Below are positions 1 to 64,000 of a DNA stretch of 64,000 nucleotides, piece after piece. The translations under genes were made by a program, and so were the position numbers. The first letter of the stretch is position 1; every line of letters begins with the position of its first letter. The notes beneath the pieces were generated by a model. It saw nothing but the letters and a program-made list of their open reading frames with translations. It did not search any database and was not told the origin of the DNA. Origin of the DNA: Pedobacter changchengzhani (GTDB taxonomy: Bacteria > Bacteroidota > Bacteroidia > Sphingobacteriales > Sphingobacteriaceae); the NCBI RefSeq assembly GCF_004354365.1, contig NZ_SJCY01000003.1, forward strand, positions 124,001-188,000, written 5' to 3'.

Positions 1-1
1 A

Positions 2-928
2 CAGTCGGCAAATTTCGTTACAGTAGCGCTGGGTATTTCTATGTCGGTAGTTAAACTTGTAGAATTTTATGTCTGCTATTTATTTGTTTATCCAAATTTT
101 TTAAAAAAAGGGAAAGTGCCACAGCTTATTTTGGGCGTGTTATTTAGTGTGGCTATTTTCATCGCATTGCGATATATTATTGAAGAAGTGCTTTACCTAA
201 AATGGTTTGGTTTCCACAATTATTCTGAAGGAACAACGGCTTGGTTTTACATTGTCGATAACATTTATTACGGTACATCTTATATTGTAATAGCAGCTGC
301 CGTTTATGGTGTGCAACAAAGCTTCGAGATTGAGCGAGACAACAGAAAACTGAAGGACGAAGTAATCAAGGCAGAATTATCCTTCTTAAAATCTCAAATT
401 AACCCGCACTTTTTATACAATACGCTTAACTACGTTTATTCTTTGGCCATTCCCGTATCGGATAAGTTGGCGAATGCTGTACTTCGATTATCAGATTTAA
501 TGCGATATACTTTAAATGAGCATGTGGATGGAAAAGTGAGTTTGGATAAAGAAGTGGATTATTTAAAGAGTTATATTGAGCTTTTTAAAATGCGTTTTGA
601 ACCAAATTTTTATGTCGATTTTACAACAGATGGCGTGGCCGATCAAAAAATCGCAGCTTTGGTGTTAATTCCTTTCGTAGAAAATGCTTTTAAGCATGGT
701 GTGGTTAGTTTTGAGGCACAGCCGATTAGAATAAAACTGAAGGTTGTTGGTAAACGACTAACGTTTGAAGTGAGCAACAAAATAAGCCATGCACAAAAAG
801 ACATTTCTAGCGGCGTGGGTTTGGTAAATATTAACCGCAGATTGGATTTAATTTATCCTGATAAACATGAATTACTAATTTCGAACAATGGAAATACCTA
901 CAAAACTACCTTAGTTTTGAATTTGTAA
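2..928 (+). CDS. LytS/YehU-type sensor histidine kinase, 5' end outside window
   Basis: Membrane-bound histidine kinase of the His_kinase (LytS/YehU) family; it should pass phosphate to the LytTR regulator 45 nt downstream. The frame is open back to base 2, so the ATG at 41 is probably not the real start and the N-terminal membrane part is cut by the window edge. Counting from the Met at 41, hydrophobic segments lie near residues 25-50 and 65-95. The phospho-acceptor motif QINPHFLYNTLN has its His at 123, and the N-box FVENAFKHG is near 212-220. The signal sensed cannot be told from the sequence. Confidence 0.9.
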   Translation, partial: QSANFVTVALGISMSVVKLVEFYVCYLFVYPNFLKKGKVPQLILGVLFSVAIFIALRYIIEEVLYLKWFGFHNYSEGTTAWFYIVDNIYYGTSYIVIAAAVYGVQQSFEIERDNRKLKDEVIKAELSFLKSQINPHFLYNTLNYVYSLAIPVSDKLANAVLRLSDLMRYTLNEHVDGKVSLDKEVDYLKSYIELFKMRFEPNFYVDFTTDGVADQKIAALVLIPFVENAFKHGVVSFEAQPIRIKLKVVGKRLTFEVSNKISHAQKDISSGVGLVNINRRLDLIYPDKHELLISNNGNTYKTTLVLNL

Positions 929-973
929 ATGAAATAAAAGATTTTTTTAAACCTTAACCTTGAATAACAAAAT

Positions 974-1708
974 ATGATCCGTTGCCTTGCTGTTGATGAC
1001 GAAGCGTATGCATCCGATGTAGTTGCTGCCTTTATTAAAAAAACGCCTTTTTTAGAGTTGATCGGCACTACAACAAGTCCATTTGAAGCCTTAAATTTAG
1101 TGCAGGCTGGAGCAGTTGACCTGGTTTTTTTGGATATTCAAATGCCCGAGTTAACAGGTATTCAATTTTTAAAAATATGTGGCGATAAATGCAAAGTGAT
1201 TTTAACTACTGCATATTCTGAGTTTGCTTTAGCCGGTTTCGATCTCGACGTGGTGGATTATCTTTTGAAACCTATTTCGTACGAACGTTTTTATAAAGCC
1301 GCTTCAAAAGCGAAGCAGATTTTGCAACCAGTGTTGTCTCTACAAAATGAAAAACCAGTACAAGCAATTGTTCAGCAAGAAAATGATTTCATGTTTATTA
1401 AAGGCGATACTAAAAACAAGTTTCTTAAAGTAAATTACAACGATATTTTATACATTGAGGGGCTAAAAAATTATGTTTCGGTATATACCGAAACGCAACG
1501 GCTTATCACTTACCAACCTTTGCGAGAGCTTGAAGTTGAACTGCCAAAGCCTCCATTTTACCGCGTACATAAATCATATATCGTTTCTTTAGAAAAAATA
1601 AAGATGATTGATGGGAATACGCTTTTCATCAACGATCAATCCATCCCGGTAGGAGAAACTTATAAAGAAGAATTTTTTAAAATGATTAGAGAAGGGAAAA
1701 AAGGTTAA
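974..1708 (+). CDS. LytTR family response regulator
   Basis: Two-component response regulator, 244 aa. The receiver domain (about 1-120) has the acidic pair D8/D9, the phospho-acceptor D54 in VFLDIQMP and the conserved K99 in LLKP. The LytTR DNA-binding domain (about 135-240) contains FLKVNYNDILYIEGLKNYV and YRVHKSYIVSLEKI. It follows the kinase gene closely and probably shares its transcript. LytTR proteins bind direct repeats upstream of their targets; no target site could be assigned here. Confidence 0.93.
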   Translation: MIRCLAVDDEAYASDVVAAFIKKTPFLELIGTTTSPFEALNLVQAGAVDLVFLDIQMPELTGIQFLKICGDKCKVILTTAYSEFALAGFDLDVVDYLLKPISYERFYKAASKAKQILQPVLSLQNEKPVQAIVQQENDFMFIKGDTKNKFLKVNYNDILYIEGLKNYVSVYTETQRLITYQPLRELEVELPKPPFYRVHKSYIVSLEKIKMIDGNTLFINDQSIPVGETYKEEFFKMIREGKKG

Positions 1709-1835
1709 TGCTAAAGCTAGACTTTCATTTAAAATATTTCTTGGTTAGTATTATTGCGTGTGTGTATAATTTTCGGTAATTAATTCGTTCGGATTTTTTA
1801 TGTTTGCGAAACAAAGATTAAACACATTATAAGTT

Positions 1836-2300
1836 ATGCAAGAATCTAATTCATTAAATCAAGTAGCAGAATTTCACAGCACTTTTCAGCACCCAATTCA
1901 GCCAAATCCTATAATTCCGGCGAAACAACGTGCAAATTTACGCGTTTCTTTATTGGCAGAAGAGTTGAAAGAATTACAAGAAGCGATTGATAATGATGAT
2001 TTAATTGAAGTTGCAGATGCACTTTGCGATTTGCAATATGTGCTTGCGGGCGCTATTTTGGAGTTTGGTATGGGCCAAAAGTTTAAAGGTTTATTTGATG
2101 AAGTGCATCGCTCTAACATGAGTAAAGCATGTAAAACAGTAGCAGAAGCTGAAAAGACTATTCAGTTTTATTTAGCTAAAGACGGAACTGAAGCTTACTA
2201 TAAAGAAATAGATGGTTTGTTTTTGGTATTCCGCAAAGCGGATGATAAAACCCTAAAATCGATAAATTATTCACCTGCCGATATTAAAGCGTTTTTATAA
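1836..2300 (+). CDS. MazG-like / PRA-PH-like nucleotide pyrophosphohydrolase
   Basis: Small all-alpha NTP pyrophosphohydrolase-type protein, 154 aa. The metal-binding signature of the superfamily is visible: AEELKELQEAI near residues 41-51, then EVADALCDLQYV near 58-69, giving the ExxE plus ExxxD acidic pattern that holds magnesium. The family hydrolyses nucleotide triphosphates or phosphoribosyl-ATP-like substrates to the monophosphate and pyrophosphate. The substrate here is unknown. It is not next to his genes, so a house-cleaning role is more likely than histidine synthesis. Confidence 0.78.
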   Translation: MQESNSLNQVAEFHSTFQHPIQPNPIIPAKQRANLRVSLLAEELKELQEAIDNDDLIEVADALCDLQYVLAGAILEFGMGQKFKGLFDEVHRSNMSKACKTVAEAEKTIQFYLAKDGTEAYYKEIDGLFLVFRKADDKTLKSINYSPADIKAFL

Positions 2301-2310
2301 AATATTAAGT

Positions 2311-2537
2311 GAGGCTGTCTCAAAATTAATTTTGAAATTTTGTAGGCAGAATTATATTTTGCAAGGCCGTTATTCCCGTGAAAACGGGAATCGTAATGCG
2401 ACAGAAATGCTGCGAAATTAGTTCTTACAAAAATATTAAGATGCCCTTCCGATAGCTATCGGAACAAGATGTGTATGACGACAGCGACAAATTTAATTCT
2501 TTTACAATTTCTTAACTTATTGTTTTTAGACAGCTTC
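2311..2537. mobile_element. MITE-like element with imperfect terminal inverted repeats
   Basis: This element fills most of the 362-nt gap before the helicase gene. The left end reads GAGGCTGTCTCAAAA. The right end, read inward on the other strand, is GAAGCTGTCTAAAAA, so the termini are 15-nt imperfect inverted repeats. It has no ORF and no clear target-site duplication. Inside are a hairpin repeat (2368-2404) and a perfect 18-nt palindrome TTCCGATAGCTATCGGAA at 2447-2464. It could be a non-autonomous element mobilised by an IS elsewhere, or a decayed IS remnant. Confidence 0.5.
2368..2404. repeat. REP-like hairpin repeat, copy 1
   Basis: Pattern CGTTATTCCCG, a short loop, CGGGAATCGTAATGCGA. 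The same frame occurs at 6125-6162 with a different loop, and inverted at 6181-6208. The hairpin stem is ATTCCCGT/ACGGGAAT. Confidence 0.55.
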
Positions 2538-2662
2538 ATGTGTAATATATTTCTTTGCTTAAGTCAGCTTTATTTACATCAAACGATGTGGATAAAATTG
2601 ATTTTTTAGCAACTGCTATTCCACCATTAAATTCTTACTTTTATTGCCTTAATTGGGTTTAA

Positions 2663-5600
2663 ATGAGAGACGAAAAAGCGCATAGTCACACTGAGCATGA
2701 AAACCCTTATGATTACGTTTTTAAAGATTTTAATCTCTCTCAATTATCTAATTTAGTAATTCTAAAACACCTAAACGCCCAAGTTGATACTGGCGTTAAA
2801 AGCTTTTATGATTTAATTCCTGAGCAAATAGAAATTGATTTTGGTGCGTTTAGTCTGCCAAATTCATCCATCCACTTTCCTATTGTTCAGGTACAGCAAA
2901 GCGATAATAAGGTAAAGCTTTCCTGCAGATGCAACGAGCCGAAAAACCGACTTTGCACGCACCAAGCACAGTTATTATATAATATTTTAAAACGGCCTGC
3001 GCTCCGTATTTTCTTCGATATTAATTTAAGGAAAACCGAATTTAGAAAGGTAGCCATTGCTTATGGTTTAGAAAACGAACCAAAAATTGAGGATCTTTTT
3101 AAGGTTGATTACCAAAATGATAACGTTGAAATTAAGCCGAAAATGGAGTTTTTACAGGCGTTTAATGTAGAGGCAAAACAAAATTTAGCGCGCTTATTAT
3201 TACCAACAAAAGGGCGAAAATTAGTAGAATCGGTAAAAGCAACTACCGAGAAACAGTTTATTGTATTTGCACAACACCGTTATTACGGCAATTTAACAAT
3301 CGATTTATTCGAAGCTGAAACCACTAAAACTGGTAAAGTTAAAAACCCATTTACAGCCATTAATGCTGCCGAAGTTTTATTTAAAACCGAAGGAGAGGAT
3401 GTGCTTAAATTTTATGGTGGATTTACAACTTTTAAACAAAATTATGATAACGATGATAACGACGTAGAATTAGCGGCCTTAAAAGCCATCGTTAAAAATC
3501 CATTGGGTTTACGCTTTTATCAACACAACGCTAAGCTTTCGCCGGGTATTCAGTCATCTTCTATTATTTCTATCTCGGTGCATATTTTGGAGGTAGATTT
3601 AAGACTTTCGGTTAACCAACGAGATGATTTTTATGAAATTACAGGTCGGTTAATTATTGATGAAAAATCTTACGATTTAGATAATTTGGTATTGTGTTAC
3701 CAATATTTTATTCAACTCAAAAACGATTTTTATTTAATTGCTCGGATGGATTTATTGAGCGTGATCGGTTTTTTTAAAAAACAAAGTAACCGTTTAATTC
3801 TTCATAAATCAAAATATCCTGAATTTCAGAAATCAATTTTAATTCAGCTAGAAGGTAATATTAAGGTTGATTATACATACTTAAAACCTGCAACCAATCT
3901 TCAAATTGAAGAGAAAGGTTTCGATTTGGAGAATGAAAAATTGATTTACTTATCCGAATCGGAAGATTTTATTTTGATTACGCCAGTAATGCGTTATGGA
4001 AGTATCGAAATTCCGGTTTTATCCAAAAGGCAAATTCAATCTCAAGATAAATATGGGAATGTTTTTACCGTAAATAGAGATGACAATGAAGAATTGCAAT
4101 TTATTTCGAACATCTTAAAACAGCATCCGTTCTTTTACGAACAAGAAACCAATGATTCATTTTACCTGCATAGAAAGCGGTTTTTAGAAGAGGCTTGGTT
4201 TTTAGAAACTTTTGATGTTTGGAGAAAAAAAGACATTCATATTTTAGGGTTCAATCAATTAAAAAACAATAAGTTAAACGAATTTAAACCCGAAATTAAT
4301 ATCGAGGTGTTAAGCGGAACGGATTGGTTTGAAACAAAAGTTAAAGTGAAATTTGGTAAACAAAATGTCTCCCTTAAACATTTACATAAATCCATTAGGA
4401 ATAAGAGTAAATTTATTACACTTGATGATGGTAAGCAAGGTATTTTGCCCGAACATTGGTTGCAAAAATTTACAACTTATTTTAATGCTGGCGAAATTGT
4501 GGATGATAAAATCTTAACCCATAAAATAAAATATGCATCGATAAATAATTTGTACGAAGATGCATTATTAGATGGAGAGGTAAAAAATGAAATAAAGCTT
4601 TTTAAAGAAAAGTTTGATGGTTTGGATCAAATTCACGCTGTTGCGGTTCCTAAAACTTTAAACGCAACTTTGCGCCCTTACCAAAAAGATGGTTTAAATT
4701 GGCTCAATTTTTTAGATGATTTTAATTTTGGTGGTTGTTTGGCCGATGATATGGGTTTGGGGAAAACCATTCAGGTTTTGGCATTTATTCTATCTCAACG
4801 AGAAAAAGTAAAGCATAATACCAATCTTATTGTGGTTCCGGCTTCGTTAATTTTTAATTGGAAAGCTGAAGTACAAAAATTTGCGCCATCTATAAAAGTT
4901 AAAACCATTTATGGCAACGATAGAACGAAAACTACCGATGTATTTGATGGTTATGAAATTGTGTTAACCTCGTATGGTACATTACTTTCCGACATTCGAT
5001 ATTTAAAAGATTATCGTTTTAATTATATCTTTTTGGATGAATCGCAGCATATCAAAAATCCCGAATCACAGCGGTATAAAACTGTCCGGATGCTTCAGTC
5101 GCGTAATAAAATCGCACTAACTGGTACGCCAATAGAAAACAACACGTTCGATTTGTATGGTCAGCTTTCGTTTGCCTGCCCCGGTTTGTTTGGTACTAAA
5201 CAGCAATTTGCCGATGTTTATTCTACACCGATTGATCAGTTCAAAGATAATCGCAGGGCGGAAGAATTACAGCGAAAGATTAAACCTTTTATTTTACGGC
5301 GCACAAAAGAGGAGGTGGCGAAAGAATTACCTGATAAAACTGAAATTGTGTTGTACTGCGAAATGGGTGCGGAGCAGAGAGATGTTTATGAAGCCAATAA
5401 AAAGGAAATTCAAGACTATATTTTAGGTAAAACTGAAGATGAATTGCCTAAAAGTGCCATGCATGTTTTAAAAAGTATTACCCGTTTAAGGCAAATTTGC
5501 AACGGTGCGGCATTGTTGGCCGATGGCAAATCTTATCTTCAGGCATCGTCAAAAATTGATGCTTTATTGGAGCAGATAGAAAGTAAATCGAAAAATCATA

Positions 5601-6049
5601 AAATTTTGGTATTTTCTCAATTCGTTTCGATGCTGGATTTGATTAAAAAACAGCTCGAAATTCGTGGGATTAAATATGAATATTTAACAGGTAAAACCAA
5701 AAAAAGGGGAGAAGTGGTGCAGTCTTTTCAAACCAATGCTGCTATTCCTGTTTTCTTAATTAGTTTAAAAGCCGGCGGAATTGGATTAAATTTAACAGAA
5801 GCGGATTACGTGTACTTAGTCGATCCATGGTGGAATCCAGCAGTCGAAAATCAGGCGATTGATCGGGCTTATCGTATTGGTCAGCATAAAAATGTAATGG
5901 CGGTGCGGTTAATTTGCCCGGATACGATTGAAGAAAAGATTATGAAATTGCAGGCGACGAAAAAAGATTTAGTAAATAATTTAATCCAATCTGATGGTGG
6001 AATATTTAAGAATTTAACGAAGAAAGAATTGCTTGGGTTATTGAGTTAA
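2663..6049 (+). CDS. SWIM zinc finger plus SNF2-family helicase/ATPase
   Basis: Large Swi2/Snf2-type DNA translocase, 1128 aa. The N-terminal SWIM-like zinc motif (CxC...CxH) uses C88, C90, C98 and H100. A long variable region follows to about 640. The ATPase core comprises Walker A in DDMGLGKT (near 693-700), the DESQ box near 791, SALTGTP-type motif III near 820, and the C-terminal helicase lobe with LKAGGIGLNLTEADYV, DPWWNPAVENQA and DRAYRIGQ (about 1035-1075). These are the standard SNF2 motifs and none is missing. Such bacterial proteins remodel protein-DNA or polymerase-DNA complexes; the exact role is unknown. No partner gene is adjacent. Confidence 0.93.
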   Translation: MRDEKAHSHTEHENPYDYVFKDFNLSQLSNLVILKHLNAQVDTGVKSFYDLIPEQIEIDFGAFSLPNSSIHFPIVQVQQSDNKVKLSCRCNEPKNRLCTHQAQLLYNILKRPALRIFFDINLRKTEFRKVAIAYGLENEPKIEDLFKVDYQNDNVEIKPKMEFLQAFNVEAKQNLARLLLPTKGRKLVESVKATTEKQFIVFAQHRYYGNLTIDLFEAETTKTGKVKNPFTAINAAEVLFKTEGEDVLKFYGGFTTFKQNYDNDDNDVELAALKAIVKNPLGLRFYQHNAKLSPGIQSSSIISISVHILEVDLRLSVNQRDDFYEITGRLIIDEKSYDLDNLVLCYQYFIQLKNDFYLIARMDLLSVIGFFKKQSNRLILHKSKYPEFQKSILIQLEGNIKVDYTYLKPATNLQIEEKGFDLENEKLIYLSESEDFILITPVMRYGSIEIPVLSKRQIQSQDKYGNVFTVNRDDNEELQFISNILKQHPFFYEQETNDSFYLHRKRFLEEAWFLETFDVWRKKDIHILGFNQLKNNKLNEFKPEINIEVLSGTDWFETKVKVKFGKQNVSLKHLHKSIRNKSKFITLDDGKQGILPEHWLQKFTTYFNAGEIVDDKILTHKIKYASINNLYEDALLDGEVKNEIKLFKEKFDGLDQIHAVAVPKTLNATLRPYQKDGLNWLNFLDDFNFGGCLADDMGLGKTIQVLAFILSQREKVKHNTNLIVVPASLIFNWKAEVQKFAPSIKVKTIYGNDRTKTTDVFDGYEIVLTSYGTLLSDIRYLKDYRFNYIFLDESQHIKNPESQRYKTVRMLQSRNKIALTGTPIENNTFDLYGQLSFACPGLFGTKQQFADVYSTPIDQFKDNRRAEELQRKIKPFILRRTKEEVAKELPDKTEIVLYCEMGAEQRDVYEANKKEIQDYILGKTEDELPKSAMHVLKSITRLRQICNGAALLADGKSYLQASSKIDALLEQIESKSKNHKILVFSQFVSMLDLIKKQLEIRGIKYEYLTGKTKKRGEVVQSFQTNAAIPVFLISLKAGGIGLNLTEADYVYLVDPWWNPAVENQAIDRAYRIGQHKNVMAVRLICPDTIEEKIMKLQATKKDLVNNLIQSDGGIFKNLTKKELLGLLS

Positions 6050-6124
6050 AACCATCTCCTTCATTGCGAAGCACGAATCGTTTTATTGAAAATCATGCTT
6101 AATTGGTATTACACTTAGGCTTAT

Positions 6125-6208
6125 CGTCCTTCCCGCGTAGGCGGGAATCCTAATGCGAAAGAAAAACCTATTTATTGCTTTAAGATTCCCGCCTACGCGG
6201 GAATGACG
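6125..6208. repeat. REP-like hairpin repeats, copies 2 and 3 in inverted orientation
   Basis: Copy 2 at 6125-6162 (CGTCCTTCCCG, loop, CGGGAATCCTAATGCGA) matches the copy in the MITE-like element. Copy 3 at 6181-6208 is inverted and ends in GGGAATGACG. Both have the stem TTCCCGCGTAGGCGGGAA, so the pair can also fold on itself like a BIME. They occupy the gap 6050-6492, which holds no gene. Confidence 0.6.
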
Positions 6209-6380
6209 CAAGTAACAGAACTTTTCCACACGTATAAGCTAGATGGATCCCTAATTTAGAGCCAATTAAACGTTTTAAATCAGGTATTTAATTATCGAAT
6301 TGAGGTTATGAGAGTCTTAGTTTTGCTCGTATCCGAAAGCTATCTTATGGCAAAGTTGAATTTTAGGCTTTACACTTTCC

Positions 6381-6484
6381 AGCAGATTTTCGCAGATAAG
6401 GATCGCAGATTTAAGGGGATGAAATGTATGCGAATTTTTTAAGATCCGCGCTAATCTGCTTTTTTTTCATTTTAAATCTGCGGG
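6381..6484. repeat. Degenerate CGCAGAT repeat cluster
   Basis: Several copies of a GCAGATT-type word (6382, 6391, 6404) are followed by the inverted forms AATCTGC at 6452 and 6476, so the stretch could form a loose hairpin. It is non-coding and lies just 3' of the SDR gene that ends at 6493. Confidence 0.4.
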
Positions 6485-6492
6485 CAATTTTT

Positions 6493-7296
6493 TTATAACT
6501 CAACCTCAAATTCGTACCCTAAATACTTCGGCACATTAATGCTTTCCACAATTTTCCATGCTGTTTTCTCACTAATAAAACTCGGCTCAATTAAGTCAGC
6601 ATCTTTTGCTGCGGTAGTATAAAAATCTTGCTTCGTAGGATGATTTGGATTGCATGCATTATAAATAAAACCAAATGCTTGCTTTTCTAAAATTGCGCAA
6701 GCTATACCCACAGCATCCGTTTGGTGAATCAAATTAACTGGCGTTAACCCGTTTGGAATATCTTTTTTCCCTGCAAAAAACCTGCCTGGATTACGTTCTG
6801 GTCCAATTAATCCCGCAAAGCGGATAATGGTAAAATTTTCGGGATTTAAATTTTTAAATAAATGCTCCGCTTCTAAAACCAATTTGCCAGAATCAGTTTC
6901 TGGATGCGTACCGCTATATTCAGTAACAGCTTTATTTTCATCACCATAAACGCTTGTAGAGCTTATTAAAATAATATTCTTGGTTTTGCCTTTAGCCAAA
7001 TCCAATATCATTTTAATTTTATTCGGATAATCTTTAAGTTCAGGTGAACTGCGTTTTGGTGGAATACAAATGAATAATACATCTGCATCAAAGAAAGAAT
7101 CCTCACAAACTACTTCGTCTGCAGTAAAATTGATTAAGTAGGGCTGTATTTTACTTTCGTTAAGCGCCGGTAATTTATCTGACGTAGTTGTAGAACCTTT
7201 TACCGTATAATGTAAGCCGATAAGTCTTTTTGCTAACGCAAATCCAAACCACCCACAACCTAAAATTGATATTGTTTCTTTATTGAAATTTTCCAT
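6493..7296 (-). CDS. NAD(P)-dependent SDR-family epimerase/reductase (YeeZ-like)
   Basis: Short extended-SDR protein, 267 aa. The N-terminal Rossmann signature ILGCGWFGFALAKRL (residues 11-25) has the GxGxxG spacing, and an SSTSVYG motif (near 112) matches the catalytic Ser-Tyr region of epimerases. It resembles the YeeZ group, whose substrates are poorly known, so no specific reaction is claimed. Its start codon is the ATG of the last unit of an octamer array that separates it from tdk. It probably lies in one minus-strand transcript with tdk. Confidence 0.8.
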   Translation of the reverse strand: MENFNKETISILGCGWFGFALAKRLIGLHYTVKGSTTTSDKLPALNESKIQPYLINFTADEVVCEDSFFDADVLFICIPPKRSSPELKDYPNKIKMILDLAKGKTKNIILISSTSVYGDENKAVTEYSGTHPETDSGKLVLEAEHLFKNLNPENFTIIRFAGLIGPERNPGRFFAGKKDIPNGLTPVNLIHQTDAVGIACAILEKQAFGFIYNACNPNHPTKQDFYTTAAKDADLIEPSFISEKTAWKIVESINVPKYLGYEFEVEL

Positions 7297-7374
7297 CTAA
7301 GCAACTAACCATCTAACCATCTAACCAACCAAACAACTAACCAACTAATCCCCTAAAAACTAACCAACCAACCC
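7294..7374 (-). repeat. Octamer array between tdk and the SDR gene
   Basis: On the minus strand the 81 nt consist of 8-nt units such as TTGGTTAG, ATGGTTAG and TTGCTTAG. The array includes the last codons and TAG stop of tdk, and its final ATGG is the start of the next gene. No inverted half is present. Confidence 0.7.
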
Positions 7375-7944
7375 AACGTGGTAACAAGCCCTACACCTGG
7401 GTTCGTAGCTTTCCTTTTCGCCAATTAATACTTTGGCATCGTTTTTAACTGTTCTATAGCTGTAAAGTGCAGGGTTTCCACAGCAAACGCAAACAGCATT
7501 AACTTTGGTTACGTGTTCGGCGATGGCCATTAAAGCTGGCATCGGGCCAAATGGTTTTCCGCTAAAATCCATATCTAAACCTGCCACAATTACCCGAATC
7601 CCTTTTACCGCTAATTTGTTGCAAACATCAGGTAATTCATCATCAAAAAATTGCGCTTCATCTATCCCAACTACCTGTGTATTTGCACCTAACAATAAAA
7701 TTGCTGATGCACTTTCAACCGGAGTTGATGAAATGGAATTCAAATCGTGAGATACCACGGCGCTTTCGTGATACCGATTGTCGGTACGAGGTTTAAAAAT
7801 TTCTACATTTAGCTTGGCAATTTGGGCACGCTTTAATCGTCGAATTAATTCTTCGGTTTTACCAGAAAACATGGAGCCACAAACCACTTCAATACTCCCA
7901 GAAAACTCGCCTCTTCTCCTAAAATTTTGCTCGCTAAATAACAT
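7360..7944 (-). CDS. tdk: Thymidine kinase
   Basis: Type II thymidine kinase of pyrimidine salvage (thymidine + ATP to dTMP), 194 aa from the chosen start. The P-loop [12 protein letters not shown] is near residues 23-34 and the DEAQFFDD motif is in the middle. Four C-terminal cysteines (CVCC and CRAC) hold the structural zinc. An ATG 17 codons upstream (7995) is open, but homologous proteins begin near [10 protein letters not shown], so I use the Met at 7944. Its last codons lie inside the octamer array downstream. Confidence 0.93.
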
Positions 7945-8066
7945 GCTCGATTTTTTATTTCTGAATGTCTGTTCTATAATTTTTAAACTGAACAAATATG
8001 AGAATTAAGTGTTATTTTTGGATACATAGTTACCAACATAAAACACCAAAAAATTCGTTAACATCT

Positions 8067-9218
8067 ATGATGAAGCAACAAGATATTTTTAAAAAGGTAG
8101 GCAACATTTTAACTGAGCTAAACGAACAGTATCAATATTTAGCGCAAAACCCACAACAATTAAATGATTTAGAAGTAGAGCTTTTTTTAGCAAATGCACA
8201 TTTTCTTACCGATCACGTAGAAATAGTGAAAAAATTAAACGCGCTCCATCCAGAGGTTAAAAATGATTTTTCAAATATTGTTATTGAACCTACTGAAGAA
8301 AAATTGCTTATTGAGGAATTAGAACCTACAGTTGAATTTGAGCTTGATGAACCCGCTGATTTAGAGGAGATTGCCCAAGCTGAAGAAGCGGAGCAACGTG
8401 TAGATATTGTGCATGAACAAGAGGTTGTTGACGAAGAAAAAATTCATGTTGAAACTGCAGAAAAAGTTTTGGAATATGATTTTTTTAAACCCGATAATGA
8501 CGAGAATACTTTTACTTTTGATTTAGGGAAAAGCTTAAATACTGAGGTTGACAAATTTGATTATGAAGAGAAACCTGTTGAGGAAATCTTCGATCGCCAA
8601 TTTACGAACGAGGAAGAAGATATTTTGGCAAAGAAAAAAAATGCTTTAAATCAAACTACAGCTATTGAAGCAATTACCGAAAAACCTGAACCGTTTATTG
8701 AAGATGAAATTGGTCCGGAGCCTTTTTTAATCCATACCGAAGAGCCTGAGGTTTTGGCTAAAGAAGAAAAAATAGTCCACGAGCCGGTAGTGGTGGCTAG
8801 CCACAATCCAAAATACGATGATGATATAATTTCTCCACCTGTTCGAGAAGAAGTGCCCATATTTATTCCAAATGCTGTACCCGTTAAACCAGTTGTAGAA
8901 AGCCATACTGCATCAGTATCGCCAAGTTTTAATGATTTACTTGCCAGAAGTAATGCTCAACCAAGTGATGTAAAGCCAACAATTGGTGATTTAAAACAAG
9001 GCATTAATTTAAACGAAAAGCTTTTGTTTATTAAGGATTTATTTGGAGGCTATAATTTAGCGTATTCAGAGGCGATTGATTTAATTAACAAAATGACAGA
9101 TTTTGAAACTGCCGATAATTTTTTGCAATCTAATTATGCTGTAAAAAATAACTGGGCAAATAAGCAGGCCACTGTAGACCAGTTTTATGAACTGTTAAAT
9201 AGGAGATTTAGGAATTAG
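8067..9218 (+). CDS. Acidic protein of unknown function
   Basis: No family recognised. From the chosen start the protein is about 383 aa. A short helical N-terminus (MMKQQDIFKKVGNILTEL) is followed by a long, very Glu/Asp-rich, Pro- and Val-containing middle that looks disordered (about 80-290). A compact C-terminal part follows (about 310-383; LNEKLLFIKDLFGGYNLAYS onward) with helical, conserved-looking character. An upstream ATG at 7998 is open, but its 23 extra residues look like non-coding leader; 8067 or 8070 is preferred. It has no signal peptide or membrane segment. It is divergent from tdk. Confidence 0.75.
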   Translation: MMKQQDIFKKVGNILTELNEQYQYLAQNPQQLNDLEVELFLANAHFLTDHVEIVKKLNALHPEVKNDFSNIVIEPTEEKLLIEELEPTVEFELDEPADLEEIAQAEEAEQRVDIVHEQEVVDEEKIHVETAEKVLEYDFFKPDNDENTFTFDLGKSLNTEVDKFDYEEKPVEEIFDRQFTNEEEDILAKKKNALNQTTAIEAITEKPEPFIEDEIGPEPFLIHTEEPEVLAKEEKIVHEPVVVASHNPKYDDDIISPPVREEVPIFIPNAVPVKPVVESHTASVSPSFNDLLARSNAQPSDVKPTIGDLKQGINLNEKLLFIKDLFGGYNLAYSEAIDLINKMTDFETADNFLQSNYAVKNNWANKQATVDQFYELLNRRFRN

Positions 9219-9240
9219 TTATGAGATATGAGTTATGAGT
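9216..9240 (+). repeat. Heptad array directly after a stop codon
   Basis: Units TTATGAG, ATATGAG, TTATGAG begin at the stop codon of the acidic protein gene. The same word occurs in inverse orientation in the minisatellite at 9335-9704, which trails the convergent gene rodA. Confidence 0.6.
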
Positions 9241-9334
9241 TTGCAGGTGTGTTAGCACAGTGGCAAACTTTTTCTAATCGCTATTAGCTTGTTTTTAGAT
9301 AAATACCCATCGCTCATCGTTAGATAAACTACTA

Positions 9335-9704
9335 GGTTTTATTTTACGGATGCATACCCATCACTCAAAACTCATCTCTAAAAAAGAACTCATCTCTAAA
9401 CAAACTATTAGGTTTTATTTTACGGATGCAGACTCATCACTCATAACTCAAAACTCATCTATAAAAAAGGAACTCATCTCTAAAAAGAACTCATCACTAA
9501 ACAAATTACTTGGTTTTATTTTACGGATGCAGACTCATCTCTCATCACTCAAAACTCATAACTATATAAATTATTTGGTTTTATTTTACGGATGCAGACT
9601 CATCACTCATCACTCAAAACTCATCACTAAAAAAACTACTAGGTTTTATTGTACGGATGCAGACTCATCACTCATCACTCATCACTCAAAACTCATCACT
9701 AAAT
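9335..9704. repeat. Minisatellite with nested ACTCATC heptads
   Basis: Five copies of the word GGTTTTATTTTACGGATGCA start at 9335, 9411, 9512, 9577 and 9642 (one base differs in the last). Spacings are 76, 101, 65 and 65 nt. The filler between copies is itself built of 7-nt units such as ACTCATC and ACTCAAA. The array reaches into the TAG stop codon of rodA at 9699-9701. The rest of the 480-nt gap (9241-9334) shows no gene. The apparent ORF across it is a repeat translation. Confidence 0.85.
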
Positions 9705-10964
9705 AAACCCCATTCGGTTTGAATCTAGTTTTAAAAAAATAAAGATTAATATGGTAAAACTCCAAAGCGATGAACCTCCATAGCTAATTAACGGAAGTGG
9801 AATACCAATTACCGGAATAATTCCAATCGTCATACCGATATTGATAAAGATGTGAAAAAACAAGATACAGGCTACACAATAACCGTAAACTCTACTAAAA
9901 GTAGATCTTTGCCGCTCAGCTAAATTAATTAACCGCAAAAGTAAAAATATATAAAGGCCGATGACAACTGCGCAACCTGCAAAGCCCCATTCTTCGCCAA
10001 TAGTACTAAAAATAAAATCGGTGCTTTGTTCGGGTACATAGCCATATTTCGTTTGTGTACCTTGTAAAAATCCTCGTCCCAATCCCTGGCCAGAACCTAT
10101 GGCAATTTGCGATTGAATAACATTGTAACCTGCGCCTTTGTTATCGGTTCTCAGCCCCAACATCAATTCTATTCTGGTGCGCTGATGTGGTTCTAAAACT
10201 TTTGTATAGGCAACTTTAACTAAAAATAAATAGCCTACAGCAATTAAAGTGACTAAAATTGTAGAAAAAACTACTTTCTGTTTTCGCTTATTCGCAAAAA
10301 TAAATAGGCCGCCTAGGGTAGAAATAATAATGACCAAAATATAAGTGGGCACTAAAAAATCGGCTACGAAAAGGACAATCATCCCCAAGAAAATGAGCAA
10401 GAAGTAACCTGACAAACCTTCTCGATAGAGCGGGAACATGAAGGCTAAAAATACTAGAGCAGAACCTGTATCAGGCTGTAACATAATAAGTAAAAGGGGT
10501 GCTGCAACAATCAATCCTGCAAAGAAGATTGATTTAAAATCTCTAAATTTTGGATTAAACGTGCTCACGTAGCGAGCCAATAGTAGTGCTGTTCCAAATT
10601 TTGCAAACTCCGAGGGTTGAAGCCGGAAAGAGCCAAGCGGTATCCATGCCTGATTACCAGCTACTTTACGGCCAATAACCAAAACCACCACCAGCAAAAT
10701 TAAAGTTGCTCCATAAATAAACGGAGAAAAAACGTTGAAAAGGCGGCCATCGAAAAGCAGAATCGATAATCCTAAAACTAAACCTGTAATAACGTAAATA
10801 AGCTGTTTGCCATAGTTTGTGGTAAAATCAATACCTATTACTTTATCAGGGTTATAAATGGAAGCAAAAATATTAATTACGCCAATTGTGCAAAGTAAAA
10901 TGTAAATAAGAACCGTAATCCAATCTACATTAAAAAAGAAGCGATTTCCTTGTTGGTGTATCAT
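9699..10964 (-). CDS. rodA: RodA, SEDS-family peptidoglycan glycosyltransferase
   Basis: Integral membrane SEDS protein, 421 aa, that polymerises lipid II glycan strands for side-wall growth together with the PBP2 encoded just upstream. About ten hydrophobic segments are visible. SEDS landmarks include PLGSFRLQPSEFAK (near 106-119), LQPDTGSALVF, and the C-terminal VIGIPLPLISYGGSS. Its start overlaps the mrdA stop by 4 nt, implying coupled translation. Its stop codon lies inside the downstream repeat array. Confidence 0.95.
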   Translation of the reverse strand: MIHQQGNRFFFNVDWITVLIYILLCTIGVINIFASIYNPDKVIGIDFTTNYGKQLIYVITGLVLGLSILLFDGRLFNVFSPFIYGATLILLVVVLVIGRKVAGNQAWIPLGSFRLQPSEFAKFGTALLLARYVSTFNPKFRDFKSIFFAGLIVAAPLLLIMLQPDTGSALVFLAFMFPLYREGLSGYFLLIFLGMIVLFVADFLVPTYILVIIISTLGGLFIFANKRKQKVVFSTILVTLIAVGYLFLVKVAYTKVLEPHQRTRIELMLGLRTDNKGAGYNVIQSQIAIGSGQGLGRGFLQGTQTKYGYVPEQSTDFIFSTIGEEWGFAGCAVVIGLYIFLLLRLINLAERQRSTFSRVYGYCVACILFFHIFINIGMTIGIIPVIGIPLPLISYGGSSLWSFTILIFIFLKLDSNRMGFI

Positions 10965-12970
10965 CTTTTGTTGCCTTGTACTTTTGTTGAGTTTTTATTT
11001 TCTTGACTTAAAACCTTGGTTTTATCCAACTTAACTGCATTGGCAGATTTAACCTTAGCGCTGTCTTTTAATTTTTTTAAAGAATCTGTTTTCTTCAAAT
11101 TTAAACTATCTACCTTAAAAACTTTAGGTTTTTTAATCTTTGTAATGAGGTCTGGTAAAAGATTTTGATTCTTCATCCACTCTACTTCGGCCATTCTTCC
11201 GTTTTTAACAGAATCTGTTAAATATTTCTCTACCATGTAACTTGCAATAGGTGCAGCATAAGTACTTCCATAGCCAGCATTTTCTACAATTACGGCTATT
11301 GCAATTTTAGGATTATCCATGGGGGCAAAACCGATAAAAACAGAGTGGTTTTTGCCATGTGGATTTTGTACCGTTCCTGTTTTACCGCACATTAATATAT
11401 TTGGAATACGCGACAGCGTTGCCGTACCCCAAGGGCTATTCACAGCATCTCTCATGCCTTCAATTACTGGCTGGAAATATTCTGCATCAATGCCGACTGA
11501 GTTTTTAATGGTATATTCTTTTTTTACAGTGTGATTATCTCCAATTCCCTTGATTAGGTGTGGCTTAATATAATAGCCTCTATTGGCAATGGCTGCCATA
11601 ACATTTGCCATTTGTAAAGGTGTAGATGTTATTTCGCCCTGGCCAATTGCTTGAGATATTACAGTAGTATAACCCCAACGGTTTCCATATAGCTTGTTAT
11701 AATAATCGGCGGTATAAAATTTGCCTTTCTTTTCATAAGGCATATCAATATCTAATTTCTGCCCGAAACCAAATTTGCTAATCTGTTCGTGCCACTTTGA
11801 ATAGGTATTGCGTTGGTTTTTTATGCCATTTTGCGTCATGATATTTTGAAATACATGGCAAAAATAAGTATTACAACTTCTAGCAATTCCCCGTTGCAGG
11901 TTTATGGTTCCATCAACGTGTTCGCACTTCACTTTGTGGTTTCCGGCAACATAATAACCCGGACAGAAAAATGTAGTTGTGGGATTAATTGCGCCATTTT
12001 GCAGTGCAACCAAGGCATCAACGGGTTTAAATGATGACCCAGGGGGATAATAACCTTGTATGGGGCGTACAATTTGTGGGCGATATGGGTTACGAATTAA
12101 ATCCATATAACTGTTGCCCCAATTTTTTCCAACAAATTTGTTAGGGTTAAACGTAGGGCTACTCACAAATGCTAATATTTCTCCTGTTGAAGGTTCTATA
12201 GCTACTATTGCACCAACCTTGTTTTGCATTAACTCTTCGCCAAGTTTTTGTATCCTAATATCCAACGATGAAATTAACCGATCGCCCGATACAGCATTTA
12301 CATCATATTTTCCCTGTGCGTAACTTCCTTGTGCAACGTTGCGGGCATCGTACAAAGTATTTATTACACCGCGCTCGCCACGTAAATAGTTTTCGTAAGA
12401 TCGCTCCAATCCACTTTTGCCAATAAAATCGCCGGGACGGTAATAGCCATCAGAATTATCAATATCATCTTGACTAACCTCTTTAACCCAACCAAAAATT
12501 TGTCCTCCAATACTATCGGGATAATGTCTAATAGTTCTGTCCTGTGTTCTGAAACCAGGAAAACGATACATGATTTCTTGTAATCGGGCGTAACTTTCTA
12601 CTGAAATTTGTCGCTCGAAAAATGTAGATTGATAGTTGGATTGTATCTTCGACTTTCTTAATTTCTTTCCAATATCTTCAAAAGATAATCCCAACGCATC
12701 TGCTAAAGCTAACGTATCAAACGGCTTTACTTCATTTGGGATAACCATTAAATCATAAACGGGTTCATTTTGAACGATAACTTTCATGTTACGGTCTAAA
12801 ATGGCACCACGAGCCGGATATTTGTATATTTTTCGGAGTACGTTACTTTCGGCAGAAACAAACGCTTTATCGCTAACAATTTGAATATAAAAAAGCTTGC
12901 CCAAAAGTATTATCGCAATAACGATAAATAAACCTTGTACAACATATTTTCGATTAAACAATTGATCCAT
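10961..12970 (-). CDS. mrdA: Penicillin-binding protein 2, elongasome transpeptidase
   Basis: Class B PBP, 669 aa: N-terminal membrane anchor (about 9-28), dimerisation domain, then the transpeptidase domain with the active-site Ser in PGSSFKPV (SxxK), the SxN motif in ARSCNTYF and the KTGT motif in CGKTGTVQNPHGK. It cross-links side-wall peptidoglycan as partner of RodA. The C-terminal 50 residues are Lys/Ser-rich and look disordered. It abuts mreD (overlap at base 12970) and rodA, in the usual order of the rod operon. Confidence 0.95.
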   Translation of the reverse strand: MDQLFNRKYVVQGLFIVIAIILLGKLFYIQIVSDKAFVSAESNVLRKIYKYPARGAILDRNMKVIVQNEPVYDLMVIPNEVKPFDTLALADALGLSFEDIGKKLRKSKIQSNYQSTFFERQISVESYARLQEIMYRFPGFRTQDRTIRHYPDSIGGQIFGWVKEVSQDDIDNSDGYYRPGDFIGKSGLERSYENYLRGERGVINTLYDARNVAQGSYAQGKYDVNAVSGDRLISSLDIRIQKLGEELMQNKVGAIVAIEPSTGEILAFVSSPTFNPNKFVGKNWGNSYMDLIRNPYRPQIVRPIQGYYPPGSSFKPVDALVALQNGAINPTTTFFCPGYYVAGNHKVKCEHVDGTINLQRGIARSCNTYFCHVFQNIMTQNGIKNQRNTYSKWHEQISKFGFGQKLDIDMPYEKKGKFYTADYYNKLYGNRWGYTTVISQAIGQGEITSTPLQMANVMAAIANRGYYIKPHLIKGIGDNHTVKKEYTIKNSVGIDAEYFQPVIEGMRDAVNSPWGTATLSRIPNILMCGKTGTVQNPHGKNHSVFIGFAPMDNPKIAIAVIVENAGYGSTYAAPIASYMVEKYLTDSVKNGRMAEVEWMKNQNLLPDLITKIKKPKVFKVDSLNLKKTDSLKKLKDSAKVKSANAVKLDKTKVLSQENKNSTKVQGNKR

Positions 12971-13485
12971 TAGCGGGATGTTCTTTTATAGAAGATAAAT
13001 TCTATCAGTAGAATCAGTAACACCGTAAATATAACACTTAAACCACACCTTATCAAGGTATAGCCGATTTCTGATAATTTAAAGGCTTCTAAAAAGAATA
13101 ATACTAAATGATGTGCAATGATGCAGAGCAATGAATAGAGTGCAAACCACTGAAAACCCATGTAACTTAATGATGGTTCTGGATCATCGTGCGCATCTTT
13201 ATTTAAACTTATTGCAATAAAAGATATTCTTACAAAGGCCAAAACTACACATGCTGTAGCGTGTACGCCCATTGTGTCGTAAAACGCATCTAAAGTTAAT
13301 CCTGTACCAAAAGCAATTATATAGAGGAGGATATTTGGGATGTTAAAAGGTAAAAGCAGCAGAAAAAGCACATAAATAAAGGGCGTAGAAAGGTCATAAA
13401 AACCCATATTTTTGAGCAAAAACACTTGCACAAAAAGGAGCAACACCCACCTTACAATATTTATAATTATAGTTCTACTATTCAT
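12970..13485 (-). CDS. mreD: MreD, rod-shape membrane protein
   Basis: Hydrophobic protein, 171 aa, with about five membrane segments. MreD proteins are poorly conserved in sequence, so the call rests mainly on its place between mreC and mrdA, its size and its hydropathy. It overlaps mreC by 8 nt. Expected role: membrane component of the MreBCD elongation complex. Confidence 0.85.
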   Translation of the reverse strand: MNSRTIIINIVRWVLLLFVQVFLLKNMGFYDLSTPFIYVLFLLLLPFNIPNILLYIIAFGTGLTLDAFYDTMGVHATACVVLAFVRISFIAISLNKDAHDDPEPSLSYMGFQWFALYSLLCIIAHHLVLFFLEAFKLSEIGYTLIRCGLSVIFTVLLILLIEFIFYKRTSR

Positions 13486-14317
13486 TTGGTTTCACAATAC
13501 TTTCTAAGGCCTTTTGTTCATCGGCCTTTTTGTCTTTTACCACATACACATACTGCAAGGTGCTAAAATCATTAAATAAATTCAATTCTGCCGATAAGAA
13601 ATTATCATTTGTGGTTACATTAGTTTTGCTCACCCTACCTACTAAAATATTTGCAGGAAACGAGGCATAGCCAGAAGTTACAATGGTATCGCCAACGTTT
13701 ATCTTAATGTGATTTGGAACTTCTTTAATAAATGCTTTTCTAATATCGAAATTTCCATCTCCCCAAACTAACGATCCCAATGCATGATTTTTTTTAACTA
13801 TTACGCTTATCTTGGTGTCTTTATGCAAGAGAGATTGTATGGTTGCCAAATGCTCAGAAACATCTCTAATAAAACCTACAACACCTTTTTGAGGAGAAAT
13901 TACTGCCATTCCAGGTTTTATACCATCAATAGCACCTTTATTAATCGTCATTACATTATTGCGCAAGGTAACCGAGTTTTTAACCACCTTAGCAGCTAAA
14001 TAAGTATATTGTTGGTTGGTAACGGTATCAATAACTTTAACATCTTTTGCAGAATCTACCGTAGTTAATTGTAAAAGTTGGGTTTTAAGTTTCGCATTTT
14101 CAGTAGAAAGACTATCATTTACAGATCCTAAATTTAAATACCTTTTAAAAATATTCAAACGTTCATATGCCGTTCCAACTACTTCATTGGTAGAATTTAA
14201 AGTAACACTACGCTGATAAGCATTATTTTTAACAGTAAGTATTAAGCCTACGGTAGAAAATATAATAAACAAAAAGAATGCGTTATATCTACTTATGAAA
14301 ATCCAAAGGTTACGCAT
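13478..14317 (-). CDS. mreC: MreC, rod-shape scaffold protein
   Basis: 279 aa. An N-terminal membrane anchor (about 10-28) is followed by a coiled-coil stretch (about 60-90) and a beta-rich periplasmic domain with the family pattern INKGAIDGIKPGMAVISPQKGVVG. It bridges MreB inside and PBP2 outside. It is separated from mreB by an inverted heptad array. Confidence 0.93.
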   Translation of the reverse strand: MRNLWIFISRYNAFFLFIIFSTVGLILTVKNNAYQRSVTLNSTNEVVGTAYERLNIFKRYLNLGSVNDSLSTENAKLKTQLLQLTTVDSAKDVKVIDTVTNQQYTYLAAKVVKNSVTLRNNVMTINKGAIDGIKPGMAVISPQKGVVGFIRDVSEHLATIQSLLHKDTKISVIVKKNHALGSLVWGDGNFDIRKAFIKEVPNHIKINVGDTIVTSGYASFPANILVGRVSKTNVTTNDNFLSAELNLFNDFSTLQYVYVVKDKKADEQKALESIVKPNE

Positions 14318-14401
14318 TGTTTAAAAGATATGAGATATGAGATATGAGATATGAGTTTTGCTTTTAGTCTCAAATCTCATATCTAATGTCTCAAATCTAG
14401 A
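14318..14401 (-). repeat. Inverted heptad array between mreB and mreC
   Basis: On the plus strand, four GATATGA units (14327-14354) are followed by a short spacer and by CTCAAAT, CTCATAT, CTAATGT, CTCAAAT (about 14369-14396). The halves are complementary, so the mRNA between two essential genes could fold into a long imperfect hairpin. It starts right after the mreB stop codon (minus strand). Confidence 0.8.
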
Positions 14402-15424
14402 TTATTGCATTAAAAATTTATAATTACCAATGTTTTTAAGGGCAATTCCTGTTCCGCGAACCACGGCACGAAGTGGATCTTCGGCGACGTGAACTGGCAG
14501 TTTAGTTTTTGCGGCAACGCGTTTATCCAAACCTCTTAACAATGCACCACCGCCAGTTAAATAAATACCTGTTTGGTAAATATCTGCCGAAAGTTCTGGT
14601 GGCGTAATCTCCAAAGCTTTCAAAATCGCTTCTTCAATTTTTGAGATCGATTTATCCAAACAATGAGCAATTTCTGTATAAGAAACAGTAATCTGCTTTG
14701 GTACACCAGTCATTAAATCACGTCCTTGAACTGCAAAATCTGCAGGTGCATCCTGTAACTCAGGTAACGCAGCGCCCACTTCAATTTTAATTTTTTCAGC
14801 AGTACGATCACCAATCATAATATTATGCTGGCGACGGATATAATTTACAATATCCGAGTCGAAGTTATCTCCCGCAACGCGGATAGATTGATCGCAAACA
14901 ATACCCGATAATGCAATAACCGCAATTTCTGTCGTGCCACCACCTATATCAATAATCATGTTGCCCATTGGTTCTTCCACATCAATTCCAATACCTACCG
15001 CTGCAGCCATTGGTTCGTGTATAAGGTAAACCTCTTTCGCTCCAGCAATCTCTGCCGAATCGCGTACAGCACGTTTTTCTACCTCAGTAATGCCCGAAGG
15101 AATACAAATTACCATTCTTAACGAAGGGAACATCCAGCCTTTACCGCCGTTCAGCATACGAATCATGCCCTTTATCATCGCTTCTGCGGCGTTAAAATCA
15201 GCAATTACGCCATCCTTTAAAGGGCGAACAGTTTTAATGTTATCGTGGGTTTTTCCTTCCATCTGCATGGCCTGTTTGCCAATAGCGATAACTTTGTTCG
15301 TGGTACGATCGAAAGCAACGATAGATGGTTCATCTACCACAACCTTGTCGTTATGTATAATTAGGGTATTCGCAGTGCCTAAATCAATGGCAACTTCTTG
15401 CGTAAACCAGTTAAATAATCCCAT
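14402..15424 (-). CDS. mreB: MreB, actin-like rod-shape protein
   Basis: 340 aa, bacterial actin. The phosphate-1 loop is IDLGTANTLI (near 14-23), the phosphate-2 region IIDIGGGTTEIAVIALSG (near 158-175), and the adenosine motif TGGGALLRGLDKRV (near 291-304). It organises side-wall synthesis from inside the membrane. First gene of the minus-strand rod operon, with a good promoter match upstream. Confidence 0.96.
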   Translation of the reverse strand: MGLFNWFTQEVAIDLGTANTLIIHNDKVVVDEPSIVAFDRTTNKVIAIGKQAMQMEGKTHDNIKTVRPLKDGVIADFNAAEAMIKGMIRMLNGGKGWMFPSLRMVICIPSGITEVEKRAVRDSAEIAGAKEVYLIHEPMAAAVGIGIDVEEPMGNMIIDIGGGTTEIAVIALSGIVCDQSIRVAGDNFDSDIVNYIRRQHNIMIGDRTAEKIKIEVGAALPELQDAPADFAVQGRDLMTGVPKQITVSYTEIAHCLDKSISKIEEAILKALEITPPELSADIYQTGIYLTGGGALLRGLDKRVAAKTKLPVHVAEDPLRAVVRGTGIALKNIGNYKFLMQ

Positions 15425-15470
15425 GTAGGTTTTTTTATTTTATTTTAACAAATCTATACTATTCCTAATG

Positions 15471-15503
15471 CAAAATTAGGGTTTTTATTATATTTAGTTT
15501 CAA
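15471..15503 (-). promoter_or_regulatory. Promoter of the mreB operon
   Basis: On the minus strand: TTG, 22 nt, TAATTTTG, matching the Bacteroidota primary sigma factor consensus (TTG / TAnnTTTG). It lies about 45 nt upstream of mreB. Confidence 0.55.
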
Positions 15504-15846
15504 CTTTAAGTTCTTCGGTCCCGCTTTTCGTTTTACTTCGTGGCAGCCACAAGGGCAGGCCACTTCGTGTTCACTACAATCGGGTTTAAAAATTAAATTC
15601 TGTGCAATAAACCAAGGTTGCAGGGTTTGTTAAACCACCCCGCCCGTTGGGTACCCCTCAAGAGAGGAATTGCTATGCGCTTTAGTCTTTTATGCCCAAA
15701 CTCCAAAGAGCTTTGAATACCATATTGGCTTTTTTGTGCCCTCAATCTTTGCTCTTTCAGCTTTTAGCTTTTAGCTTTCAGCTTTGCGCTTTATTCTTTA
15801 CTTCTTGCTCCCTGATATTCAAGTCCCCTTTAGGGGATTCAGGGGT
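15504..15846. repeat. Repeat-rich intergenic region with heptad array
   Basis: No gene is seen. The region holds a GC-richer block at about 15519-15690 (with words such as CCACCCCGCCCGTTGGG) that looks like a dispersed element. A heptad array lies at 15743-15798 with eight units such as TCAGCTT and TTAGCTT. A palindromic block AAGTCCCCTTTAGGGGATT follows at about 15823-15841, next to the purH stop codon, and could act as a terminator-like hairpin although no T-run follows on the purH strand. Confidence 0.6.
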
Positions 15847-17373
15847 TTAATGTTTAAAATGCCTAACTCCGGTTGTAACCATCGCAATGCCTTTTTCATT
15901 TGCTTTATTTACCGAGTCAGCATCTTTTATAGAGCCACCTGGTTGTAAAACAGCAGTAATTCCAGCCTCAGCAGCAATTTCTACACAATCAGGAAAAGGG
16001 AAGAATGCATCAGATGCCATTGAAGCACCTTTTATGCTAAAACCAAAAGATGTAGCTTTCTCAATCGCTTGTTTTAATGCGTCAACTCGAGATGTTTGAC
16101 CAACACCACTAGCAATTAAAACATCATCCTTAACCAAAACAATCGTGTTCGATTTGGTATGTTTTACAATTTTGTTAGCGAAAAATAAATCTTTTAATTC
16201 TTGTTCAGTTGGTGCTTTGTCGGTTACCGTTGTCATTTGTTCCGGACCTTCGATAATTAAATCTTTATCCTGCTCAATAACACCATTAAGTAAAGTTTTA
16301 AACTGTTTTTTACTCAATTCAACTTCATTACGTTTTAAAATAACTCTATTTTTCTTTTTGGTAAATAATTCTACAGCTTCTGGTTGATAAGAAGGCGCAA
16401 TTAAAACTTCGAAAAATAAGTTGTTAATTTCTTGTGCGGTTTCTAAATCAACTTCAACATTGGTAATTAATACACCACCGAAAGCCGATACAGGATCGCA
16501 AGCCAAAGCATCTAACCAAGCTTGCTTAACGGTTTTGCGAGATGCAATGCCACAAGCATTAGTGTGTTTTAAAATTGCGAAAGTTGGTTCCTCAAATTCA
16601 TCCATCAATGCAACTGCTGCATCAACATCAACCAAATTATTGTAAGAAAGTTCTTTGCCGTTAAGTTTGGTAAACATTCCATCTAAATCGCCGTAAAATT
16701 TACCGCCTTGATGTGGGTTTTCACCATAACGTAAAGTTTTAGATTCAGTTAAACTTTGTTTAAAAACATCAAGAGGTTCTTCCTGATTAAAATAATTAAA
16801 AATTGCGGTGTCGTAATGAGAAGATGTATGGAAAGCAGTTTTAGCAAACGATTTACGCTGCGATAAAGTAGTTTCGCCGTTTTGAGCTTCTAGCTGAGCA
16901 TGCAAAGTTGGATAATCATTTTTTGATGCAATAATAACCACATCATTAAAGTTTTTTGCTGCTGCGCGGATTAGTGAAATTCCACCAATGTCAATCTTCT
17001 CAATAATTTCTTCTGCAGTGCCTCCAGCTTTTAAAGTTTCTTCAAAAGGATACAAATCCACAATTACCAAATCAATTTCTGGAATTTCATACTCTGCAAT
17101 TTGACTCTGATCTCCAGCTAAATTTCTGCGGTTTAATATTCCGCCGAAAACTTTTGGATGTAACGTTTTAACGCGTCCACCAAGTATAGATGGATAGCCA
17201 GTTAAATCTTCAACGGCTGTTACTGGAATATTTAAATCTTTTATAAACTGTTCGGTGCCTCCGGTAGAGAATAATTGAACGCCTTGAGCGGCCAATAATT
17301 TTACTAATGGCGCTAAACCATCCTTGTAATAAACTGAAATTAAAGCATTTTTGATCTTGATAGACTGGGTCAT
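15847..17373 (-). CDS. purH: PurH, AICAR transformylase / IMP cyclohydrolase
   Basis: Bifunctional enzyme for the last two steps of IMP synthesis, about 508 aa. The N-terminal MGS-like cyclohydrolase domain includes ALISVYYKDGLAPLVKLL and FSTGGT (about 8-45). The C-terminal AICAR transformylase carries TLRYGENPHQ and LKHTNACG and ends in the typical GVRHFKH. An ATG 8 codons upstream (17397) is open, but MTQSIKIKNALISVY is the normal family start. purN lies 72 nt upstream on the same strand. Confidence 0.96.
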   Translation of the reverse strand: MTQSIKIKNALISVYYKDGLAPLVKLLAAQGVQLFSTGGTEQFIKDLNIPVTAVEDLTGYPSILGGRVKTLHPKVFGGILNRRNLAGDQSQIAEYEIPEIDLVIVDLYPFEETLKAGGTAEEIIEKIDIGGISLIRAAAKNFNDVVIIASKNDYPTLHAQLEAQNGETTLSQRKSFAKTAFHTSSHYDTAIFNYFNQEEPLDVFKQSLTESKTLRYGENPHQGGKFYGDLDGMFTKLNGKELSYNNLVDVDAAVALMDEFEEPTFAILKHTNACGIASRKTVKQAWLDALACDPVSAFGGVLITNVEVDLETAQEINNLFFEVLIAPSYQPEAVELFTKKKNRVILKRNEVELSKKQFKTLLNGVIEQDKDLIIEGPEQMTTVTDKAPTEQELKDLFFANKIVKHTKSNTIVLVKDDVLIASGVGQTSRVDALKQAIEKATSFGFSIKGASMASDAFFPFPDCVEIAAEAGITAVLQPGGSIKDADSVNKANEKGIAMVTTGVRHFKH

Positions 17374-17445
17374 TCTGCGGAATATTTTGAGCCGCAAAAT
17401 TATGATTTTTTAAGCGATAAATTAAATCAATTTGAATTTATTTAA

Positions 17446-18024
17446 TTACTTTTTAATCTTTTTTAATAAACCCTCAATAATACGTGGATAATGCTGATGC
17501 TCCAACTGTTGACCCTTAAATTTTACCATTTCCAAATTATCCGTTTTATCGATTTTGTACTTTGCTTGGTAAATGTATTCGCCCTCGTCGTAATTTTCAT
17601 CCACATAATGAATTGTTATGCCTCCTTCAGCTTCCTCTGCTGCCATTACCGCTAAATGAACATAATCTCCGTACATGCCCTTGCCACCAAATTTAGGTAA
17701 AATAGCTGGGTGAATGTTTACGATTCTACCAGGATAAGCCAACAGTAAATTCTGCGGAATTAGCCATAAAAAACCTGCTAGTACAATAAAATCGATGTCT
17801 AAATTTTTTAATAAATCGATAATGTTATCGGTCTTATAAAATTCATGTTTATCAAAAACATGACTCGGAATTTCGAAATTGTCGGCTCTCTGCAAAACAT
17901 ACGCGTCGGCATTGTTTGTTAAAACAAGCGCAACTTCAATGTCATTACTACGTTTAAAGTGCTCCATCAGCTTTTGGGCATTAGAGCCCGAGCCAGAAGC
18001 AAATATGGCGATTCGTTTTTTCAC
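17446..18024 (-). CDS. purN: PurN, phosphoribosylglycinamide formyltransferase
   Basis: 192 aa enzyme transferring a formyl group from 10-formyl-THF to GAR (third step of purine synthesis). It shows FASGSGSNAQKLMEHF at the N-terminus (phosphate binding), the folate site around GFLWLIPQNLL, and the catalytic NIHPAILPKFGGKGMYG with Asn-His near 103-104. It is upstream of purH on the same strand, so the two purine genes probably form one operon. Confidence 0.95.
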   Translation of the reverse strand: MKKRIAIFASGSGSNAQKLMEHFKRSNDIEVALVLTNNADAYVLQRADNFEIPSHVFDKHEFYKTDNIIDLLKNLDIDFIVLAGFLWLIPQNLLLAYPGRIVNIHPAILPKFGGKGMYGDYVHLAVMAAEEAEGGITIHYVDENYDEGEYIYQAKYKIDKTDNLEMVKFKGQQLEHQHYPRIIEGLLKKIKK

Positions 18025-18196
18025 TCAGATTCTTTTTGTCCAAAAATAGCATTTTTAACTAGCTAACCTAAAATATAACAGTTTTTTCTGACGATGATTT
18101 TTCATTTTGCAATAAAATTAGAAAATTGAAAAAAAGGAAAGCATTTTAAAAACCATTTTGTAATAAGTACGTTAATCTCTAAATCAATAAAATAAA

Positions 18197-19288
18197 ATGA
18201 TAAAAAGCTATCCGTTTTACGTAAAGGCGCCAATAATTTTGTTGGGTATTGTGATACTCGTGTTTATGTTAAGTGTGTTGCAAGATGTGCTTGTTCCCTT
18301 AGCATTTGCATGTTTAATTGGTATTTTGTTAAATCCGCTTACTAACTTCTTTCAACGGAAGCTACCAAAAGTAGTATCAATTTTTCTATCAATGTTGATC
18401 GCACTCTGTGGCTTAATATTGCTTATTTATTTTCTGTCCTCTCAAATTTCCCATTTCTTCGAGAATTTAGATGGTATGAAAACTAAATTGCAAGAACTTG
18501 TGCACCATATTCAAGGATGGTTACAGCAGCAATTCGGTATCTCTACTAAGAAGCAGGCGCAAATGGTAAACGAAGCTGCGAATAGTAGTAAAGGTATGAT
18601 TGGACAAACGTTAACCGGTTTTATGGGTGTGCTATCTGTGGTGTTTTTAATACCTGTATATGTATTTTTAATGTTGTTTTATAAAACACTTATTTTAAAT
18701 TTTTTATATGAAGTGTTCTCCGAAGAAAACCAAAAAAAAGTTGGAGAAATTTTGGGGGAAACTAAAACGGCTATACAAAGTTATATTGTAGGTCTGCTTA
18801 TCGAAACCTGTATTGTTGCTGTGCTTAATTCGGCCGCATTGCTAATTTTAGGGGTAGAAAACGCAATTTTAATAGGTGTAATCGGCGCTATCTTAAATTT
18901 GCTTCCATATATTGGCGGTATCGTTGCAATCGCTCTACCAATTTTAATGGTTACGCTAACTAAGGATGGATTTACAACGCAATTGCTGATTATTGGTGCT
19001 TACGCAATCATTCAATTTATTGATAACAATATTTTAGTACCACGAATTGTTTCTTCTAAAGTTGAAATTAATGCGCTTATATCTATTGTAATTGTACTTT
19101 TAGGTGCGGCATTGTGGGGTATCTCGGGTATGTTTTTATCGATACCTTTTATAGCGGTTTTAAAAATTATATTCGATAGGATAGATGGATTGAAACCTTG
19201 GGGCAAATTATTGGGCGATACCGTACCGACACAGCACATGGGGCAATTAAAAAGATTTAGGAAAAAGAAGGCAGTCGCAACCTCGTAA
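18197..19288 (+). CDS. AI-2E family transporter (PerM/YdiK-like permease)
   Basis: 363 aa membrane protein with about seven to eight hydrophobic segments: two pairs at the N-terminus (about 10-85), a soluble stretch (90-140), then the conserved C-terminal bundle with GVIGAILNLLPYIGGIVAI and the IDNNILVPRIVSS motif. The family name comes from TqsA (autoinducer-2 export), but most members have unknown or ion-transport roles, so no substrate is claimed. Divergent from purN. Confidence 0.85.
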   Translation: MIKSYPFYVKAPIILLGIVILVFMLSVLQDVLVPLAFACLIGILLNPLTNFFQRKLPKVVSIFLSMLIALCGLILLIYFLSSQISHFFENLDGMKTKLQELVHHIQGWLQQQFGISTKKQAQMVNEAANSSKGMIGQTLTGFMGVLSVVFLIPVYVFLMLFYKTLILNFLYEVFSEENQKKVGEILGETKTAIQSYIVGLLIETCIVAVLNSAALLILGVENAILIGVIGAILNLLPYIGGIVAIALPILMVTLTKDGFTTQLLIIGAYAIIQFIDNNILVPRIVSSKVEINALISIVIVLLGAALWGISGMFLSIPFIAVLKIIFDRIDGLKPWGKLLGDTVPTQHMGQLKRFRKKKAVATS

Positions 19289-19331
19289 AAAGCGATAACA
19301 ATTTTTATCTAATAAAAATATTAAAAGTGTT

Positions 19332-19362
19332 TTGTTATTTAAAAACATTAATCCTATATTTG
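19332..19362 (+). promoter_or_regulatory. Promoter of rpsT
   Basis: TTG (19332-19334), 20 nt spacer, TATATTTG (19355-19362): an exact fit to the Bacteroidota promoter consensus, about 50 nt upstream of rpsT. Confidence 0.8.
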
Positions 19363-19412
19363 CATCCCGAATTACAGGGAAAGAAACAGAAAAATAAAAG
19401 GCTAAATAAAAA

Positions 19413-19667
19413 ATGGCAAATCATAAATCCTCATTAAAAAGAATTAGAGCAAACGCTACTAAACGTTTACGTAACAGATATCAGGCAAAAACTACCCGTA
19501 CTTTCATAAAGAGATTGCGTGCAGCCGAAGATAGAAAAACTGGTGCTGAGTTATTACCTAAAGTAATTTCTATGTTGGATCGTTTGGCTAAGAAAAGTAT
19601 CATCCACAAAAACAAAGCAGCTAACAATAAATCGAAATTAACGAAATTCGTTAACGCTTTAAAATAA
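19413..19667 (+). CDS. rpsT: Ribosomal protein bS20
   Basis: 84 aa, Lys/Arg-rich helical protein of the small subunit that binds 16S rRNA early in assembly. It has the family start MANHKSSLKRIRANATKRLR and the conserved IHKNKAANNKSKL near the C-terminus. A monocistronic unit with its own promoter and a clear terminator. Confidence 0.97.
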   Translation: MANHKSSLKRIRANATKRLRNRYQAKTTRTFIKRLRAAEDRKTGAELLPKVISMLDRLAKKSIIHKNKAANNKSKLTKFVNALK

Positions 19668-19687
19668 GCCTAGTTTTATAAAATATT

Positions 19688-19721
19688 AAAACGGTATTGC
19701 TATATGCGGTACCGTTTTTTG
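19688..19721 (+). terminator. Intrinsic terminator of rpsT
   Basis: Stem AAAACGGTA / TACCGTTTT with a 13-nt loop, followed by a run of T. Confidence 0.8.
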
Positions 19722-19777
19722 TTGTTTAAATTTTATCGATATTAAATTTTATTCGATATTTTTACGATATTCGTAAA

Positions 19778-19816
19778 AGGCATCCCAACCAAAAAGTTAG
19801 GGATGCTTTTTTTTTG
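19778..19816 (+). terminator. Second terminator-like hairpin before radC
   Basis: Stem GGCATCCCAA / TTAGGGATGC followed by nine T. No gene lies between the rpsT terminator and this one, so it may be a backup terminator or the end of a very short transcript. Confidence 0.6.
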
Positions 19817-19825
19817 TCTTAAAAA

Positions 19826-20527
19826 ATGGAAAACTACGAACAAAAATTAGGTATTAAGCTTTGGGCTGAAGAAGACCGACCGAGAGAAAAACTTTTATTG
19901 CACGGTAGAAGGCATTTAACAGATGCCGAGCTAATTGCGATTTTAATTGGTTCGGGCAACAGAACGGAAACTGCAGTAGATTTAAGCAAGCGGATATTGG
20001 CTTTTTATGGCAACAGCTTAACTAAACTTGGTCGGGCATCTATTCAAGAACTATCAAAATTTAAAGGTATTGGCGACGCGAAAGCGATTTCGATTATTGC
20101 CGCACTCGAGCTTGGCCTAAGGCGCAAAGAAACGATAGAAGGTGATATTGTTAAAGTTACTGCATCAACCGATGTATGGAATTATATGAGACAAAGCTTT
20201 TCTGATCTTAACCATGAGGAATTTTGGATTCTGTTGCTAAACCGCGCCAACCATATTTTAAGTAAGCATTTAATTAGTAAAGGCGGACAAGCAGGGACAG
20301 TAGCAGACCCTAAAATTATTTTTAAAGTAGCCTTAGAGAATAACGCAGCTAATATTGTGTTGATGCACAATCATCCATCGGGTAATTTAAAACCCAGCAG
20401 TAGCGATATAAAACTGACCAAAGATATGGTTGAAGCTGGAAAATTGTTGACGCTATTTATAGCAGACCATTTAATATTTGCCAACAATAACTATTTTAGC
20501 TTTAAGGATGAAGGTTTGGTTTTTTAA
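19826..20527 (+). CDS. radC: RadC family JAB-domain protein
   Basis: 233 aa. An N-terminal helix-hairpin-helix-like region (about 20-85; ELIAILIGSGNRTETAVDL and LSKFKGIGDAKAISI) is followed by the MPN/JAB domain. The metal motif is MHNHPSGNLKPSSSDIKLT near 180-198 (HxHPSG with a downstream Asp). Historically linked to DNA repair, but the true function of RadC proteins is unsettled. Confidence 0.93.
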   Translation: MENYEQKLGIKLWAEEDRPREKLLLHGRRHLTDAELIAILIGSGNRTETAVDLSKRILAFYGNSLTKLGRASIQELSKFKGIGDAKAISIIAALELGLRRKETIEGDIVKVTASTDVWNYMRQSFSDLNHEEFWILLLNRANHILSKHLISKGGQAGTVADPKIIFKVALENNAANIVLMHNHPSGNLKPSSSDIKLTKDMVEAGKLLTLFIADHLIFANNNYFSFKDEGLVF

Positions 20528-20538
20528 AGAGGTTTTGT

Positions 20539-20673
20539 ATGCTTCTTGTTAAATCGTCGAAAAATTTACCGCTAAAGCTAGCATTTCGGTTGCTCGTTAT
20601 TGGTGTTATTATGATCGTTATTGGCGTTGGCGCATGCGCAGCCATGTTAAGCGGTTTAGGTGGAATCCATTAA
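20539..20673 (+). CDS. Possible small membrane protein, 44 aa
   Basis: ATG at 20539, stop TAA at 20671. Basic N-terminus (MLLVKSSKNLPLKLAFR), then one strongly hydrophobic segment (LLVIGVIMIVIGVGACAAML). It starts 11 nt after radC and could be co-transcribed. The charge pattern fits an inner-membrane peptide. It may also be chance; no family recognised. Confidence 0.45.
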   Translation: MLLVKSSKNLPLKLAFRLLVIGVIMIVIGVGACAAMLSGLGGIH

Positions 20674-20732
20674 TTGGTCTCCAAATTTAATTATCAGTCT
20701 TAAATGTCATGCTTTTAGTGTACTAATTTATC

Positions 20733-20763
20733 TTTTAGCTTTCCGCTTTAAATAATATCTTTG
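20733..20763 (+). promoter_or_regulatory. Likely promoter of pheT operon
   Basis: TTT (near -33), 20 nt, TATCTTTG (20756-20763). The -7 element is exact and the -33 element is one base off TTG. Confidence 0.5.
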
Positions 20764-20777
20764 CGTTTTAATTTTTA

Positions 20778-20826
20778 AGTATCGATTTAAGCGTCGTCTT
20801 GATACTCGATACTCAATACTTGATAC
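20778..20826 (+). repeat. Heptad array upstream of pheT
   Basis: Four units TTGATAC, TCGATAC, TCAATAC, TTGATAC at 20799-20826, with an inverted copy AGTATCGA at 20778-20785. It forms most of the pheT 5' untranslated region if the promoter at 20733 is used. Confidence 0.65.
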
Positions 20827-20832
20827 TCCCAC

Positions 20833-23253
20833 ATGAAAATATCATATAACTGGTTAAAGCAATTTGTACAAATAGACCAACCTACCGCACAGGCGGGTAA
20901 AACACCTCAAGAAATTTCGCTCATCTTAACTGATATTGGTTTAGAAGTAGAAAGTGTAGAAAAGGTACAGCCTGTTTTAGGTGGCTTAGAAGGTTTGGTA
21001 ATTGGCGAAGTATTAACTTGTGTACAACATCCAAATGCCGATCGATTACGCGTAACTACAGTAAATGTTGGTGGTGCCGAAAATTTACAAATTGTTTGTG
21101 GTGCACCAAACGTTGCTGCGGGCCAAAAGGTTGTAGTAGCCACGGTTGGTACAACTGTTTATCCATTAGCAGGCGAACCTTTTAAAATTAAAGAATCAAA
21201 AATTAGAGGCGAAGTTTCGCAAGGCATGATTTGTGCCGAAGATGAAATTGGTTTAGGCAAATCGCATGATGGGATTTTGATTTTGGCTAATGATACTACA
21301 ATTGGTATTGAGGCTAAAAACCATTTTAAATTAGAGGATGATTTTGTTTTCGAAATTGGATTAACACCAAACCGTGCCGATGCGGCTTCGCATTTGGGGG
21401 TGGCAAGAGATTTAGCGGCTTTTTTTAGAAGTGAATATGAAATGCCAGATATTTCTGCTTTTAAAATTGACAATGAAAATTTAGTAATTCCAGTTGTAGT
21501 TGAAGACTTAAATGCTTGTCCGCGTTACAGCAGCTTAACTATTTCTGGCGTTACGGTAAGCGAATCTCCAGATTGGCTTAAAGATAAATTAAAAATTATT
21601 GGGCTTCGTCCAATTAATAATATAGTTGATGTTACAAATTATGTATTGCATGGTTTAGGGCAACCTTTGCATGCTTTTGACGCAGATAAAATTTTAGGTG
21701 CTAAAGTAATCGTTAAAAAAGTTGCAGAAAACACCAAATTTGAAACACTTGATGGTGCTACACGCAATTTAAGTGTAGAAGATTTAATGATTTGTAATAC
21801 AGAAGCACCAATGTGTATTGCCGGGGTTTTTGGCGGTAAAACATCTGGGGTGGAAATGGAAACCAAAAATATCTTTTTAGAAAGTGCTTATTTTAATTCC
21901 GTTTCGGTACGAAAAACTGCTAAAAGACATGCGTTAAAAACAGACTCATCTTTCCGTTTCGAACGGGGTACGGATCCAGAAATGACGGTTACAGCTTTAA
22001 AGTACGCTGCTTTATTGATTAAGGAATTGGCAGGAGGAGAAATTTCTTCATCAGTTTCTGATATTTACCCAAATCCCATTCGTCCGTTCGAATTTGAAGT
22101 GAGTTATAAAAATATCAATAAATTAATAGGTGCTGAAATTCCTCCAGCAGAAATTAAACACATTATTACAGCTTTAGGTATTACGGCAACCAGCACATCA
22201 GACGATACTTTGGCCTTGCGGGTGCCTACTTTTAAAGTAGATGTTACGCGCGAATGTGATATTACTGAAGAAGTGTTGCGAATTTATGGCTACAATAACA
22301 TTGCAATACCATCGAAAGTTAATGCGTCACTTTCGTATAGTACAAAGCCAGAAAAAGAAAATACGCAAAATGTGATTGCTGATATGCTTACCTCAAACGG
22401 TTTTGCAGAGATTTGGTGCAACTCTTTAACTAAGTTAGCGTACTCAAAAAATACAGCTGAAGCTGTGCACATTTTAAATCCGCTTAGCAGCGATTTAAGT
22501 GTAATGCGACAAGGGTTATTGATGCCCGCTTTGGAAAGTGTGGTTTACAACCAAAACCGAAAAAACGCCGATGTGAAATTTTACGAGTTTGGAAAAACAT
22601 ACCATTTAATTAACGAGAAATATGTAGAACGTGCACGTTTACTATTGCTTATTGCTGGCGCAAAGGAAAGCGAGCAATGGAACCAAATTATTAAGCCTGC
22701 AACATTCTACAACTTAAAAGCTGCGGTTGATGCCGTTTTTACTCGGTTAGGAATTGCAGGCTATCAAACGGATACGGTTGCTGATGATAATTTTGCTTAT
22801 GGCATTAAGTATTTCCGTGGCGATAAAACCTTGGTTAGTTTTGGTGCGGTTACAAAAAGTGATAGAAAGATAGCTGATGTGAATGCTGAAGTTTTTTATG
22901 CTGATTTTGATTGGACAGCATTGAATGATATCATCAAGAAAAATAAAATTGTGCATAAAGATGTTTCTAAATATCCTATGGTGCGGAGAGATCTTTCTTT
23001 ATTAATTGATCAAAACATCACTTTTGATTTGCTTAAAGGCATTGCTTTTAAAACAGATAAGAAATTGATTAAAGACGTTGGCGTTTTTGATGTGTATGTT
23101 GGAGACAAATTACCAGAAGGTAAAAAATCTTATGCATTAAATTTTATGTTGCAAGATGAGGAACAAACCCTTACCGAAAAGCAAATTGAGCAAACCATGC
23201 AAAAGCTAATCAATAATTTAACGCAACAAGCTGGCGCCGAAATTAGGAAATAG
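20833..23253 (+). CDS. pheT: Phenylalanyl-tRNA synthetase beta subunit
   Basis: 806 aa, beta chain of the alpha2beta2 synthetase that charges tRNA-Phe. Domains in order: EMAP-like tRNA-binding domain (about 45-155; NADRLRVTTVNVGG), B3/B4 editing domain (about 215-390), B5 domain (about 410-480; VDVTRECDITEEVLRIYGYNNI), synthetase-like core, and the C-terminal FDX-ACB anticodon-binding domain (about 710-805; KYPMVRRDLSLLID). pheS is not in the window. Followed at 31 nt by a coiled-coil gene. Confidence 0.96.
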   Translation: MKISYNWLKQFVQIDQPTAQAGKTPQEISLILTDIGLEVESVEKVQPVLGGLEGLVIGEVLTCVQHPNADRLRVTTVNVGGAENLQIVCGAPNVAAGQKVVVATVGTTVYPLAGEPFKIKESKIRGEVSQGMICAEDEIGLGKSHDGILILANDTTIGIEAKNHFKLEDDFVFEIGLTPNRADAASHLGVARDLAAFFRSEYEMPDISAFKIDNENLVIPVVVEDLNACPRYSSLTISGVTVSESPDWLKDKLKIIGLRPINNIVDVTNYVLHGLGQPLHAFDADKILGAKVIVKKVAENTKFETLDGATRNLSVEDLMICNTEAPMCIAGVFGGKTSGVEMETKNIFLESAYFNSVSVRKTAKRHALKTDSSFRFERGTDPEMTVTALKYAALLIKELAGGEISSSVSDIYPNPIRPFEFEVSYKNINKLIGAEIPPAEIKHIITALGITATSTSDDTLALRVPTFKVDVTRECDITEEVLRIYGYNNIAIPSKVNASLSYSTKPEKENTQNVIADMLTSNGFAEIWCNSLTKLAYSKNTAEAVHILNPLSSDLSVMRQGLLMPALESVVYNQNRKNADVKFYEFGKTYHLINEKYVERARLLLLIAGAKESEQWNQIIKPATFYNLKAAVDAVFTRLGIAGYQTDTVADDNFAYGIKYFRGDKTLVSFGAVTKSDRKIADVNAEVFYADFDWTALNDIIKKNKIVHKDVSKYPMVRRDLSLLIDQNITFDLLKGIAFKTDKKLIKDVGVFDVYVGDKLPEGKKSYALNFMLQDEEQTLTEKQIEQTMQKLINNLTQQAGAEIRK

Positions 23254-23284
23254 AATATAAATTCGTATTTTTAGAAATAAATTC

Positions 23285-23575
23285 ATGGCTTCTGTTGCAG
23301 ATCAATTAGATAAGGTACTACAAAAAACCGCACGAGTAATCGAGCTGGTTGATGCGTTACAAGAAGAAAATGATTTATTAAAGCTTGAAAATCAATCGTT
23401 AAAGGTTGCGTTAGATGCTTCAAAAGTAAAAGGTTTAGATCTTGAAGAGAAATTAAAAGTTACTAAACTGGCAAAAAGTATTGAAGGTACGAGTGAAAAA
23501 TCGCTTGATATTAAACAAAAAATTAACGATTTTGTGCGGGAGATTGACAAAAGTATTGCCTTGTTAAAAAAATAA
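23285..23575 (+). CDS. Small coiled-coil protein between pheT and zapA
   Basis: 96 aa, almost entirely helical with heptad-like hydrophobic spacing (VIELVDALQEENDLLKLENQSL). No signal or membrane segment. Its size, coiled-coil character and position directly before zapA suggest a ZapB-like or division-associated role, but this is inference only. Intergenic distance to zapA is 30 nt. Confidence 0.8.
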   Translation: MASVADQLDKVLQKTARVIELVDALQEENDLLKLENQSLKVALDASKVKGLDLEEKLKVTKLAKSIEGTSEKSLDIKQKINDFVREIDKSIALLKK

Positions 23576-23605
23576 CAAGACAAAAAACAGAAACTAAAGC
23601 TAAAA

Positions 23606-23896
23606 ATGGGAGAAATCTCGATTAAAATAACCATTTCCGACCGTATTTACCCGTTAAAAGTAAATACAGAAGAGGAAGAAATTGTTCGACGGGCATCGAA
23701 AATGATCAACGAACGCATAAAAGACTATCAAGAAAATTATGCAGTTAGAGATAAACAAGATTTACTTAGTATGGCTGTGCTACATTACGCCACAGCAGTA
23801 TTAAGAACGGAAAATAAGGTGCAAAGCCAAGATACAACCGTTGCCGATAAAGTTGACCAATTGGATGTTTTATTAGATAATTTCTTTTCAAAATAA
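23606..23896 (+). CDS. zapA: Cell division protein ZapA
   Basis: 96 aa. Typical ZapA layout: an N-terminal beta-strand region (ISIKITISDRIYPLKV) and a C-terminal helix/coiled coil (QDLLSMAVLHYATAVLRTE). ZapA binds and bundles FtsZ filaments at mid-cell. The neighbouring 6S-like RNA matches the zapA-ssrS order known from other phyla. Confidence 0.88.
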   Translation: MGEISIKITISDRIYPLKVNTEEEEIVRRASKMINERIKDYQENYAVRDKQDLLSMAVLHYATAVLRTENKVQSQDTTVADKVDQLDVLLDNFFSK

Positions 23897-23992
23897 GGAT
23901 CGTTCTTTATATTTTTTGTTATTAGGAACTTATTTCAGATCGTAAACATTGAAATAAACCGAGTAATGATTAAATTAATTAGTATAAAAACA

Positions 23993-24166
23993 TAGCCGCA
24001 GCTAGTTTTTGAGTTTCAAATTTTATAAAACTTAACACTTCAATATCTATAGGATTAAGAGGGCGTATTTCATCTGCTTTTAGCACCTGAAAATGGCTTA
24101 AATCCTAATAATGCTTAGTTGGGGTTTAAAATGTATGAGACTTAAAGATTTAGTTGCGGTTTTTTT
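23993..24166 (+). ncRNA. ssrS: 6S-like regulatory RNA
   Basis: No ORF is present, but the segment folds by eye into one long rod. The closing stem is CCGCAGCTA (23996-24004) with TAGTTGCGG (24151-24159), followed by a T-run. A middle imperfect stem uses about 24005-24030 with 24122-24150. An open central region comprises about 24032-24046 and 24111-24120. An apical hairpin uses TATAGGATTAAG (about 24048) with CTTAAATCCTA (about 24097). Rod, central bubble and size (about 174 nt) are the hallmarks of 6S RNA, which binds sigma-70-type RNA polymerase. The position after zapA supports it. No convincing promoter was found. Confidence 0.68.
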
Positions 24167-24181
24167 ATTTAAAAACAAAAA

Positions 24182-25753
24182 ATGGAGATTGTAGAAATAT
24201 TAGGATATGTATTTGCCTTAATTGCCGGGGTAGGAATTGGCGTTGTAATTGGAAGGTTCTTGTTGCGCACTTTGCTTAAAAAGCAAGAAGTTATCGCTCA
24301 AACTAAAGTTAAAAAGATTTTAAAAGACGCAGAAAATAACGCAGAAATTTTAAAAAAGAACAAACTTTTGGAGGCAAAAGAAAAATTCTTACAGTTAAAA
24401 ACAGAGCACGAACAAGAGGTTAATGCTAAAAACAATACCATAAACCAACGCGAAAATACCATGAAGCAGAAAGAGCAATCGGTAAACCAGCGCATGGAGA
24501 ACTTCAATAAAAAGGAAAGCGAGCTAGATAAACAAAAAGTTAATTTAGAAAAGCAAACCGAGCTTGCTGTTAAGAAGCAGGAGGAAGTTGAGGTTTTGAA
24601 AAATCAGCATTTAACGCAGTTAGAAACTATTGCAGGTTTATCTGCAGATGAAGCCAAAGAACAGTTGGTAGAGAATTTGAAAGATGTTGCACGTACCCAA
24701 GCAATGATTCAGATTAAAGATATTGTTGACGAAGCAAAACTAACGGCGAGTAAAGAAGCGAAAAAAGTAGTTATTCAAACCATTCAACGTACGGCAACTG
24801 AGGCTGCGATCGAAAACTCGGTTTCTATTTTTCACATCGAAAGCGATGAGATTAAAGGTAGAGTAATTGGTAGAGAAGGTAGAAATATTCGTGCTTTAGA
24901 AGCTGCAACTGGTATCGAAATAATTGTTGATGATACACCAGAAGCAATTATTTTGTCGGGTTTTGATCCAGTTAGAAGAGAAATTGCAAGGTTGGCTTTA
25001 CACCGTTTGGTAACCGACGGACGTATTCACCCAGCGCGTATTGAAGAGGTTGTTGCCAAAACAAAAAAACAAATTGAAGATGAAATTGTAGAAATTGGCG
25101 AACGTACAGTGATCGACTTGGGTATTCACGGTTTGCACCCAGAGTTAATACGTATGGTTGGGCGTATGCGTTACCGTTCATCTTACGGGCAAAATCTTTT
25201 ACATCACTCTCGTGAGGTTGCAAATTTTTGCGCAACTATGGCTGCAGAGTTAGGATTAAATGCGAAAATGGCCAAACGTGCTGGTTTACTACACGATATC
25301 GGTAAAGTGCCTGATGATAATCCGGAATTGCCACACGCAATTTTAGGTATGCAATTGGCCGAAAAATATAAAGAACACCCAGAAATTTGTAATGCAATTG
25401 GTGCTCACCACGATGAAATTGAGATGACATCGATGATCTCGCCAATTATCCAAGCTTGTGATGCCATTTCTGGTGCCCGTCCTGGTGCTAGACGAGAAGT
25501 GGTAGAGAGTTACATTAAGCGCCTAAAAGATTTAGAAGAGTTAGCACTTTCTTACCCAGGCGTAGAAAAAACTTTCGCAATTCAAGCAGGTAGAGAATTA
25601 CGTGTAATTGTGGAAAGCGAACGCATTACCGATGCTCAAGCAGAATTATTAGCTGCAGATATTTCAACTCGTATTCAAACCGAAATGACTTATCCAGGGC
25701 AGATTAAGGTTACCGTAATTAGAGAAACGAGATCGGTTGCTTTTGCAAAGTAA
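24182..25753 (+). CDS. rny: Ribonuclease Y
   Basis: 523 aa membrane-anchored endoribonuclease initiating mRNA decay. N-terminal membrane segment (about 5-27), long coiled coil (about 35-200), KH domain around 215-280 ([20 protein letters not shown]), HD domain about 335-430 ([24 protein letters not shown]) with the metal-binding His-Asp, and a C-terminal conserved domain ending in RSVAFAK. Full length for the family. Confidence 0.96.
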
Positions 25754-25819
25754 TTAGCTTTATCGCTCAATTTTTGTTCCGATTTTTATCTTAACCGAAC
25801 GACGAATCTACATCAAGTC

Positions 25820-25858
25820 ATCGGATGAATATCGCAACTTTGTAGATATTCATCCGAT
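25820..25858. repeat. Perfect 14-bp inverted repeat downstream of rny
   Basis: ATCGGATGAATATC (25820-25833) and its exact complement at 25845-25858, with an 11-nt loop. No T-run follows. The real terminator lies 19 nt further on. It could be an operator or an mRNA 3'-end stabilising hairpin. Confidence 0.7.
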
Positions 25859-25876
25859 TACTAATAAACAAATACA

Positions 25877-25908
25877 AAAGCGATGATCATTATCATCGCT
25901 TTTTTTTT
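25877..25908 (+). terminator. Intrinsic terminator of rny
   Basis: Stem AAAGCGATGAT / ATCATCGCTTT with a 4-nt loop and a run of T. Confidence 0.85.
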
Positions 25909-25919
25909 AAATTTATATC

Positions 25920-26435
25920 ATGAGCAAGAAAGTAAATACATCAGAACCCAAACGCCCTGTTGATGTTTTATTTGATAAATATCAAGAAAGTCACAATAAT
26001 CAAACGAATGAATTAATCCATTGGATTTGTGTACCACTTATCGTTTTCAGCTTATTGGGCTTGGTTTGGCAAATTCCTTTCCCGCATTTAGATTTTATGG
26101 GTAAGTACAATGGATTTTTCAATTGGGCATCTATTCTTATCGCCTTTGCCTTATATTATTATTTTACGCTTTCGCCGGTGCTGTTTTTTTTAATGATTTG
26201 GGTAATCGGTTTATTTAGTTTCCTAATTGTTAAAATAGAACTTATTGTAGGTTTAGGGAGCAGTACTGCATATTTAATTTATGCATCCATATTTGTTGTT
26301 GCGTGGATCGGTCAATTTATTGGGCATAAAATAGAGGGAAAAAAGCCATCTTTTTTAGATGATGTGAAGTTTTTGTTGATTGGGCCAATTTGGTTGTTGC
26401 ACTTTATTTGCAAGAAAGTTGGGGTAAAGTATTAA
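25920..26435 (+). CDS. Mpo1/DUF962-like membrane protein
   Basis: 171 aa. It begins with the family motif RPVDVLFDKYQESHNNQTNELIHW (His residues that bind iron in Mpo1), followed by four hydrophobic segments and a second His region GQFIGHKIEGKKPSFLDD. In yeast the family member Mpo1 is a dioxygenase in alpha-oxidation of 2-hydroxy fatty acids; the bacterial role is unproven but may also involve hydroxylated lipids. Confidence 0.85.
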   Translation: MSKKVNTSEPKRPVDVLFDKYQESHNNQTNELIHWICVPLIVFSLLGLVWQIPFPHLDFMGKYNGFFNWASILIAFALYYYFTLSPVLFFLMIWVIGLFSFLIVKIELIVGLGSSTAYLIYASIFVVAWIGQFIGHKIEGKKPSFLDDVKFLLIGPIWLLHFICKKVGVKY

Positions 26436-26489
26436 AACCTTAGTTGTTATTAATTTGATGTTAAATCTTTGTTGCTTCAGTTAACAAAT

Positions 26490-26521
26490 TTGGTTCAAAC
26501 AATAACATTAAGTTAATTTTG
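26490..26521 (+). promoter_or_regulatory. Promoter of the Oar-like receptor gene
   Basis: TTG (26490-26492), 21 nt, TAATTTTG (26514-26521), about 46 nt before the start codon. Confidence 0.65.
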
Positions 26522-26567
26522 AATTAATACAGCTTGTTCATTTTTGTGAAAAATAAAATCACTAAAA

Positions 26568-29500
26568 ATGAAACAACGTTTACTCTATTTATTTGGCTTT
26601 TTAGCACTGTTGCTAAATGTAGCAAATGCACAAGTTACCACTTCGGGTGTTAACGGTAAAATTAAAGATGATAAGGGAATTATTCCCGGCGCAACTATCG
26701 TAATTTTACACGTACCAACCGGTACTACCGCTAAAGCTTCATCCAACGAACTTGGTATTTATCGCATTGGCAATTTAAACCCCGGCGGGCCATATAAAAT
26801 TACGGTAACCTATGTGGGTTACAATCCTATTGTAAAAGAAAATATTTATTTAACGCTTGGTGCTGATCAAAAAATTGATTTGAGCTTAATCGAGCAAGGT
26901 AACCAGTTAACGGATGTTGTAATTAAAGGGAAAAAGGGTGGAACTAAATCTGGAGCAGGTACAAATATCGGCGAAGGACAGATTAAAACGTTACCTACAA
27001 TGAACCGCAGTTTGCAAGATGTAACCCGCGTTACCCCACAAGGAAGTAAAGACAACACTTTTGGAGGTACAAATTTTAGATATAATAACGTAACAATTGA
27101 TGGTGCGATAAATAATGATGCCATTGGTTTTAGCCCTTCGTTAGGTGGCCAAAGTGGAAGTTCTGGCATGCCCGGAAGCAGTACACGTACCAACCCTGTA
27201 TCGTTAGATGCAATACAAGACGTTACCGTTTTACTTGCGCCTTATGATGTTAAAGTTGGGAACTTTTTAGGTGGAAGTATAAATGCCGTAACCCGCGGTG
27301 GTACAAATGATGTTGTGGGCTCTGTGTATGGTTATGGTAGAAATGCTAGCCTTATCGGAAGAAATAAGATTGGAGATAATGCTAAAGAACCAACCGCTTT
27401 TCACGATTATCAAACAGGCTTTCGCGTTGGTTTTCCAATTATAAAAAATAAATTATTCTTTTTTACAAACGAAGAGATTACACGCCGCCAAGACCCAATC
27501 ATTTTAGGTGCTGGTTCTGCTGATATGAAGCTATTAACCTTAGCAGAGGCCAAACAAATAAGTGATTATACAAAATCTGCTTACGGTATTGATGCTGGGA
27601 GCTATGATAATTACAATATCTACTCCCAATCAAACAAGTTTTTTAACCGGTTAGATTGGAATATTAATGAAAACAACCAGTTAACAGTTCGTAACAACAC
27701 CATCATTTCTAAAGCTACAAATTTAGAGCGCGATCAATCTAATTTTAGATTTGGCGGTATAGATTTTAAACAGAATAACAATCAAACATCAACAGTTGCA
27801 GAGTTAAAATCTCGCTTTAATAATGCAACCACTAACGATTTGATTTTAGGTTATTCTACAGTACACGATTTTCGAAATCCACTTTCTAACCCCGCTGTTC
27901 CACAAATAGAAATTTCATCGGGTGGAGGAACTTTGTTTTTGGGTAGCGACCGTGAAGCGAGTATCTTTAATATGAAACAGAATACTTTCGAAATTACTGA
28001 TAACTATACTTTTAGTAAAGGCATTAATACCTTTACGGTTGGTACACATAACGAATTTTATAGCATTAATTATGGTTTTGTAAATGCATGGAATGGTCGT
28101 GTGGGTTACGCATCGGTAAATGATTTTTTAAATAACAGGCCAAACAGGGTACGCGCTAGTTACAATTATGATGATAATAGTCGCGATAACATTATAAATA
28201 ATCCAACGGCACAGTTTGAGGTGAATATGTATAGTGTTTACGGGCAAGATGAAATTCGAGTTAACGACTGTTTAAAATTAACACCGGGCTTGCGTTTCGA
28301 TATGGCTAACCTCCCCAATATGCCTACTTTAAGTTCTAAAACTACAAATTCTCCAGTTGATGCAAATTATGGTACAACTTATACTTACACACAACCATCT
28401 GCGATAAATAATAAGTTTTTAAATAAAATACAAATTTCACCACGTTTGGGTTTCAATTTTGATGCGTTAGGAGATCAAAGCTTAATTATACGTGGCGGAA
28501 CAGGCTTGTTTACTAGTCGTATTCCATTTGCATGGATTGGTTATGCATATTACAATAATGGCGTAAACTATGGCGCATTTGATAAAAGTTACGCTTACAC
28601 AGGTTTAACACCGGTAACGCCTGCCCCAGGCTCTGACCCGATAAAAGATGCTTTATCAGGTAAAGGCGAAGCTGGGTTTGTGGCTAATCAGGGTGTAAAT
28701 GTGAAAGATGCTTCTGGTGCAACGCAGGTAGATTTAGTTGATAATAATTTTAAGATGCCTAAAGCTTGGAGAAGTAATTTAGCGTTTGATTACAAAACAA
28801 ATGATGGATGGAAATTTACTTTAGAAAGTATTTTTAGTCAGGTAATTAAAGATGTTCAATTTCAACAGATTAATTATGTAGATAATCCTACTTATAAAGT
28901 GTACGATACACAAAAGCAACAGCCGATTTATTCTGGTGCAAAAATTAACCCATTATACACCAACGCATTTTTATTATCTAATACAGACAAAGGGTATAAA
29001 TATAGCTTAACAGGCCAAACTAGCAAATCATTTCCTTTTGGTTTAGATATAATGGTGGCTTATACTTATGGCAAATCGAAAGACATTTCTAATGGTATCC
29101 GTAATTCAATGGAATCTAACTGGCAGTTAAATCAATCACTAAGTCCTAATAATCCTGGTTTAGCTTATTCTAATTTCGACATCAGAAATAGAATTATCTC
29201 TACCATAAATTATAAGTTAGATTGGAATAAAAATGGTAAGTATGTATCTAATTTCTCGTTATTTTTTAGCGCACAATCTGGCGCACCATATTCTTTAGGT
29301 TTAGTAAATACCAGAATTAATGGCACCGGCCAAACGGTTAGTTTATTATACATTCCAACTGAGGCTGAAACAAGCAAGTTTTTTCCAAATACCGTGGCTG
29401 GCGCAGCACAATCAGCAGCATTTAGTAGTTACATAAATGGCGATAAATATTTAAGTACCAGACGTGGAGATTTTACCGAACGTAATGGTGCACGCACGCC

Positions 29501-29810
29501 GTGGAATGCTCAAGCAGATTTTCGATTCTCTCAAGATATTCAAGTGTCTAAAGGCAAAAATCCACACGTACTTACCTTCACTTACGATATTATAAACCTT
29601 ACAAATTTAGTTAATAAGAATTGGGGTGTACAATATTTCTCTCCAAATACATACAATTCTATGGCAAGCGTTGGTATTAAAGTAGCTACTCCTGCAACGC
29701 CAACTGCCTATCCAGTTTATACATTCGATCAAGCAAATACATCGTCGTATGCAAAAGATTTCTTCGGCTCTCGCTATCAAATGCAATTGGGTTTAAGGTA
29801 TAGTTTTTAA
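26568..29810 (+). CDS. Oar-like TonB-dependent receptor with carboxypeptidase-like N-domain
   Basis: 1080 aa outer-membrane protein. Signal peptide 1-22 (cleavage after NVANA). A carboxypeptidase-regulatory-like domain follows (about 27-110; GIIPGATIVILHVPTGT), then a plug domain (about 125-240; LPTMNRSLQDVTRVTPQG) and a long beta-barrel ending in the aromatic LGLRYSF. It lacks a neighbouring SusD gene, so it is not a SusC-type pair. Oar proteins are linked to uptake or secretion of large ligands; the ligand here is unknown. It has its own promoter and terminator. Confidence 0.92.
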   Translation: MKQRLLYLFGFLALLLNVANAQVTTSGVNGKIKDDKGIIPGATIVILHVPTGTTAKASSNELGIYRIGNLNPGGPYKITVTYVGYNPIVKENIYLTLGADQKIDLSLIEQGNQLTDVVIKGKKGGTKSGAGTNIGEGQIKTLPTMNRSLQDVTRVTPQGSKDNTFGGTNFRYNNVTIDGAINNDAIGFSPSLGGQSGSSGMPGSSTRTNPVSLDAIQDVTVLLAPYDVKVGNFLGGSINAVTRGGTNDVVGSVYGYGRNASLIGRNKIGDNAKEPTAFHDYQTGFRVGFPIIKNKLFFFTNEEITRRQDPIILGAGSADMKLLTLAEAKQISDYTKSAYGIDAGSYDNYNIYSQSNKFFNRLDWNINENNQLTVRNNTIISKATNLERDQSNFRFGGIDFKQNNNQTSTVAELKSRFNNATTNDLILGYSTVHDFRNPLSNPAVPQIEISSGGGTLFLGSDREASIFNMKQNTFEITDNYTFSKGINTFTVGTHNEFYSINYGFVNAWNGRVGYASVNDFLNNRPNRVRASYNYDDNSRDNIINNPTAQFEVNMYSVYGQDEIRVNDCLKLTPGLRFDMANLPNMPTLSSKTTNSPVDANYGTTYTYTQPSAINNKFLNKIQISPRLGFNFDALGDQSLIIRGGTGLFTSRIPFAWIGYAYYNNGVNYGAFDKSYAYTGLTPVTPAPGSDPIKDALSGKGEAGFVANQGVNVKDASGATQVDLVDNNFKMPKAWRSNLAFDYKTNDGWKFTLESIFSQVIKDVQFQQINYVDNPTYKVYDTQKQQPIYSGAKINPLYTNAFLLSNTDKGYKYSLTGQTSKSFPFGLDIMVAYTYGKSKDISNGIRNSMESNWQLNQSLSPNNPGLAYSNFDIRNRIISTINYKLDWNKNGKYVSNFSLFFSAQSGAPYSLGLVNTRINGTGQTVSLLYIPTEAETSKFFPNTVAGAAQSAAFSSYINGDKYLSTRRGDFTERNGARTPWNAQADFRFSQDIQVSKGKNPHVLTFTYDIINLTNLVNKNWGVQYFSPNTYNSMASVGIKVATPATPTAYPVYTFDQANTSSYAKDFFGSRYQMQLGLRYSF

Positions 29811-29833
29811 CTTCCGAATAATTTAAAAATGCA

Positions 29834-29874
29834 AAAAAAAACTCCTCTGTCGGTAGATAGAGGAGTTTTTTTTC
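29834..29874. terminator. Bidirectional terminator
   Basis: Stem ACTCCTCT / AGAGGAGT flanked by A and T runs on both sides; serves the receptor gene (plus) and the convergent acyltransferase (minus). Confidence 0.85.
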
Positions 29875-29882
29875 GTGCTAAA

Positions 29883-30692
29883 TTAATTGTTTCCCAAATT
29901 GTATAAACCCTTCCGTAAAAAACTTAATAGCGATACATTACAATCTCTATTCGGAATTTCATTCAATAATATCGGTTTTCCTATTCTGATGTGAAGCTTA
30001 TGCCCTTTTTTATTAAATAACTCCGAAATTAATTTAGCAGTTTGTAATGAAGGATGAATCATCTTTAAAATGCTAAAAAACATACCATTATTACCATGAA
30101 AATAAACAGGCAAAATGGGTACGTTGGCTTTAGATATAATTTTTCCAACTACCGGATGCCATTCATTATCGGTTATTTGTTTTTTCTTAATATGATATGA
30201 AGATACTTCGCCCGCGGGAAATATGGTAACCGGTGTACCACTACTTAAGGCCTTTAAAGTAATTTTTAAACCGCTGATGCTTGAAGCGTCTTGTATTTTT
30301 TCGAATGGATTTACGGCAATAATGCATTTCTCAAGATTGGGGATTTTTTTCAATAAGAAATTTCCCATAAACATGGTATCTGCTCTAACCTCGCCGAGTG
30401 TACTTAATATTGCCAAAGATTCTATGCCACCATACGGGTGATTGGCAATGGCAATGAAAGCACCGTTTTTTGGTATATTTTTAAGGTCGTCTGGATGTAT
30501 TTCAACTTCGATACCCAATGTTTTAAGCAAATGATCTGCAAAAGGTGCGCCTTCCAAACCATTTGATTCGTTGATGATGTTATTAAACTTGTCAATCTTC
30601 ATCAATTTCATTATTGCCGAAGCGAGCCCAGGAATTGGTATATATGAAAGACCGGTAGCCTTCGAAAAATTTTCTTTAGATATGAGATCCAT
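29883..30692 (-). CDS. Lysophospholipid-type acyltransferase (PlsC-like)
   Basis: About 269 aa. Acyltransferase motifs are visible: ANHPYGGIESL (HP-x-GG-x-E variant of the HX4D motif) near residue 82 and FPAGEVSSYH, equivalent to the FPEGT substrate motif, near 155. It aligns throughout with the N-terminal half of the 583-aa protein at 31300-33051, so the two are paralogues. A longer start at 30734 exists, but MDLISKENFSKATG matches the paralogue N-terminus better. Expected role: acylation of a membrane-lipid precursor. Confidence 0.85.
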   Translation of the reverse strand: MDLISKENFSKATGLSYIPIPGLASAIMKLMKIDKFNNIINESNGLEGAPFADHLLKTLGIEVEIHPDDLKNIPKNGAFIAIANHPYGGIESLAILSTLGEVRADTMFMGNFLLKKIPNLEKCIIAVNPFEKIQDASSISGLKITLKALSSGTPVTIFPAGEVSSYHIKKKQITDNEWHPVVGKIISKANVPILPVYFHGNNGMFFSILKMIHPSLQTAKLISELFNKKGHKLHIRIGKPILLNEIPNRDCNVSLLSFLRKGLYNLGNN

Positions 30693-30976
30693 AATTTGGC
30701 GTTTAAAAAAGCGTATTGCTGTATTTTCACCCAAATTAATGAATGTGTAATTTATAAATACGATAAAAAGAAGTAGAAAGTTTGTTTGGCTTAACTACAA
30801 CTTATAAAGCGTTAATAAAGGTAACAGATTAATTCAATTGATTGACCTTTAGTTATAGATTAACAAACTATTTTCAAATTATTTTATTTTCTCAAAACAA
30901 TTTGAAATTTTTATTGTCATGTATATAGTTTGTTTGGTTTAGTTTTATTGGTGGATGCCTGTAAAACATAAATATT

Positions 30977-31012
30977 AGCCTCATAGAAATATGGGGCTTT
31001 CTCATTTTTTTT
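30977..31012 (+). terminator. Orphan terminator 1
   Basis: Stem AGCCTCAT / ATGGGGCT (one G-U pair) followed within a few bases by an eight-T run. No coding gene precedes it on this strand. Confidence 0.6.
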
Positions 31013-31121
31013 CAGAATTAAAATTTTCTTCATCAAATCTTAATAAATAAAGGGTATCATTGTAGTGTAAGGGGTGAGAGCCTTACATCAATCAATTGAT
31101 TGAGAGCGTTAATTTAGATTG

Positions 31122-31153
31122 AGGAGTACAACTTTGTTGTGCTCCTTTTTTTT
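31122..31153 (+). terminator. Orphan terminator 2
   Basis: 11-bp stem AGGAGTACAAC / GTTGTGCTCCT with a 3-nt loop and a long T-run; no coding gene precedes it on this strand. Confidence 0.7.
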
Positions 31154-31260
31154 ATGCATGTATTTTAGATAACAAAATATTAACGTACAAGTAACAGGGT
31201 GATATTATTTTTGTTGTGTAGATATTGGTAGTATTTATACAGTTTAGTTAGTTGATAATA

Positions 31261-31289
31261 AAAAACCCAGATGGATGTCTGGGTTTTTT
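31261..31289 (-). terminator. Terminator of the fused acyltransferase gene
   Basis: AAAAACCCAGA / TCTGGGTTTTTT, 7-nt loop, symmetrical and so possibly bidirectional; located 10 nt after the stop codon of the minus-strand gene. Confidence 0.85.
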
Positions 31290-31299
31290 AATAAGTAAT

Positions 31300-33051
31300 T
31301 TACAAATTCTTGCCAATTTTTTCAATCATCCCTGGTGGGATATTGTGTGTATCCACCACCAAGAATCCATCTAAACAATCAGAAAATTTAGGATCGATAT
31401 TAAACGAAATGATTTTAGCATTTAGATTCATGTACTGCCTTAAAAGCACAGGAACTTTCATGTGCGAGTTTTCAATGTCTCCAATAATACTATCTAAATC
31501 TTTAAAAGATTCACTGCTATCTACCAACGTATCTGTCGAAATGGGAAGTAAATCTGCCTTAAATTTATTTCTAGGCTTTACGTACGTAGCCATTTCATAA
31601 TCAAAATGATTTTTTGTAATATAATCAACAATTAAAGCTTTACTGAATTTAGAAAAATTATTACTAATACTTACCGGGCCGAAAAGATAACGGTATTGAG
31701 GATTATCGATAAGGTATTTTAAAATGCCTTTCCACAATAGAAATAAAGGAAGGGGTTTGCCTTGGTACTCTTTTCTAATCCACGATCTTCCCAATTCAAT
31801 TCCCTGCCTCAAAACGGGATAAAACTGATCTTTAATTTTGAAAAGCTCAGATAAATAAAATCCTCTCCGACCCATTTTCTCTAAAATTTCGTCGCCTTTG
31901 CCAATTCTATAAGCTCCAACAATATTTTCTAGTTCATTATCCCAAATAAATAAATGATTATAATAAATGTCATAGTTATCTAAATCTATCTTCTTATTGG
32001 TTCCTTCGCCCACCTCGCGAAAGGTGATTTCGCGCAACCGACCAATTTCTCTTAAAATATTGGGTATTTGTAAAGTCGGCGCAATAAAGACTTCATAATT
32101 TTTTTCTGTCCAGATTTTAAACGCCTCTAAAGTTTCAATTTCGGTTTTAAGTAAATTACGGGGTGTTTCCTCTATTATTGGAGTAGGTGTTTTTTTAATT
32201 TTAAAAAGTTTTAATGGGTTAAAAATCGTCTTTTCTTTATCCAAACCAATCCCTAAAGCATAAGTCCTTGCCCTTAAAAATTCCATTAACTTATTGCTTT
32301 TGTTCATATTCGATATTTCATCGATAGCAATGGGTTTGCCTACACGAACTTTAATGATACGGCCGTGTTTATTTAAAAATTCTGACGGTAGCTTTGCGGT
32401 ACGAAGCGTGGGGTGAATAAAACTTAAAATATTAAATAACACACCATTATTGCCATGAAAATATATAGGTACTACCGGCACTTTAGCTTTAGCTATCAAT
32501 TTCCCAACAACCGGATGCCACATTCTATCGGTTACTTGTTGCGCATCTAATTTGAATGTAGAAACTTCACCCGCCGGGAAAATGCCAATAGGTGTACCGC
32601 TTCTTAATAAATCGAAAGTTAATTTTAAACCACTAATACTGGAAGAGTGCTGTACGTTTTCAAAAGGGTTAACGGCAACAAAAAATTCATCTAAATTTGG
32701 TATCTTTTTTAAAATGAAGTTTACCATCACTTTCGCATCTGGCCTTACGGTACATAATAACTTAACAAGTGCCAAGCCTTCAATGCCTCCATACGGATGG
32801 TTTGCAATAGCGATAAATGGACCGGTTTTAGGGATATTTTTTAAGTCATCTTCATCAAAATCAATCGAAACACCTACCGTTTCTAAAATTTTATCCACAA
32901 ACTCTAATCCATTAAAGTGTTGATTTTGAGAAAAAACATCATTAATCTCATTAAGCTTCATAAGTTCCATCATCAAGCCAGCTAAGCCAGGTACGCCAAG
33001 TTTATCAATTTTAGTAGCCTTGGCAAATTCTGAGGTCGTAATGATTTTCAT
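31300..33051 (-). CDS. Fused PlsC-type acyltransferase and GNAT N-acyltransferase (OlsF-like)
   Basis: 583 aa, two enzymes in one chain. N-terminal acyltransferase (about 1-285): ANHPYGGIEGLALV near 84 and FPAGEVSTFKL near 160. A linker (about 285-310) is followed by a C-terminal GNAT/OlsB-like domain (about 315-560) with NIVGAYRIGKG, GFYLSELFKI and ELGRSWIRKEYQG. This layout is that of OlsF, the bifunctional enzyme making ornithine lipids. Related enzymes in Bacteroidota make glycine or serine lipids, so the head group cannot be fixed from sequence. A stand-alone paralogue of the first half lies 600 bp away. Confidence 0.87.
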   Translation of the reverse strand: MKIITTSEFAKATKIDKLGVPGLAGLMMELMKLNEINDVFSQNQHFNGLEFVDKILETVGVSIDFDEDDLKNIPKTGPFIAIANHPYGGIEGLALVKLLCTVRPDAKVMVNFILKKIPNLDEFFVAVNPFENVQHSSSISGLKLTFDLLRSGTPIGIFPAGEVSTFKLDAQQVTDRMWHPVVGKLIAKAKVPVVPIYFHGNNGVLFNILSFIHPTLRTAKLPSEFLNKHGRIIKVRVGKPIAIDEISNMNKSNKLMEFLRARTYALGIGLDKEKTIFNPLKLFKIKKTPTPIIEETPRNLLKTEIETLEAFKIWTEKNYEVFIAPTLQIPNILREIGRLREITFREVGEGTNKKIDLDNYDIYYNHLFIWDNELENIVGAYRIGKGDEILEKMGRRGFYLSELFKIKDQFYPVLRQGIELGRSWIRKEYQGKPLPLFLLWKGILKYLIDNPQYRYLFGPVSISNNFSKFSKALIVDYITKNHFDYEMATYVKPRNKFKADLLPISTDTLVDSSESFKDLDSIIGDIENSHMKVPVLLRQYMNLNAKIISFNIDPKFSDCLDGFLVVDTHNIPPGMIEKIGKNL

Positions 33052-33266
33052 CGATATATTTTCTTTTAATGGTTATTGCGCATACCAGATGGAATTTTAA
33101 TACCGCTAGGCTTTAAAATATAACGTTCGCGCCACTTATTTTTTAAGTGCAAACTTTAATCTGGTTATTTAGTAAAGATGATCTAATTTTTAGAATATCA
33201 CACCAATTTGCAATCCCAAAAATATGATTTATATTTATAATTAATACGTCATAAACGCACTCAAAA

Positions 33267-34169
33267 ATGAAAGCTGGATTTAATAAGCATTTTGGTTTTA
33301 GCAAAGGCGAGTTTAACGGGCTTTTGGTTCTGATTTTTTTGATCATTGGACTTAGATTAACGCCAATAATTTACAGTCATTTTGAAACCAATGATGGAGA
33401 TGATGCCGCCACAATGGCTACAATCCAAAGGATAGCGCTCATTTCAATAGAAAAGGATAACTACACAAGAGATCGGATTGAGGCTTCAGAATCAAAAATA
33501 CCCGCTAAACTTTTTTCTTTCGATCCAAATACTATTGATGCATCGGGCTGGCAAAGTTTAGGGCTTTCTGTTAAGCAAGCACAATCTATCGTAAATTATC
33601 GAAACAAGGGCGGAAAATTTTACAAAGCAGAAGATTTACAAAAAATGTACACCATTTCTCCGCAAATGTATCAGAAGCTTTTGCCCTATGTACAGATAGA
33701 TGATAAGGTTACAAATGGTTATACAAAAAAAGACTTCCAGTACGAGAAAAAAGAATACACCAAAAAAGCGTTGGTTATTGTTGAAATTAATCAAGCAGAC
33801 TCTGCCCAACTCGACGAAATAAAAGGTATTGGTGGCGCATTCGCAATGCGGATTTTAAAATACCGAGAAAGAATTGGTGGGTTTTATAAAAAAGAACAAT
33901 TAAAAGAGGTTTTCGGATTAGACTCTGTTAAATATGAAGAAATTAAGGCACAGATAACTATAAATGCTGATGCCGTAAAGAAGATTAACATCAATACCGC
34001 AACTTTTAACGATTTAAAATCTTCTCCGTATCTCAGTTACAAACAAATGAATGCCATCATCCAATATAGAAAGCAACATGGTAATTTTGCCAGTGTTGCA
34101 GATTTACAACGAGTAGCTATTCTTACACCACAGGTGATAGAGAAGATTTCTCCTTATCTTTTATATTGA
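33267..34169 (+). CDS. Helix-hairpin-helix (ComEA-like) protein
   Basis: 300 aa. One N-terminal hydrophobic segment (about 17-36) anchors it. Three helix-hairpin-helix units then follow: DASGWQSLGLSVKQAQSIVN (about 94), ADSAQLDEIKGIGGAFAMRI (about 175) and INTATFNDLKSSPYLSYKQM (about 245). Such repeats bind DNA without sequence preference. The lack of other competence genes nearby means DNA uptake is only one possibility. Confidence 0.85.
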   Translation: MKAGFNKHFGFSKGEFNGLLVLIFLIIGLRLTPIIYSHFETNDGDDAATMATIQRIALISIEKDNYTRDRIEASESKIPAKLFSFDPNTIDASGWQSLGLSVKQAQSIVNYRNKGGKFYKAEDLQKMYTISPQMYQKLLPYVQIDDKVTNGYTKKDFQYEKKEYTKKALVIVEINQADSAQLDEIKGIGGAFAMRILKYRERIGGFYKKEQLKEVFGLDSVKYEEIKAQITINADAVKKININTATFNDLKSSPYLSYKQMNAIIQYRKQHGNFASVADLQRVAILTPQVIEKISPYLLY

Positions 34170-34301
34170 TAAAAAAAACGCCGCTAGTGACATGAAAGAA
34201 AACTTCTTTAGCTAATAACCTGCATTAAGCCAAGATTTATTTTACTTTAACATGTAGCATGAATAAAAATCGCTTTTAATTTAAATTTACAGCTTAGTAT
34301 T

Positions 34302-34391
34302 GTATAACCAAAGGTATTGAACCGAATACCATTTCATTCTATATTTTGCAGAATATTACATGGTAATCAACTATAAAATAATTGGTTATAC
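34302..34391. promoter_or_regulatory. Nested inverted repeats upstream of acyl-CoA dehydrogenase
   Basis: GTATAACCAA (34302-34311) and its exact complement TTGGTTATAC (34382-34391) frame the region. Inside, GGTATT-N6-AATACC at 34313-34330 is a perfect palindrome of operator type. It may bind a repressor of the downstream gene; no regulator gene is nearby. Confidence 0.4.
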
Positions 34392-34416
34392 TTGCTAAAA
34401 TTCATAAAAATAATTA

Positions 34417-35568
34417 ATGACAGATTCATATAATTTCTTAGAGACAGAAACGCAAAGAAGCGTAACCGCTATGGTAAAAGATTTTGCCGAAAAGCATATT
34501 CGCTCAAAAGTAATGGAGTGGGATGAGGCGCAAACATTTCCAGTAGAATTGTTTAAGCAGTTGGGCAATTTAGGTTTAATGGGCGTTTTAGTGCCCGAAA
34601 ATTATGGCGGTTCGGGTTTAGGTTATCAAGAATATGTAGACGTAATTGTGGGCATATCTAGCGTGTGTGGTTCAATTGGTTTATCGCTAGCTGCACATAA
34701 TTCTCTATGTACAGGTCATATTTTAGCCTTCGGTAATGAAGAACAAAAGCAAAAATGGTTACCAAAATTAGCATCAGCCGAATGGATTGGCGCTTGGGGA
34801 TTAACAGAAGCAAATACTGGTTCTGACGCTTTACGCATGATGACCACGGCAGTAGAAGATGGAGATGACTATATCATAAATGGATCGAAAAATTGGATTA
34901 CGCACGGCAAAAGTGGAGATATTGCGGTGGTAATGATCCGTACAGGAGAGAGTGGAAGCTCAAAAGGTATTTCGGCGATTGTTGTAGAACGTGGTACACC
35001 TGGTTTTTCTGCCGGTAAGAAAGAAAACAAATTAGGTATGCGCGCATCAGAAACCACAGAAATGATTTTCGATAATTGCCGTGTACCAAAAGCAAATTTA
35101 CTTGGTAATGTAGGTGAAGGTTTTAAGCAGGCTATGAAAGTTTTAGATGGTGGAAGAATTTCGATCGCTGCTTTAGCTTTAGGGATAGCAAAAGGTGCTT
35201 TCGATGCTGCGGTTGCCTACTCAAAACAACGCCAGCAATTTGGGCAACCAATTTCTAGTTTTCAGGCCATAAGCTTTAAACTAGCAGATATGGCTACGGA
35301 AATCGAAGCTGCAGAATTATTGATTCGACAGGCTGCTGATTTGAAAAATAGGCATTTACCAATGACTAAGGAATCGGCAATGGCGAAATATTTTGCTTCA
35401 GAAGTTGCAGTTAAAGTTGCAACCGAAGCGGTTCAAATATTTGGAGGTTATGGCTACACGAAAGATTTTCCGGTAGAAAAATTTTATCGGGATAGTAAGC
35501 TTTGTACGATAGGAGAGGGCACTTCAGAAATTCAGAAAATTGTAATTGCGAGGGAGATATTACGGTAG
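34417..35568 (+). CDS. Acyl-CoA dehydrogenase
   Basis: 383 aa FAD enzyme oxidising acyl-CoA to trans-2-enoyl-CoA, with electrons passed to ETF. Signatures: [15 protein letters not shown] (near 128-142, FAD/substrate region), [20 protein letters not shown], and the C-terminal [19 protein letters not shown] followed by [11 protein letters not shown], whose Glu is the catalytic base in the short-chain group. A chain-length class cannot be fixed. A repeat hairpin starts right at its stop codon. Confidence 0.94.
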
Positions 35569-35660
35569 AGAGGTTGAGGACTGGGCCGAGGTTGGTAATA
35601 AGATCGAGGTTAAGGTTGAGGTTGAGAATGCAGGTTTAGCCTTAATCTCAACCTTAACCT
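35569..35660 (+). repeat. Inverted GAGGTT-type repeat array after acyl-CoA dehydrogenase
   Basis: Starting at the stop codon, units of GAGGTTG/AGGTTA type run to about 35625. AGGTTAAGGTTGAG (35607-35620) has its exact complement at 35647-35660, a 14-bp perfect stem with a 26-nt loop. Period is 6-7 nt. Confidence 0.75.
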
Positions 35661-35671
35661 ATATAATTACC

Positions 35672-36058
35672 TTACAACTGCGGTTCTTTAACGCTTATTA
35701 TACTATCTACCACATAAACGCTAAAGCCACGCCATGGAAGCGTATTTTTGTACTCTTTATAATGCAACTCGTAAAATTTGCCGCCGTTACTCATCATTTT
35801 CTCTGCAATTTGTTTGCTATTGATAGAGAATTCGAATTCGTTATTTTGCAAAGTACCCGTTTGCTTTGATTTTATACCGCTTTGAATTAACTTCCCTTCG
35901 TAGGTTTTAAATACATAACCCTTCTTAACTACATAGTTTAACTCGCCAGCTTTTACGCCTTCGCCAAAAACAAAAAAGTATCTGTAATATAATAGAGCGC
36001 CCAAAATTACCACGATAATTATCGTTATAATTGAAATTATTTTTTTTCCAGTTGTCAT
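35672..36058 (-). CDS. Membrane-anchored protein of unknown function
   Basis: 128 aa. One N-terminal membrane segment (about 6-26, very Ile-rich), then a soluble domain of about 100 residues on the outer side (LNYVVKKGYVFKTYEGKLIQ). No catalytic motif is visible and no family can be named with confidence. It is convergent with the acyl-CoA dehydrogenase and divergent from rpsU. Confidence 0.8.
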   Translation of the reverse strand: MTTGKKIISIITIIIVVILGALLYYRYFFVFGEGVKAGELNYVVKKGYVFKTYEGKLIQSGIKSKQTGTLQNNEFEFSINSKQIAEKMMSNGGKFYELHYKEYKNTLPWRGFSVYVVDSIISVKEPQL

Positions 36059-36156
36059 ATCTTTCGTTTAAAATTTAAATGTAGGAAAAGAAAATTCAAT
36101 ATGATTAATTTTTATTGGGTGTATTTAAAATTATGAAATAAAAAAATGATAAACAG

Positions 36157-36187
36157 TTTCTCATTTTCAATATTTTACCTACATTTG
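36157..36187 (+). promoter_or_regulatory. Promoter of rpsU
   Basis: TTT (36157-36159), 20 nt, TACATTTG (36180-36187). The -7 element is exact and the -33 element is one base off. Confidence 0.6.
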
Positions 36188-36223
36188 CATCCCCTGATAG
36201 AAAGGGAAATTTAAAAACCACGA

Positions 36224-36230
36224 GAGGAGG
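36224..36230 (+). promoter_or_regulatory. Strong Shine-Dalgarno of rpsU
   Basis: GAGGAGG, 12 nt before the ATG. Genes in this window otherwise show A-rich leaders without such a motif. In Flavobacterium johnsoniae bS21 helps hide the anti-SD of 16S rRNA and its own mRNA keeps a strong SD, which gives feedback control; this copy fits that pattern. Confidence 0.75.
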
Positions 36231-36242
36231 TATTTCAGCGTT

Positions 36243-36437
36243 ATGATTATTATTAACATTAAAGACGGCGAATCACTAGATAAAGCCCTAAAACGTTTCA
36301 AGAAAAAGTTTGAAAAAACTGGTGTATTGAGAGAGCTTCGTAGCCGTCAGGCATACGAGAAAAAGTCTGTTGCTCGTCGTACTGAAATTAAACATGCTGT
36401 TTATATTCAAAACATGAACTTAGATACAACTGTATAG
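36243..36437 (+). CDS. rpsU: Ribosomal protein bS21
   Basis: 64 aa, basic. Family features: the start MIIINIKDGESLDKALKRF, then KKFEKTGVLRELRSRQAYEKKS. It sits near the 3' end of 16S rRNA on the 30S platform. In Bacteroidota it takes part in sequestering the anti-Shine-Dalgarno. Monocistronic, with its own promoter, a strong SD and a terminator. Confidence 0.96.
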   Translation: MIIINIKDGESLDKALKRFKKKFEKTGVLRELRSRQAYEKKSVARRTEIKHAVYIQNMNLDTTV

Positions 36438-36467
36438 GTTGTTTACTATATACATTATTAAAATTAA

Positions 36468-36503
36468 ATGCCCTTAGAAATTTTTTCTAAGGGCATTTTG
36501 TTT
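36468..36503 (+). terminator. Terminator of rpsU
   Basis: AATGCCCTTAG / CTAAGGGCATT stem with T-rich loop and tail. Confidence 0.85.
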
Positions 36504-36629
36504 TTCTACAAACCACTAGCCAGGCAATCAATCTATAAACATCCCTTTGAGAAAAACTAATTAACTTATTATTTCCTTATCCAAAAACTATTCGTAACTT
36601 CAATTTAATTCCTGATTAAATTATTGTGA

Positions 36630-37514
36630 ATGTTGATAAACAGTTTTCTAACCTATTTAGCTCACGAGAAACGTTACTCTCCTTTAACTGTAAAATCTTA
36701 TCGAACAGATTTACTTCAATTTCAGGCTTATGCCAAAAGTGCATTTGAATTGGATTTTTTAGAAATTAAACATACTCACATACGAAGTTTTGTTGTAGCG
36801 TTGATGGACGATGGGATTAACGAAAGTACCATTGGCAGGAAAATATCTACCCTACGAAGTTTTTATAAATTTTTAGTGCGAGAAGGAAAAACAAATATTA
36901 ATCCTGCCTCACTTATAAAAACTCCCAAGGTTGCAAAACGATTACCTGTTTTTATCGAGTCGCAAAAAATTGATCAACTTTTAGATCAATCTGAATATTT
37001 TGGCGATGAGTTTTCTTCTATTCGCGACCATTTGGTAATAGAATTGCTCTTTGGTAGTGGTATGCGCCTTGCAGAATTGATCCAACTTAACGATGCTGAT
37101 ATTAATTTGTACGAAGGAAGTATAAAGGTTTTGGGGAAAAGAAATAAAGAAAGAATTATTCCTGTAAATAAACAGCTTATCAATCAGATACATGACTACA
37201 TTGAGCTAAAAAAGTTGCAAAACTTTAATAACAATTTCACTACCTTAATCGTTACAAATGTAGGATCAGTTGCTTATCCGAAGTTAATTTATAGAATTGT
37301 AACCAATTATTTAAAATTTATATCAACACATGATAAAAGGAGTCCGCACGTTTTGCGCCATAGTTATGCCACAAGCTTACTTAATGCCGGTGCAGACCTA
37401 AATGCAATTAAAGAACTTTTAGGCCATGCGAGTTTAGCAGCAACACAGGTTTACACACACAATTCAATCGAAAGATTAAAAACAATTTATAAACAAGCCC
37501 ATCCAAAGGCATAA
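36630..37514 (+). CDS. xerC: Tyrosine recombinase XerC/XerD-type
   Basis: 294 aa. N-terminal SAM-like core-binding domain (about 1-85; FLTYLAHEKRYSPLTVKSYRTDL). The C-terminal catalytic domain has Arg in GSGMRLAELIQL (near 148), Lys in VLGKRNKERI, HxxR in SPHVLRHSYATSLL, and the final His/Tyr in LLGHASLAATQVYTH. It resolves chromosome dimers at dif. The rpsU-xerC-hpf gene order is, to my knowledge, common in this phylum. hpf follows after 14 nt. Confidence 0.93.
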   Translation: MLINSFLTYLAHEKRYSPLTVKSYRTDLLQFQAYAKSAFELDFLEIKHTHIRSFVVALMDDGINESTIGRKISTLRSFYKFLVREGKTNINPASLIKTPKVAKRLPVFIESQKIDQLLDQSEYFGDEFSSIRDHLVIELLFGSGMRLAELIQLNDADINLYEGSIKVLGKRNKERIIPVNKQLINQIHDYIELKKLQNFNNNFTTLIVTNVGSVAYPKLIYRIVTNYLKFISTHDKRSPHVLRHSYATSLLNAGADLNAIKELLGHASLAATQVYTHNSIERLKTIYKQAHPKA

Positions 37515-37516
37515 AA

Positions 37517-37524
37517 AAAGGAGG
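37517..37524 (+). promoter_or_regulatory. Strong Shine-Dalgarno of hpf
   Basis: AAAGGAGG, 4 nt before the ATG at 37529. One of only three strong SD sequences noticed in the window. Confidence 0.7.
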
Positions 37525-37528
37525 AAAA

Positions 37529-37876
37529 ATGAAAATTAGAGTTCAATCAATCCACTTCACAGCAGACAGTAAGTTGTTAGATTTTATACAGAAGAAGGTA
37601 GACAAACTTGATCAATTTTTTGATCAGATTATTAGTGGGGAAGTGTATTTAAAGTTAGAAAACGTAGATAGTGAAGCAAACAAAATTAGCGAGATTAAGC
37701 TGAACGTTCCGGGTGATGTTTTGTTCGCCAAAGAGCAGTGCAAATCTTTCGAAGAAGCTACGGATTTAGCCATTGAATCGTTAAGAAAACAAATTACTAA
37801 ACATAAAGATAAAACGAGAGCTAAGGCGAGTGAGCATAAAGCTATATTAAGCGAAAGCGAAACAGAAGATTTTTAG
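37529..37876 (+). CDS. hpf: Ribosome hibernation-promoting factor
   Basis: 115 aa, HPF/RaiA family, short form. It carries MKIRVQSIHFTADSKLLDFI and the acidic-basic helix EEATDLAIESLRKQITKHKDK. It binds the 30S A/P site region in stationary phase to dimerise or silence ribosomes. Downstream of xerC with a strong SD, possibly giving it translation that depends on free anti-SD. Confidence 0.9.
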   Translation: MKIRVQSIHFTADSKLLDFIQKKVDKLDQFFDQIISGEVYLKLENVDSEANKISEIKLNVPGDVLFAKEQCKSFEEATDLAIESLRKQITKHKDKTRAKASEHKAILSESETEDF

Positions 37877-37902
37877 AATTAGAAATTTTGATAAACTATA
37901 TT

Positions 37903-37936
37903 GGCAGCGCATTAAAAAATGTGCTGCCTTTTTATT
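37903..37936 (+). terminator. Terminator of hpf
   Basis: GGCAGCGCA / TGTGCTGCC stem with a short A-rich loop and T-run. Confidence 0.85.
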
Positions 37937-38315
37937 TTAATAGCTTGCTTAGTAGTTGCACCGATATTTATTGATAAGGGTGAATGTAGCGGTAGCAAAT
38001 TCTTTTCTTAGATTAATAATCAATTTTTTGGTAAATTAAATGGAAGTATTGCATCCAAACGCTTATTAATTTTTTTTTGTTTTTTATAGCTAGATAGTCC
38101 CATCCATCATCAAGATTTTTCTACATTAAAATTTTTAAGTTGTTTTTGCCTTATTACCTAATTTTTGTCGATGATAAATTAATTATAAGTGTTGTACATT
38201 AAAAATATAAATAAATATTAAAGCTGATGTTAATTTTAAATAACTGATTATTAACCCACTATTTTACAAAAAGATTAAGCTTTAAAAATTACGCTTATTT
38301 TTTTTCAAATATATT
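37937..38315. other. Gene-free AT-rich stretch before the tRNA promoter
   Basis: About 380 nt with no ORF or RNA that I can support; it is AT-rich with long T-runs and could act as an upstream activating (UP-like) region for the tRNA-tuf promoter. Confidence 0.4.
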
Positions 38316-38344
38316 TTGAATAGAGATATAAATGTGTAGATTTG
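38316..38344 (+). promoter_or_regulatory. Promoter of the tRNA-tuf cluster
   Basis: TTG (38316-38318), 18 nt, TAGATTTG (38337-38344). It lies 72 nt before the first tRNA-like sequence. Confidence 0.7.
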
Positions 38345-38415
38345 CATTCCATTTGAGAGAGGGCATTGTTTCAATAACCAAGTGGACTGTTCTGTAAAAG
38401 TATAAAAAAATAAAA

Positions 38416-38497
38416 GCCTCCTTAGCTCAGCTGGTAAAGTCCCGAAACTTCGGGATAAACAGTAAGGTCATTGGTTCGTAGGAATACATGAGAGGTT
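38416..38497 (+). pseudogene. Relic of tRNA-Thr with replaced anticodon arm
   Basis: The first 21 nt (acceptor 5' strand and D-arm start) match the true tRNA-Thr at 38518 exactly, and GGTCATTGGTTCG of the T-arm region also matches. The anticodon arm, however, is replaced by the palindrome TCCCGAAACTTCGGGA (38440-38455). The T-arm and 3' acceptor strand are degraded as well. No functional anticodon remains. Confidence 0.75.
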
Positions 38498-38517
38498 AAA
38501 TTGAAAAGAGAATAAAA

Positions 38518-38590
<73 letters not shown>

Positions 38591-38623
38591 CTTTTTATTT
38601 ACATGTCTGTAAATAAAACAGTG

Positions 38624-38709
38624 GGGGGGATTCCAGAGCGGCCAAATGGGACAGACTGTAACTCTGTTATCGCAAGATTTCGAAGGTTCGAATCCTTCTC
38701 CCCCCACCA
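38624..38709 (+). tRNA. tRNA-Tyr (anticodon GTA)
   Basis: Acceptor GGGGGGA pairs with TCCCCCC. Anticodon stem ACAGA/TCTGT with loop CTGTAAC. Long variable arm (TATCGCAAGATTT region) typical of tRNA-Tyr. T-arm GAAGGTTCGAATCCTTC. CCA is encoded at 38707-38709. Confidence 0.93.
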
Positions 38710-38752
38710 TTAATTAGCTAATTGCTCAATTTGCAAATTAGCTAATTTACAA
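38710..38752 (+). repeat. Octamer array in the tRNA-Tyr / tRNA-Gly spacer
   Basis: Units of ATTAGCTA, ATTGCTCA, ATTTGCAA, ATTAGCTA type fill the spacer. The outer units are complementary, giving a hairpin between the two tRNAs. Confidence 0.55.
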
Positions 38753-38825
38753 GCGGAAGTAGCTCAGTTGGTAGAGCGATAGCCTTCCAAGCTATAGGTC
38801 GCGAGTTCGAACCTCGTCTTCCGCT
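38753..38825 (+). tRNA. tRNA-Gly (anticodon TCC)
   Basis: 73 nt. Acceptor GCGGAAG/CTTCCGC. Anticodon stem ATAGC/GCTAT with loop CTTCCAA. T-arm GCGAGTTCGAACCTCGT region. Confidence 0.95.
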
Positions 38826-38897
38826 CTAATAAAGTGAGCGGTTTACAGTTGACAGTTTGAACTGCAAACTTTTAATTGGAAACTGGGGATTATAAAA
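38826..38897 (+). repeat. Degenerate heptads in the tRNA-Gly / tRNA-Thr spacer
   Basis: Weak 7-nt phasing of AGTTGAC / AGTTTGA / ACTGCAA-type units at about 38840-38885, including the inverted words CAGTTTG and AACTG. Less regular than other arrays. Confidence 0.35.
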
Positions 38898-38969
<72 letters not shown>

Positions 38970-39091
38970 CAGGATATAAAGCTTTGTTAAATCTGTTTTT
39001 ATACAGAATGGACAAGGTTTTTTGTGTTGTATTATATCAAAATAATAAATAAAATAATAAAAAGTTAACCTACTAATTAGTTATAAATAAA

Positions 39092-40279
39092 ATGGCAAAA
39101 GAAAAATTTGACCGTAGTAAACCGCATTTAAACATCGGTACAATCGGTCACGTCGATCACGGTAAAACAACTTTAACAGCAGCTATTACAAAATGTTTAG
39201 CTGATGCAGGTTTATCTGAGGCACGTTCATTCGAATCTATTGACTCAGCTCCTGAGGAAAAAGAAAGAGGTATTACTATTAATACTGCGCACGTTGAATA
39301 TTCAACTGCAAATCGTCACTATGCTCACGTTGACTGTCCAGGTCACGCGGATTATGTGAAAAACATGGTAACAGGTGCTGCTCAGATGGATGGTGCAATT
39401 ATCGTTGTTGCTGCTACTGATGGTCCTATGCCACAAACTCGCGAGCACATCTTATTGGCTCGTCAGGTTGGTGTTCCTTCATTGGTTGTATTCATGAACA
39501 AAGTGGATATGGTTGATGATCCAGAATTATTAGAATTAGTTGAAATGGAAGTTCGTGAATTATTATCATTCTACGATTTCCCTGGAGATGACATTCCTGT
39601 AATTCAAGGTTCGGCTTTGGGTGGTTTAAACGGTGATCCAAAATGGGTTCCAAAAATTATGGAACTTATGGAAGCTGTAGATAACTACATTCCAATTCCA
39701 CCACGTTTAACAGAACTTCCATTCTTAATGCCTGTTGAAGATGTATTCTCGATCACTGGTCGTGGTACTGTGGCAACTGGTCGTATTGAGCGTGGTGTAA
39801 TCAACTCTGGTGATCCAGTTGAAATCTTAGGTATGGGTGCTGAGAACTTAAAATCTACAGTAACTGGTGTTGAGATGTTCCGCAAAATCCTTGATTATGG
39901 TGAAGCTGGTGATAACGTAGGTTTATTGTTACGTGGTATTGAGAAAACTGATATCCGTCGTGGTATGGTAATTTGTAAGCCAGGTTCGGTAACACCTCAC
40001 GCTGATTTCAAAGCTGAAATCTATGTATTATCGAAAGCTGAAGGTGGTCGTCACACGCCATTCTTTAACAAATACCGCCCACAATTCTATTTCCGTACCA
40101 CAGATGTAACTGGAGAAATCTCGTTAGCTGAAGGAACTGAAATGGTAATGCCAGGTGATAACGTTACAATTTCTGTTAAATTGATTTCGCCAATCGCAAT
40201 GGAAAAAGGTCTACGTTTCGCAATCCGTGAGGGTGGTAGAACAGTAGGTGCTGGTCAGGTAACTGAAATTACAAAATAG
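39092..40279 (+). CDS. tuf: Elongation factor Tu
   Basis: 395 aa GTPase that brings aminoacyl-tRNA to the ribosome. G1 [10 protein letters not shown] (residues 18-27), G3 DCPGH (near 81), G4 NKVD (near 136), G5 SAL. Domains 2 and 3 are complete, ending [11 protein letters not shown]. It lies behind four tRNA genes and before tRNA-Trp, an arrangement known from many bacteria, and is probably co-transcribed with them. Confidence 0.98.
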
Positions 40280-40327
40280 ATCCTCAAATCCCAATTTATT
40301 GGGACTTAAGGAAAAATAAAAATCATT

Positions 40328-40356
40328 GGCTAATTAGCAAATCTTGCTAATTAGCC
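40328..40356 (+). repeat. Perfect hairpin between tuf and tRNA-Trp
   Basis: GGCTAATTAGCAA, 3-nt loop ATC, TTGCTAATTAGCC: 13 bp with no mismatch. No T-run follows. It may be an RNA-processing signal that frees the tRNA from the tuf mRNA. Its words resemble the array at 38710. Confidence 0.7.
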
Positions 40357-40366
40357 AATTGATTCT

Positions 40367-40437
40367 ACGGGAATAGTTCAACGGTAGAATAGAGGTCTCC
40401 AAAACCTTTGATCAGGGTTCGAATCCTTGTTCCCGTG
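40367..40437 (+). tRNA. tRNA-Trp (anticodon CCA)
   Basis: Acceptor ACGGGAA/TTCCCGT. Anticodon loop CTCCAAA within GAGGT/ACCTT. T-arm CAGGGTTCGAATCCTTG. It lies between tuf and secE as in many bacteria. Confidence 0.94.
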
Positions 40438-40539
40438 CTTGAAAAGTGATGATTGGATTATTGAGTTATTGAATTTAGAATATTTAGCTATTCTTGTTCT
40501 CTCATTCTTTCCTTCTTTCATTCAATTATTTATTTGAAT

Positions 40540-40737
40540 ATGGCTAAAGTAGTTGAGTTTTTAAAAGAATCGTATGTAGAAATGACCCAAAAGGTTACAT
40601 GGCCGACATGGGGAGAGTTGCAAAGCTCTGCAATTCTAGTACTTGTTTCTTCTTTGATTATTGCATTATGTATTTTTGCAATGGATAAGGGCTCCGTTTT
40701 TGTTTTAGATACTTTTTACAAATCACTGTCTAACTAA
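40540..40737 (+). CDS. secE: Preprotein translocase subunit SecE
   Basis: 65 aa, one C-terminal membrane segment (about 30-52). The cytoplasmic amphipathic part VVEFLKESYVEMTQKVTWPTW has the conserved VxWPT motif. It stabilises SecY in the translocon. A TTG six bases upstream is open, but the ATG at 40540 giving MAKVVEFLK is preferred. Followed at 6 nt by nusG. Confidence 0.96.
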   Translation: MAKVVEFLKESYVEMTQKVTWPTWGELQSSAILVLVSSLIIALCIFAMDKGSVFVLDTFYKSLSN

Positions 40738-40743
40738 TTAAAA

Positions 40744-41286
40744 ATGAGCGATCTTTTAAAGTGGTATGTAGTAAGAGCTGTAAGCGGTAAAGAAAAAAAG
40801 GTTAAGCAGTACGTTGATGCAGAAATTAGCCGTTTAGGTTTTTCTCATTTGGTTCCTCAGGTGTTAATACCAATGGAAAAGTATTACCAAATGAAAGATG
40901 GAAAAAAAATTGCCAAGGAACGCAATTTTTATCCCGGTTATGTTTTGGTAGAAGCACAATTAGACGGAGAACTAGAGCATATAATAAAAGGAATCAATAG
41001 CGTAATTGGATTTTTAGGCGATAAAGCTGGCAACCCAATCCCGATGCGCCAGGCAGAAGTTAACCGTATTTTAGGTAAGGTTGATGAAATGAGCGAGCAG
41101 GGCGAAATGATGAGTGTTTCATTTTTCGTGGGCGAAAACATCAAAGTTATGGATGGACCATTCAATGGCTTTACCGGCGTAATTGAAGAAGTAAACGAAG
41201 AAAAGAAAAAATTAAAAGTTATGGTTAAGATTTTCGGTCGTAAAACACCGTTGGAACTTAATTATATGCAAGTAGAAAAGGAGTAA
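40744..41286 (+). CDS. nusG: Transcription factor NusG
   Basis: 180 aa. NGN domain (about 5-110; WYVVRAVSGKEKKVKQYVD) that binds the RNA polymerase clamp, and a C-terminal KOW domain (about 125-178; GENIKVMDGPFNGFTGVIEEV). It supports processive elongation and links transcription to translation. Normally rplK follows directly; here 1.8 kb intervene. Confidence 0.97.
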   Translation: MSDLLKWYVVRAVSGKEKKVKQYVDAEISRLGFSHLVPQVLIPMEKYYQMKDGKKIAKERNFYPGYVLVEAQLDGELEHIIKGINSVIGFLGDKAGNPIPMRQAEVNRILGKVDEMSEQGEMMSVSFFVGENIKVMDGPFNGFTGVIEEVNEEKKKLKVMVKIFGRKTPLELNYMQVEKE

Positions 41287-41322
41287 TCTAAATTACGATT
41301 GTAGATTTTTTTAGAATATTTT

Positions 41323-41352
41323 AAAAGCTTTCCTCAAAAGGGAGAGCTTTTT
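41323..41352 (+). terminator. Terminator after nusG
   Basis: AAAAGCTTTCCT / AGGGAGAGCTTTTT hairpin with T-tail. It separates secE-nusG transcription from the cassette that follows. Confidence 0.7.
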
Positions 41353-41386
41353 GAGTTAAAATGAATTTTTGTGGTATTAATTTATT

Positions 41387-41500
41387 TTTAGCGCTACGCT
41401 TATGATATAGACTATGAAGTTTTTTATTTATTTTGCTTAGGTTAGGTGGTGGTATTGTATTATGTATAGTCACAAGCGGGACGCTTGCGCCAGATTGGGG
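41387..41500. repeat. Left degenerate direct repeat of the nusG-rplK cassette
   Basis: It begins TTTAGCGC, has a GATATA word, and ends AGTCACAAGCGGGAC...AGATTGGGG (41468-41500). The repeat at 42742-42867 has the same order of words. CTTGCGCCAGATTGGGG (41484-41500) also occurs exactly inverted at 42708-42724. Confidence 0.65.
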
Positions 41501-41913
41501 TATTTAATGCAGACATAACCCTTAGTTTAGATTATTTTTCTGGCTCTTCGAAGGAAAGCGTCATTGCAAATTTAATTCATGAAGTTTTACACTCTTATTT
41601 AGCTTATACAGGTGACAATACATTAAATAGTTTTCAGCATAAAATAATTTCTGAAAAATATGTAAATCCGATGGCGATCTACTTAAAAACTTATTTTAGT
41701 ATGGATATAAAAGATGCTTACGCCTTAGCTTGGAGTGGCCTTTCTGATTCTAATGCGTACAATAACAATACACCCAATGATACAGAATACTTGATGAGTA
41801 ATGGGGAACATATAACTGCCGGGGAAATAGCAACAATTGCCGGATTGTATAATTTATCGACAAACGATCCTCAAAATAATGGGTATACGAAAGGCACCAA
41901 GATTTGTAACTGA
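41485..41913 (+). CDS. Orphan HExxH metallopeptidase-like domain, probably 5' truncated
   Basis: 142 codons, with only a TTG to start on and a stop in frame 16 nt upstream, inside the left direct repeat. The domain carries LIHEVLHSYLAY, with the HExxH zinc signature near residues 31-35, and ends in NNGYTKGTKICN. It has no signal peptide. This looks like the C-terminal toxin module of a polymorphic toxin (Rhs-type) left without its carrier. Alternatively it is a small intact metalloprotein using a TTG start. The function and target are unknown. Confidence 0.6.
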   Translation: MRQIGVFNADITLSLDYFSGSSKESVIANLIHEVLHSYLAYTGDNTLNSFQHKIISEKYVNPMAIYLKTYFSMDIKDAYALAWSGLSDSNAYNNNTPNDTEYLMSNGEHITAGEIATIAGLYNLSTNDPQNNGYTKGTKICN

Positions 41914-41917
41914 ATTT

Positions 41918-42565
41918 ATGAAAAAGGAAGTATTATTAAGTCTGATTATTCTCTCTTTGGCTTTTGTAAAACCTGTTTACGGACAAAAGACAAGAAATGA
42001 TGTACCCCTGTTTAAATTTCTTCAACAAAATGCAGATAGCACTTTAGCATTTGAATATGTAAACAATTGGATACAAAAACCTGATATTATGATTTTAAGT
42101 AAAAAAGCTGATACGGTTTCTGTTTACCGATATGAAGATAACAGGAAATTTGACCAAAGTGGTGCAATGCCAAAAAACATCAGAGATTCAGTATATTCAA
42201 AAAATAGGATGAATATTTTTTTAACACCTATAACTGTTAATATTTATTTTAACTCGATATTTCTACATACGGATAGCATTCATGATTTTTGGAACAAAGC
42301 CAACTCAATGTCTCCATGGCAATTGTTAGATGACAAAATGGATAACGGAGAAGGATGCCCTATAACAAAAAAAGAAAAATCTAATAAACAATATATTTAT
42401 GATGGGGGAGGGATTACCCTTTATTTAATAACCAAAAAGGAAATTAGACCACTTTATTTTTATGCACCGGATTATTTCGAACAAAAAGAGATGTGCCGGG
42501 GTAATTATAATAGGCAGACAATATTAAAAATTGCAGAACTATTTTCGCATTATTTTAGAATGTAG
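41918..42565 (+). CDS. Exported protein of unknown function, possible immunity partner
   Basis: 215 aa. Clear signal peptide: MKKEVLLSLIILSLAFVKPVYG, then mature QKTRNDVPLFKFL. The rest is soluble with no recognised domain. It begins 4 nt after the stop of the HExxH gene, so the two are translated from one message. By analogy with toxin-immunity pairs it may protect against the first product, but nothing in the sequence proves this. An open frame extends to 41837 within the previous gene and is not used here. Confidence 0.7.
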   Translation: MKKEVLLSLIILSLAFVKPVYGQKTRNDVPLFKFLQQNADSTLAFEYVNNWIQKPDIMILSKKADTVSVYRYEDNRKFDQSGAMPKNIRDSVYSKNRMNIFLTPITVNIYFNSIFLHTDSIHDFWNKANSMSPWQLLDDKMDNGEGCPITKKEKSNKQYIYDGGGITLYLITKKEIRPLYFYAPDYFEQKEMCRGNYNRQTILKIAELFSHYFRM

Positions 42566-42641
42566 CAGAACTTCAGCGTTTATTTTTCAGTAATATTGTA
42601 AAACGGTACTGCGGATATTGGTGTAAAAATTTGTAATTAAT

Positions 42642-42746
42642 ATGAAAATATTTTTTTTCTTCTCGTTGCTTATTCTCGTAAGTATAAAAAGCATCGCCCC
42701 AATCTGTCCCCAATCTGGCGCAAGGACAGGTTTTCGGCTTCTTTAG
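42642..42746 (+). pseudogene. Signal-peptide fragment joined to repeat sequence
   Basis: 34 codons. An evident signal peptide (MKIFFFFSLLILVSIKSIA) is followed by 15 residues read from the inverted copy of the left repeat and a stop. The mature part of an exported protein has been lost, most likely by recombination at the repeat. Confidence 0.5.
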
Positions 42747-42867
42747 CGCAAGCGTGCCGCTTTTGATATAAACTAATTTTAATGCGGTCTTTTAATAAAT
42801 TTGATAAAGTCAAAGTATGAAGTGGATTTTTTAAGTCACAAGCGAGACACTAACGCTAGATTAGGGG
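42742..42867. repeat. Right degenerate direct repeat of the nusG-rplK cassette
   Basis: It begins TTTAGCGC and ends AGTCACAAGCGAGAC...AGATTAGGGG (42834-42867), matching the left repeat word for word with substitutions. Together they frame about 1.2 kb. Confidence 0.65.
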
Positions 42868-42921
42868 ATGTAAGAACGATTTAGCCAACATTAAAACTGT
42901 AAACAAATCTTTCGCAAACTA

Positions 42922-42952
42922 TTGTAGTTCTGCATTATAGTTTGTATCTTTG
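42922..42952 (+). promoter_or_regulatory. Promoter of rplK-rplA-rplJ-rplL-rpoB-rpoC
   Basis: TTG (42922-42924), 20 nt, TATCTTTG (42945-42952): an exact consensus match, 150 nt upstream of rplK and outside the cassette. Confidence 0.82.
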
Positions 42953-42972
42953 CAGTCCTTTAAGTTTTATGC

Positions 42973-43071
42973 AGGAGGTATATGTGGTTCAAAGAGGCGT
43001 TAGTCTCATTTCTTACATCTGACTTCTCATATCTCATCGGATACAAAATGTTACATGCTTCCAATATTTAA
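42973..43071 (+). other. Possible leader ORF with strong Shine-Dalgarno before rplK
   Basis: AGGAGG at 42973-42978 lies 3 nt before an ATG at 42982. The frame runs 29 codons (MWFKEALVSFLTSDFSYLIG...) to TAA at 43069, 32 nt before rplK. Within it, five heptads (GTCTCAT to ATCTCAT, 43003-43037) are in phase with each other. It could be a regulatory leader peptide or an SD used as a decoy; it may also be chance. Confidence 0.45.
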
Positions 43072-43102
43072 CATTGAGTTTTAAATAAACAAAAAACACA
43101 AA

Positions 43103-43546
43103 ATGGCAAAAGAAGTCAGTGCAATGATCAAATTACAGATCAAAGGCGGAGCTGCAAATCCATCGCCACCAGTAGGCCCAGCATTGGGTGCTAAAGGTGT
43201 TAACATTATGGAGTTTTGCAAACAATACAACGCTCGTACCCAAGATAAAGCAGGTAAAGTATTGCCAGTTGTAATTACTGTTTATGCTGATAAGTCATTC
43301 GATTTCATCATCAAAACCCCTCCTGTAGCTATCCAGTTAAAAGATGCTACTAAATTAACGAGTGGTTCTGCTGAGCCTAACCGTAAAAAAGTTGGATCGG
43401 TGACCTGGGACCAGATTAAAGTTATTGCTGAAGATAAAATGCCTGATTTAAATGCATTTACAATCGAATCTGCAATGAGTATGGTTGCCGGTACAGCACG
43501 CAGTATGGGAATCACCGTTTCTGGTGACGCACCCTGGACAAATTAA
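43103..43546 (+). CDS. rplK: Ribosomal protein uL11
   Basis: 147 aa. N-terminal domain with the proline-rich [20 protein letters not shown] and a C-terminal rRNA-binding domain ([26 protein letters not shown]). Forms the GTPase-associated stalk base on 23S rRNA. First gene of the rplKAJL-rpoBC run. Confidence 0.97.
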
Positions 43547-43566
43547 TTTAAAAACAGTTTACAACA

Positions 43567-44265
43567 GTGGCGAAATTAACTAAAAATCAAAAAAAGGCAC
43601 ATGCTAAAATAGAAGCCGGTAAGGCTTATACTTTGAAGGATGCTGCTGCTTTGGTAAAAGAAATCACTACCACTAAGTTCGATGCATCAGTTGATATTGA
43701 TGTTTCCTTAGGTGTAGATCCGCGTAAAGCCAATCAAATGGTACGTGGTATTGCTACTTTACCACACGGAACAGGTAAAACTGTACGTGTTTTAGCTTTG
43801 GTAACTCCTGATAAGGAAGAAGAAGCAAGAGCAGCTGGTGCAGACTTCGTTGGTTTAGACGAATATGTGGCCAAAATTGAAGGTGGTTGGACCGATGTAG
43901 ACATTATTATCACTACACCAGCTTGTATGGCTAAGGTAGGTAAGTTAGGCCGTGTTTTAGGCCCAAGAAACTTAATGCCAAATCCAAAATCTGGAACAGT
44001 AACCAACGATGTTGGTAAAGCTGTTACAGAAGTAAAAGCAGGTAAGATTGATTTTAAAGTTGACAAAACGGGTATTATACACGCTTCAATAGGGAAAGTA
44101 TCATTCCCGGCAGATAAAATTTATGAAAATGCGATGGAGATCATCCAAGTAATTGCTAAATTAAAACCATCTGCTGCAAAAGGAACTTATTTTAAGAGCA
44201 TTCACGTGTCCTCTACAATGAGTCCTGGAATTGCAATTGAAACAAAATCAGTAGCGGGGATCTAA
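43567..44265 (+). CDS. rplA: Ribosomal protein uL1
   Basis: 232 aa, GTG start ([15 protein letters not shown]). Conserved [19 protein letters not shown] and the final [16 protein letters not shown]. It forms the mobile L1 stalk near the E site, and in many bacteria represses its own mRNA. It lies 20 nt after rplK. Confidence 0.97.
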
Positions 44266-44267
44266 TC

Positions 44268-44789
44268 ATGAACAGAGAAGAAAAAAACGAAGTAGTTTTA
44301 CAACTACAAGGACAAATGCAAGAGTATGGCAATTTTTATATTGCTGATACTTCTAGCCTTTCTGTTGAGCAGGTTAATAACATCCGCCGTAAATGTTACG
44401 AGAGTGATATCATCATGAAAGTTGCTAAAAACTCTTTAATCCGCAAAGCGATTGAAGGTTTAGATGGCGATGCATCAGAGATATACGAAGCACTTAAAGG
44501 TTCATCATCATTATTATTCTCAAAAACAGCTAATGCTCCGGCTAAGTTGATTAAAGCTTTGAGAAGAACATCTGATAAGCCATTGCTTAAAGGTGCATTT
44601 ATAGATTCATCAGTTTATGTTGGCGATGACCAATTAAATACTTTGGTAAGCTTAAAATCGAGAGAAGAGCTTGTTGGAGAAATTATTGGATTATTACAGT
44701 CACCAGCTAAAAACGTTATCTCTGCGCTTAAATCAAGCGGAGGGAAAATTGCAGGAATTGTTAAAACGCTACAAGAAAGAGAAGGTTAA
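44268..44789 (+). CDS. rplJ: Ribosomal protein uL10
   Basis: 173 aa. N-terminal rRNA-binding domain (VVLQLQGQMQEYGNFYIADT, then NSLIRKAIEG) and a C-terminal helix that carries L7/L12 dimers. It starts 2 nt after the rplA stop, so translational coupling is likely. Confidence 0.97.
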   Translation: MNREEKNEVVLQLQGQMQEYGNFYIADTSSLSVEQVNNIRRKCYESDIIMKVAKNSLIRKAIEGLDGDASEIYEALKGSSSLLFSKTANAPAKLIKALRRTSDKPLLKGAFIDSSVYVGDDQLNTLVSLKSREELVGEIIGLLQSPAKNVISALKSSGGKIAGIVKTLQEREG

Positions 44790-44853
44790 CGAACACCTTA
44801 AGTTCGCAATTAAACAAAATTATTTTTACGTAAATTTTTAAAATCTTAATAAA

Positions 44854-45231
44854 ATGGCAGATTTAAAATCGTTTGCTGAGCAATTAGTAAACTTAACAGT
44901 TAAAGAAGTTAACGAATTAGCTCAAATCTTGAAAGACGAGTATGGTATTGAGCCTGCAGCTGCTGCTGTAGTTGCTGGTCCTGCTGCTGGTGGTGATGCA
45001 CCTGCTGCTGCTGCAGAAAAAACATCTTTTGATGTTATTTTGAAAGAAGCTGGTGGCGCTAAATTAGCGGTAGTTAAATTGGTAAAAGATTTAACTGGCT
45101 TAGGCTTGAAAGAAGCTAAAGACTTAGTTGACGGAGCACCAAAAGAATTAAAAGCTGGTGTTACTAAAGACGAAGCAGAAGCTTTGAAAAAACAATTAGA
45201 AGAAGCTGGAGCGGTTGTTGAAATTAAGTAA
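44854..45231 (+). CDS. rplL: Ribosomal protein bL12 (L7/L12)
   Basis: 125 aa. N-terminal dimerisation helices (about 1-35), an Ala/Gly-rich hinge (about 38-55) and the C-terminal factor-binding domain with [20 protein letters not shown]. Recruits translation GTPases. Confidence 0.97.
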
Positions 45232-45261
45232 CCAACACGTTTAGCTTAGCTAAAAAAGTAT

Positions 45262-45290
45262 AGACACCGACTGAAAATGTTGGTGTCTTT
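45262..45290 (+). terminator. Attenuator-like hairpin between rplL and rpoB
   Basis: AGACACCGA / TTGGTGTCT stem with only three T after it. A partial terminator here would lower polymerase mRNA relative to ribosomal protein mRNA, as known in other bacteria. Confidence 0.5.
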
Positions 45291-45387
45291 ACCTGTTTAT
45301 AAACATCTCATTTTGCTTGGTTGATGAGAATGCTTAGAACCAAAACCAAACAAATAGTTTATTCTTAAACTAAAATCTTTTAGTCCA

Positions 45388-48300
45388 TTGGCAAAGACAG
45401 TCGAACAAAGAGTAAATTTTGCAACGAGTAAGCACATTATAGACTATCCGGATTTTCTGGATGTGCAATTGCAATCATTCAGAGAGTTTTTCCAGATAGA
45501 TACCACTTCAGACGATCGCTCGAGCGAAGGTTTGTTTAAAGTGTTTGCTGAGAACTTTCCAATAACAGATTCAAGAAATATCTTTGTATTAGAGTTTCTT
45601 GATTATTTTGTTGATCCGCCACGTTATGATATACATGAGTGTATTGAGCGTGGGTTAACCTACAATGTTCCATTAAAAGCAAAGCTGAAGCTTTCTTGTA
45701 ATGATGTAGAACATGAAGATTTTGAAACCATTATTCAGGATGTGTACTTAGGTACAATCCCGTATATGACGCCAAAAGGTACATTTGTTATTAACGGCGC
45801 AGAACGTGTTATCGTTTCGCAATTACACCGTTCTCCAGGAGTGTTCTTCGGCCAAAGCCGTCACACAAACGGAACCAAATTGTATTCTGCACGTGTAATT
45901 CCTTTCAAAGGTTCGTGGATCGAATTTGCTACAGACGTTAATAACGTGATGTATGCATATATCGATCGTAAGAAAAAATTCCCAGTTACTACACTATTAC
46001 GGGCTATTGGTTACGATTCTGATAAAGACATTTTAGAACTTTTTGATCTTGCTGATGAAGTAAAGGTTAGTAAATCAGGTCTGAAAAAATATATCGGTCG
46101 TAAATTAGCCGCAAGAGTATTGCGTACATGGATCGAGGATTTTGTTGATGAGGATACAGGTGAAGTAGTATCGATTCCACGTAATGAAGTAATTCTAGAG
46201 AGGGAAACTGTTTTAGAAGAAGATCATATCGATATGGTGATCGAATCTGGCGTTAAAAGCATTATCTTATCAAAAGAAGATGGCGCTAGTCAGGCAGATT
46301 ATACCATTATTTATAATACATTACAAAAAGATACCTCAAACTCCGAAAAAGAGGCTGTAGAAAACATCTATCGTGCTTTGCGTAACGCAGAACCACCTGA
46401 TGAGGAAACTGCAAGAGGTATTATTGATCGTTTATTCTTTTCGGATAAGCGTTATGATTTAGGAGATGTTGGTCGTTACCGCATCAACCGTAAATTAAAA
46501 ATGAATACCCCTGATGAGGTTAAAGTTTTAACAAAAGCAGATATTATTGCAATTGTTAAATACTTGATCAAGTTGATCAACTCAAAAGAAGAAGTGGATG
46601 ATATTGATCACTTATCAAACCGTCGTGTACGTACTGTTGGTGAGCAATTATATGCGCAATTTGGTGTTGGTTTAGCGCGTATGGCTAGAACAATCCGCGA
46701 GCGTATGAACATTCGTGATAATGAGGTGTTTACGCCAACCGATTTAATTAATGCCCGTACTTTATCGTCGGTTATTAATTCATTCTTTGGTACAAACCAA
46801 TTGTCTCAGTTTATGGATCAAACCAATCCATTGGCAGAGATTACGCACAAACGTCGTTTATCAGCTTTAGGCCCAGGTGGTCTATCTCGTGAGAGAGCAG
46901 GTTTCGAGGTTCGTGATGTTCACTATACGCACTACGGTCGTTTGTGTACAATTGAAACGCCAGAGGGACCAAACATTGGTTTGATTTCATCACTTTGTGT
47001 ACATGCAAAAATTAACAGCTTAGGTTTCATCGAAACACCTTACAAACGTGTTGAAGATGGTAAAGTAGTTGTTGATTCTGATGTTATTTATTTATCTGCA
47101 GAAGATGAAGATGGTAAAACCATCGCGCAAGCAAATGCAGAGTATGATGACAAAGGCGTATTTACTACACCACGTGTTAAAGCACGTTATGAGGGTGACT
47201 TCCCGATTATTGAGCCTGAGAAATTAGACTTGATGGATGTTGCTCCTAATCAGATTACATCAATCGCTGCTTCGTTAATTCCGTTCTTAGAACATGATGA
47301 TGCGAATAGAGCGTTGATGGGATCGAACATGCAACGTCAGGCAGTACCATTATTACGCCCTGAGGCTCCAATTGTTGGTACAGGTTTAGAAGGTCGCGTT
47401 GCACGTGACTCAAGAACGTTGATCAATGCTGAAGGTAATGGTGTAGTAGAATATGTAGATGCAAATGAAATTACCATTAAATATGAACGTAACGAAGATG
47501 ATCGTTTAGTTTCTTTTGAAGGTGATAGCAAAACTTATCGTTTAATAAAATTCAAAAAAACCAACCAGAATACTTGTATCAACTTAAAACCGATCGTAAG
47601 AAAGGGACAAAAAGTGACTAAAGGACAAGTACTTTGCGAAGGTTATGCAACTCAAAATGGCGAATTGGCCTTAGGTAGAAACTTAAAAGTGGCTTTTATG
47701 CCTTGGCAAGGTTTTAACTTTGAGGATGCGATTGTGATTAACGAGCGTATTGTTCGTGATGACGTTTTCACTTCATTGCATATTGAAGAATTTGAATTAG
47801 AAGTGCGTGATACTAAACGTGGCGAAGAGGAGTTAACTCCAGATATTCCTAACGTTTCTGAAGAAGCAACTAAAGATTTAGATGAAAACGGTATTATCCG
47901 TGTTGGTGCTGACGTAAAAGAAGGTGATATTTTAATTGGTAAGATTACACCAAAAGGCGAGTCTGACCCTTCACCTGAAGAGAAGTTACTACGTGCAATT
48001 TTTGGAGATAAAGCTGGTGATGTTAAAGATGCTTCTTTAAAAACACCGCCTTCAATTAAAGGTGTGGTAATTGATACTAAATTATTCAGCCGTGCTAAGA
48101 AAACTACAAAAGCTGAAGAAAAAGCAGCAATTGAGAAGTTAGACAAAGGATATACAAATATTACTGAAAAATTAAAAGCAACGTTAGTTGATAAATTATT
48201 CACGATTGTAAACGGAAAAACATCTCAAGGTGTATTTAACATTTACAAAGAATTATTAGTTGCTAAGGGTGCAAAGTTTACGCAGAAAATTTTAGCAGAT

Positions 48301-49191
48301 CTTGAATTTACACACATTAGCCCAAACAAATGGACTACTGATGATGATAAAAATGAGATGATTAAATTATTGCTTCACAACTACAGTATCCGTGTTAACG
48401 AAGAACTTGGATCATACAAGCGCGAGAAATTTGCGATTAGTGTTGGTGATGAGCTTCCATCGGGTATTGTACAAATGGCAAAAGTTTATGTTGCTAAAAA
48501 ACGTAAATTAAAAGTAGGTGATAAAATGGCGGGTCGCCATGGTAATAAAGGTATTGTTGCACGTATTGTACGTGATGAAGATATGCCTTTCTTAGAAGAT
48601 GGAACCCCGGTTGATATTGTGTTGAACCCACTGGGTGTACCATCACGTATGAACTTAGGCCAAATTTATGAAACTATTTTAGCTTGGGCTGGCGATGAAT
48701 TAGGTGTGAAATTTGCTACGCCTATTTTCGATGGTGCTACTCATGATGAGGTAGAAGAGTGGATTGCTAAAGCAGGTGTTCCTGCTTCAGGTAAAACTTA
48801 CTTATACAACGGTTTAACAGGCGAGCGTTTCGATCAAACGACTACAGTAGGTATTATGTACATGCTTAAATTAGGTCACATGGTTGATGATAAGATGCAC
48901 GCACGTTCTATCGGGCCATACTCATTAATTACACAACAGCCGTTGGGTGGTAAAGCTCAATTTGGTGGTCAGCGTTTTGGTGAGATGGAGGTTTGGGCAT
49001 TAGAGGCATTTGGTGCAGCTAATATTCTTCAAGAGATATTAACCGTTAAATCGGATGATGTGATCGGAAGAGCAAAAACTTACGAAGCTATTGTTAAAGG
49101 TGAAAACTTACCAACTCCTGGTGTACCAGAATCGTTCAACGTATTGGTGCATGAGTTACGCGGTTTAGGTTTAGATATTACGTTAGATTAA
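45388..49191 (+). CDS. rpoB: RNA polymerase beta subunit
   Basis: 1267 aa with a TTG start ([11 protein letters not shown], matching family starts). The rifampicin region includes [19 protein letters not shown] followed by [16 protein letters not shown]. The C-terminal part has GRHGNKGIV and MDDKMHARS-like [19 protein letters not shown]. Complete. The stop codon runs straight into a heptad array before rpoC. Confidence 0.98.
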
Positions 49192-49283
49192 CTAAGGTAG
49201 AAGGTAGAAGGTAGAAGGTTGAGGGTTTATACCCCCAATCCTTCTGCCTTTCCGCCCTTAGCCTTTAACCTTATTAAAGAGAT
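49192..49283 (+). repeat. Inverted heptad array between rpoB and rpoC
   Basis: Three AAGGTAG units (49194-49214) start 3 nt after the rpoB stop, followed by AAGGTTG and AGGGTTT. After a 6-nt turn come complementary words (CCTTCTGCCTT, then CTTAGCCTTTAACCTT) to about 49271. The halves can pair over about 18 bp near the turn with few mismatches. No T-run follows, so a terminator is unlikely. Confidence 0.82.
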
Positions 49284-52200
49284 ATGTCTTACAAAAAGGA
49301 TAATAAATTAAAAAGCAATTTCACGTCCATCACGATTAGCTTATCGTCTCCAGAAATTATTTTGGAAAGATCGAGCGGTGAGGTGTTGAAACCCGAAACG
49401 ATTAACTATCGTACTTACAAGCCTGAACGTGATGGTTTGTTTTGCGAACGTATTTTCGGTCCGGTAAAAGATTACGAATGTCATTGCGGTAAATACAAAC
49501 GTATCCGTTATAAAGGTATTGTTTGTGATCGTTGCGGTGTCGAGGTTACGGAGAAAAAAGTACGTAGAGAGCGTATGGGGCACATCGCTTTGGTGGTTCC
49601 TGTTGCGCATATCTGGTATTTCCGTTCTTTGCCAAACAAAATCGGTTATTTATTAGGTTTACCTACTAAAAAATTAGATTTAATTATCTATTACGAACGT
49701 TATGCAGTTATTCAGGCTGGTATAATGGAAGAGGAAGGTATCAAGTATATGGATTTCTTAACAGAAGAAGAATACTTAGATATTTTAGATAAATTACCTA
49801 AAGAAAATCAATATTTGGATGATAAAGATCCTAATAAATTCATCGCCAAAATGGGTGCTGAAGCATTAGAAGATCTTTTGAAGCGTATTGATTTAGATCA
49901 GTTATCTTACGATTTACGTCACCAAGCAGCTAACGAAACTTCTCAACAACGTAAAAATGAGGCGCTAAAACGTCTTCAGGTTGTTGAAGCTTTCCGTGGT
50001 GCTAATACTCGTATTGAGAATCGCCCGGAATGGATGATTATCAAAATCGTTCCAGTTATTCCACCAGAATTGCGTCCGTTAGTGCCACTAGAAGGTGGTC
50101 GTTTCGCAACTTCAGATTTGAATGATTTATACCGCCGTGTAATTATCCGTAACAACCGTTTAAAGCGTTTGATCGAGATTAAAGCACCAGAGGTAATTTT
50201 ACGTAACGAGAAACGTATGTTGCAGGAAGCTGTAGATTCGTTGTTCGATAACTCACGTAAAGTTAACGCGGTTAAAACTGAAGGTAACCGTGCTTTGAAA
50301 TCACTTTCAGATATTTTGAAAGGTAAGCAAGGTCGTTTCCGTCAGAATTTATTGGGTAAACGTGTGGATTATTCAGCTCGTTCGGTAATTGTTGTTGGGC
50401 CTAGCCTTAAATTACACGAGTGCGGTATTCCTAAAGATATGGCTGCTGAGCTTTACAAACCGTTCATTATTCGCAAGATGATTGAGCGTGGTGTGGTAAA
50501 AACAGTTAAATCTGCTAAGAAAATCGTAGATAGAAAAGATCCATTGGTTTGGGATATTTTAGAAAATGTATTAAAAGGTCACCCGGTATTGTTAAACCGT
50601 GCGCCAACCTTACACAGACTAGGTATTCAGGCTTTCCAGCCAAAATTGATTGAAGGAAAAGCAATCCAATTACACCCATTAGTTTGTACTGCATTTAACG
50701 CCGATTTTGATGGTGACCAGATGGCTGTGCATTTACCACTAGGTAATGCTGCAATTTTGGAAGCCCAAGTATTGATGTTGGCAGCGCATAACATTTTAAA
50801 TCCTGCAAACGGTACGCCAATTACTGTACCATCTCAGGATATGGTTTTGGGTCTTTATTATATTACTAAAGGCCGTAGAACAGATGAAGGAAGAGTTGTA
50901 AAAGGCCAAGATTCATCATTTTATTCTCCAGAAGAAGTTATTATAGCTTATAACGAGAAGGAATTAGATCTTCACGCATTTATTAAAGTAAGGGTAAATG
51001 TTAAAGAGGCTGATGGTTCGATCGTTAATAAATTAACAGAAACTACTGTTGGTAGAGTGTTATTTAACCAAATGGTTCCGGTAGAAGTTGGTTATATCAA
51101 CGAATTATTGACTAAAAAATCGTTAAGAGATATTATCGGTGAAGTAGTTAAAATGACTGGTATGGCGCGTGCTTCTCAGTTCTTAGATGATATCAAAGAA
51201 TTAGGATTCCGCATGGCTTTCCAAGGTGGATTATCGTTTAACTTACAGGATGTAAATATTCCGGTAGAAAAACATACATTATTAGAGCAAGCCGCAGCAG
51301 AAGTTGAAGAAGTAAGAAACAACTATAACATGGGTTTCATTACGAACAACGAACGTTACAACCAAATTATCGATATCTGGACCCGTATCAACAACAGGTT
51401 AACTACTTTTGTTATGAATCAATTATCTTCGGATAATCAAGGTTTTAACTCAGTTTACATGATGCTTGATTCTGGTGCACGTGGATCTAAAGAGCAGATT
51501 CGTCAGCTTTGCGGTATGCGTGGTTTGATGGCGAAACCTCAAAAATCTGGTTCAGGTGGCGATATTATCGAAAACCCGATCTTATCAAACTTTAAAGAAG
51601 GTTTATCGGTGTTAGAGTACTTTATCTCTACTCACGGTGCACGTAAAGGTTTGGCAGATACGGCGTTAAAAACTGCTGATGCGGGTTACTTAACTCGTCG
51701 TTTGCATGATGTTGCGCAAGACATGATTGTTAATTCAGAAGACTGTGGTACTTTAAGAGGTATGTACACTACTGCGTTGAAAGATCAAGAAGATATTGTT
51801 GAACCATTATACGACAGAATTTTAGGGCGTACTTCATTACATGATGTTTACCATCCTTTAGAAAATACATTGTTAGTAGGTGCTGGTGAAGACATTAACG
51901 AAGATGTTGCAAAATTAATCGAAGAATCTCCATTAGAAGGTATCGAAATACGTTCGGTATTAACTTGCGAGAACAAGAGAGGTGTTTGCTCATTGTGTTA
52001 TGGTCGTAATTTAGCTTCTGGTAAACGTGTTCAAAAAGGTGAGGCTGTAGGTGTAATTGCTGCACAGTCAATCGGTGAGCCGGGTACACAGTTAACATTA
52101 CGTACTTTCCACGTGGGTGGTACTGCATCAAACATTGCTGCAGAATCTAACATCGTTGCTAAGTTTGATGGTGTAATCGAATTCGAAAACATCCGTACGG

Positions 52201-53570
52201 TTGATACAAAAACTGAAGAAGGTATTGTACAAATTGTATTGGGTCGTTCAGGAGAATTTAAAATTGTTGAGCCAGGAAGCGGTCGCGTTATCGTAACCAA
52301 TAATATTCCTTATGGTGCTTTCTTGTTCGTAAAAGAAGGAGATAAGTTAGCTAAAGGAGATAAAATTTGTTCATGGGATCCATATAACGCGGTTATTCTT
52401 TCAGAATTTGCCGGTAAAGCGCAATTTGATGCAATTATAGAAGGTGTTACCTTCCGTGAAGAATCTGATGAGCAAACTGGTCACCGTGAAAAAGTTATTA
52501 TCGATACACGTGATAAAACTAAAAATCCTTCAGTTCAAATTGTTGATAAGAAAGGTGAATTTATTAAAGGCTATAACATTCCAGTAGGTGCTCACGTTTC
52601 AGTTGATGAAGGTGAAGCTATTCAAACTGGTCAAATTATTGCTAAAATTCCTCGTTCAACTGGTAAAACCCGAGATATTACGGGTGGTTTGCCTCGTGTA
52701 ACTGAATTGTTTGAAGCTCGTAATCCATCTAACCCAGCTGTAGTAACTGAGATTGATGGTGTGGTAACTTTAGGTGGTGTTAAACGTGGTAATCGCGAAA
52801 TCACAATCGAATCGAAAGATGGTGAAGTTAAAAAATACTTGGTTCCATTGTCTAAACACATCCTTGTACAGGATAATGATTTTACAAAAGCAGGTATGCC
52901 TTTATCAGATGGTTCAATTTCACCAGCAGATATCTTATCAATTAAAGGCCCAGCAGCGGTTCAAGAATACTTAGTAAACGGTATTCAAGAAGTTTACCGT
53001 TTGCAAGGTGTAAAAATTAACGATAAGCATTTTGAGGTGATTGTTCACCAAATGATGCAGAAAGTTCATATTGAAGATCCAGGTGATACTATTTTCTTAG
53101 AAAACAATGCTGTAGATCGTTGGGATTTTGCTGACGAGAACGATGCAATGTACGACAAGAAAGTTGTTGAAGATGCTGGTGATTCAAACGAGATCAAACC
53201 AGGACAAATTATTTCGTTGCGTAGATTAAGAGATGAAAATTCTCAATTGAGACGTAAAGATTTAAAACAAATCACTGTTCGCGATGCGAAACCAGCAACA
53301 GCTAGTTCTATCTTACAAGGTATTACAAGAGCATCATTAGGTACTAAATCGTTTATTTCTGCGGCTTCGTTCCAAGAAACTACGAAAGTATTAAATGAGG
53401 CAGCAATTGCAGGTAAACGTGATAACATGTTAGGCTTGAAAGAAAACGTAATTGTTGGTCACTTAATTCCTTCAGGAACAGGTGTTCGTGGTTACGAAAG
53501 AATCATCGTTGGTTCTCAAGAAGAATACGATAAATTATTGGCTTCGAAACAAGAAGAAGTAGAAGCTTAG
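49284..53570 (+). CDS. rpoC: RNA polymerase beta' subunit
   Basis: 1428 aa. Zinc-binding [20 protein letters not shown] near residues 68-87, the catalytic [15 protein letters not shown] near 473-487, the bridge-helix region [13 protein letters not shown] and a second zinc site ([13 protein letters not shown]). Full length. Last gene of the operon, with a terminator 20 nt downstream. Confidence 0.98.
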
Positions 53571-53591
53571 AATTTAAATATTTTAAAATTT

Positions 53592-53621
53592 AGTCCCCCA
53601 CCAAAAGTGGAGGACTTTTTT
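53592..53621 (+). terminator. Terminator of rpoC
   Basis: AGTCCCCCAC / GTGGAGGACT stem with loop CAAAA-type and T-run. Confidence 0.85.
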
Positions 53622-53684
53622 GTTTAATAGATTTTTTCATTTTTAACCGTACTTATCTTATTAGATTAATTACTTTTGAATATC

Positions 53685-53996
53685 ATGGAAGAACAACAGA
53701 ACGACAATCAATTAAATATTGAATTATCAGAAGAAATAGCTGAAGGAATTTTCTCGAACTTAGCCATTATCACCCACTCAAATACAGAATTTGTGTTAGA
53801 TTTTATCCGCGTAATGCCTGGCGTACCAAAAGCTAAAGTAAAATCTAGAATTATACTTACCCCAGAACACGCGAAAAGATTATTGGCAGCTTTAGCTGAT
53901 AATATTGAAAAATTTGAAGGCGCTAACGGCAGAATTAAAACACAAGATGAACCAGCTTTCCCTATGGGATTTGGTGGCCCGACTGCCCAAGCATAA
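53685..53996 (+). CDS. DUF3467 family protein
   Basis: 103 aa from the ATG at 53685 (a TTG nine bases upstream is open but less likely). Conserved block IFSNLAIITHSNTEFVLDFI and the ILTPEHAKRLLAALADNI helix are typical of the small DUF3467 family. No enzyme motif. Its function is unknown. A location after rpoC is common in my recollection of Bacteroidota genomes. Confidence 0.85.
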   Translation: MEEQQNDNQLNIELSEEIAEGIFSNLAIITHSNTEFVLDFIRVMPGVPKAKVKSRIILTPEHAKRLLAALADNIEKFEGANGRIKTQDEPAFPMGFGGPTAQA

Positions 53997-54076
53997 AATG
54001 TTAAATAAAATCTAAAACAATAGTTTTTTTGTTATGTTTGCATAGTATATTAAGATTTACTATAACCAAATATAAT

Positions 54077-55300
54077 ATGAAAAAAATTTTATTGAGTTTT
54101 TTGCTATCTGCTCCAATATGGGTTTTTGGGCAGGGTTTCCAGGTAAATTTACAAGGGCAAAAACAAATTGGAATGGCGGGTGCAGGTTCTGCGCTTGCAT
54201 TAGATGAAGCTTCTGTGTTTTATAATCCGGGCGCTGTGAGTATGCTGGAAAAAAACTCCATTTCAGCAGGTGTTAATCCACTTCTTTTCAAATCGGCTTT
54301 TAAGCTTACAGGTTCTAGTAATACAGAATTTGTGAAGGATAAAATTGCGCCACCTTTTGAGTTTTATGCAGTTTGGGGGCCTAAATCCAATAAATTTAAA
54401 TTAGGTTTAGGGGTTTACACCCCATTTGGTGGTTTGGTAGATTGGGGCGATAACTGGTCTGGTCGTTATTCTTTAACATCCTTAAACTTAAAAGCAATTT
54501 ATTTCCAGCCTACGTTGAGTGTTAAAATAACTGATGCGATTGGAATAGGAGCAGGGTTTGTTTACAACCATGGTGAGGTTGACTTGCAAAAAGATCTGCC
54601 GGTAAATTTTCCTGATGGTTCACCAAGCAAAGTGCAGTTGAAAGGTACTGGTAAAGGCTACGGATGGAATGCAGGTATTTATGTAAAAACTTTAAGCAAA
54701 ATTTCATTTGGTTTAACTTACCGCAGTAAAGTAATTACTAAATTAGACAATGGAGACGCTAATTTTACGGTTCCTAGTTCTTTGGCGAGCAGTTTCCCTG
54801 CCGGTAATCATTTTAATGCCGAGTTACCTTTACCCGCAACCATTACATTGGGTGTTGGTATTCCATTTTCTCCAAGAACAACGCTAGCGTTCGATGCTAG
54901 CTTAGTGCAATGGCACATTTATAAAGAATTAGCTTTTGATTATACGATAAATACACCAGCCTTAAGTGATACACATTCTCCAAGAAATTATAGAGATGGC
55001 GCCAGTTTTAAAATTGGTATTCAACATAAGGCAACCGATAATTTTACGCTAAGAGCTGGCGCAGGTTATGCTATAACTCCAGTACAAAGTGGTTATGTTA
55101 CCCCTGAAGCACCAGATGCGAACCGTTATATTTTAAGTGCAGGAGCTGGCTATACTTTTGGTTCTAAATTTGAAGTAAATGCATCATTCTTATTCGAAGA
55201 TTTACAATCTCGTCAGCAAAAAAATATAGAAAGTGGTTTAGATGGTACATTTAAAACTTTGGTTTACGCACCAGGACTTTCGTTAACTTATAAATGGTAA
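54077..55300 (+). CDS. FadL/OmpP1-type outer-membrane transporter
   Basis: 407 aa. Signal peptide MKKILLSFLLSAPIWVFGQ, then the family N-terminus GFQVNLQGQKQIGMAGAG with the SVFYNPG motif, and a beta-barrel ending LSLTYKW. FadL-type channels admit long-chain fatty acids or other hydrophobic molecules. The open frame extends 16 codons upstream to 54029, but the signal peptide fixes the start at 54077. The GDSL lipoprotein gene follows 17 nt later, so the pair may import and process a lipid-like substrate. Confidence 0.88.
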   Translation: MKKILLSFLLSAPIWVFGQGFQVNLQGQKQIGMAGAGSALALDEASVFYNPGAVSMLEKNSISAGVNPLLFKSAFKLTGSSNTEFVKDKIAPPFEFYAVWGPKSNKFKLGLGVYTPFGGLVDWGDNWSGRYSLTSLNLKAIYFQPTLSVKITDAIGIGAGFVYNHGEVDLQKDLPVNFPDGSPSKVQLKGTGKGYGWNAGIYVKTLSKISFGLTYRSKVITKLDNGDANFTVPSSLASSFPAGNHFNAELPLPATITLGVGIPFSPRTTLAFDASLVQWHIYKELAFDYTINTPALSDTHSPRNYRDGASFKIGIQHKATDNFTLRAGAGYAITPVQSGYVTPEAPDANRYILSAGAGYTFGSKFEVNASFLFEDLQSRQQKNIESGLDGTFKTLVYAPGLSLTYKW

Positions 55301-55317
55301 TTTTAGGAGATAAAAAT

Positions 55318-56604
55318 ATGAAAAAATATATTTTAAATGGTTTTGTTGCAGTCGCCTTGCTATTTGCTGCCTCTTGTAAACCAGAAATACAAACACCTGC
55401 AGGTTCTACAACTGGAGCTGCAAATTTTAGTAAATACATTGCTATTGGTAATTCGTTAACTGCAGGATTTGCTGATGGCGGTTTATATTTGGAAGGTCAA
55501 AAAGTTGCCTATCCAAATTTAATAGCTGAAAAGATGCTCGCCGTTGGTGGCGGTTCTTTTACCTCTCCATTTTTTACAGATGCACAATCAAATGGCTCCG
55601 GTTATTTATCGCTTACTGCTTTAGTTAATGGTTCGCCAACGTTAACGCCGGTTACAAATAACTTGGCTTATGTGGATCAAGCAGGTCATTTAGCTAAATA
55701 TACAACCGAAGTTCAAAATTTGGGTGTGCCGGGTATGCGTTTAGATTTGGCTTTTGCCCCAACATTTAGTGCTGCAAATCCTTTTTTGGAGAGATTATTA
55801 ACGAGCGCACAGGTAGGTGTAACCAGTTACTATCAGTTTATTCAGGGTAGAAACCACACTTTCTTTTCGTTGTGGCTTGGCAATAACGATGTTCTTGGTT
55901 ATGCAACAAATGGTGCTGTAACAACCGATCCGACCAATTCATTAACGGATAAAGCAACGTTTTCTACTTTATACTCTAATTTAGTAAACGTACTTACAGC
56001 GGGCGGACAAAAAGGAGTGGTTGCAACTATACCAGATGTAACTGCAATTCCATATTTTAATACGGTAACGCCAGCCTTGCTATTGGCAAAAGCCCAAGCT
56101 ATTAATCCGGCTTTTCCAGCAATTTTTATCCAAACTGGAACAGGTAGTGTTAGGGTAGCAACTGCTGCTGATTTAATTCGCTTACCTTTTCAAACTGCAG
56201 GATTATTTGCCGTGCCTAATGGATCAGGACAATATTATGGTTTAAGTCCACAAAATCCAATTGCGAATAATTGGGTTTTGGATAAAGACGAGGTAATTAA
56301 AATTAAAGATTATGTTACGAGTTATAATGCAGCGATAAAATCTTTAGCCAATGGCAAAGGTTTGGCGATTGCAGATACATACGCTTACTTAAACCAGGTT
56401 AAATTAGGTGTAAAAGTTAACGGTGTGGATATCAATTCTGGTTTCATCACTGGTGGTGCTTTCTCATTGGATGGTGTGCACTTAACGCCTCGTGGAAACG
56501 CAGTCATCGCCAATGTATTTATAAATGCGATAAATAGTAAATATGGATCAAATATTTCTATTACTGATGTTTCTCAGTATAGAGGTGTTAAATTCCCGAA
56601 TTAA
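55318..56604 (+). CDS. GDSL/SGNH-type hydrolase lipoprotein
   Basis: 428 aa. Lipoprotein signal with lipobox near LLFAASC (Cys at about 20). SGNH blocks: GNSLTAG (block I Ser, near 47), block III Asn in LGNNDVLGYA, and block V Asp-His in LDGVHLTPRGN near the end. Likely an outer-membrane-anchored esterase or lipase. It is coupled with the FadL-like gene upstream. A partial SD-like AGGAG lies 8-10 nt before the start. Confidence 0.87.
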   Translation: MKKYILNGFVAVALLFAASCKPEIQTPAGSTTGAANFSKYIAIGNSLTAGFADGGLYLEGQKVAYPNLIAEKMLAVGGGSFTSPFFTDAQSNGSGYLSLTALVNGSPTLTPVTNNLAYVDQAGHLAKYTTEVQNLGVPGMRLDLAFAPTFSAANPFLERLLTSAQVGVTSYYQFIQGRNHTFFSLWLGNNDVLGYATNGAVTTDPTNSLTDKATFSTLYSNLVNVLTAGGQKGVVATIPDVTAIPYFNTVTPALLLAKAQAINPAFPAIFIQTGTGSVRVATAADLIRLPFQTAGLFAVPNGSGQYYGLSPQNPIANNWVLDKDEVIKIKDYVTSYNAAIKSLANGKGLAIADTYAYLNQVKLGVKVNGVDINSGFITGGAFSLDGVHLTPRGNAVIANVFINAINSKYGSNISITDVSQYRGVKFPN

Positions 56605-56621
56605 AACTTTTCATTAAACTC

Positions 56622-56657
56622 AAAAAGGGCTTTCTAAATTTAGTAAGCCCTTTTTTT
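56622..56657. terminator. Bidirectional terminator
   Basis: AAAAAGGGCTT / AAGCCCTTTTTTT between the GDSL gene (plus) and miaA (minus). Confidence 0.85.
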
Positions 56658-56658
56658 A

Positions 56659-57585
56659 TTAAATTTTACGCTCAATCAAAGTTACAATTTCGGTCAGTTC
56701 TTCTGGTTCAAACCAAGTTGTTTCTTCATCACGTCTAAACCAAGTCAACTGTCTTTTTGCAAATCTTCTGGTATTTTGCTTAATGCTGTTCACCGCTTCT
56801 GGTAACGTTATTTTGTCAGCTAAATAATCGAACAGTTCACTATATCCAACAGTGTTTAGCGCATTTAAATGCTTAAAATTAGAAAGAGATTTTACTTCAT
56901 CTAATAGGCCAATTTCCATCATTCTGTCCACACGTTCGTTAATTCGGCTATACAACACTGCTCGGTCGGTATTTAAACCAATTTTTATAATATTGAAAGA
57001 TCTTTCTTTTTTCGATGCAGACAGCATAGAAGAGAGTTTTTTTCCTGTCGATAAAAATACTTCAATGCCACGAATCATTCTTTGAGGATTATTTTGATCA
57101 ACCTTCTCAAAATATTCAGGGTCTATCTCCTTAAGTTGCTTTTGAATAGGTATGATCCCTTCTTCTTCAAATTTTCTATTTAATTCAGCTCGGATTGATA
57201 AGTCGATATCAGGTAATTTGTCTAATCCGTTTATAACAGCATTAATATATAAGCCCGAACCGCCTACCATAATGGCAATCTTGTGTGTTTCAAAAATATG
57301 ATCAATTATTTTGAGTGCTTCAACTTCAAAGTCGCCGGTACTAAATAATTTTTCAATTGAATGAGAATTAATAAAATGGTGTTTGGCAAGTGCAAGTTCA
57401 TTTAAACTAGGCTTTGCCGTGCCGATTTCCATTTCTTTAAAAAATTGTCTAGAATCCGCAGATACAATTTCTGTATTAAAGTATTTCGCTAATTTTATAG
57501 CTAATTCTGTCTTTCCTATCGCCGTGGGGCCAACAATTACGATGAGCGTTTTGCTTTTGATTTCCGAAACTTCCTCACTTTCCAT
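56659..57585 (-). CDS. miaA: tRNA dimethylallyltransferase
   Basis: 308 aa. P-loop IVGPTAIGKTELAI (near 17-30), the DSRQFFKEMEIGTAKPS motif that binds A37 of the tRNA, and a C-terminal RRFAKRQLTWFRRD. It adds the isopentenyl group to A37 of tRNAs reading UNN codons. Convergent with the GDSL gene. Confidence 0.95.
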   Translation of the reverse strand: MESEEVSEIKSKTLIVIVGPTAIGKTELAIKLAKYFNTEIVSADSRQFFKEMEIGTAKPSLNELALAKHHFINSHSIEKLFSTGDFEVEALKIIDHIFETHKIAIMVGGSGLYINAVINGLDKLPDIDLSIRAELNRKFEEEGIIPIQKQLKEIDPEYFEKVDQNNPQRMIRGIEVFLSTGKKLSSMLSASKKERSFNIIKIGLNTDRAVLYSRINERVDRMMEIGLLDEVKSLSNFKHLNALNTVGYSELFDYLADKITLPEAVNSIKQNTRRFAKRQLTWFRRDEETTWFEPEELTEIVTLIERKI

Positions 57586-57659
57586 TTTAATTTATTAAAA
57601 TAAAAGCTGCCAAATATAAATCTGACAGCTCCTTTGAATTTTTTTAGTTTATTTAAACT

Positions 57660-58307
57660 TTAGTAATCTTCTTTTCCATTAGTTTCTTCAAAATCTTCAT
57701 CGTCTGAGAATTCATCTCCAAAACCATCTTCATCTTCCGCTTCGTCCTCAGTATCTCTGTTTTGAGTATTAATGCCCATTTCGCCCATAGCTTCCAATTC
57801 ATCAGTATCTTCAGGTACAAAATTTAATTCATTTAAAAAATCAAATTCACCGACAGCTTCAGAACCTGCACTAACTTCTGCCTTAGCACTGTTCAAATCC
57901 ATCACTTTTGGCGCGTCGCCAATACTTCTGGTTAGAAACGGATATTGAATGCTTGGATCAGCATCTAAAATAATTTTAATTAACTCGACATGAAAATCAT
58001 AAGGTCGATCAAAATTATAGATGTAATAAAATTTTTGGTGCGGGTCTTCAATAAAGCTGCTCAATTTTGAGTTTTCCATTAAAACTACACGATCTTTTTT
58101 TCTATCGCTTGGTAAATAGGCTATTTCATCACCTTTAAGCCAATTATCCGTGCTTACATAAAACGATGAAGACTTTTCTGCATTGTATCCTATAGATTTA
58201 TGCAAAGCTCTATGTAGATCTTCAAATGTTTGATTTGATTTGATGTCGATTTCTCTCACAACATCATCAAAATCTTCAAAAGAAATTTTAAATTTATAAA
58301 TAGCCAT
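57660..58307 (-). CDS. Plasmid pRiA4b ORF-3-like domain protein
   Basis: 215 aa. N-terminal domain (about 1-120; IYKFKISFEDFDDVVREIDI, then FEDLHRALHKSIGY) matches the pRiA4b ORF-3 family, whose function is not established. The C-terminal tail (about 150-215) is extremely Glu/Asp-rich and ends in ETNGKEDY. No mobile element is visible around it despite the plasmid-derived family name. Located between miaA and the CCA-adding enzyme. Confidence 0.8.
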   Translation of the reverse strand: MAIYKFKISFEDFDDVVREIDIKSNQTFEDLHRALHKSIGYNAEKSSSFYVSTDNWLKGDEIAYLPSDRKKDRVVLMENSKLSSFIEDPHQKFYYIYNFDRPYDFHVELIKIILDADPSIQYPFLTRSIGDAPKVMDLNSAKAEVSAGSEAVGEFDFLNELNFVPEDTDELEAMGEMGINTQNRDTEDEAEDEDGFGDEFSDDEDFEETNGKEDY

Positions 58308-58417
58308 TATTAAAATTTGGAAACGTAAAAATATAGTTAATTTGCATCAACGCAAAGAAGAAATACAAGCAAAATGTATTAAAATTATAGTGCGCCTTGC
58401 TTGAGGTAAAAACTAAA

Positions 58418-59824
58418 TTATCTATTAACGGGATTTAAGCCCATTTGTTTTGCAAAATGAAGCATAAAATTAAATGCTTCATCATAATTATTTGAAATCT
58501 CACCTTCTAAAATTGCTTCGCGAATGGCGTTTTTTATTAGGCCAACTTCTTTGCCTGCAAGTATGTTAAAGGTTTGCATAATATTATCGCCAGTTATTGG
58601 CGGTTGCCAATTGCGCAATTGGTCACGTTCTTCAACATCTTTTAACTTTTGTTTTACGAGTTCGAAGTTGTTGCGGTATTTAGTTTTTTTATATTCGTTT
58701 TTGGTCGTTACATCTGCATTGCAAAGCAACATTAAGCTCTCTATTTCTTCGCCAGCATCAAACAGTAAGCGCCTAACAGCAGAATCAGTAACGGTATCTT
58801 GCGCTAAAACAATAGGCCGAAGATGTAATTGAACAAGTTTTTGCACCAATTTCATCTTCTCGTTCATAGGTAATTTCAGTTCGTTAAAAATTTTTGGCAC
58901 CATCCTGGCGCCTTTGTCTTCATGCCCGTGAAAAGTCCAGCCATGGCCTTCTTCGAAACGTTTGGTTGCGGGTTTGGCAATATCGTGCAAAATTGAGGCC
59001 CAGCGCAACCATAAATCATCCGTGGTTAAACAAATATTATCTAAAACTTCTAAGGTGTGGTAAAAATTATCTTTATGGGCTTTTCCTTTAATAATTTCTA
59101 CACCAAATAAGTTTGCCATTTGAGGAAAAATAATATGCAGTAAACCCGTATCAAAAAGTAATTTAAAACCAACTGATGGCTTTTTCGATAAAATGATTTT
59201 GTTCATCTCATCGGTAATCCTTTCTTTTGAAACGATTTGTATTCGCTCTTTTTGAAGTTTAATTGCCTCAATGGCTTCATTATCAATTTTAAAATTGAGT
59301 TGAGAAGCAAAGCGAATTGCCCTCATCATGCGCAAGGGATCGTCAGAAAAAGTTAATTTCGCATCCTGTGGTGTGCGTATAAGTTTATTTTCTAAATCAT
59401 CTAATCCATTAAAAGGATCAAGTAATTTGCCGTAATCTTGTGCGTTTAAGTTTATGGCTAAAGCATTTATGGTAAAATCTCTCCTAATTTGATCATCCTC
59501 CAAAGTACCATCTTCAACAATTGGTTTGCGAGATTCTAATCGATAAGATTCTTTTCTTGCGCCAACAAATTCTATTTCTAAATCTTGGTATTTAACGTTT
59601 GCTGTTCCGAAATTTTTAAAAACTGCCACTTTTGCGTTAAGCTTTTTACCTACAGCTTCGGCAAATTCTATTCCACCGCCAATTACCACTACATCGATAT
59701 CTTTTGACGGGCGTTTTAAAAAAAGATCGCGAACAAAGCCACCGATTACATAAGCTTTGGTATTGTTTTTATCGGCAATTGCCGATAAGGTTTTAAATAT
59801 TGGGTTTTGTAGGTATTGTTGCAT
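58418..59824 (-). CDS. cca: CCA-adding enzyme with HD domain
   Basis: 468 aa tRNA nucleotidyltransferase. N-terminal polymerase head with GGFVRDLFL and the DIDVVV metal-binding Asp pair (near 27-45), then [13 protein letters not shown] and LMMRAIRF-like [17 protein letters not shown] domain near 270-290 ([16 protein letters not shown]). It adds or repairs the 3' CCA of tRNAs; in this cluster only tRNA-Tyr visibly encodes CCA, which makes the enzyme necessary. Confidence 0.93.
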
Positions 59825-59989
59825 GTTTATATTATCGTCATACTGTCCTGAATTTTCGAGATCAGCACCTTGCTAAAATAAAAGACCCTAAAATAAATTC
59901 AGGGTGGCGAATTGATTTTTAAAGGTTTTGCGAAATTACTAAAAACAATTGTAGGTTCTTTAATTAAGTTACCGTTAACCATTTTAGCG

Positions 59990-60556
59990 TTACTTTCTAA
60001 TGAATTCAAATTGTCCGCCAGGAGATAATTTCATAATCGTGGATGGTGTTTTAACTGTGCGGCTCTCTTGCTCAAAATCTACCACATAATCAACATTTTC
60101 TTTAACTTCCTCGCTTAGATCATCAAAAAGCTTTGGTGAGGATTGGCCACTTAAATTTGCCGATGTAGAAACTATGGGTTTGCGAAAGCGTTGCAAAAGT
60201 TGCGTGCAAAAATCGTGTTTAACTATTCTCACGCCAACACTTCCATCGGTATTCATTACATTAGTTGCTAAGTTTTTTGCGCCCGATAAGATAATTGTTA
60301 GCGGGTTTTCGGCATATTCCATCAAATCATACGCAATTTCGGGTATTTCGTTAAAGTAACTCTGTAATTTACTATCTGTATCCAGTAAAATAATTAAACT
60401 TTTATCAGCTGGTCGGTTTTTAATTTTAAGTAATTTATCAACTGCTTCGGCATTTGTTGCATCACAGCCCAAACCCCAAATGGTATCGGTAGGATAGAGT
60501 ATTACCCCACCAGATTTTAAAATTTCTAAAGCTTTGTTAATTTCATCTCTAAGCAT
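59990..60556 (-). CDS. tsaC: YrdC/Sua5 family threonylcarbamoyl-AMP synthase
   Basis: 188 aa. YrdC fold with the N-terminal ILYPTDTIWGLGCDATN (near 19-35), a KxR-type KNRPADKSLIILL, and STSANLSGQ near 130. It makes threonylcarbamoyl-AMP from Thr, bicarbonate and ATP for t6A37 of ANN-reading tRNAs. Short form without the Sua5 C-domain. Confidence 0.92.
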   Translation of the reverse strand: MLRDEINKALEILKSGGVILYPTDTIWGLGCDATNAEAVDKLLKIKNRPADKSLIILLDTDSKLQSYFNEIPEIAYDLMEYAENPLTIILSGAKNLATNVMNTDGSVGVRIVKHDFCTQLLQRFRKPIVSTSANLSGQSSPKLFDDLSEEVKENVDYVVDFEQESRTVKTPSTIMKLSPGGQFEFIRK

Positions 60557-60682
60557 ATTGCAAAGGTAATTTTAATATCTAATAAGTGAAGATGGTTAAA
60601 GAAATGTAATAATAGCTAAACGATGAAAATTTTAGCTTTTTTAAACGTTATTGTATTTGGAAGTTTTTAACAGCGAAAAAAA

Positions 60683-61204
60683 ATGAAAACAGCAAATAAA
60701 TTGATTATGCTTATTACGGTTGTAATGGTATTTTCCGGATGTTCTAGCCTTCGAACTGCATCAGATTTTGATAGCAAAACCAATTTTTCTAATTTTAAAA
60801 CCTACGATTTTTACGAAAAAGGGATGGCCCGATTAAAGCTTAATGATTTAGATAAGCGGCGAATGGTAAATGCTATCGAAACGGAGATGGCGGCTAAAGG
60901 GTTTTCAAAATCGAGTAAACCAGATTTGTTGGTTAATTTGGTTGTTGTTGGGCGAGAAGTGAATGAAATTTATAATAATGCAGCAATGTGGGGTTGGCGT
61001 TATCCGTTTTGGGGAGGCAATATGGCAACAGTAAATCAATTTACAGAAGGGACTATAATTATTGATTTTTTAGATCCAATGCAGAAAAAACTAATTTGGC
61101 ACGGGTTAGGCCAAGGTTTTAATCTCGATAATTTTAATAAACGCGAAGAAAGAATGCAAAAAGGTGTAAATGAAATATTGGCTCAATATCCACCAAAGCA
61201 GTAA
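60683..61204 (+). CDS. DUF4136 lipoprotein
   Basis: 173 aa. Lipobox VFSGC with Cys at about 20, then the DUF4136 pattern DFDSKTNFSNFKTYDF and a later GTIIIDFLDPMQKKLIWHG. The family is periplasmic or outer-membrane-anchored and has no known function. Convergent with the glycosyltransferase gene, whose stop codon is 2 nt away. Confidence 0.88.
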   Translation: MKTANKLIMLITVVMVFSGCSSLRTASDFDSKTNFSNFKTYDFYEKGMARLKLNDLDKRRMVNAIETEMAAKGFSKSSKPDLLVNLVVVGREVNEIYNNAAMWGWRYPFWGGNMATVNQFTEGTIIIDFLDPMQKKLIWHGLGQGFNLDNFNKREERMQKGVNEILAQYPPKQ

Positions 61205-61206
61205 TT

Positions 61207-62424
61207 TTAGGGGGTTGAATTTTTTAAAAGTTCGATATAGCTCTCCATTAGTTGTTGTGTAACCAATTGGCTATCAAACTTCTTTACGAAATCCAATCCT
61301 TTTACTTTCATGTCTTTTTGTAATTCGGTAGATGATAGAATTTTGTTTATGGCTTTTGCGAGTTCGGCTGAATCGGTTGGCGAAACGTATAAACTATCTG
61401 GGCCACCGGCTTCTTCTAAACAAGAACCTGTTGCGGCAATAACTGGGATGCCAGAATACAACGCTTCTATTATCGGAATACCAAAACCCTCGTAAAAAGA
61501 TGGGTAAGCGAAGATGGTGGCCATTTGATAAATCCCTGGTAAATCGGCAAATGGTATGTTTTTAAGAAAGATGATGCTGTCTGCTAAACCAAGTTTGGCT
61601 ATTTCCTTTTCAACGGTTTTAAAATAACTGGTTTGTTTACCTATTACGACTAATTTATAATTGTTATCTACACTTTTAAGTGCTTGAACAATTAATTTTA
61701 GGTTTTTACGCTCCTCAATTGTGCCTACATTTAAAATGTACTTTTTAGGTAGATTATATGTTAATCGAATTTTATTTAATGCAATTTCAGCTAACGGAGT
61801 TTTAAAAATTTCATCGCAACTTTGATAAATAACTTCAATTTTATTTGGATTTACGCCGTATAAATCAACAATGTCGCTTTTCGTTTTTTCGCTAATGGCG
61901 ATAATTTTATCTGCGCGTTTGCAAGCCGATTTACTTTTCCATTCGTATAGTTTTCTATCTATAAATTTAAAATATTGAGGAAATCGCAAGAAGATTAAAT
62001 CGTGAATGGTAACAATTGATTTAACTTTGGTATGCTGAATCGCAAATGGAATTTCGTGACTTAAACCATGATAAATTTCAACTCGATCGTTAATCAGATC
62101 TTTGATAATATTAAAAGAACGCCATAAAAAACTGCCATTTTTTGGGAGCTTAAGCTTAACGTGCTCATTATTAAAAAAGGTATCAATTTGAAAACTAGAT
62201 TTTACTGTAGGCGTATAAACAAAATAATCATTTTTTGGGTATTTTGTTGCCAACTGCTCAATTAACGACCGACTGTAATTGCCGAGTCCGGTTAAGTTAT
62301 TTGCAGCACGCTTGCCATCGAAACCTATTTTGAGGTTAAAGCTTAAAGCCGAAAGACCAAAGCTTGATTGATCAAGTTCAGGACTTTCGGCTTTAAGAGT
62401 TTGCTTTTCGCTTTCAGCTTTCAC
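61207..62424 (-). CDS. Glycosyltransferase family 4/1-like, N-terminus encoded by repeat array
   Basis: 405 aa as read. The GT-B donor domain has NVGTIEERKNLKLIVQAL (about 235) and FAYPSFYEGFGIPIIEALYS (about 312), giving the EX7E motif. The acceptor domain begins IGFDGKRAANNLTGLGNYSR near residue 33. Relatives start just before this point, but no ATG, GTG or TTG is available there. The only start is a GTG at 62424 inside the heptad array, so residues 1-31 (MKAESEKQTLKAESPELDQ...) come from repeats. The frame is open back to the dapD stop codon. The sugar and acceptor are unknown; a polysaccharide role is likely. Confidence 0.85.
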   Translation of the reverse strand: MKAESEKQTLKAESPELDQSSFGLSALSFNLKIGFDGKRAANNLTGLGNYSRSLIEQLATKYPKNDYFVYTPTVKSSFQIDTFFNNEHVKLKLPKNGSFLWRSFNIIKDLINDRVEIYHGLSHEIPFAIQHTKVKSIVTIHDLIFLRFPQYFKFIDRKLYEWKSKSACKRADKIIAISEKTKSDIVDLYGVNPNKIEVIYQSCDEIFKTPLAEIALNKIRLTYNLPKKYILNVGTIEERKNLKLIVQALKSVDNNYKLVVIGKQTSYFKTVEKEIAKLGLADSIIFLKNIPFADLPGIYQMATIFAYPSFYEGFGIPIIEALYSGIPVIAATGSCLEEAGGPDSLYVSPTDSAELAKAINKILSSTELQKDMKVKGLDFVKKFDSQLVTQQLMESYIELLKNSTP

Positions 62425-62445
62425 CTTTATGCTTTTGGCTTAAAC
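62330..62445 (-). repeat. Inverted heptad array at the dapD / glycosyltransferase junction
   Basis: On the minus strand, starting at the dapD stop codon, AAGCNNA-type units (AAGCCAA, AAGCATA, AAGGTGA, AAGCTGA, AAGCGAA) run in phase. They are followed by AAGCCGAAAG, a palindromic turn (CTTGATCAATCAAG) and the complement CTTTCGGCTT, then TTTAAGC and TTTAACC. The second part is translated as the start of the glycosyltransferase. Confidence 0.8.
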
Positions 62446-63258
62446 CGCTACATTATTTTCTCTCAATGCATCATTTAGAGAAGTTTTTTTGTCTGTACTT
62501 TCTTTACGTTTCCCGATGATTAATGCACAAGGAACTTGATAATCTCCGGCAGGGAATTTTTTAGTATATGTACCGGGTATTACAACTGAACGCGCAGGAA
62601 CGACACCTTTGTATTCTATTGGAGTAGGGCCAGAAACATCAATAATTTTTGTCGATGCAGTTAAAACTACATTCGCACCCAAAACTGCTTCTCTTTCTAC
62701 TTTTACACCTTCAACAACAATTACTCTCGAACCTAAAAACGCATCATCTTCGATAATTACCGGTGATGCTTGTACAGGTTCTAAAACCCCGCCAATACCT
62801 ACGCCACCACTTAAATGCACGCGTTTTCCAATTTGTGCGCATGAACCAACTGTTGCCCAAGTATCAATCATTGTGCCTTCATCAACAAAAGCACCAATAT
62901 TTACATACGATGGCATCATGATTACGCCTTTTGCCAAAAATGAACCATAACGTGCACTTGCCATAGGCACAACACGCACACCAGTCTCTTGGTAGTCGGT
63001 TTTTAGCTCCATTTTATCGTGATAAACAAATGGACCAACTTTAATTTCTTTCATTTGGCGAATTGGGAAATATAAAATTACGGCTTTTTTTACCCATTCA
63101 TTAATTCCCCAAGAATTTAAAACTGGTTCGGCAACGCGAATTTCTCCCTTATCTAAGCGCATAATAACAGCTTCGATGGCTTCGCAATAGTTGCTGTACT
63201 GTAAAAGGGTTCTATCTTCCCAAGCAGCTTCAATTAATTTCTTTAAATCTGAATACAT
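62440..63258 (-). CDS. dapD: Tetrahydrodipicolinate N-succinyltransferase
   Basis: 272 aa. Left-handed beta-helix hexapeptide enzyme: VNIGAFVDEGTMIDTWATVG (near 120-139) and IGKRVHLSGGVGIGGVLEP, with the N-terminal helical domain typical of DapD. It succinylates tetrahydrodipicolinate in the lysine/meso-DAP pathway that feeds peptidoglycan. Start ATG at 63258. Confidence 0.95.
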   Translation of the reverse strand: MYSDLKKLIEAAWEDRTLLQYSNYCEAIEAVIMRLDKGEIRVAEPVLNSWGINEWVKKAVILYFPIRQMKEIKVGPFVYHDKMELKTDYQETGVRVVPMASARYGSFLAKGVIMMPSYVNIGAFVDEGTMIDTWATVGSCAQIGKRVHLSGGVGIGGVLEPVQASPVIIEDDAFLGSRVIVVEGVKVEREAVLGANVVLTASTKIIDVSGPTPIEYKGVVPARSVVIPGTYTKKFPAGDYQVPCALIIGKRKESTDKKTSLNDALRENNVAV

Positions 63259-63562
63259 GATGTTGTTAAATTTTACGCAAAATAAATGATTTTTTTCTAT
63301 TAAAGGGCTTTTTGTTTAAATGAAATGGTTTTAAAGGTGTAATCCATGGATTAAAAGATGCAAAATTTAAAATTCTGTTAAGGAATTTGATTCACGATTA
63401 TTGAGAACCGTCAAAATTTATTGGATCACTTATAATTTTTATATTAGCGGGATAAAATTTCTTGTAATTATTGAAAAACAGCAAGCTATGCATTTTAAAG
63501 CTAATTTAGAGACTCACAAAGTATTTTATCGAGAAAGTAGAAACAAAGTTGCAACCAATAAT
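63259..63562. other. Intergenic stretch with no recognised gene
   Basis: About 300 nt between divergent dapD and the partial gene at the right edge. AT-rich. An in-frame ATG at 63488 could extend the next gene by 25 codons, but that extension lacks signal-peptide character. No repeat or RNA was recognised. Confidence 0.5.
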
Positions 63563-64000
63563 ATGTTAAAAATATTCCAAATTTGGCTTGTGCTCGTTTT
63601 TTTATCGATGAATTCTTCTCTGCATGCTCAAGATTGTTATAAAAAAATAGAAATCTTATTGCGTGATTGTAGAGTACCAATTCATACTCTAAATTTTCAT
63701 CATAAAAGACTAGTAATTGAGACTGATTCTCTTCATTCAATAAATTATTCGAGGATAATTATCGAACCTTTTGACCATATCCTTATGGACTTAGACTACA
63801 GCAAAATTGATTCATTGCTTAATAGAAATTACATAGGTGTTGAAATTCTTTCCACTGTTAAGTCAAGCGAAACTTATGGCGCTTTATACAGTTATATGTT
63901 TAGCGATCCAGACGGAAATCTATATTTTGATAGATATGTCATTAAGCGTTGTGGTAACATGCCTTTCTTAATAAGGTATAGCTCAATTTTGGGGGGTAAT
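63563..64000 (+). CDS. Exported protein of unknown function, 3' end outside window
   Basis: 146 codons, open to the last base. Signal peptide MLKIFQIWLVLVFLSMNSSLHA followed by QDCYKKIEILLRDC. The mature part has several Cys and the stretch FSDPDGNLYFDRYVIKRCG. No family recognised. The start is chosen because it gives a proper signal peptide. Divergent from dapD. Confidence 0.7.
   Translation, partial: MLKIFQIWLVLVFLSMNSSLHAQDCYKKIEILLRDCRVPIHTLNFHHKRLVIETDSLHSINYSRIIIEPFDHILMDLDYSKIDSLLNRNYIGVEILSTVKSSETYGALYSYMFSDPDGNLYFDRYVIKRCGNMPFLIRYSSILGGN

Follow-up and report, generated by a model that had tools for sequence, protein, structure and literature searches.

The DNA considered here, called the window, is a stretch of 64,000 nucleotides from one contig of Pedobacter changchengzhani, whose genome is a 3.9-Mb draft in 35 contigs. 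It carries xerC, hpf, tRNA-Thr(UGU), tRNA-Tyr, tRNA-Gly, tRNA-Thr(GGU), tuf, tRNA-Trp and nusG, the protein names being presumptive and taken from likeness and gene order. Immediately upstream of tRNA-Thr(UGU) lies a partial copy of that gene with a small hairpin in its anticodon arm, and the features concerned are these.

38310 to 38415, forward strand: promoter-like element and leader of the tRNA-Thr operon, from comparison by eye with 29 relatives
38416 to 38517, forward strand: tandem unit of 102 nt, a hairpin-bearing tRNA-Thr(UGU) copy with a spacer ending in ATAAAA, sharing 21 nt and 14 nt of exact identity with the intact gene
38440 to 38455, forward strand: hairpin TCCCGAAACTTCGGGA, folding as a 7-bp stem, where the 5' anticodon strand and the greater part of the anticodon loop would be
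38518 to 38591, forward strand: intact tRNA-Thr(UGU), parent of the copy (ARAGORN; Rfam RF00005, 71.9 bits)
2447 to 2464, no strand assigned: TTCCGATAGCTATCGGAA, a different dispersed palindrome outside the tRNA array, with 4 exact copies in the genome and 12 sites at up to 2 mismatches (control 0)

An earlier note on this DNA had placed the copy 102 nt upstream of the intact tRNA-Thr with the first 21 nt identical, which alignment confirms. After these 21 nt the copy continues with AAG, the hairpin TCCCGAAACTTCGGGA, TAAACAGTAAGGTCATTGGTTCG (within which lies the second exact block, AGGTCATTGGTTCG, of 14 nt), a diverged stretch and ATAAAA, a motif that precedes both the copy and the intact gene. 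The extent first given, 38416-38497, covers the tRNA-like part, with the repeated unit running on to 38517. The anticodon arm was also said to be swapped for a perfect palindrome; the 5' strand and most of the loop have indeed been replaced, but the 3' part persists in altered form, TAAACAG for TAATCAG, and TCCCGAAACTTCGGGA is not a perfect palindrome, as it consists of 7 bp and 2 central nucleotides.

Neither ARAGORN nor Rfam calls a tRNA at 38416-38517, so that tRNA models do not recognise the cloverleaf of a functional tRNA in the copy, and its fold is no better than that of shuffles (z -1.04). There is no intron family among the Rfam matches in the window and the insert is 16 nt, which does not make it a group I intron. 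The promoter and leader of the operon are, by eye, similar in 29 relatives that lack the copy, so the copy sits between leader and intact gene. Neither the copy nor a TCCCG hairpin was found within 600 nt upstream of tRNA-Thr(UGU) in 29 other genomes of the genus (0/29, with L043 read over 175 nt). About 350 nt (window about 37936-38300) separate the hpf terminator from the tRNA promoter, two elements that nearly abut in many relatives. No decayed GIY-YIG gene was seen just upstream of the copy in six frames of 37801-38520, nor was any GIY-YIG gene found adjoining it, so the Thr copy itself offers no protein in which to look for the domain of a system like that of the nuclease SegB, discussed below, and has no free-standing gene of that kind at its side.

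The hairpin is far from rare in this genome. At up to 2 mismatches TCCCGAAACTTCGGGA occurs at one place in the window on both strands (shuffles 0.02), and genome-wide there are 3 exact copies and 20 strand-matches at up to 2 mismatches, against 3 for the reversed control. The pattern TCCCGA and TCGGGA, 2 to 6 nt apart, has 35 sites in the genome against 0 in the control, which is over-representation of the REP type, and the number of such hairpins is patchy in the genus, ranging from 0 to 105 per genome across 79 genomes. The count of both palindromes that the earlier note had called for thus came out far above background (35 against 0 for TCCCGA sites, 12 against 0 for TTCCGATAGCTATCGGAA, which is present at 2447 as it had reported), and a chance palindrome was rejected by the shuffle and reversed controls.

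Among 25 listed of the 35 TCCCGA hairpins 8 are in tRNA copies, 1 is in a 5S relic and 1 is in a 23S gene; the last of these, at L118, was tried as a relic and rejected, as it is within a full-length 23S rRNA gene. The 5S rRNA relic, recognised by likeness, lies at about 510-650 of L123 (the start of contig C31 of the same genome), some 300 nt behind an intact 5S, it has two TCCCGA hairpins substituting loop regions, and Rfam calls the intact 5S nearby but not the relic. TCCCGA hairpins also occupy the loops of dispersed CGTCATGCTG...CAGCATC repeats (L102 15986, L111 2212, L122 2604), and another dispersed repeat ends in TCCCGAAATTTCGGGATTAAAACGCCC or a close form (L103 2340, L117 3188, L016 1501). 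That the hairpins sit in stem-loops, as first proposed, is therefore a fair description, covering tRNA copies, the 5S relic and the loops of the CGTCATGCTG repeats.

The proposal of a mobile mini-palindrome family holds for the over-representation and the patchiness, whilst mobility of the hairpin itself is unproven. What stays constant in tRNA copies is a stereotyped tandem array, often accompanied by a GIY-YIG gene, whereas the hairpin sequence differs between loci, and no enzyme that would mobilise the palindrome was found. Across 79 genomes of the genus the number of hairpins correlates with that of Y1 transposases, with a Spearman coefficient of 0.83, and in the genus genomes with that of the GIY-YIG family at 0.71, kinship being ignored in both. 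Despite the former correlation the TCCCG hairpin was rejected as the REP of Y1 transposases, because none of 12 transposase loci of about 1.9 kb carries it beside the gene, other palindromes being found there.

Hairpin-armed copies neighbour 5 of the 35 tRNA genes of this genome, those for Thr, Asn, Pro, Met and Arg. Further copies were sought by BLAST, with the 35 tRNA genes as queries and 392 kb surrounding tRNAs and hairpins as the target, and the Met copies came from the hairpin pattern instead. Three tRNA-Asn copies with TCCCGCAGGTGCGGGA in the anticodon arm surround the intact gene, two further Asn copies, repeated in tandem at 406 nt, have hairpins in both anticodon and T arm and each close a GIY-YIG ORF of about 100 aa at its 3' end, and another Asn copy lies behind a decayed GIY-YIG ORF. 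The tandem tRNA-Pro copy holds one of the 3 exact copies of TCCCGAAACTTCGGGA in its T arm and is followed by a more diverged second Pro copy. tRNA-Arg(CCU) has three tandem 3' ends 86 nt apart with a different hairpin after GAGTTC, and in three tandem tRNA-Met copies the D arm holds hairpins and so does the position of the 5' anticodon strand. A hairpin of one type recurs in the Pro T arm, the Met D arm and the Asn anticodon arm. No GIY-YIG gene was found beside the Pro, Met and Arg copies of this genome, and BLAST matches to the 3' ends of Lys and Asp tRNAs yielded no clear hairpin. Between two hairpin-bearing tRNA-Pro copies (L094 6600-7270) there is an ORF that presumably resembles a fragment of a conjugative-transfer protein. 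A decayed GIY-YIG ORF with a stop (L136 1371-1665, contig C30 of this genome) is close behind tRNA-Leu(CAA), where a hairpin copy was not seen. The tRNA-Asn leader of this genome is very like that of Pedobacter chitinilyticus.

Similar arrangements are widespread. A scan of contigs with the Asn-linked GIY-YIG protein gave 79 loci, from the best 80 of 104 confirmed, mainly in Pedobacter, Chitinophagaceae, Chryseobacterium and other Flavobacteriales, Bacteroidales, Balneolaceae and Chlorobiota, some loci standing under odd metagenome labels. In these 79 loci (best 80 of 104) a tRNA-Asn copy with a hairpin in the anticodon arm, defined as a 16-nt hairpin with at least 6 of 8 pairs followed by TTAATCA, is at the 3' end of the ORF in 45, of which 28 also have an intact tRNA-Asn upstream; the other 34 miss this strict 3'-end definition, several of them being truncated, decayed or beside other tRNAs. 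As a control, left-flank matches without TTAATCA gave 7 hairpins in 861. The order seen in the window, in which the hairpin copy precedes the intact gene by 76-113 nt (a spacing that includes an added 9-nt offset between the two search anchors), is present in 14/79 loci (best 80 of 104). Hairpin copies therefore lie both upstream and downstream of intact tRNA genes, and those downstream commonly form the 3' end of a GIY-YIG gene. In its fullest form the arrangement is a unit of about 400 bp, comprising an intact tRNA, a terminator, a small GIY-YIG gene and a tRNA-Asn copy with a hairpin for anticodon arm, the ORF typically ending in LAQLVRVPxxRD*, read from tRNA copy and hairpin (47 loci listed).

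The GIY-YIG family is itself tied to tRNA genes. There is a tRNA call within 250 nt upstream in 47/79 loci (best 80 of 104), made up of 40 Asn, 6 other intact tRNAs and 1 hairpin copy misread as Trp. In the genus the family is found at E 1e-10 in 32/79 genomes, and of 30 family loci read there 25 have a tRNA within about 1.5 kb, for Asn, Val, Met, Gly/Leu, Asp, Leu, Arg, Ser or Ile. Thus, as in a SegB-like system, the family consists of free-standing genes beside tRNAs (47/79 loci of the best 80 of 104; 25/30 genus loci). The TCCCG hairpin is mostly absent from the genus loci linked to Val, Asp, Leu(GAG), Arg and Ser, the Val-linked ones having none. Tandem arrays were observed at several GIY-YIG/tRNA loci; genome G080 has eight nuclease copies about 400 nt apart, the first units read holding tRNA-Leu(UAA) copies with TCCCGACCTAGAGTCGGGA for anticodon arm, and in G087 tRNA-Met copies are in tandem with the nuclease and the hairpin differs. 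In Candidatus Parvibacillus calidus (L189) tRNA-Asn hairpin copies with TCATGGAATTCCATGA lie about 431 nt apart and ARAGORN calls them tRNA-Trp(CCA), so hairpin copies are a source of false tRNA annotation.

The class is not limited to one isotype. A pattern search for anticodon-arm hairpins matched 14/395 genomes, with 0 in the control, adding Gly, Lys, Thr(UGU) and Thr(GGU) as well as one Asp copy with its hairpin in the T arm. The Thr(GGU) copy immediately precedes its intact gene, within a Tyr-Gly-Thr-Trp run that resembles that of the window. The corresponding T-arm pattern matched 23 of 395 genomes, yet 8 genomes match its reversed control, and of 20 T-arm loci read only 4 are clear T-arm tRNA copies (Phe twice, Cys, Arg); an Asn copy of this genome (L322) matches the pattern through its D loop. 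T-arm hairpins directly after GTTC were seen in Pro, Arg(CCU), Phe, Cys and Arg(ACG). Elsewhere in Bacteroidota the isotypes are Asn, Gly, Asp, Lys, Leu, Met, Phe, Cys, Arg and both Thr, with GIY-YIG motifs adjoining the Asp, Gly and Phe cases, whilst the loci with the Lys, Cys, Arg and both Thr cases yielded none.

In the linked family the GIY-YIG domain (PF01541) scored above cut-off in 4/4 proteins tested, and Y5, Y16, G18 and R26 are kept in 28/28 aligned members, E64 in at least 90%; these we take to be the catalytic residues of the GIY-YIG family. Between genomes the nuclease is under purifying selection, dN/dS being 0.24, 0.13 and 0.08 in the 3 of 78 pairs with usable dS. Selection is less clear on the copies within tandem arrays, one of those at L189 being frameshifted. 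Searches of 50,697 phage and 72,556 plasmid records for a home of the nuclease gave no match at E 1e-5.

Whilst the sequence of the hairpin varies between loci (TCCCG..., TCATGGAATTCCATGA, TCCGCCGGCTGGCGGA, CTGCCTAACGGCGGACAG), its pairing is kept. For 45 distinct 16-mers from the Asn anticodon arm, chosen by their flanks and not by pairing, 92.4% of cells are paired against 80.1 when shuffled, and in 35 cells both sides have changed, where shuffles give 11.0 (0/500 as high), with further pair types at 13 against 10.6 (29/500 as high). The covariation score is 0.296 against 0.075 for shuffled sets and at most 0.120 when slid. The two middle codons of the ORF in the hairpin vary freely (HV, YV, KL, RS, RP, NF), which points to a constraint or an origin at the level of nucleic acid. 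One upstream Asn copy forms a long nested stem (z -3.35), in which CTGGTTA of the D loop and TAATCAG pair on either side of the hairpin. Upstream copies lack the 3' half of the tRNA and downstream copies lack the 5' acceptor strand. A foreign 3' half traced by its T stem was rejected, as the T stems mostly agree with the local intact tRNA (24 loci, by eye; L149 and L152 differ). A known RNA family was likewise rejected, since only tRNA, Flavo-1 and SAM matches were found in 14 loci, and no intron family in Rfam matched these 14 loci with hairpin copies. The Flavo-1 sRNA matches include L094 9669-9748, L123 795-891 and L138 1334-1386 (this genome and Pedobacter chitinilyticus).

Empty and filled sites can be compared at tRNA-Asn, surveyed at 30 loci of the genus, with a single locus taken from each genome even where, as in many, there are two. 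Hairpin copies are found in this genome and 3/29 others and are absent in 26/29, GIY-YIG ORFs being present at L251 and L255, and in some relatives two tRNA-Asn copies, both intact, stand in tandem. The leaders of L255, a filled site, and L261, an empty one, are almost identical as far as CCAGTACTCCTTCT and the adjoining TAGCTCA.CTGGTTAGAG, after which there is the hairpin in L255 and CATCTGACTG in L261, then TTAATCAGAGGG in both. Thus 16 nt stand where the empty site has 10 nt, the position is fixed, and beyond it come a second leader and the intact gene. Of the precise empty sites that the earlier note had proposed to look for in relatives, this is the one close comparison, and it is a replacement of 10 nt, not a clean insertion.

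It is about an even chance that the Thr feature belongs to a recurrent class of tandem tRNA copies in which one arm, usually that of the anticodon, is exchanged for a small hairpin, driven by GIY-YIG endonucleases that target tRNA genes. By analogy with SegB, the nuclease would be a free-standing tRNA-directed homing endonuclease cutting the tRNA gene in the anticodon or T arm. Repair of the break against neighbouring tRNA halves may then produce the tandem units, and the hairpin would remove both cutting site and tRNA function to leave a dead, immune copy, with an intact tRNA presumably retained at each step. The Thr copy, whose membership rests on anatomy, is probably an orphan of the class without a nuclease of its own, and may be a leftover or a target in trans. 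The counts at Asn loci, the multi-isotype design, the proximity to tRNAs, the covariation, dN/dS, the empty and filled pair and the precedent of SegB all count for this reading. Against it count the copies without a GIY-YIG gene (Thr, Pro, Met and Arg here; Lys, Thr, Cys and Arg elsewhere), the Val-, Asp-, Leu(GAG)-, Arg- and Ser-linked loci mostly without the TCCCG hairpin, T stems that mostly match the local intact tRNA and so do not point to a foreign 3' half, and tandem nuclease copies that are not clearly under selection, one at L189 being frameshifted. The intact tRNA gene also keeps the presumed cutting site, the model giving no account of the immunity of that gene and no reason for the palindrome.

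Apparently the class points to an undescribed kind of mobile element living on tRNA genes. A bolder form, held tentatively and at somewhat under even chances, is of a tRNA-parasitising element of about 400 bp in Bacteroidota and neighbours, using about ten isotypes, in which a minimal GIY-YIG gene between tRNA halves would enter the anticodon or T loop, restore a working tRNA at one end and leave a palindrome-sealed, cut-proof copy at the other, with short units that lack the ORF, such as the Thr copy, as non-autonomous derivatives.

It is also conceivable, albeit unlikely, that the hairpin is a REP-like mobile mini-palindrome that enters or is copied into the tips of stem-loops, with duplicated tRNA and 5S as harmless landing places and the link to GIY-YIG genes secondary. 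Hairpins in the 5S relic and the loops of other repeats fit this, as do the 35 sites against none in the control, the patchy counts and the correlation of 0.83 with Y1 transposases (79 genomes, kinship ignored), but the 12 transposase loci have other palindromes and none of the TCCCG kind, and in the Asn anticodon arm the place is constant whilst several unrelated hairpin sequences fill it. There is a slim chance that tRNA genes were simply duplicated in tandem and then decayed, template switching having produced the hairpins; tandem tRNA duplication is common and there are relatives with two intact tRNA-Asn copies in tandem, yet such a course would have to repeat an identical exchange at an identical position across many genera and with many different palindromes, leave the flanks exact where an arm is wholly replaced, and explain the linkage to GIY-YIG genes. 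Neither background frequency nor plain decay, the outcomes that the earlier note had named as contrary to its idea, fits the evidence.

Two further explanations concern the tRNA copies themselves. That they have a function as RNA within the tRNA transcripts, such as insulating against misfolding or taking part in processing, is quite doubtful; upstream copies do lie between promoter and intact tRNA and the stems do covary, one Asn copy even having its nested stem at z -3.35, but for the Thr copy the fold does not surpass that of shuffles (z -1.04), such copies are absent at 29/29 Thr loci and 26/29 tRNA-Asn loci of the genus, and the missing 3' half of upstream copies and 5' acceptor strand of downstream ones also speak against function. 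It is very improbable that integrative elements using the anticodon or T loop left the copies behind as scars of their attachment sites. Integrases do cross over at these loops, but the units measure 76-113 nt or about 400 nt, the ones that were read have a GIY-YIG ORF or no long ORF, and upstream copies keep the 5' half, which is not duplicated by integration at the 3' end of a tRNA.

If the preferred reading of nuclease-driven copies is true, odd tRNA pseudogenes would be legible as scars left by selfish nucleases in a phylum's most conserved genes, and GIY-YIG proteins with C-termini read from tRNA sequence would be accounted for. The principle of SegB, nuclease-driven tRNA amplification, would then reach from phages to bacterial chromosomes, with the putative sealing by palindromes with covarying stems as a new detail. 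No description of hairpin-replaced tRNA copies with GIY-YIG genes was found in the open-licence papers searched, judged by title and opening of the abstract.

Several known systems share part of this anatomy. Group I introns with homing endonucleases occupy the anticodon loops of tRNAs, and the location at or close to the anticodon (positions 34 and 35 in Asn and Gly) and the homing endonuclease partner are alike, whereas here there are only 16 nt, without an Rfam intron match (14 loci) and without a splicing partner. Double-hairpin elements are known in organelle genomes and, as here, are tiny hairpins in tRNA and rRNA surroundings, but the present hairpins are single, bacterial and tied to tandem tRNA copies and GIY-YIG genes. 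SegB of T-even phages was reportedly the subject of work by Brok-Volchanskaya in 2008. REP/RAYT systems also have short, dispersed and patchy palindromes, and CGTC-tagged REPs of Bacteroidetes are reported without a dedicated transposase, going by the available part of that source (PMC3733652); the TCCCG hairpin differs in being absent at 12 Y1-transposase loci and concentrated in tRNA copies.

The closest likeness is to SegB, which in the portion of the account available is a free-standing GIY-YIG homing endonuclease of T-even phages beside tRNA genes, cutting inside them with a preference for RAWTSGAAC (T loop, other strand) that is not strictly needed (PMC13096335). According to the same portion, the tandem amplification of tRNA and truncated segB by recombination requires SegB (PMC13096335). 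Shared with it, as far as that portion goes, are a GIY-YIG gene adjoining tRNAs of many isotypes, the repetition of tRNA and nuclease as tandem units, recombination of tRNA sequence with the nuclease gene's 3' end, and the T-loop motif (PMC13096335). Two things set the present class apart, the palindrome-armed tRNA copies, none of which was found described for SegB in that portion (PMC13096335), and the setting, SegB being a phage protein whilst the proteins here are of about 100 aa and encoded on bacterial chromosomes.
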